23,552 nucleotides of DNA from a virus. Made by a program: the position numbers and the translations under genes. Shown here piece after piece: positions 1-23,552 of the stretch. The DNA lies in IMG/VR virus record IMGVR_UViG_3300044961_000978, positions 1-23,552 of that record, one strand, 5' to 3'. Position 1 is the first letter of the stretch; the number at the start of each line of letters is the position of its first letter. The notes beneath the pieces were generated by a model. The model saw only the letters and a list, made by a program, of their open reading frames with translations, was not told where the DNA came from and did not search any database.

Positions 1-1470
1 GCCGATGATCCCGATCTGCGCGAAGGCCACGCCGGCCCCGACCCGCACCGTCTGCCGCCGGTTCAGCGAGCTGTCCTGCATCACCGCACCCGCCTGCCAG
101 CTCTTCGAGGCGGTGTCCCACTGCATGGTGGTGCCGGAGGCCAGCACGTCCTGCGGCTGGTTGTCCCGCACCGTACCCGCCCCGTCGAAGCAGCGGACGC
201 AGAGCCGCCCGCCATCGGCGCCGCCGACCAGCCAATGCGCCAGCGCGAACTCCTTCGCGTGCGTCGTCTGCACCACGAAGGCGACGCCGCGGTTGGCGTT
301 CAGCAGCAGCCCCCGCCCGGTGGCGGCGATCCCGTCCAGCCCGTTCCAGGACAGCGCCGCCATGGTGGTCTCGGTCGTCGTGGAGGTGGCGATGATGCAG
401 GCCCCCTCCACGCCGATCTCGGTGTTGCTGTGGCGGAAGGCGGCGGCACGCAGGTTGGGGATGTTGGCCAGCAGCCGGGTCAGCCGCGACGCTGGCGCGC
501 GGTGGCGGTTGTAGACGGCATTCCCCGCCCGGGTCGCCGTCGCGGTGTAGTCGATGCCGATGCCGTAGGTCTGCGCCCAGGCCACCTCGTACTCGCAGTC
601 CGTCGCCGCCCCGGTGTGCCGCGCCGCGATCGGCGAGCAGGCCTCCATGCGAATCCCCCGCGCGATGACCGCGGTGCCGCTGGTCTCGTTCAGGAAGGGG
701 ATGGCGAGGTTCGGGTCGAGCTGGCGGAGCTCGAAGTTCGGCCCGTCGAAGATGTGCCGGTTGTGGTTGTTGTAGGCCCCGGCCTGCCGGGAGAAGCGCA
801 CCCCGAAGCGATCCAGCGTCGGGTTGATCCCGGTCGCGCAGGCGAAGTGGCCGCCGTAGTAGCGGATCGAGGTGTTCCAGGCCGTGGCGGTGGCGCAGTG
901 CGCGTCGAGCCCGTAGCGGTTGTTCAGGATGCGCCCGAGGATCAGCGTGGTGTCCTCGAAGCCGCGGCCATCGCCGAGGGTGCGCAGGCCGATCGTGAAG
1001 CCCGACACAAGGCGGAGGTCGAGGAGCGAGGAGTCGAGGTTGCGCGCCAGGATGCCGATGTCGGCCTCGCTCGCCCAGTCGGACTGGATCTGCCGCGTGA
1101 CCTGCAGGTTGAGGTAGAGCTTCTCGCCGTTGCGGGTGGTGCCGCCGTCACCCAGCGTCAGCACGGTGGCCGGCGCGTTGGCGGCGCCGGTGTACTGGAT
1201 CACCCCCTGCATGATCAGCCCGCGCGCGCCGCCGCCGAGCGTCACGCCGGCGTCGACGTTCCAGCTGCCGGGCGGGATGACGGCGAACTTGCCGTCTGCC
1301 GCGGCGCGATCGAAGCAGGCCTGGATGGCGGCGCGATCGTTGGCGGCACCGTCGCCGAGCCCGCCGAAGTCGCGCGGTAGCACCGCCTCGCGATCGCGGA
1401 GGTACTTCGCCAGGTCGGTCTTGGAGATGTTCTGGCCGAGGACCATCAGGTCGTCGATGCGGGCGGCCAT
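1..1470 (-). CDS. Tail fibre/spike with pectate-lyase-like beta-helix (partial, 3' end outside window)
   Basis: The frame is open for 490 codons from ATG 1470 to the left edge, so the C-terminus is missing. The start is set by GGAGG five bases upstream and lies 12 bases after the stop of the tip protein gene. Residues 33-68 (DFGGLGDGAANDRAAIQ, then VIPPGSW) match the N-terminal signature of the pectate-lyase-3 / right-handed beta-helix family used by phage tailspikes and fibres. The rest is rich in G, N, T and V, as expected for a solenoid. Being last in the tail operon, after the gpJ-like gene, fits a receptor-binding or glycan-degrading fibre. I infer the role from fold and position; no catalytic residues could be assigned. 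An antisense open frame over the same DNA is a shadow. Confidence 0.8.
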   Translation of the reverse strand, partial: MAARIDDLMVLGQNISKTDLAKYLRDREAVLPRDFGGLGDGAANDRAAIQACFDRAAADGKFAVIPPGSWNVDAGVTLGGGARGLIMQGVIQYTGAANAPATVLTLGDGGTTRNGEKLYLNLQVTRQIQSDWASEADIGILARNLDSSLLDLRLVSGFTIGLRTLGDGRGFEDTTLILGRILNNRYGLDAHCATATAWNTSIRYYGGHFACATGINPTLDRFGVRFSRQAGAYNNHNRHIFDGPNFELRQLDPNLAIPFLNETSGTAVIARGIRMEACSPIAARHTGAATDCEYEVAWAQTYGIGIDYTATATRAGNAVYNRHRAPASRLTRLLANIPNLRAAAFRHSNTEIGVEGACIIATSTTTETTMAALSWNGLDGIAATGRGLLLNANRGVAFVVQTTHAKEFALAHWLVGGADGGRLCVRCFDGAGTVRDNQPQDVLASGTTMQWDTASKSWQAGAVMQDSSLNRRQTVRVGAGVAFAQIGIIG

Positions 1471-1482
1471 GGCTGCCTCCGA

Positions 1483-3483
1483 TCAGAGCGCGGTGGCGGT
1501 GACAGGCCCGGCGAGGGCCGAGACGTTGCCCTCAGCGGAGACGGCGCGGAGCCAGTACCAGCGGGCCTGGCCGGCGGTGAGGCCGGTGCGGTCCCAGGGC
1601 AGCGCGGTGGGTTCGGTCGCGAGCTTCACCGCGTCGGCGAGGCTGTTGGACGAAGCCTCGAACACCTGCAGGCGCACCGCGTCGGCCGGGAAGCCGCCGG
1701 AGAGCCGGACGCCGCCGGTGATGCCGAGGGCCGCGGGCGCGGTGACGGCGCCGGGGATGGCCGCCTCCCGCCAGCCCGACACCGCCCCGCTGCGCGCCAC
1801 GGCGCGCGCCCGGAAGCCGGTTGGCTCGGCGGTGGGGATCGAGGCCGCGGTCGCGCCCAGGGCGCCGCCGTAGCCCTGCCAGGTGGCCACGGAGGCGGGG
1901 CGAAACTCGAGCTCGTAGCCGGCCAGGTAGGCACTGCCGACAGCCGACCAGGAGACGCCGAGGGCGGCAAAGGCGCTGCCGGTCGGCGTGTCCACGCTGA
2001 TGCTGGCCGGGGCGGCGATCACCCCCGGGTTCGGCAGCACCACGGAGGGGCTGTCGCCGGCGGCGCGCTCGTCCACCGCCGGGTTCCAGTCCCAGACGGC
2101 GGGGTCCTCCTCCGACAGGGTGAGGTCCACGCCGCCATCCGGCGACAGCCGCCAGCCGGTCACCCGTGCCGGGAAGGGCCCGACCCGGTCGAGGGCGACC
2201 GTCACCCCGTCCCAGGGCCGCAGCCGCAGGGCGGAGAGGTTGGCCGGGAAGGCGACCTCGCGCTGGCGGCGGATGCGTTCCAGTTCCGCCTTCATCAGCC
2301 GCTGCACGGTCGCGACCGAGGTGGTCAGCGGGAACTCGAGGTCGCGGTAGATCTGCTCGCCGCCATCCTCGGTGACATAGTTCGAGGCCAACAGCGGCGG
2401 CGCGTCGGTCGGCTGCCAGTTCTTCGCGGGATCGACGTAGACGGCCCGCACCCCGTTGAAGAGATCGCGCCGCGGCCGGCTGCCCTGGATGGTCACGTCC
2501 CCACGCAGGTCGTCCGAGGTGAGCGTCGCCACCGGCAGCGCCGGCCCGCCGGCGTGGATGAAGAACCGACCGCCCGAGACCACCAGCGCGCCGGCCATGG
2601 CCGCGACCAGCTTGCGGGTGATGGCGATCTTTCCCTCGCCCAGCGAGACGCGGCCGTTCACCGTGTAGCGCCGCTCGGTGACGCCGGCCCGGGTGCCGAT
2701 CAGCTCGTCGCAGATGTTCGCCGCGGCGATGAGCGCGGGGATGTCGATATCGTCCCAGGAGGCCTTCCAGCCGAAGGGGGCGGTCAGGTACCAGGCCAGG
2801 CAGAGCGCCGGGTTGTCGGACCAGCCGGTCGCGCCGGTGCGCGGGTCGAGGATGGTGTCCGCACCCTCGACCAAAGCGGCAATGTTCGGCGGGCCGGACG
2901 GGAAGGCCTCGGCGGTGATCTTGAGGCGGACGGCGACGTAGGCGCGGCCGCGGCCGCGGTGCTCGGCGGTCCACTTGCCGCCGGTCTCGACGATCAGATT
3001 GGCGTTGGCCGCCTGGTCCGGGTCGCCGAGGTGGCGGTCGATGCGCACCAGGCCGGAGAACTTGCTGTCGGTCGCGAGGGTGTCGCCGAGCCAGACGTCG
3101 CCGATGGCGCGGACGCGGTGCGCGGCGAGCACGACGACGGCGTAGAACCAGCCATCGGCGCGGCCGGCGTTGTCGGTGGCCGAGTGGATGAAGACGATCG
3201 GCCCGCCGACCTTGCAGCGGCCGAAGACGATCTGATGCTCGGTGATCGGCTGGCGGAAGGACTGGGTGCGGCCGGCGCCGGGCGCGGTGGGATCGTCGCC
3301 GGGGCGCAGCGAGGTGGTCGGCGTCGGCGCCGTCGGCCGCTTGGCCGGAAAGACCGAGGCGCCGATCGTCGAGACCACGAAGGCGGCGCCGGCGCCGACG
3401 ATCGCGCCGATGATGCCGCCGCCGACCGCGGCGGAGGCGACGCCGCCAGCAACGACGGCGATGAGGGGAACGGCGGCGGGCAT
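1483..3483 (-). CDS. Phage tail tip protein, gpJ-like / central hub
   Basis: This 666-residue protein is the largest of the tail-tip genes after the tape measure. Residues 1-50 form an Ala/Gly-rich hydrophobic stretch (GGGIIGAIVGAGAAFVVS), typical of the N-terminus of gpJ-like proteins. Residues about 75-430 resemble the phage tail protein domain of lambda gpJ and related hubs: RQPITEHQIVFGRCKVGGPI, WDDIDIPALIAAANICDE, and a YTVNGRVSLGE segment. The C-terminal part (about 490-660) contains two fibronectin-III-like segments. It probably forms the tail tip that contacts the host and carries the fibre encoded just downstream. The ATG is one base beyond the TGA of the DUF6950 gene, with GGAGG about 11 bases upstream. 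Family assignment is firm; exact receptor role is inferred. Confidence 0.85.
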   Translation of the reverse strand: MPAAVPLIAVVAGGVASAAVGGGIIGAIVGAGAAFVVSTIGASVFPAKRPTAPTPTTSLRPGDDPTAPGAGRTQSFRQPITEHQIVFGRCKVGGPIVFIHSATDNAGRADGWFYAVVVLAAHRVRAIGDVWLGDTLATDSKFSGLVRIDRHLGDPDQAANANLIVETGGKWTAEHRGRGRAYVAVRLKITAEAFPSGPPNIAALVEGADTILDPRTGATGWSDNPALCLAWYLTAPFGWKASWDDIDIPALIAAANICDELIGTRAGVTERRYTVNGRVSLGEGKIAITRKLVAAMAGALVVSGGRFFIHAGGPALPVATLTSDDLRGDVTIQGSRPRRDLFNGVRAVYVDPAKNWQPTDAPPLLASNYVTEDGGEQIYRDLEFPLTTSVATVQRLMKAELERIRRQREVAFPANLSALRLRPWDGVTVALDRVGPFPARVTGWRLSPDGGVDLTLSEEDPAVWDWNPAVDERAAGDSPSVVLPNPGVIAAPASISVDTPTGSAFAALGVSWSAVGSAYLAGYELEFRPASVATWQGYGGALGATAASIPTAEPTGFRARAVARSGAVSGWREAAIPGAVTAPAALGITGGVRLSGGFPADAVRLQVFEASSNSLADAVKLATEPTALPWDRTGLTAGQARWYWLRAVSAEGNVSALAGPVTATAL

Positions 3484-3484
3484 G

Positions 3485-3838
3485 TCAGCCGATCCTCCAG
3501 GCGGTGGTGCAGAGGGTGATCGGCGCCCGCACGAGGCCGCGTGGGCCGACGAAGGCGACGCGGCCGGCGTCGAGCACCACGCCGAGCCGGTCGGGATCCG
3601 GGGCGAGGACGATGTCGCCCATGCGGGCCCGCAGCGGCGGCACGCGCGGGAAGCCGGCGCTGTCGGCAGAGGCGGCCAGATCGGGCTGCACCCGGAAGGC
3701 GGGCCGCTCCCCCGTCACCGCCTCGACGGCGGCCAGCGCGAAGCGCCCGCAGTTCCATCGATGGGCGTCGAAGGGGCGCGTCTCCACCGCCGACAGCAGC
3801 GCTGCCAGCCGCACCGCCCAGTCCGGCCGCCGCGTCAC
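3485..3838 (-). CDS. DUF6950-like tail-tip protein, probable NlpC/P60-type peptidase relative
   Basis: The protein has 117 residues if translation starts at GTG 3838, which overlaps the previous stop as GTGA. A much longer upstream extension of the frame runs antiphase through the 191-aa gene and is not believed. The core is HRWNCGRFALAAVEAVTG, with a cysteine at the start of a helix as in papain-like NlpC/P60 enzymes, followed by MGDIVLAPD and a C-terminal AWRIG ending typical of DUF6950. In related phages and gene transfer agents this slot (between the hub protein and the tip protein) holds a cell-wall peptidase used during DNA entry. The usual downstream GH(V/A) histidine is not obvious (LGVVLDAGRV instead), so activity is uncertain. 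Confidence 0.75.
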   Translation of the reverse strand: MTRRPDWAVRLAALLSAVETRPFDAHRWNCGRFALAAVEAVTGERPAFRVQPDLAASADSAGFPRVPPLRARMGDIVLAPDPDRLGVVLDAGRVAFVGPRGLVRAPITLCTTAWRIG

Positions 3839-4410
3839 TGGGCGGGCAGCCGGATCTCGGCCTCCTGCAGGGCGGGGACGTATTCGAAGAAGCGGTCGCC
3901 CGGGTACTCGGCCTGCTGGTCGGCGTCGGTGTAGCGGCGCACCTCGGCGCGCTCGAGGTCCACGAGGCGGCTCTCGCAGGTCAGCGCGACCCGTGGCTCG
4001 GCGCCGTCCGTCACCTCCATCGTGTCCATCAGCCCCGCCCAGAGCGGGAACGGGGCGGCCACGAAGGCGCCCTCGGCGTCCAGCAGCGCGCCCCAGAGCC
4101 GAGCCGAGCGCAGCCGGAAGCTCCGCTCGGCCAGCGCGATGTCCACCACCTCCTGCGGCACCGGCGAGAGCGCGAGCGTCAGCCGTACGGCGCGGAGCTC
4201 CACCGTCTCCTCGACCTCGCCGACCGCGCCGATCGAGCCGACGCCCTCGAACACCTTCCCCGCCCAATTCAGCTGGCCGAGGCCGGTCCAGGCGCGGAAG
4301 GGACCCGACGCGAAATCGAGCTCGACCAGCACGACTGGCGCGGCGACCGGCGAGGTGGCGGAGGCCGCGGCATGCGGCGACAGCCGTGGCGTGCCGTGGG
4401 TGTCCGACAT
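3835..4410 (-). CDS. Tail-tip/baseplate hub-like protein (DUF2163/BR0599-type)
   Basis: This 191-residue protein begins at ATG 4410, sharing one base with the stop of the upstream tail gene (TGATG). The region from about residue 27 (VVLVELDFASGPFRAWTG, then GQLNWAGKVFEGVGSIG) and the C-terminal DLERAEVRRYTDADQQ plus YPGD(R)FFEYVPALQ are hallmarks of siphophage tail-hub proteins that resemble gene-transfer-agent gp13. It likely forms part of the hub ring between the distal tail protein and the tip. It sits in the conserved order tape measure, distal tail, hub, peptidase, tip protein, which supports the call. The match to a named Pfam family is from memory and approximate. Confidence 0.72.
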   Translation of the reverse strand: MSDTHGTPRLSPHAAASATSPVAAPVVLVELDFASGPFRAWTGLGQLNWAGKVFEGVGSIGAVGEVEETVELRAVRLTLALSPVPQEVVDIALAERSFRLRSARLWGALLDAEGAFVAAPFPLWAGLMDTMEVTDGAEPRVALTCESRLVDLERAEVRRYTDADQQAEYPGDRFFEYVPALQEAEIRLPAQ

Positions 4411-5096
4411 CAGAGTGCTTCCTCGAGGCGGACGGTGATCGCCGTGAAGCGGCCCGGCCGGGTCGGGTTGGCGGCCTCGTCGTCAGAGACGAGGCGCATG
4501 GCGACGGTGGGCTTGCTGAGCACCAGCGGCTGGTTAATCAGCAGTGCCTCGCGCAGTGGCGGCGCGATCGGGATGGTGGCGGTGCCGGCACCGGAAGCGG
4601 TGACCGTCTCGGTGGCGATGTAGAGCCGCCCCGCCAGGCCGATGAGGTCGCCGGCGCCGACCGCCACGCCGTTCGGCCACCAGCCCGCGGTCTGGATCGC
4701 GAGCGCGCCGCGTGGCGCGCCGGCGGCCAGCGCCGGGTTGCCGGAGCCCACCACGAGGCCGGTGCCGTCCGTGAAGATCGTCGCATCGTTGAATGAGAAG
4801 GGCCCGCTCGGCACGTCGCCCTGCACCCGCGGATCGCCGGTGCGGAACTCGCGCCGCCAGTCCCAGATCCGGACCGTGTTCACCGAGCCGGCGAGCGCCG
4901 CGAGCAGCCCTTCGAGGAGGCCGGCGCGCACGCGGTCGAGCGGGTCGAAGGTCGCCTGCGCGACCCAGCGCGCGCCCTCGCGACGGAGCACCTGCGTGGC
5001 GCGGGTGATCGGCGAGACGAACCGCGTGGTGTTGTGCTGCAGGTAGAAGGTCAGCCGCGAGGGTCGCAGCGCCTCGGGCCAGGCGTATTCGGTCAC
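4410..5096 (-). CDS. Distal tail / minor tail protein
   Basis: I place the start at GTG 5096 (228 residues), preceded by GAGGG eight bases upstream. An in-frame ATG at 5243 would run the gene across the antisense helix-turn-helix gene and is less likely. The N-terminal part (RLTFYLQHNTTRFVSPITRATQ, then EGARWVAQATFDPLDR) looks like the beta-rich N-terminus of distal tail proteins that close the tube. The following LLAALAGSVNTVRIWDWRREF segment matches the related 'F-L-rGr-g-F-l-D' pattern. The C-terminal half is Gly/Ala rich and may be a carbohydrate-binding or tail-appendage domain. It overlaps the hub gene by one base, so the two are translated together. Confidence 0.7.
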   Translation of the reverse strand: MTEYAWPEALRPSRLTFYLQHNTTRFVSPITRATQVLRREGARWVAQATFDPLDRVRAGLLEGLLAALAGSVNTVRIWDWRREFRTGDPRVQGDVPSGPFSFNDATIFTDGTGLVVGSGNPALAAGAPRGALAIQTAGWWPNGVAVGAGDLIGLAGRLYIATETVTASGAGTATIPIAPPLREALLINQPLVLSKPTVAMRLVSDDEAANPTRPGRFTAITVRLEEAL

Positions 5097-5194
5097 AGCA
5101 CTGCCCTCTTGCCGACAAGGGATGGCCCGGACGGCTCGTGACGCTGTTGCTCGCGCGAATCGTCGCGCAGCAGGCAGACACGAGGATGAAGCCC

Positions 5195-5422
5195 ATGGAG
5201 ATGAACGGCGCGCCGGCACCGACGCGGAACTCGGTGCTGGCATATCGGATCAGCGAACTCGGGCCGCTGATCGGTGTTGGCCGAAGCACGATCTATCGCT
5301 TGATCGGCGAAGGGCGATTGCGCGCGATGAAGATCGGGCACCGGACGGTTATCTGCGGCGAAAGCGTCCGACGTTTCCTCGGAGAGTTGCCGGCAGCGAC
5401 GTGCAGATCATACCAACGCTGA
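5195..5422 (+). CDS. Excisionase/AlpA-like helix-turn-helix protein, antisense to the tail operon
   Basis: This small plus-strand gene (75 residues from ATG 5195) sits in the tail operon, ending 7 bases before the convergent end of the tape measure gene. The core (YRISELGPLIGVGRSTIYRLIGEGRLRAMKIGHRTVI) is a winged helix-turn-helix of the excisionase/AlpA/MerR type: first helix, recognition helix GVGRSTIYRLIGEG, then a wing RAMKIGHRTVI. Several in-frame ATGs exist (5138, 5186, 5195, 5201). I prefer 5195 because GAGG lies about nine bases upstream. It is likely a DNA-binding regulator (excisionase or moron repressor). Strand and context mark it as a later insertion. Function beyond DNA binding is not known. 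Confidence 0.72.
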   Translation: MEMNGAPAPTRNSVLAYRISELGPLIGVGRSTIYRLIGEGRLRAMKIGHRTVICGESVRRFLGELPAATCRSYQR

Positions 5423-5429
5423 CAGGCGC

Positions 5430-7598
5430 TCAGCCGCGCACCGTCTCGTAGGCGCTGCCGCCGCGGCGGATGGCGTCCAGCGTCATGGCCGAGGCCTGGC
5501 GGGCGATCTGCCCGGCCAGCAGCCGCAGCCGCGCCTCGACGCCGGCATCGGCCCCGCGGGCGTCGATCGCGATGGAGGTGTTGATGGTGGTGCCGCCCGG
5601 CGCCACGCCGTTCGGCAGCACCACGCCCGACTGGCGAGGGACGAACCACTCCGGCCCGCGCTCGCCGACGATGTAGGGCTGCCCGGCGGTGACCGGCCCG
5701 CCCTCGGCGCGGAACAGTCCGCCAAGCCAGGAACCGATGCCGCTGAACATGCTGTCGAAGGAGAAGCCGGAGAGCGCGGAGGACACGGCGTTACCGAGCG
5801 GCTCGGTGATGACCTTGCGCGCGAGGATGCGGGTGATGTCCTGCAGCAGGCCCTCCATCACCTTGGACAGCTTCTCGCCGCGGACGATCGCGTCCTCGAA
5901 GGCCGAGGAGAAGGCGAAGCCGAGTTCCTGGACCGCCTCGCGCGTGCCGTCGGTGCTGCGCTGCAGGCGGCGCTCGGCCTCCTCCAGGTCCTCCAGCGCG
6001 CGCTGCGCCTCCCGGCTGATCGTCTCGTCGGGGATCGGCCGGCCGACCCGCTCGGAGCGCACCACCAGGTCCGACAGCCGCTCCAGCCGGCGCTGGTAGC
6101 GCTCATAGGCGGTCTCGTTCTGCTGGATCAGCCGCTCGCGCTCGCGCAGCAGCTCGTTGAGCTCGCGCTCGGCCTCGCGGGCCTCCCGTGCGCCCTCATT
6201 GCTGGCGCGGCGGACGGCGGTAACGCGCGGCTCCAGCCGGCGCAGCGCCTCGTCGCGCTCCTGCAGCGCCAGGGTCTCGAGGCGGGTGCGCTCGGCCGCG
6301 GTGACGCCCCCCGCCGCCTCGGCCTCGCGCAGGCGGCGGACGCGCTCCTCGTACTCCCGGTTGATCCGGAAGCGGTCGTCGAGGTCGCGGGTGAGGTCCT
6401 GGACGTCCTGGGTAGCACGGCGGCGGCGGGCCTCGGCCGCGGCAGTGGCGGCGCTCTCCTGCTCGCTGCGCTGGCGCTCGCCGGCGGCCTGCTCACCGCG
6501 GGTGATCTCGGCCTGGAGGTCCGTGTACTGCCGGCGCAGCTCCTCCAGCCGGGCGACACGATCGACCCCGGCCTGCTGCTCGGCGGTGCCGACCAGGCCG
6601 GGACGGATGCTGCCGCGGCGGACCGGAGCGGTGAGGCTGGCGCGGCCGTCCTGCTGGCTTTCCAGCCGGGCGATCTGGGCCGCCAGCGCCTCCGCCTGGC
6701 GGCGCATGCCGGCGAAGCGCTCCTCCTCGCTGAGCATCCCGGCGCCCTGGCGGACTCCGTCCACCGCGCGGGCGGCAGCGGAAAGCGCTCGGGCCAGCGC
6801 GTTGGACAGGCCGATGGCGCGGTCGAGCTGGCCCAGAAAATTCTCGGTCGCCGCGGTTAGCTGCCCGAAGGCACGGCCGAGCGAGAGCGGGGCGCGGTCG
6901 AGCTCGGCACCGAGCCGTTCCGTGGCCCGGAGCAGGGCCGGAAACACCCGCTCGGCGGTTAGCTTGCCCTCAGAGCCGAGTTTTCGGAGTTCGCCGATGG
7001 AGACGCCGAGTTCCTTGGCCAGGCCCTCGGCCAGCAGCGGCATGGCCTCGAGGATGGAGCGTAGCTCGTCGCCCTGCAGCACGCCGGAGGCGAGCGCCTG
7101 GGCGAGCTGCAGCGTGGCCGAGGAGATCTCCTGCGTGGAGGCGCCGGAGACGATGGCGACGCGCTGCAGGCCGCCGACGAGGCGGACCACCTGGTCGGAG
7201 GTGGCGCCGATCTCGCGGGCGGCGATCGAGAAACGCTGGAAGGCGTCGACGCTCTCGGAGACCGCGACGCCGGTGGAGAGCGCGTTGCGGTAGAGCGCCT
7301 CGTAGACCTGGCCGGCGCGCTCGACCGAGCCGGTGGCATTCTGCAGGCGGGAGAGGCTCTGGGTGAGCGCGTCGCCGGCCTGGACCAGGGCGCGCGCGGC
7401 GACCGCGACACCGGCGAGCTGAATGCCGCGGGTGGCGACGTCCAGCAGGTCGAGCGAGCGGGAGGCGCGCTCGGCGCCGCCCTTGATCTGGTCGAGGGAG
7501 CGCTGACCGGTCTCGCCGACCTCGCGCAGCCCGGCCTTGACGCGGGCAGCATCGTCCAGCGACAGGCGGACCGAGACGCGGCGGGTGGCGTCGGCCAT
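5430..7598 (-). CDS. Tail tape measure protein
   Basis: The protein has 722 residues from ATG 7598, two bases after the TAA of the frameshift extension and about ten bases after GGGGGAG. A longer frame reaching 7721 overlaps the chaperone extension and is rejected as the start. Residues about 60-260 form the tape-measure domain (RALVQAGDALTQSLSRLQNA, SGASTQEISSATLQLAQAL, LQGDELRSILEAMPLLAEGLA). Residues 270-580 are long charged coiled coil. The C-terminus carries the conserved GGPVTAGQPYIVGERGPEWFVP motif of lambda-like tape measures. It sets tail length and is threaded through the tube assembled on the chaperones encoded just upstream. Its modest length predicts a fairly short siphovirus tail. 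Confidence 0.95.
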   Translation of the reverse strand: MADATRRVSVRLSLDDAARVKAGLREVGETGQRSLDQIKGGAERASRSLDLLDVATRGIQLAGVAVAARALVQAGDALTQSLSRLQNATGSVERAGQVYEALYRNALSTGVAVSESVDAFQRFSIAAREIGATSDQVVRLVGGLQRVAIVSGASTQEISSATLQLAQALASGVLQGDELRSILEAMPLLAEGLAKELGVSIGELRKLGSEGKLTAERVFPALLRATERLGAELDRAPLSLGRAFGQLTAATENFLGQLDRAIGLSNALARALSAAARAVDGVRQGAGMLSEEERFAGMRRQAEALAAQIARLESQQDGRASLTAPVRRGSIRPGLVGTAEQQAGVDRVARLEELRRQYTDLQAEITRGEQAAGERQRSEQESAATAAAEARRRRATQDVQDLTRDLDDRFRINREYEERVRRLREAEAAGGVTAAERTRLETLALQERDEALRRLEPRVTAVRRASNEGAREAREAERELNELLRERERLIQQNETAYERYQRRLERLSDLVVRSERVGRPIPDETISREAQRALEDLEEAERRLQRSTDGTREAVQELGFAFSSAFEDAIVRGEKLSKVMEGLLQDITRILARKVITEPLGNAVSSALSGFSFDSMFSGIGSWLGGLFRAEGGPVTAGQPYIVGERGPEWFVPRQSGVVLPNGVAPGGTTINTSIAIDARGADAGVEARLRLLAGQIARQASAMTLDAIRRGGSAYETVRG

Positions 7599-7599
7599 G

Positions 7600-7920
7600 T
7601 TAGGTCGTCTCCCCCTCGCGGCGGGCGGTGGCGCCCTCGGCCATGCCGATGCGGATGGCGAGCAGCAGTTCGGCTGCGGTCCAGCCAGCAGCGCCGAGCT
7701 CGCGTGCCGCGGCCAACGCACCGGCGGTGTTGAGCGTCAGGCCCGCCATGGTGGCCTCGGCACAGGCCGTGCCGGCGGCCCAGCAGGCGTGGCCTTCGAG
7801 GCTGGTGGGGGCATGCGCGGCGTAGGGGCAGGCGTCAGCGCAGTCGCGCTCCAGGCCAGCGCAGCCGCGGCAATAGGCGGGCCCGCGACCGAAGTGCCAG
7901 GCGGCGCGGGCCCTCAGGCG
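7600..7920 (-). CDS. gpT-like -1 frameshift extension of the tail assembly chaperone
   Basis: This frame encodes 106 residues ending in TAA just before the tape measure ATG. It has no start codon near its 5' end; the first ATG is about 60 codons in. It lies in the -1 frame relative to the 125-residue chaperone, and the two meet at GGGAAAC (see the separate element). The expected product is the first 124 residues of the chaperone joined to these 106, about 230 residues, analogous to lambda gpG-T. The extension has a six-cysteine pattern, C-x2-C-x6-C-x3-C-x14-C-x6-C (starting AYCRGCAG, then ERDCADAC), which could bind zinc or an iron-sulphur cluster. It ends in an Ala-rich helix (WTAAELLLAIRIGMAEG). 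In gpG-T the extension recruits tail tube subunits to the tape measure. Confidence 0.8.
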   Translation of the reverse strand, partial: RLRARAAWHFGRGPAYCRGCAGLERDCADACPYAAHAPTSLEGHACWAAGTACAEATMAGLTLNTAGALAAARELGAAGWTAAELLLAIRIGMAEGATARREGETT

Positions 7921-7926
7921 TTTCCC
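7879..7926 (-). promoter_or_regulatory. Programmed -1 ribosomal frameshift element
   Basis: Reading the minus strand, GGGAAAC (7926-7920) is phased G GGA AAC in the chaperone frame, the canonical X XXY YYZ arrangement and one base from the lambda G-T site GGGAAAG. Six bases follow (GCCTGA, containing the zero-frame stop). Then comes a perfect 9-bp stem: GGGCCCGCG (7913-7905) pairs with CGCGGGCCC (7887-7879) around a 17-base loop. Spacing and stem strength match known -1 frameshift stimulators. Slipping opens the downstream frame that lacks its own start. Confidence 0.85.
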
Positions 7927-8291
7927 TCGGCGGCCACCGCGGCGACTGGCGCGGTGGCGCGATCCCAGAAGGCCGCCGCGATGTCGTCGAGGTCCATCAG
8001 GCGCTCGACCGCCTCGGGCGAGAGCGGCAGCGACTTACCGACGGCATCGCCGACGCCCTCCCAGGCCGTGACGGCGTGGCGGGCGAGCGCCTTGACCAGT
8101 AAGGCGAAGGACAGGCCGCGCGACATGTCGGGATCGAGCTCCGGATCGGCGATGCGGATCGCCGCGAGGCGGCGCGCGGCGGCGGCCTGCGCCGCGGCCA
8201 TGACCGCCGTCGTCACCGGCCGGATCTCGACGCGGACGCCGCGCGGCAGCTCGAGCCAGTACGGCTCGGCCGGAAGGTCGAGGGTGAGCAT
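7914..8291 (-). CDS. Tail assembly chaperone, gpG-like
   Basis: The protein has 125 residues from ATG 8291, with AGGAG six bases upstream. It lies between the tail tube and tape measure genes apart from the inserted accessory cassette, the position of lambda gpG. The sequence is small, acidic and helical after a beta N-terminus (MLTLDLPAEPYWLELPRG, VRVEIRPVTTAVMAAAQ), the pattern seen in siphophage chaperones that coat the tape measure. The last codons GGA AAC GCC TGA form part of a -1 slippery site, so a fraction of ribosomes should make a longer form. Function is inferred from position, size and frameshift; the N-terminal segment also matches proteins in related alphaproteobacterial phages as I remember them. 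Confidence 0.8.
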   Translation of the reverse strand: MLTLDLPAEPYWLELPRGVRVEIRPVTTAVMAAAQAAAARRLAAIRIADPELDPDMSRGLSFALLVKALARHAVTAWEGVGDAVGKSLPLSPEAVERLMDLDDIAAAFWDRATAPVAAVAAEGNA

Positions 8292-8322
8292 TCATCTCTC
8301 CTGTCGGGGAACCACGCCGCCC

Positions 8323-8357
8323 TTGAACGACGCATCACTTTGATGCAGATATGAGGC
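8323..8357 (+). promoter_or_regulatory. Predicted autoregulated promoter and operator of the RHH/PemK pair
   Basis: A perfect inverted repeat GCATCA-CTT-TGATGC occupies 8332-8346. Just upstream is a -35-like TTGAAC (8323-8328), and about 18 bases later a weak -10 (AGATAT, about 8347-8352), so the repeat fills the promoter spacer. Ribbon-helix-helix antitoxins normally repress by binding such short repeats. The predicted transcription start falls at or next to ATG 8358, and no Shine-Dalgarno is properly placed, so the message may be leaderless. The -10 match is poor. Confidence 0.45.
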
Positions 8358-8651
8358 ATGCCGAACGCCAACCCAGCCGCCCGTCCGGGCGTGACTGTCC
8401 GCCTCGACCCCGAGGCGCACGCGCGCCTCCAGCAGATCGCCAAGGCCGAACATCGTTCGGTCGCCGCGGTGCTGGAACTGCTTGTCGAGCGCGAAATCCG
8501 GGCGCGCGACGAGGCCGAGCGCGTGATCCGCTTGCATGTGGCCCCTGAACTTCAGGGCCAGTCCTTCGGCGAGCCCGACCGCCGTCCAGGCGAGAGCGAC
8601 AAGAGCTATGCTCGCCGCAAGAAGACCATCGACGCGTTGTTCGGCCGCTGA
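8358..8651 (+). CDS. Ribbon-helix-helix antitoxin-like protein
   Basis: This 97-residue protein starts at ATG 8358. Residues 11-45 (VTVRLDPEAHARLQQIAKAE, then SVAAVLELLVEREI) have the strand-helix-helix pattern of Arc/MetJ/CopG DNA-binding proteins. The basic C-terminal tail (SDKSYARRKKTIDALFG) could wrap a toxin. The next gene begins seven bases after its stop on the same strand and looks PemK/MazF-like, so I read this as the antitoxin of a type II pair. A palindrome directly upstream is a candidate operator. The strand is opposite to the surrounding tail genes, a typical sign of an independently expressed moron. Antitoxin function is inferred from domain and neighbour. Confidence 0.72.
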   Translation: MPNANPAARPGVTVRLDPEAHARLQQIAKAEHRSVAAVLELLVEREIRARDEAERVIRLHVAPELQGQSFGEPDRRPGESDKSYARRKKTIDALFGR

Positions 8652-8657
8652 GGCGGC

Positions 8658-9095
8658 GTGGCGGATTGCCCGATCCCGTCCGGATGCTTTGTCTGGACCA
8701 TGTTCCCGTTCGGTCCGCCAGATCCGCCCGACCAGCCGGGGCCAGTGCGGCACATCGCCTACGTGCTGGCCACCGACAGCAAGCCAAAAGTGCCGATGCT
8801 GCTGCTGGCCTACACCAGTTCGGGGCCGTGGCGTGGCGCCGCCGCCCGGCTGCCGCTGGGCGTGGTCGAGTTTGACGACGCTGCCGCGCGCTCGGTCGGC
8901 CAGAAGGCGTTCCACCTGGATCTGCGTTGCCTAGCGCAGGTGCCGCTGTCCGAGCGCTGGTTTCCCGATCTCGGCCAAGCCGGTCTAGGCATTGTTGGCA
9001 GGGCCGGCGCTCGGCTCCGCGAGCGGATCGATGTGATGCTGAGCGACCTGGTGACTCGGAACCGTGACCTAATTGAGATGCGCGGGCCGCGGTAG
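8658..9095 (+). CDS. PemK/MazF-like toxin candidate
   Basis: The protein has 145 residues from GTG 8658, with GAGG just upstream; an in-frame ATG at 8700 is an alternative. The pattern FVWTMFPFG, PGPVRHIAYVLATD, LLLAYTSSGPW and QKAFHLDLR followed by PLSERWF resembles PemK/MazF family members in proteobacteria, where a PGP-x-R/H loop, an A-Y/F-x-TS strand and a K-x-D-L...LP...WF segment are conserved. MazF-type enzymes cut mRNA. The partner upstream is a ribbon-helix-helix protein, the usual arrangement. The gene converges on the minus-strand orphan. Assignment rests on motif memory only; it could also be a non-toxic phage protein with the same barrel. Confidence 0.55.
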   Translation: MADCPIPSGCFVWTMFPFGPPDPPDQPGPVRHIAYVLATDSKPKVPMLLLAYTSSGPWRGAAARLPLGVVEFDDAAARSVGQKAFHLDLRCLAQVPLSERWFPDLGQAGLGIVGRAGARLRERIDVMLSDLVTRNRDLIEMRGPR

Positions 9096-9149
9096 ACGAT
9101 GCAAATCGCGCTCGCGGACGCACTTTGCGCCTGCGCCGTCGGCGACCAT

Positions 9150-9175
9150 TTGCTCGGCTAGGCTGGACGGAGCAA
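9150..9175. terminator. Weak hairpin between convergent accessory genes
   Basis: TTGCTC (9150-9155) can pair with GAGCAA (9170-9175) across 14 bases in the gap between the stops of the toxin candidate and the orphan nuclease-like gene. There is no T-run on either side. Position between convergent genes suggests a shared terminator, but the structure is modest. Confidence 0.22.
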
Positions 9176-9182
9176 GCGCCCT

Positions 9183-9908
9183 TCAGGGATGGACCTGGAA
9201 GGCTCGCCCAGCGTCACGAGGGTCAAGCAGAATTATCTTGTCGAATCCGGCCGCATGCAGCCTGACTTGATCAAGAAAGAGTTCCTGCTCGAAGTCGTCG
9301 AGTCCATATCCGATGTGATCTGGAAGCACGAGCCACCACTCAGGATACTTCGCCCGGTAGCTCGCAATCTTGGCTGCCTTCTCAGCGATGCAGTGCTTCA
9401 GGTTTGTCTCAATCTCGCCGATCAGCCAGCCGCCGGACTGTTCGTCGCTGTGACCAGCGGGCCGAAAGAAGGTTGGCTTCGGGCCTGGCGCGCGGAAAAC
9501 CTTGATCCAGAACTCGCCTCCAACATTCAGCTGTGTCTCGAACGGCTGAGGATCAGCGTGCGTCATGAATGGCAGAAGAAGCGAGTCAAGCTCTCGCTTC
9601 AGGTCCTTCCAGGCCGGCGTAGGTCGACTGAATCGGTAGAAGACGTACCAGCATTGCCCCGAGGCTGGAGCGGCTCCGAGCCCGGTGAGATAGTCCCTGA
9701 CGCGGCGCCAGATCGGGATTGCGGTCTCCTCGAGACCTCGCGGGCCTTTGCCGCTTCCATCATCGTGGTTCTGATTCAGGCGGCGAACTTCAACGGCCAC
9801 GCGACTGTCAGCGAGGAAATCGGGCGGCACGTTGCCATCAGGCTCGTAACGCACGTCGGTGAAGATGCCCTTGAGGTAGCTCTCGACCAGCTTCTCCGAA
9901 GCATCCAT
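9183..9908 (-). CDS. Orphan protein with PD-(D/E)XK-like signature (phage moron, possible defence nuclease)
   Basis: I do not recognise a named family. From ATG 9908 the protein has 241 residues (MDASEKLVESYLKGIF...). The frame also opens at TTG 9959, but that codon overlaps a good -10 box. Near residues 25-45 is PPDFLADSRVAVEVRRLN: a PD dipeptide, a short beta strand and E-V-R, the spacing of the PD-(D/E)XK nuclease core with arginine in place of lysine. The middle is rich in W, F and Y, and the C-terminus has WWLVLPDHIGYG and DKIILLDP. Base composition is clearly less GC-rich than the flanking phage genes. It lies between tail tube and chaperone with its own promoter. An antiviral or exclusion role is speculative. 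Confidence 0.65.
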   Translation of the reverse strand: MDASEKLVESYLKGIFTDVRYEPDGNVPPDFLADSRVAVEVRRLNQNHDDGSGKGPRGLEETAIPIWRRVRDYLTGLGAAPASGQCWYVFYRFSRPTPAWKDLKRELDSLLLPFMTHADPQPFETQLNVGGEFWIKVFRAPGPKPTFFRPAGHSDEQSGGWLIGEIETNLKHCIAEKAAKIASYRAKYPEWWLVLPDHIGYGLDDFEQELFLDQVRLHAAGFDKIILLDPRDAGRAFQVHP

Positions 9909-9957
9909 GAGCAGCTTAACCTCTCGTCTTTCAACCCACAGATGGCCGATGCCGCCC

Positions 9958-9986
9958 AATATACACGAGATTCTCTGATGTTGCAG
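9958..9986 (-). promoter_or_regulatory. Predicted promoter of the orphan nuclease-like gene
   Basis: On the minus strand TATATT (9963-9958) is a near-consensus -10 box, unusual in this GC-rich window. It is preceded by 17 bases and CTGCAA, a weak -35. Transcription would start near 9951 and give a leader of about 43 bases before ATG 9908. An own promoter is expected for a moron that is expressed from the lysogen. Confidence 0.5.
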
Positions 9987-10090
9987 GATGCGCGGTCGTC
10001 ATCGCGCCGCCGGCTGCCACAAAATTCTGCATGCTTACGATTCTCCAGCCAATATCCGCCCGAGCCAACCGATCCGATTGGGTGTGCGCC

Positions 10091-11047
10091 TCACGCGTAC
10101 TCTGTCCCCGCCTGCTGGTTCTGCAGCACGGTAGTCATCATGCGCGTGGCGGTGGCGTTGAAGGCTGCGCGGAACTCGAAGCTGGCCTCGACTCCGCCCG
10201 GCCCTTCGACCGGCGTCTTGGCCAGCGCCAGGTACACCTCGTGCAACGTGAAGGTCAGGCTGCGGTTGGCATCGATCGTGTAGCTGAAGGCGAACTCCGC
10301 CGGCGCGTTGTTCTGCGCCTGGGTCAGCAGCGTGGTGTCGGCGAAGCGCGCGGTGATCTGGCCGGTGGCGCGCGCGATGCCGGGATCCACGCCCTCCACC
10401 TTTCGGTCGGCGCGGATGGTGCGCACCATCTCCATGCCGTTGGCGTAGGTGAGCCGCGCCCCGGTCACCGGGGCGAGCGCCGAGCCATTCCGGCTGATCG
10501 CCCCCTGCGCCTTGTTGAAGGCGGTGTAGGCAGCGCTGGTCGGCGTGCCGCCCGAACTCGCGGCGCCGCGCGTCGAGCCCTGCCCCATCAGCCCGAAGGT
10601 CGCCGTGGCGGGGCCGGTCGGCGAGAAGTCGATCTCCAGCGTGTCGGCGCGCACCCCGGTGCAGAGATCGTAGTTCGGCACATCAGGATAGCCGATCTCG
10701 ATGCTGTTGGATGGCAGCGCCGCGGCGCCCGAGCCGAAGCTGTGGATGAAGTTCGGGCTGGCGCCGGTGGTGGTCGGTGCGCCAAGCAGCAGGCGCAGCC
10801 AGTGGCCGATGTTGACCAGATCCACCGGCACCACCGCCTGGCCCTGCACGGTGACGGTGTCGAGGAAGGGTGCCGCCGGATCGCGGCTGCTGCCGACGCC
10901 AATCACGTCGGCATCGAGCAGCGGCTGCTCGGCGCCGAGGTCGCAGGAGAGGAACGGCATGCGTAGCCAGTCGCCTGCGGGCGCGGTGCCGTAGGTCGCC
11001 TCGGGGATCATGAGCAGACGGCAATTGGCGCCGATGGCACGGGGCAT
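10091..11047 (-). CDS. Major tail tube protein
   Basis: This 318-residue protein starts at ATG 11047 with GGAG seven bases upstream. The opening (CRLLMIPEATYGTAPAGDW), the middle (GQAVVPVDLVNIGHWLRLLLGAP) and the ending (FRAAFNATATRMMTTVLQN) match the phage tail tube family found in siphophages of proteobacteria. These are double beta-sandwich proteins that stack as hexamers to make the tail. It follows the tail terminator gene as expected, while the usual next gene, the chaperone, is displaced by the accessory cassette. No unusual residues or frame breaks were seen. Confidence 0.9.
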   Translation of the reverse strand: MPRAIGANCRLLMIPEATYGTAPAGDWLRMPFLSCDLGAEQPLLDADVIGVGSSRDPAAPFLDTVTVQGQAVVPVDLVNIGHWLRLLLGAPTTTGASPNFIHSFGSGAAALPSNSIEIGYPDVPNYDLCTGVRADTLEIDFSPTGPATATFGLMGQGSTRGAASSGGTPTSAAYTAFNKAQGAISRNGSALAPVTGARLTYANGMEMVRTIRADRKVEGVDPGIARATGQITARFADTTLLTQAQNNAPAEFAFSYTIDANRSLTFTLHEVYLALAKTPVEGPGGVEASFEFRAAFNATATRMMTTVLQNQQAGTEYA

Positions 11048-11081
11048 CGGAGGTCTCCGGGATCAACGGGAGGGAGATGCG

Positions 11082-11522
11082 TCAGGCCAGCGGCGAGCCG
11101 GGGACGGTGAACAACAGCGCGACGGGGATTGAGGCCGCGCGGGCGGCCGCGGCACCCTCGAACTCGACATCCTCGAACGCCGGAGCGCCGGGCTGCACCC
11201 ATTCCACCGCGCCGCCGAGGGTGCGGTCGGCGGTGATGGCGGCGGCGATACTTACCAGCAGCGCGTCGAGCAGGGCATTACGGGCCGCGGGCGTCGCGCC
11301 GCTGACGCTGACCTCGATCTCGGCACGGTGCTCGATCGCCCAGGTGAGCGGGGAGAGGATCGCCGTCTCCTCCACCGTCTCGCCGTCGCGGATGACCACC
11401 AGCCCGCCCGGTGGCAGGCGCTGCGGCACCGTCTCGCCGCGCAGGACCAGGGGGGGCGGATTCCTGCCGGCCAAGGATGTGGCCAGCCGGCCATGCAGCG
11501 CCGCGATCGCCGCCTCGCGCAT
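11082..11522 (-). CDS. Tail terminator / minor tail protein
   Basis: The protein has 146 residues from ATG 11522, two bases after the previous stop. The reading frame extends far upstream in an unlikely composition, so the short form is preferred. The N-terminus (MREAAIAALHGRLATSLAG) and the segment LSPLTWAIEHRAEIEVSVSG are typical of tail-terminator-like proteins in alphaproteobacterial prophages, some of which are misleadingly annotated as acyl-CoA transferases. Such proteins cap the tail tube and join it to the head. Its place between DUF6441 and the tube gene supports this. Confidence 0.72.
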   Translation of the reverse strand: MREAAIAALHGRLATSLAGRNPPPLVLRGETVPQRLPPGGLVVIRDGETVEETAILSPLTWAIEHRAEIEVSVSGATPAARNALLDALLVSIAAAITADRTLGGAVEWVQPGAPAFEDVEFEGAAAARAASIPVALLFTVPGSPLA

Positions 11523-11524
11523 GC

Positions 11525-12253
11525 TCACGGCACCGCCCTCCCGCTCTCGCGCTCCCAGGCCGCGACGAAGCGCCCCGGCAGCCGGCGCAAGCCGCGCTCG
11601 GCGGCACCCTTCAGGTCGAGCCGCTTGGCCAGTTTCACCTGCGGCAGCAGCAGGAACATCGGCACCATGCCGCGCTGGAGCATGCCGCGCGCCCAGGCCT
11701 CGCGTCCCTTGCGGTTGCCGGTGCCGATCTCGGTGAGGCCGCCGGCGATCAGGCGCGTCCGCCGACGCCGGCCGGTCTGCTCGCCCTGGCGCAGCGGCAG
11801 GCACCACACAAAGCCCCGACCCGACTGGAACGGCCGGAGAAATGCTTGGCCCGACGCGACCATCTGCGCCGGCGTGACCCGCAGGCCCTTTTCGCCGCGG
11901 CCGCGGCGTCCCCGCGCCGCATTGAAGCCGGTCGGGATAGCGAGGAACTTCCGGCCACCCTTGGCGCGGATCAGCGCGCCGCGCTCGAAGGCGTCGATCA
12001 CGTTCGGCACCTTGGTCCAAATCAGCCCGGCAGGGCGCAGCGACTGGCCGCTGCGGGGGAACACCTGCGATCGCCAGGCATTGGCGATGCCGCGCGCATT
12101 GCCGCCGAAGCTGCTGGTGACCTGCCGGCGCAGCTCCTGCTTGACCTGCTCCGTCTCCGCGCGGATCGCGGTCATCGCCGCGCGCTCACCGGCCCGGACC
12201 TCGGCCGCGAGCACCTGCCGCAGGTCGCCGACGATGCGGGCGGCGAGCCTCAC
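11525..12253 (-). CDS. DUF6441-family phage protein
   Basis: The start is GTG 12253, overlapping the holin stop as GTGA, giving 242 residues; the open frame continues upstream but there runs antiphase to the holin and connector genes. The N-terminus (RLAARIVGDLRQVLAAEVRA) and the core (NAWRSQVFPRSGQSLRPAGL, WTKVPNVIDAFERGALIRAK) fit DUF6441, a family confined to tailed phages of alphaproteobacteria and found between connector and tail terminator. It may be a tail-completion or neck protein of the gp10/HK97-like type. The basic C-terminal part has the repeated pattern of neck proteins. Biochemical role is unknown. Confidence 0.75.
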   Translation of the reverse strand: MRLAARIVGDLRQVLAAEVRAGERAAMTAIRAETEQVKQELRRQVTSSFGGNARGIANAWRSQVFPRSGQSLRPAGLIWTKVPNVIDAFERGALIRAKGGRKFLAIPTGFNAARGRRGRGEKGLRVTPAQMVASGQAFLRPFQSGRGFVWCLPLRQGEQTGRRRRTRLIAGGLTEIGTGNRKGREAWARGMLQRGMVPMFLLLPQVKLAKRLDLKGAAERGLRRLPGRFVAAWERESGRAVP

Positions 12254-12570
12254 GGGGTGCCACCGTCCGGCGGCAGGCCGGCGCGGTGGCGGATGATGGC
12301 GACAGCGAGATCGTGCAGCGCCGCCTGGCCGAGATAGCCGAACACGAAAGCGAAGAGGAACCGGCCGTATTCGTTGAACTCGAGGAAGCCCCCCAGCGCA
12401 TAGCCGGCGCTGCCGACCAGCGCGGCGGAGGGCACCTCCCAGGCCAGGCACCAGCCGAAGCGCCGGCGCTCCGGGTTGTTCCACCGCACGAAGCCGCCGG
12501 CGAGACCAGCAGCGGCGCCGAGCAGCAAGTCGCGCAGCATCTCCAGCAGGGTGAGGGCATTCTGCGGCAT
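12250..12570 (-). CDS. Holin (LydA / superfamily III-like)
   Basis: ATG 12570 is preceded by AGGAG at eight bases and gives 106 residues. An ATG at 12594 in the same frame lacks a site and overlaps less plausibly. Three hydrophobic segments are visible at about 13-28 (LLLGAAAGLAGGF), 37-60 (CLAWEVPSAALVGSAGYALG) and 69-91 (FLFAFVFGYLGQAALHDL). Size and layout match LydA-type holins that permeabilise the inner membrane so the muralytic enzyme can reach the wall. The gene is separated from the other lysis genes by the head-tail connector gene, an unusual order. Confidence 0.68.
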   Translation of the reverse strand: MPQNALTLLEMLRDLLLGAAAGLAGGFVRWNNPERRRFGWCLAWEVPSAALVGSAGYALGGFLEFNEYGRFLFAFVFGYLGQAALHDLAVAIIRHRAGLPPDGGTP

Positions 12571-12581
12571 GGCGGGGACTC

Positions 12582-12890
12582 CTATCGCTGGCAAAGCACG
12601 CGCCAGGCGGTGCCGGAGGCGTCGCGCTCGGCGTGGGTGACGGTGAGCATGTCAGGGCCAAGGGCGAAGCTATCGCCGGCGGCAAGGGTTGGCAGGACAG
12701 CGATGGCGACGGAGAGGAGGTCGGTGGCCGCCAGGATCTCGGTGCCAAAGGCGTCGGCCACACGGTCGGGCGACGACCGGAGAACGCGGACCGGAACTGC
12801 CGGGCCGGTGCCGCCCTGTCGGTAAACGGCGTCGGCGCCGAGGTTCGGGTCGGCGACCAGCGCCGCCATCGCGTCGGCGAAGGCGTTCAT
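12582..12890 (-). CDS. Head-tail connector / stopper (gpFII-like)
   Basis: The protein has 102 residues, starting at ATG 12890 in a 4-base overlap with the o-spanin stop. The opening MNAFADAMAALVADPNLGAD, then AVYRQGG and VRVLRSSPDR followed by a beta-rich end (SFALGPDMLTVTHAERDASG), matches small head-tail joining proteins of the gpFII type that seal the portal and bind the tail. Its position between head genes and tail genes agrees, although lysis genes surround it. The start overlap suggests translational coupling. Confidence 0.65.
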   Translation of the reverse strand: MNAFADAMAALVADPNLGADAVYRQGGTGPAVPVRVLRSSPDRVADAFGTEILAATDLLSVAIAVLPTLAAGDSFALGPDMLTVTHAERDASGTAWRVLCQR

Positions 12891-13105
12891 CGCCCACAGG
12901 CTCCGCGAATGCGCGCGCGCAGATCGCCATAGTCGTCGATCATGCGCGCCAGCACCGTGCCGGCGGGCAGCGCCGCCAGTTCCTCCGCCGCCTGTTGCTG
13001 GGTCCGGGCGTCATACGGCACCAGCGCGAAGCAGGCCGGTTCAGAAGCGACCGGAGCGCAGGCGCCCAGCAGCGCCATCAGCGCGATACTCGGCAGATGC
13101 CGCAT
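12887..13105 (-). CDS. Rz1-like o-spanin lipoprotein
   Basis: The gene begins inside the preceding i-spanin gene in another frame, overlapping its last 65 bases. A strong site, GGGAGGGAG, sits just upstream of ATG 13105. The 72-residue product has a short lipoprotein signal with lipobox LGAC and the lipidated cysteine at position 16, then a small periplasmic part. This nested arrangement is the classical Rz/Rz1 layout: the outer-membrane lipoprotein meets the inner-membrane spanin to fuse the two membranes at lysis. The mature part is not strongly proline-rich, unlike lambda Rz1, so assignment rests on lipobox, size and overlap. Confidence 0.65.
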   Translation of the reverse strand: MRHLPSIALMALLGACAPVASEPACFALVPYDARTQQQAAEELAALPAGTVLARMIDDYGDLRARIRGACGR

Positions 13106-13274
13106 CGGCTCCCTCCCTTGCCTGCAAGGCGTCGCGTGCTGCCTGCTGTTCCGCCTCGGTGCGACCCTGCCGCCGGCCCATGGCCAGCAGGGCCAGGACC
13201 GCCCCGGCTCCCGCGAGGACGGCCGTCACCCAGCCGCCGATGCGGGACCAGAGCGAAGCGAACAGCGCGGTCAT
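13041..13274 (-). CDS. Rz-like i-spanin (small membrane protein)
   Basis: The start ATG 13274 overlaps the muralytic gene stop by four bases and gives 77 residues; the frame extends further upstream as a shadow. A single transmembrane helix spans about residues 13-32 (WVTAVLAGAGAVLALLAMG). It is followed by a basic, helical periplasmic tail (RRQGRTEAEQQAARDALQAR) ending in GRLRSGRF. That N-in topology with a helical stalk is what an i-spanin needs, and the lipoprotein gene that starts within it makes the pair convincing. It is shorter than lambda Rz. Related small proteins in alphaproteobacterial phages are usually left as hypothetical. Confidence 0.6.
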   Translation of the reverse strand: MTALFASLWSRIGGWVTAVLAGAGAVLALLAMGRRQGRTEAEQQAARDALQAREGADAASAEYRADGAAGRLRSGRF

Positions 13275-13912
13275 GCCGGCCGCCGCAGGCGCCAGACCAG
13301 GACGCCGAGGATGGCGGCAAGGATCACCGCGATGGCGACCATCGGCGCCAGGCCACCGAGCGCCTGGATGGCGGGTGCCGCCTGGGCGGCGACGGTCGCC
13401 ATGCCGGCCGCACCGACTGCCACGGCTCCGCGGCCGGTGCCGGTGGTGGTGGCGATTTGGCGCAACGTCTCCGGCGCGGGCGGTGGCACGCCGGCCAGGG
13501 TCAGGGCGCGGTCGACGACAGCGGCCGGATACGCCAGCCCGGCGCATTCATGGGCGATGATGGCCTCGACCATCGGGCGGAGCTGGCCGTGCCGGTGCAG
13601 GTCGACCGGCTCCGCCGCGCCCACGCCGATGCGCCGTGCGACCACTGCGACATAGGCGCCGGTGTCATTCTCCCCGGGCGGGGCCCAGCGGTCGATGATG
13701 CCGCGCACCGTCCGCAGGCCGTGGCGATCCTGATAGGTGGTGAGCAGGGCCGCCAGGGCACGGATGCCATGCTCGTGGCTGACGAACCGGCAGAAGCGCC
13801 CATCGGACGGTGGATCGGCGAGCCCCTGCCATTTGTTGGCCGGGACGTGCTCGATATTGCCGGGGTTGCGGTTGCGATAGCCCCGCGTGGCCATGGGATC
13901 GATGCGGCTCAT
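13271..13912 (-). CDS. Muralytic 'structural protein P5'-like endolysin with C-terminal membrane anchor
   Basis: This protein has 213 residues from ATG 13912, which overlaps the DUF2190 stop by four bases. The N-terminal domain has the signature RGYRNRNPGNIEH, then HEHGIRALAALLTTYQDRHG, TVRGIIDRWAPPGENDTGAY and RRIGVG, shared by phage lysozyme-like proteins often named structural protein P5. They are believed to cut peptidoglycan. After an Ala/Gly-rich stretch (160-184) comes a clear transmembrane helix at about 186-207 (MVAIAVILAAILGVLVW) followed by RLRR. A tail-anchored enzyme on the inner membrane would act as a membrane-tethered endolysin. Its neighbours are spanin-like genes and a holin. 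A virion-associated role remains possible. Confidence 0.72.
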   Translation of the reverse strand: MSRIDPMATRGYRNRNPGNIEHVPANKWQGLADPPSDGRFCRFVSHEHGIRALAALLTTYQDRHGLRTVRGIIDRWAPPGENDTGAYVAVVARRIGVGAAEPVDLHRHGQLRPMVEAIIAHECAGLAYPAAVVDRALTLAGVPPPAPETLRQIATTTGTGRGAVAVGAAGMATVAAQAAPAIQALGGLAPMVAIAVILAAILGVLVWRLRRPA

Positions 13913-14259
13913 GCGCCGCTCGCCGGGACACGGATCAGCATGACGCGCACCATCGCATCAGCAGCCAACGCCGCGACGGTGCAGAGTCCGACCTGGAAGT
14001 TGCCGGTGGCGGTGGTGGTGATGCGGCGGTTGGTATTGTCCCAGAACACCCGCGCGCCCTGGCCGATGGCGAGCGCGGGCTCCTTGGTGAGCTCGAACTC
14101 ACCGCGGGTCTCGCAGTCGACGCTGGCGTTCTGGGCGGCGTCGGACGCCGCCACGCCAAAGAAGGCCCCGACCAGCATGCCCTGGCCAGAGAGGATCCCG
14201 CCGGCATAGGGCACCACCATCGGGATGGAGCGCGCGTCGGGGCGGATGCAGTTGCGCAT
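13909..14259 (-). CDS. DUF2190 capsid decoration protein
   Basis: The protein has 116 residues, beginning at ATG 14259 with GGAG eight bases upstream. The pattern MVVPYAGGILSGQGMLVGAFFGVAASDAA, then ETRGEFELTKEPALAIGQGARVFWDNTN, is the DUF2190 family, small beta-barrel proteins that occur next to major capsid genes and, where studied, decorate or stabilise the shell. It follows the protease/capsid fusion after a 93-base spacer that contains a strong hairpin. Composition is like the neighbours. The exact virion position is inferred. Confidence 0.82.
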   Translation of the reverse strand: MRNCIRPDARSIPMVVPYAGGILSGQGMLVGAFFGVAASDAAQNASVDCETRGEFELTKEPALAIGQGARVFWDNTNRRITTTATGNFQVGLCTVAALAADAMVRVMLIRVPASGA

Positions 14260-14277
14260 GGGAGGGTCTCCTGAAAG

Positions 14278-14322
14278 CGCGCAGGGCGCCGACCGGAGAT
14301 CCGGCGGCGGCGCCCTGGCGCG
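14278..14322 (-). terminator. Strong intercistronic hairpin behind the major capsid gene
   Basis: In the spacer between capsid and decoration genes, AGGGCGCC (14283-14290) pairs with GGCGCCCT (14309-14316). Five more base pairs follow beyond a one-base bulge (CGCGC 14278-14282 with GCGCG 14318-14322). Inside the loop CCGG-AGAT-CCGG forms a second stem. There is no T-run, so it may act as a partial terminator or as an mRNA-stabilising structure that raises capsid message relative to later genes. Confidence 0.45.
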
Positions 14323-14352
14323 ATACGGATGGGAAGGAGGAAAGCGGCGGGA

Positions 14353-16455
14353 TCAGGTGCCCGGGTTGAACCAGGCGCCGCGCCAGTCGATGGCACCGAC
14401 GCCGAAGTCGAAGATCACGCTGACCTCGACGCCGTCGGCGCCCTGCACCGGGCCGGTGGTGACCTGCGGCCCCTCGGCGCCGTTGAGATAGCCGTAGACA
14501 TAGACCGGTGCCGCGACGGGGTCGGAGAACAGGTACCAACGGTTCGCCCCGATCAGCGGCTCGATCACCGGCTGCACGAAGCCGGCAAAGACGTTCGCCT
14601 TGCCGATCTCGCTCGCCTGCACGACCACCGTCGCCTGCCGCGCGGCGAGCTCGAGGTTCGGCCCAACCAGCAGGCGCATGGTCTGACCCATGGAGATCGG
14701 CAGACCGTCGAGCGTGCGCTGCTTCATGATGGCGGTGCGCCCGGCGCCGATCGTCGAGGTGTCGAGCACTGAGCCGGTGCTGGCCTTGTTGGCCCGAGCC
14801 GCACCGGTGGCGAAGACGGAGGCGCTGCCGGTGGTCAGCGTCGGGCCGTCGCCATTGGCGCTGTTCAGCAGATTGTAGGCGGTGGCGTTCTCGAACTCGG
14901 CGACGCGGCGGCCGATGGCGGCGGCGAAGTCGGTGAAGGCACCGAGGTCGTCATTGACCAGCATCGGCCGCGTCACGCGGATGCGCCGTGCGAAGGTCTG
15001 CAGCAGGACGATCTCCTGGCTCTCGGACATGGTGCCGACCTGGATCTCGCCGTTCTCGGCGAGGGGCAGCAGGGTCGGGAAGTCGCCGATGCGCAGGTGC
15101 CGGTGCGGCTTGAAGTCGCGGAAGTCGCGGCGCAGGAAAATCTGCCGGTAGGTCGGTTGCGCTGGCTGGTAGGCGGCGAGCAGCATCTTGTTGGCCGCGG
15201 CCGCGAGCAGCAGCGGGAAGTCGGAGCTGGTGTGGAAGGCGCGCTCGGCGAGCAGGGTCGGATTGCGCGGCACGCTCCGCTCGCCCCGGGCGCGGAGCAG
15301 CTCGCCGATCATGTCGGAGGGACGCCAGCCCATGAACTCGGCGTGGCGGCCCGAGCGACCATTCTCCCCCTGGGGCTGGTAGCCGGGCATGGCCCGTGCG
15401 GCGAGCGCTTCGGCCATGGCGTCGAGGATCTGGGCCGGGTCGTCGTGGCTCGGGCCGGTTTCGGGCCGCGCCGGGATGGAGGGACGCGGGCCGTGCGCGA
15501 CGAGGGCATCGAACAAGGCACGGCGGGCCTGGTCTCCGGTCCAGCCCTGGGCGATGGCCTCGGCACGCACCGGGGTGATGCGGTCCGCCGGCAGCAAGGC
15601 GCGGGCGGCGTCGACCGCGGCGTCGATGCCGGCGATGCGCTCGCGCTCGGCACGCTGGGCCTCGGCGCGGACGGCGTCGAGATCGGGCGCCGGCACGGCC
15701 TGTGCGGGTGCGGCGCGGGTCGGCTCGGGCGTGGTGGTCACAGTCGGCTCCTGGGGCGGGATGGGCGGCGCGGACGGCGCCGGGGCGGCCGGGGCTTCCG
15801 GCGTCGTCTCGGGCATGGGTGGATCCTCGTCAGGCAGGGCGGGCTCGATCGCGATGGCGGGCGCGCCGTGCGGCGTCTCACCACGCACCGCCGCATCGCG
15901 GTCCACGGGAACCGGCACGACGGAGATCTCGAAGGGCTCCCAATCCACCGCGCGGTGGACGGTCTCGCCCGATGCCGCATCGGGCCGCGGCTCGTAGCGG
16001 TGCACGCGATAGCCGACGCTGACCGCGCGCAGCGTGCCGTCGGCGATGCGCTGCCAGACCGGCTCGACATCGGCGGCAGTGCTGAACTGCAGCGTGGCGT
16101 AGCCGCGGCCACGATCGAGCCGGGCGGCGGTGACGCGGCCGAGCACATCGCGCGCGCCGCCGCGGCGATGGGTGTCGAGCACCGGGGCGCGGCCGGAGCG
16201 CAGCGCGTCCATGCGCACCGCGTTCGGCGACATCTCCAGCTCCTCGGTGATCAGGCCGAGGGCGGGGACGAAATTGCGGGCGCGGGCGCCGGTCGACCAC
16301 ACAACCTCGACGGTGCGGGCGGCTCGGTCGACGGTGGCAGGCGCGGTGATGGCGCGCTGCGCCACGATCAACTGCCCGGCGGCGGGAAGTCGATCCGGCG
16401 CAGCAGCAGGCTCCGGCGCGGGGTCGCCCCCGCCCGGCTCGATGATGTCCGTCAT
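14353..16455 (-). CDS. Prohead protease / major capsid protein fusion
   Basis: This single frame of 700 residues joins two normally separate functions. Residues 28-200 are an HK97-type (S78) prohead protease: VLDTHRR supplies His96, LRAVSVGYR supplies Ser146, and the following WEPFEISVVPVPVD strand is characteristic. Residues about 200-255 form a Pro/Ala-rich linker, then a helical scaffold-like part (256-320). The capsid domain covers about 340-700, with EFMGWRPSDMIGELLRARGE, TFARRIRVTRPMLVNDDLGAF and RWYLFSDPVAAPVYVYGYLNG. Such fusions are known in alphaproteobacterial phages. The start has AGAGGG six bases upstream, two bases after the portal stop. An internal start (15816) could give a protease-free product. 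Confidence 0.92.
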   Translation of the reverse strand: MTDIIEPGGGDPAPEPAAAPDRLPAAGQLIVAQRAITAPATVDRAARTVEVVWSTGARARNFVPALGLITEELEMSPNAVRMDALRSGRAPVLDTHRRGGARDVLGRVTAARLDRGRGYATLQFSTAADVEPVWQRIADGTLRAVSVGYRVHRYEPRPDAASGETVHRAVDWEPFEISVVPVPVDRDAAVRGETPHGAPAIAIEPALPDEDPPMPETTPEAPAAPAPSAPPIPPQEPTVTTTPEPTRAAPAQAVPAPDLDAVRAEAQRAERERIAGIDAAVDAARALLPADRITPVRAEAIAQGWTGDQARRALFDALVAHGPRPSIPARPETGPSHDDPAQILDAMAEALAARAMPGYQPQGENGRSGRHAEFMGWRPSDMIGELLRARGERSVPRNPTLLAERAFHTSSDFPLLLAAAANKMLLAAYQPAQPTYRQIFLRRDFRDFKPHRHLRIGDFPTLLPLAENGEIQVGTMSESQEIVLLQTFARRIRVTRPMLVNDDLGAFTDFAAAIGRRVAEFENATAYNLLNSANGDGPTLTTGSASVFATGAARANKASTGSVLDTSTIGAGRTAIMKQRTLDGLPISMGQTMRLLVGPNLELAARQATVVVQASEIGKANVFAGFVQPVIEPLIGANRWYLFSDPVAAPVYVYGYLNGAEGPQVTTGPVQGADGVEVSVIFDFGVGAIDWRGAWFNPGT
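15814..15828 (-). promoter_or_regulatory. Internal ribosome binding site and start in the protease/capsid gene
   Basis: On the minus strand GAGG (15828-15825) is followed by eight bases and an in-frame ATG (15816-15814), codon 214 of the fusion. It lies exactly at the beginning of the Pro/Ala-rich linker, after the protease domain. Initiation there would yield a 487-residue scaffold-capsid protein without protease. The spacing is good; use is unproven. Confidence 0.45.
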
Positions 16456-16457
16456 GG

Positions 16458-17930
16458 TTAGCCCTCTGCTGCGGTCTCGCGGGGCGGTGCCGCAGCGCCG
16501 GTGGCGGCGATCTCGACCGCGGCCATCTGCGCGGCGTCCTGCGCCGCGCCGGACTTCGCGACGCGGCGCGGATCGGTGTCGAGCGAGATGCCGGCCTCGT
16601 CGAGTAGGGCGTTGGCCTCGCGGATCATCTCCACGGCGGCCCGAAAATCGTAGCCGAAGGCGCCGGCTGCCTCAGGCTGCGGCACGAAGCCGGCGCGCAC
16701 CTGGGCGATGAGGGCGGTGGTGTCCTTTAGCGGATCGATCATCTCGTGGGCGGGCGGGACGTTCGACACGCCGTCCGGCATGTCGGCGCCCCACAGACCG
16801 AGGAGGGCACCTTGCGCATGGAAGCGCTCGGCGATGGGGCGCACCAGCATCGGGATCAGCATCCCGTATTGGACCTGCTCGCAGAGCCGGCGGAACTCGA
16901 TCTTGCCGGCGCGCAGGCTGGAATAGTTCGCCTGGGTCAGGTCACCTGAGACCTGGTCGTAGGTCAGGCCGGCGCCCACCGCGGCCGCCTCGAGGGCACG
17001 GCGGGCGAAGGCCGCGTGCGATCCTCCCCCACTCGGGTTCACCACCTCCACGCTGCCCATGCCGCGGCGATAGAGGATCATCCCCGGCTCGAAGCTCTCG
17101 ACCGTCCGACCCTGAGCGTCGCGCAGTAGGCCGGCCGCCGCACCCGTCAGCGCCTCGTCGCCCTCCTCCGTGACCACCGCCGCGAGGCAGGCTTCAATCT
17201 TGGCCTTCATCAGCAGCGCAGCCTCGTAGTCGCCGAGGTCACGCAGCCGCAGCAGCACTGGCGCGAGCCAGGAGACGTCGCGCAGCTGCCCGGGCCGGCG
17301 CTTACGATAGACGTGCAGCACATCACCGGCGGGGATGCGCTCGCTGCTGAGCCAGGTCGCTCCCGGCAGGATCCAGGCCGCGCCAGGGTGGACGCGGTAC
17401 AGCCAGTAGCCGACCGGCTCGCCGACCTCTCCGAGCGCGATGCCCTGGATGGTCGGCGTGCCCTCGACCATGCCGCTGCGCGCCGTGTCGAGGTGATCGG
17501 CCTCCAGCACCTGCAGCCGCAGTCCGATCGGATTGGTGGGCGATGGCGGCACCATCAGGAACCGGACGAAGCACTCGCCGCTCTCGACCACCGCCCGCAT
17601 CACCAGCGCCTGCAGCCCGTAGAGGTCGAGCCGCCCCTCGGCATCGCAGGCGGTGCTCTCCGCCCAGCGCTGCCAGGCGCGACCATGCGCATCGTCCGGC
17701 CAGCGCGTGGTGATGCCGGCGCCGATGGCGTTGCCGGTCCAGAGATCGACGATGCGGCTGGCATAGGGATCGTTACGGACGGCATCGCGCGCGCGGCGGG
17801 CGACCGTCGCCGCGGCCAGGCCGACCTCAGCATTGGCGCTGCCGCCGGACGGCGCCCAGGCCGAAGCACGGTGGTCGTGCGCTGCGGCGTAGCCGCGCAG
17901 GGCGTTCCAGGCATCCCGGAGCCGGCCCAT
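16458..17930 (-). CDS. Portal protein, lambda gpB family
   Basis: The protein has 490 residues from ATG 17930 (a GTG one codon earlier is also possible), with AGGGAAGCAGG just upstream and one shared base with the gpW-like stop. Diagnostic segments run in order: NDPYASRIVDLWTGNAIGAGI, VVESGECFVRFLM, ERIPAGDVLHVYRKRRPGQL, then the helical MKAKIEACLAAVV. The highly conserved GLTYDQVSGDLTQANYSSLR with KIEFRRLCEQVQ follows. It forms the dodecameric ring at the packaging vertex through which terminase pumps DNA and to which the connector and tail attach. Length is slightly short of lambda gpB. The acidic/Ala-rich C-terminus is unremarkable. Confidence 0.95.
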   Translation of the reverse strand: MGRLRDAWNALRGYAAAHDHRASAWAPSGGSANAEVGLAAATVARRARDAVRNDPYASRIVDLWTGNAIGAGITTRWPDDAHGRAWQRWAESTACDAEGRLDLYGLQALVMRAVVESGECFVRFLMVPPSPTNPIGLRLQVLEADHLDTARSGMVEGTPTIQGIALGEVGEPVGYWLYRVHPGAAWILPGATWLSSERIPAGDVLHVYRKRRPGQLRDVSWLAPVLLRLRDLGDYEAALLMKAKIEACLAAVVTEEGDEALTGAAAGLLRDAQGRTVESFEPGMILYRRGMGSVEVVNPSGGGSHAAFARRALEAAAVGAGLTYDQVSGDLTQANYSSLRAGKIEFRRLCEQVQYGMLIPMLVRPIAERFHAQGALLGLWGADMPDGVSNVPPAHEMIDPLKDTTALIAQVRAGFVPQPEAAGAFGYDFRAAVEMIREANALLDEAGISLDTDPRRVAKSGAAQDAAQMAAVEIAATGAAAPPRETAAEG

Positions 17931-18166
17931 CACCTGCTTCCCTCGCGTGAGAAGCTGGCGAAGGTCACGCCGGGACGGCGCGCCGCCGTTATCTCCGCGC
18001 CGCGCAGCACCACCAGCGCCCGGCCGAGCTCATCGAGGCTCCGATACTCGACGGTGCGCCCGTCGAAGGTCACGCGCGTGGTGCCGCCGGTGTACGCAGC
18101 AGCAAGAGCGGCAGCGCGGCTGCCGGAAGGCTGCGCCAGCGCCCAGGCAAGAACAGCGGGGTCCAT
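17930..18166 (-). CDS. gpW-like head-tail joining protein
   Basis: The protein has 78 residues from ATG 18166, sharing one base with the upstream stop (TGATG). The helix-strand-strand-helix layout LAWALAQPSGSRAAALAAAY, then TTRVTFDGRTVEYRSLDELGRALVVLRG, fits the gpW/gp4 family, a roughly 70-residue joiner that sits below the portal. Its place directly before the portal gene, after the terminase, is the lambda order (terminase, W, B). A basic C-terminal tail is present (RRPGVTFASFSREGSR). Confidence 0.78.
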   Translation of the reverse strand: MDPAVLAWALAQPSGSRAAALAAAYTGGTTRVTFDGRTVEYRSLDELGRALVVLRGAEITAARRPGVTFASFSREGSR

Positions 18167-18774
18167 CACGCCGCCCGGAGCGTTGGCAGCGGCGTCGCCG
18201 CGTTGACGAGGTACGACAGCCCGTTCGGCGGGTTCGGCATGATCGGCACACCAGGCTGGTGCGTCAGTGCTGCGAAGAACCCGTTCTCGCTGCCGGTGGT
18301 GCCGCCACCGGCGCCGCCATCGGCCACGGCCGAGCCGAGCAGCAGCGTGTTGCCGCCGCTGAAGGCCTGCGTGCTGGTACCGCGCACCGAGGGCGCGCCC
18401 GAGAAGCATAGCAGCAGCCACCAGACCCCAGCCGGGATCCAGCGCGGCTGCGCGAAGGGGCAGAGCGCATTGCCGGCGGAGGTGGTGTCGGCGTCTGCGA
18501 CCGGCTCTTCGATGAGGCGCCCCGGATGCCCAGTGCCATCGTCGGCAGCCAAGGCCATGCGCAGGAGGCCGGCGGCGCCGGTCGTCACGCTCACCGCCAT
18601 GGCGGAGAACAGCCCCGACCGTGCGAGGACGTAGGGCACGCAGTAGAGCCGGTTCGCCGTCATCGCGACGGCGCCGCCCACCGCGCGCGCGTGCTGCGAG
18701 GCATAGAACCGCCCCGACACGTAGGGCAGCATCGCCGACGCCGGCGGCCGGTAGTGCTGAAACAGCGCGGTCAT
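18166..18774 (-). CDS. Beta-rich virion appendage/fibre-like protein
   Basis: This 202-residue protein starts at ATG 18774, overlapping the previous stop by four bases. The middle, NRLYCVPYVLARSGLFSAMAV, then GLLRMALAADDGTGHPGRLIE and IPAGVWWLLLCFSG, follows the pattern of jelly-roll domains in phage fibres and appendages (Y-x-V-P-Y...R-x-x-L-x-x-D-x-G-x-P-G-x-L...G-x-W-x-L). The N-terminal FQHYRPPASAMLPYVSGRFY resembles fibre tips. No catalytic residues were found. A fibre-type gene between terminase and gpW, far from the tail fibre gene, is unusual; it could decorate the head or be a carried adhesin. The domain call is from pattern alone. Confidence 0.6.
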   Translation of the reverse strand: MTALFQHYRPPASAMLPYVSGRFYASQHARAVGGAVAMTANRLYCVPYVLARSGLFSAMAVSVTTGAAGLLRMALAADDGTGHPGRLIEEPVADADTTSAGNALCPFAQPRWIPAGVWWLLLCFSGAPSVRGTSTQAFSGGNTLLLGSAVADGGAGGGTTGSENGFFAALTHQPGVPIMPNPPNGLSYLVNAATPLPTLRAA

Positions 18775-19124
18775 GCGAGGGGCCGGATGCCGAGGGTGAG
18801 CAGGCGCTCCGTGGCCTGATTCACCGGTGCGGCGGCGAGGCCCGAGCGCAGCCGCAGCCAGGGCCAGCCGAGCAGCAGCGTGGGTGGCAGCGTCAGCGCG
18901 CGGCCGGCCACGACCATCAGGACCACCTCATTGCCGAGGTGGTCGTAAAGGTCCGCCCAGGCCGCGGGCTCGCCCTCATCGAGCGAACCCTGCAGGGTGA
19001 GCGGCGCATCGGTCCAGGCCGCGGGCAGCAGCAGCAGGCAGACGCCGTAGCCGACGCTGGCGACGGGCCCGCTCAGCGCCTGGCCGGCGGCGATGCTGGT
19101 GCGCACGGGCACGATCGCGGTCAT
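18771..19124 (-). CDS. Small beta-rich phage protein of unknown function
   Basis: The start is ATG 19124 with GGAG seven bases upstream, giving 117 residues; the longer frame reaching 19949 is antiphase to the terminase and rejected. The segments CLLLLPAAWTDAPLTLQGSL, WADLYDHLGNEVVLM and WPWLRLRSGLAAAPVNQATE recall small beta-sandwich proteins paired with fibre-like genes in alphaproteobacterial phages. It lies 14 bases after the large terminase and overlaps the next gene, so the two probably form one functional unit, perhaps a virion decoration. I cannot name a family. Confidence 0.65.
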   Translation of the reverse strand: MTAIVPVRTSIAAGQALSGPVASVGYGVCLLLLPAAWTDAPLTLQGSLDEGEPAAWADLYDHLGNEVVLMVVAGRALTLPPTLLLGWPWLRLRSGLAAAPVNQATERLLTLGIRPLA

Positions 19125-19138
19125 CAGAATCTCCAGTG

Positions 19139-21082
19139 TCAGCGCAGCCAGCCCTGGCGCGGGGCGAGCCAACCACGCGGGCGATGGGCGCTGGGTGGTG
19201 TTGCGGGCGTTGCCAGTTCGGCCTGCGGTGACGCCGGTGGGTGGGCGACATTCCCGGCGGCGGGAAGCTCGCTCGGCCGCAGCGGGGCATCGGCGATCTG
19301 GTCCCGCAGCTGCTGCCAGAAGCGCTCGCCGTAGCGGTCGGCACCGAGCAGCCACAGGGCGGCGCGCGCGAGCACCGCGCAGTCCAGCGCTTCGTTCCGT
19401 TCCCTGAGCTTCGCCCATTCCTGCCGGGCAAAGCCGCGGCGGTCCTTGGTGGTGCGCAGCTGCTCGGCGACCAGCTGCTTGACCCACTCGGCCTCGATGC
19501 CTTGCGGCAGATGCACCCAGCCGGGCGGCCATTCCTCCGCGTCGCCGCGGCCGAGCCAGAGGCGACGGTAGAGATCGGCCTTCCAGGTCGAAACGGAGAC
19601 GGTCCAGAGCTTCAGGCCGCGCCGCAGCTTGCGGCCATCGACCAGCGCGTCCACCGGCGTCGGGCCCTGCACGGGCTGCGCCCGGTTCCAGCCATCGATG
19701 CCCTTGGTCGGCGCGATGCGCGGATCGCGCAGCCGACGCAGATGGCCATAGACGGCGGCGGTGTCGCGGCCGCCGGTGTCGATGCAGAGCCGGGCGATGC
19801 GCATGGCGCCACCGCCGTGGCATGGCCAGTCCCGTGCCAGCAGCTTCGCCAGTTCGTCCCAGGGCTCGCGATCCCGCGGGCTGCTGGGGATCACCACGTG
19901 GTCCACCAGCCAGGAGGAGAAGCCTTCGGCCCAGCCCCAGACGTCGCATTCCAGGCGATCATCCTGCACGTCCACGCCGGCCGTCAGGACCAGCGCGCCG
20001 GTGGGCACCACGCCCATCCGGAATTCCTCGCGGCGCTCAACCAGGCGCTCCCAATCCGGCGCCTCGCCCTGCTCCTGCCAGGTCTCGCCGAGGACGGTGT
20101 TCCGAAAGGTCTTGATGTCCTCGGGCTTGCCCTGGGCGGCCTCCCAATCCCGGGCGATCTGCGCCCAGGACAGCCAGCCCACGGGCGAGTAGAGCGCCGA
20201 GATGTGGAAGCCGATCGTGTGCGGATCCTGGCACTCGGCCGTCGCGCGCCATTCCCCACCGCCCAGCATGGCGGTTTTGTCGTGCTCCTGCATCGGGTGG
20301 TCGCAGGCCGCGCAGTGATACCGCGCCGTCTCCGGCGCACCCTTCTCCCAAATCAGCCGCTCAAAGCGCAGCCACTGCATCTCGCCGCATTCGGGGCATG
20401 GCACGAAGAACCGCCGCTGGTCGCTCGCCAGGTACTCCCGCTCGATGCGGCTGCGGCCGGCGATGGTCGGCGTCGAGACCAGGAAGGCCTTGCGGCGCCA
20501 GCCGAAGGTGCGGGCGCGCGCCTCGGCCAGCGCGATGGGGTCACCCTCGCCGGCGACGTCGCCGGGATAGGCGTCCACCTCGTCGAGGAACAGGAACCGC
20601 GCCGTCATCGAGCGCAGCCCGACCGCGCTGTTGGCGCCCGTCAGCACCAGGATGCCGCCGGGGAATTCCTTCGACAGCATGGTGTTGCCGCTGTCGCGCG
20701 CCCGGGCCGGCGCGACCCGCTCCCGCAGGGCGGGTGTTTCCTCCAGCAGCGGGTCGATGCGCTGGCGCGAGAAGCGCTTGGCGAGTTCCACGGTCGGCTG
20801 CACCGCCAGCGCGGGCGCCGGCACGTGGTGCATGATGTACCCGAGCCAATTGTTTCCGCTCTCGGTCGCCCCGACCTGCGCGCCCTTCATGAACACGACG
20901 CGCCGGGCCGGATGCACCGCGGACAGCGCGTCCATCACGTCCTTGAGGTAGGGCGTGCGGCTGGTGCGCCAGGGACCGGGTTCGGCCGAGGCGCGGCTGC
21001 CGAGCATGCGATGCCGCTCGGCCCATTCCGAGACGGTGAGCTGCGGCGGTGGGCGCAGCATGGCGCCGACACGGCGGCGCAC
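19139..21082 (-). CDS. Terminase large subunit, GpA family
   Basis: This 647-residue protein is the packaging motor. Numbered from GTG 21082, the ATPase domain has a Walker-A-like loop KGAQVGATES (66-75), and a Walker B FLFLDEVDAYP with D167/E168. A zinc-finger-like set follows, with C229 and C232 (CPECG) and C257 and C260 (CAACD). The nuclease part has VLTAGVDVQDDR (D371) and RIARLCIDTGGRD. GpA-type enzymes cut concatemers and translocate DNA into proheads. The start is unclear: GTG 21082 follows the small subunit stop by four bases, while ATG 21061 (MLRPPPQLTVSEWAERH) also fits the family; neither has a good Shine-Dalgarno. A large antisense frame here is a shadow. Confidence 0.95.
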   Translation of the reverse strand: MRRRVGAMLRPPPQLTVSEWAERHRMLGSRASAEPGPWRTSRTPYLKDVMDALSAVHPARRVVFMKGAQVGATESGNNWLGYIMHHVPAPALAVQPTVELAKRFSRQRIDPLLEETPALRERVAPARARDSGNTMLSKEFPGGILVLTGANSAVGLRSMTARFLFLDEVDAYPGDVAGEGDPIALAEARARTFGWRRKAFLVSTPTIAGRSRIEREYLASDQRRFFVPCPECGEMQWLRFERLIWEKGAPETARYHCAACDHPMQEHDKTAMLGGGEWRATAECQDPHTIGFHISALYSPVGWLSWAQIARDWEAAQGKPEDIKTFRNTVLGETWQEQGEAPDWERLVERREEFRMGVVPTGALVLTAGVDVQDDRLECDVWGWAEGFSSWLVDHVVIPSSPRDREPWDELAKLLARDWPCHGGGAMRIARLCIDTGGRDTAAVYGHLRRLRDPRIAPTKGIDGWNRAQPVQGPTPVDALVDGRKLRRGLKLWTVSVSTWKADLYRRLWLGRGDAEEWPPGWVHLPQGIEAEWVKQLVAEQLRTTKDRRGFARQEWAKLRERNEALDCAVLARAALWLLGADRYGERFWQQLRDQIADAPLRPSELPAAGNVAHPPASPQAELATPATPPSAHRPRGWLAPRQGWLR

Positions 21083-21086
21083 ATGC

Positions 21087-21602
21087 TCACGGCTGCGGAG
21101 ACCGATCCCCTCCGAGGCCTGCGGGATCGAAGCGATCGGCCGCCTCCGTCAGCAGGTCGTTGATGTGGCTCTGCAGGATGGTCTGCAGCAGATGCGGGTC
21201 GACGCTGATCTCGGCGGCGATCAGGCCGGAGACGCGGGCCGGCCAATTCAGCAGCGCGTCGCGCATCGTGCTGCCGATCTCGTCGAGCGCGGCGTTCGCC
21301 TCAGTGACGTCGACTAGGCGGCGCTTGGTCTCGTCCAGGGAGAGGCGCTGCGCCTCCACCTTCAGCGCAAGCTGCGCGACCTTCAGGCGGGCGAAGGGCG
21401 TGCCCTCGGCGCCGGCGCCATTGGCCAGCGGCGAGCGCGCGGGATCAGCGGTCTCCACGAGGCGGCGGCGGGTCTTGTCGATGTCCCACTGGCCGTCCGG
21501 CTCGCGGGCAATCCGGCCAGCCCGTTCGGCCTTGTGGATGGCGGTGTCGCTGACGCCGAGGCGACGGGCGGCCTCGCGCGTGGAGGCGGTCAGCTCGGGC
21601 AT
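21087..21602 (-). CDS. Terminase small subunit, Nu1-like
   Basis: The protein has 171 residues from ATG 21602, with GGGAGG eight bases upstream. Residues 5-30 (TASTREAARRLGVSDTAIHKAERAGR) form a winged helix-turn-helix like Nu1, which binds the packaging site. The rest is helical, including TPFARLKVAQLALKVEAQR (oligomerisation) and a DEIGSTMRDALLNWPARVSGLIAAE segment shared by small terminase/DNA-packaging proteins of this type. Five bases separate it from the large subunit, with which it acts as a complex. The packaging site is probably nearby, perhaps in the spacer upstream, but no cos or pac motif was recognised. Confidence 0.88.
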   Translation of the reverse strand: MPELTASTREAARRLGVSDTAIHKAERAGRIAREPDGQWDIDKTRRRLVETADPARSPLANGAGAEGTPFARLKVAQLALKVEAQRLSLDETKRRLVDVTEANAALDEIGSTMRDALLNWPARVSGLIAAEISVDPHLLQTILQSHINDLLTEAADRFDPAGLGGDRSPQP

Positions 21603-21642
21603 GGCGGCGACCTCCCGCCGCGCGTGATGCTCACAACAGGCA

Positions 21643-21672
21643 AGGGCCCGCTACCCTCCGGCGGCGGGCCCT
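21643..21672 (-). terminator. Terminator-like hairpin between DUF3489 gene and terminase
   Basis: AGGGCCCGC (21643-21651) pairs perfectly with GCGGGCCCT (21664-21672) around 12 bases. On the minus strand the stem is followed by TGCCTGTTGTG rather than a T-run. It separates the regulatory gene from the late operon and could be an intrinsic terminator overridden during lytic growth, or a packaging-site element. Confidence 0.42.
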
Positions 21673-21692
21673 CGACGCGTCCAGCCCGGGTG

Positions 21693-22550
21693 TCAGACCG
21701 GCAGGTGGTACACTGTGTAGGAGCCGCGGACGCCCTCCCTGTTCGGGCCGACCTGGCGAATGCGCTCCAGCACCTCGACCGCGTGGCCCTTCTTCTTCAG
21801 CCCGGCGAAGAATCCGCGGACCGTGTGCTGCGCCCAGCCGGTCGCCTCGGCGATCTGCGCCACCGTGGCGCCCTCGGCGCGGCGCAGCATGGCCAGCACC
21901 TGCTCCTGCTTCGTGCCCTCGCGCGGCTTGCGCGGTGCCCCCGGCTCGCGGGCGACGCGGGCGGGTTTGCCGGCGAGCAGGGTGCGCAGGGCCTGCATTG
22001 GCGCGTCGAGAGCGCCGATCATGTCGCCCTCGCGGTTGGCCTCGTCGTCCCATGCGGCGAGCACCGCTTCGGCGGCGTCGCGCAGGCTGGCGCGCGGCGT
22101 GGCTGTGCGTGCCGCAAGTGCCTGGTCGAGCAGGGCGATCTCCTCCGTCAGAGGCGCGGCCTGGGCGGCTTCGGGCGCCGGGGCGTCCTCACCCTGCGGC
22201 GCCGGCTCCTCCGCGCCCGTGGGCGCCGCTTCGGGCACGCTGCCCTCGATGCCCGAGCAGTCGGGCTCGCCGGCGGCCGCGTCGCCCTCGTTCGGGTCGA
22301 TGCCGATGGCGCGCAGCCCGTCGTCGGTGATGCGCGCCACGATCCAGGTGCCGTCGTCATCCTGGCGCCAGCCGAGCCCGACATGCTCCCGCGGCGCGTT
22401 GATTTCGGTCAGCAGGTTGTTCTTGATCAGGCTGCGGAACACCGCATTGCGGGCGGCGGCCGGCAGCGTCTTCGGCGCGCGGGCAAAGCCCATCTCGTGC
22501 TGGGCGGCGGCGCTGAGGATCACGCGCTGGGTGTCGGAAAGATGCGTCAT
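21693..22550 (-). CDS. DUF3489-family winged-helix regulator
   Basis: The protein has 285 residues from ATG 22550, with GGAG nine bases upstream. The N-terminus (LSDTQRVILSAAAQHEMGFA, then LPAAARNAVFRSLIKNNLLTEI) looks like a small winged-helix domain. An acidic Pro/Ala linker follows (100-145). The C-terminal domain (GTKQEQVLAMLRRAEGATVAQIAEATGWAQHTVRGFFAGLKKKG) is the diagnostic DUF3489 helix-turn-helix. Proteins with this domain are frequent in alphaproteobacterial genomes and prophages and likely bind DNA. Its place immediately ahead of the terminase genes suggests a control role over late transcription or packaging; that is inference. Confidence 0.85.
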   Translation of the reverse strand: MTHLSDTQRVILSAAAQHEMGFARAPKTLPAAARNAVFRSLIKNNLLTEINAPREHVGLGWRQDDDGTWIVARITDDGLRAIGIDPNEGDAAAGEPDCSGIEGSVPEAAPTGAEEPAPQGEDAPAPEAAQAAPLTEEIALLDQALAARTATPRASLRDAAEAVLAAWDDEANREGDMIGALDAPMQALRTLLAGKPARVAREPGAPRKPREGTKQEQVLAMLRRAEGATVAQIAEATGWAQHTVRGFFAGLKKKGHAVEVLERIRQVGPNREGVRGSYTVYHLPV

Positions 22551-22600
22551 CGTGCTCGTCTCCGGTTTCGGGTGCCGGTCATCGGCCCCTACTGCCGGGA

Positions 22601-22644
22601 GCCCCGCCGGCCTCGCCGGTCGGGGCGATGCGGGAGTAACCCGC
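22601..22644 (-). other. Tandem hairpins upstream of the DUF3489 gene
   Basis: Just after the stop of the small gene, GCGGG-AGTAA-CCCGC (22630-22644) and GCCCCG-CCGGC-CTC-GCCGG-T-CGGGGC (22601-22626) form two adjacent GC stems. They fall in the leader of the DUF3489 gene. No T-run follows. They may terminate or attenuate transcription, or protect mRNA ends; only structure potential is seen. Confidence 0.35.
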
Positions 22645-22645
22645 G

Positions 22646-22882
22646 TCAGGCTGCGTATTCACCGCGGCGGAAATGCTGGTCCGCGATGTCCTTCAGCTTC
22701 GCGGTGGCGTCGGAAAGCCAGGCTGCCTCGCCCCAGAGCACCGTCTCGGGGTCCGCGCCGAAATGGTCCTCGCTGGCCTGCGTGAGTTCGGCGAGGAGGG
22801 CATCGAATTCGGCCTTCTTCGCGAGGAAGGCGGCCAGGCTGCGTTCCTGATTGCGGGCGGCGCGGGCTTCGCGGTCGGTCAT
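22646..22882 (-). CDS. Small helical hypothetical protein
   Basis: I chose ATG 22882 (78 residues), six bases after GGAG; an adjacent ATG at 22885 and a frame start at 22948 are less favourable. The sequence (MTDREARAARNQERSLAAF, ending DIADQHFRRGEYAA) is charged and almost entirely helical, without signal peptide, membrane helix or known motif. It lies 95 bases upstream of DUF3489 on the same strand, and small proteins of this type seem to accompany DUF3489 genes in related prophages (recollection, not checked). No function is assigned. Confidence 0.6.
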   Translation of the reverse strand: MTDREARAARNQERSLAAFLAKKAEFDALLAELTQASEDHFGADPETVLWGEAAWLSDATAKLKDIADQHFRRGEYAA

Positions 22883-23067
22883 CATCGTCTCCGTCGTGGT
22901 GCAGGGCATCCCCTGCGTGTGACGGACCATTCGCGCTGTGCCGCGCACCAGCCAAGCAAGATGCAGCGGCGTGGGATTGCTATGTTTCGGCGGTCTGGAT
23001 CACATCATGATCCTGCTGATCGGCGGGCCGGGCGCCTGCTCGGATCGCCTCCCGGCGCACATGATTC

Positions 23068-23104
23068 TTGCCAATTTTTGCCAAGCCGGAGTACTGTCTC
23101 GGCC
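23068..23104 (+). promoter_or_regulatory. Predicted parDE promoter with direct repeats
   Basis: Two TTGCCAA heptamers start exactly 10 bases apart (23068-23074 and 23078-23084), on the same helix face. The first can serve as a -35 (TTGCCA), with TACTGT (23092-23097) as -10 after 18 bases. The start would fall at or next to ATG 23105, so the mRNA may be leaderless; the only GGAG is about 13 bases from the ATG, too far. ParD proteins usually bind repeats in their promoter. Further upstream an inverted repeat GGATCA-CATCA-TGATCC lies at 22997-23013. Otherwise the 22949-23067 gap holds nothing recognisable. Confidence 0.4.
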
Positions 23105-23341
23105 ATGACCACCATGAACGTTTCCCTGCCGGATGGGCTGAAATCCTTCGTGGATGAGCAGGTCGCCACGCGCGGCTACAGCACCAGCAGCGAGTATGTC
23201 CGCGAACTGATCCGTAAGGACCAGGAGCGCGAGCGCCTGCGTGGCCTGCTGCTGGATGGCGCCGCCTCGGCCCCGACGGCGCCGGCCGATGACGCCTATT
23301 TCGACACGCTCCGCCGCCGCGTTCGCCAACCGCGGGCGTGA
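23105..23341 (+). CDS. parD: ParD-family antitoxin
   Basis: This 78-residue protein has the ParD ribbon-helix-helix: MNVSLPDGLKSFVDEQVATR, then YSTSSEYVRELIRKDQER. A toxin-wrapping C-terminal tail ends in DAYFDTLRRRVRQ. It acts as antidote and autorepressor for ParE, whose GTG start overlaps its stop by four bases, so the two are co-translated. The pair is on the plus strand, divergent from the DUF3489 leader region. Several ATGs lie close together (23105, 23114); the first gives the full strand. Whether the pair belongs to the prophage or to the flanking chromosome is not visible. Confidence 0.88.
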   Translation: MTTMNVSLPDGLKSFVDEQVATRGYSTSSEYVRELIRKDQERERLRGLLLDGAASAPTAPADDAYFDTLRRRVRQPRA

Positions 23342-23552
23342 CCGCCAAGCCGGTCATTCCGCGGGCGGCCGCACAGCGGGACATCGACCAAGCCGTCGCC
23401 CACTACGCGGCGGAGGGGGGCGAGCCGGTCGCGTTGGCCTTCATTGACGCGTTGGAGCAGGCCTTCCGGCGGATCGCGCAGCATCCGGCGGTGGGCTCGC
23501 CGCGCTATGCCTTCGAGTTGCGGCTGGAAGGGCTCCGTGCCTGGCCGCTGCG
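23338..23552 (+). CDS. parE: ParE/RelE-family toxin (partial, 3' end outside window)
   Basis: The gene starts at GTG 23338 within the parD stop (GTGA) and is open to the right edge, 71 codons. The sequence VIPRAAAQRDIDQAVAHYAA, then ALAFIDALEQAFRRIAQHP and GSPRYAFELRLEGLRAWPL, matches ParE: an N-terminal strand, a two-helix hairpin and the G-S-P-R...LEGLR strand region. ParE toxins poison DNA gyrase. The C-terminal strands with the last conserved residues are missing here because of the window end, not because of a visible mutation. Confidence 0.88.
   Translation, partial: MTAKPVIPRAAAQRDIDQAVAHYAAEGGEPVALAFIDALEQAFRRIAQHPAVGSPRYAFELRLEGLRAWPL

Follow-up and report, generated by a model that had tools for sequence, protein, structure and literature searches.

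A putative programmed -1 frameshift of the lambda gpG/gpGT type, with a conserved G_GGA_AAC slip site, in a tail assembly chaperone gene of Acetobacteraceae phages

The gpG and gpGT products of phage lambda are related by a -1 frameshift (Levin 1993; Xu 2004), and their roles have been reviewed (PMC5009743). Programmed frameshifting is usual in tail chaperone genes of this kind (PMC8601537). The g-t shift site of the haloarchaeal virus HCTV-1 is G_GGA_AAC, and in E. coli, within a synthetic A_AAA_AAN series, AAC in the A site slips less than AAG (both PMC5009743). Homologous chaperones are found in the Rhodobacter phages RcKemmy and RcHotPocket (MW677517 and MW677515; genes 15/16 and 16/17), whose records share one layout, with a two-piece chaperone annotated as joined across the two frames. 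A literature search for frameshifts in Roseomonas prophages found no papers in the library searched.

The window analyzed here is a 23,552-nucleotide stretch of a virus record (IMG/VR IMGVR_UViG_3300044961_000978), and comes from a phage or prophage whose bacterial hosts are Acetobacteraceae (Roseomonas-type). In bacterial genomes, most close relatives are found in Acetobacteraceae (Neoroseomonas, Falsiroseomonas, Siccirubricoccus and Roseomonas), and the few MAGs that carry other taxon labels may be binning errors. The chaperone gene is located just upstream of the tape measure gene, within the tail module, and the relevant features are as follows.

7914..8291, minus strand: tail assembly chaperone gene (gpG equivalent), frame 0, 125 aa, ATG at 8291, TGA at 7916-7914
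7926-7920, minus strand: slippery heptamer G_GGA_AAC, in the X XXY YYZ phase of the chaperone frame
7919-7914, minus strand: 6-nt spacer GCCTGA, which includes the 0-frame stop; the spacing is kept in relatives, where the stop is TGA or TAA
7879..7913, minus strand: predicted stimulatory hairpin of 9 bp plus 3 bp, beginning exactly 6 nt past the heptamer
7600..7926, minus strand: -1 frame extension (gpT-like domain) with its stop, 106 codons beyond the two re-read slip codons
5430..7598, minus strand: tape measure protein gene, ATG at 7598-7596, matching PF20155 TMP_3 (E 3e-51) and PHROG tape measure families

The frame-0 product of the chaperone gene matches PHROG_313, "Tail assembly chaperone" (E 1e-15), and in tblastn searches the annotated tail assembly chaperones of Rhodobacter phages align with it over its full length at 35-36% identity. 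Neither the chaperone nor the -1 domain is recognized by Pfam or NCBIfam. An AlphaFold model of the chaperone has a pLDDT of 77, and the best viral matches in a fold search include tail assembly chaperones, none of them with E <= 0.001.

The tail tube gene is separated from the chaperone gene by a two-gene insertion on the plus strand and by one minus-strand gene that lacks a family match. The insertion (8358-9092) consists of a ribbon-helix-helix gene (PF01402) and, 6 bases past its stop, a gene for a 145-aa protein of no known family. This layout, on the strand opposite to the tail module, resembles that of an antitoxin-toxin pair. The minus-strand gene (9186-9959) encodes a 258-aa protein with no match in Pfam, PHROGs or PADLOC.

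A sequence-only reading of the window had proposed that a complete gpG/gpG-T system lies at the end of the chaperone gene, with GGGAAAC in the X XXY YYZ phase, a 6-nt spacer that holds the TGA, a perfect 9-bp GC stem, and a -1 frame that is open for 106 codons and has no start of its own. Each of these elements is present. The chaperone ends in ...AAEGNA, encoded by GAG GGA AAC GCC TGA, and the stem has 9 bp without a mismatch between its arms, GGGCCCGCG (7913-7905) and CGCGGGCCC (7887-7879), to which folding adds three further pairs past a bulge. No stop interrupts the -1 frame from 8034 as far as the TAA at 7602-7600, and after the upstream -1 stop its first ATG, GTG or TTG is the ATG of codon 60, at 7749. 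The frame also ends before the tape measure ATG, as had been claimed, but by one base rather than two, which is a counting detail. Counting both strands, the whole 23.5-kb window has only seven heptamers of the form XXX(AAA/TTT)Z, among them the in-phase site 10 nt before the chaperone stop. With the heptamer phase, the position of the hairpin and the coding constraint on the -1 frame described below all in its support, the locus very probably carries a programmed -1 ribosomal frameshift of the lambda gpG/gpGT type. As judged from sequence, the signal is real, conserved and of a known kind, and is almost certainly functional.

In the proposed mechanism, most ribosomes would produce the 125-aa chaperone by stopping at the TGA at 7914. 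The rest, a minority that pauses at the hairpin 6 nt downstream, would slip back by one base on G_GGA_AAC, with tRNA-Gly moving from GGA to GGG and tRNA-Asn from AAC to AAA. Continuing in the -1 frame, these ribosomes would yield a fusion protein about 230 aa long, with the four invariant cysteines in its C-terminal domain. In the gpG/gpGT type, the fusion is produced at a low, fixed ratio. If the roles are those of the lambda proteins, the short form would coat the tape measure protein, and the tail tube subunit would be recruited by the rare fusion, so the ratio of the two products presumably matters for tail assembly.

The locus resembles lambda gpG/gpGT in that the site is upstream of the tape measure gene, the heptamer is near the end of the first gene, and the -1 shift produces a two-domain fusion. 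It differs from lambda in using G_GGA_AAC rather than G_GGA_AAG, in having a hairpin at +6 and a four-cysteine -1 domain, and in that neither domain matches a Pfam family. The C at the last heptamer position had been singled out as unusual. It does depart from lambda but is not novel, because HCTV-1 uses the identical G_GGA_AAC in its tail chaperone gene (PMC5009743); HCTV-1 is likened to the window by this slip site, and its host belongs to a different domain. What is less usual in this system is the invariant four-cysteine motif in the frameshifted domain. RcKemmy and RcHotPocket share the homologous chaperone and -1 domain, the same GGGAAAC in the same phase, and a hairpin at the same place. 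They differ in that the 0-frame stop is about 90 nt further on, and in the sequence of the hairpin and the spacing of the cysteines. G_GGA_AAC is the fixed choice in the window's phage family and in its Rhodobacter relatives.

Conservation of the heptamer phase, the stem and -1 frame coding among homologous loci had been named in the sequence-only reading as the check on its proposal, and all three are found. Eighty viral loci were picked by the chaperone alone, and 79 of them have GGGAAAC at -10 from the 0-frame stop. A further 80 loci, from bacterial genomes, were picked by the profile of the -1 domain alone, and the heptamer is intact and in phase in every one. Seventy-seven of these were read by script, two by alignment (L143, in which the 0-frame stop is changed to TGC and the heptamer is kept, and L154, which has an assembly gap inside the chaperone), and one (L126, whose contig begins inside the chaperone) by a domain-anchored search. 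The two main searches therefore give 159 of 160 loci. The exception, L029, is real: its GAG TGA AAC places a stop inside the slip site. These sequences are related, and the counts are not of independent events; a few loci are also duplicates or near-identical (L167 of L061, L165 of L164, and L173 of L083).

The codons GAG GGA AAC are invariant in 68 of 68 distinct chaperone genes. GGA is used for only four of the 557 glycine codons elsewhere in these genes, and is fixed at the slip glycine in all 68. In two relatives (L087 and L099), the heptamer comes immediately after a TGA of the -1 frame and is itself followed, one codon on, by the stop of frame 0. Because these stops flank the heptamer, any fusion in these relatives must arise within about 9 nt.

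Downstream of the heptamer, pN/pS in 68 sequences is 0.28 in the -1 frame and 1.74 and 1.94 in the other two frames, and the corresponding numbers of stop codons are 0, 26 and 80. Purifying selection on the -1 domain is confined to the -1 frame. A similar picture could come from a gene without programmed function that an indel or a sequencing error has broken, since a frame change inside a conserved two-domain protein can have this appearance. However, some 160 contigs and isolate genomes show the same change at the same base, and purifying selection acts on either side of it. This conservation refutes such a reading, to which we assign a negligible probability.

Another explanation is that the -1 ORF is a separate gene, translated through reinitiation or coupling close to the stop of the chaperone gene, from a CTG codon at 7917 or 7854 or from the internal ATG at 7749. 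The CTG at 7917 overlaps the chaperone stop, and PHROG_11212, a family of 55 aa with no assigned function, resembles a call of the -1 domain made from an internal start. However, a start at 7749 would leave out the region with the conserved WHFG and the cysteines, and three relatives (L132, L141 and L164) do not keep M60. In 145 of 166 loci, no -1-frame ATG, GTG or TTG occurs from 150 nt upstream to +30 into the domain. Reinitiation also leaves unexplained the invariant GGGAAAC with its rare GGA, and the replacement of this heptamer in distant relatives by AAAAAAC or by eight A residues and a G. A separate gene is therefore very improbable. An overlapping -1 ORF that is conserved as protein and lacks its own start is what a frameshift of the gpG/gpGT type involves, and the locus has such an ORF.

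The replacement AAAAAAC occurs in L164, L165 and the unverified phage MT836000, and the run of eight A residues before a G occurs in homologues from Nostoc and Synechococcus phages. The records of the latter two (L083 and L173) have the same sequence in the chaperone region and differ in the hosts named, in length and in annotation. Eight A residues are possibly long enough for polymerase slippage, so perhaps the two frames could be joined by transcriptional rather than ribosomal slippage. However, the window and almost all of its relatives carry only GGG AAA, which is too short for transcriptional slippage, and they retain a downstream hairpin at ribosomal spacing. Transcriptional slippage is thus even less probable than a separate gene, and ribosomal frameshifting is the preferred explanation.

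Relatives whose proteins are as little as about 35% identical keep the hairpin at this position, with a different sequence. In RcKemmy, for example, a different 10-bp stem (arms GCGCCCTTGC and GCAAGGGCGC) is found 6 nt past the heptamer. When compared with dinucleotide shuffles, the window hairpin shows no unusual stability (z 0.28), and folding by this method lacks a signal because the DNA is GC-rich. The shuffles were replaced by a codon-preserving null in which the -1 protein sequence is fixed and its codons are redrawn. By this measure the window hairpin is modestly stable (z -1.7, p 0.036), and the family hairpins are clearly stable, with a median z of -2.1 over 90 distinct sites, 66% of which are below p 0.05. 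The family hairpins use two pairing registers. In one, both partners have changed at four pairs, in each case at low counts and for the most part in distant sequences; in the window's own register and clade, covariation is weak. Some compensatory changes accompany the conserved position. A stimulatory downstream structure is common, although not universal, in the gpG/gpGT type, and is predicted here; no good hairpin is seen in one relative (L078).

The -1 domain contains the motif CRGC...DC...CPY. Four cysteines are present in all complete, correctly framed -1 domains examined; their spacing is variable, and the Rhodobacter form differs. The invariance of the four cysteines suggests a metal site. 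An AlphaFold model of the domain is confident as a whole (pLDDT 86) and weaker (65) in the block where part of the cysteine motif lies. Fold searches with this domain found no significant match, and tape measure chaperones are among the weak viral matches (E above 1). PHROG_11212 matches the C-terminal part of the domain in relatives (E 4e-16 in RcKemmy; L082 2860-3219), and is probably a gene-caller fragment of the frameshifted domain.

One host genome, that of Neoroseomonas lacus, has separate tRNA-Lys UUU and CUU genes, together with tRNA-Asn GUU and tRNA-Gly UCC. Provided that AAG is read by tRNA-Lys CUU, slippage at an AAG site like that of lambda might be poor, as far as can be judged from this one genome. 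A more specific proposal combines two parts: that the frameshifted domain is a Cys4 metal-binding (probably zinc) recruitment domain of a type undescribed among phage T domains, and that the AAC at the end of the heptamer is a response to hosts in which a separate tRNA-Lys(CUU) reads AAG without a slip, the A-site slip having been moved by these phages to tRNA-Asn. We consider this combination rather unlikely, and offer it tentatively.

These observations give good support for annotating one gene with two products throughout a large family of phages and prophages from Acetobacteraceae. They would also account for PHROG_11212 as a fragment of the frameshifted domain. The fixed G_GGA_AAC site provides a natural test of how the choice of slip site is shaped by host tRNA content.
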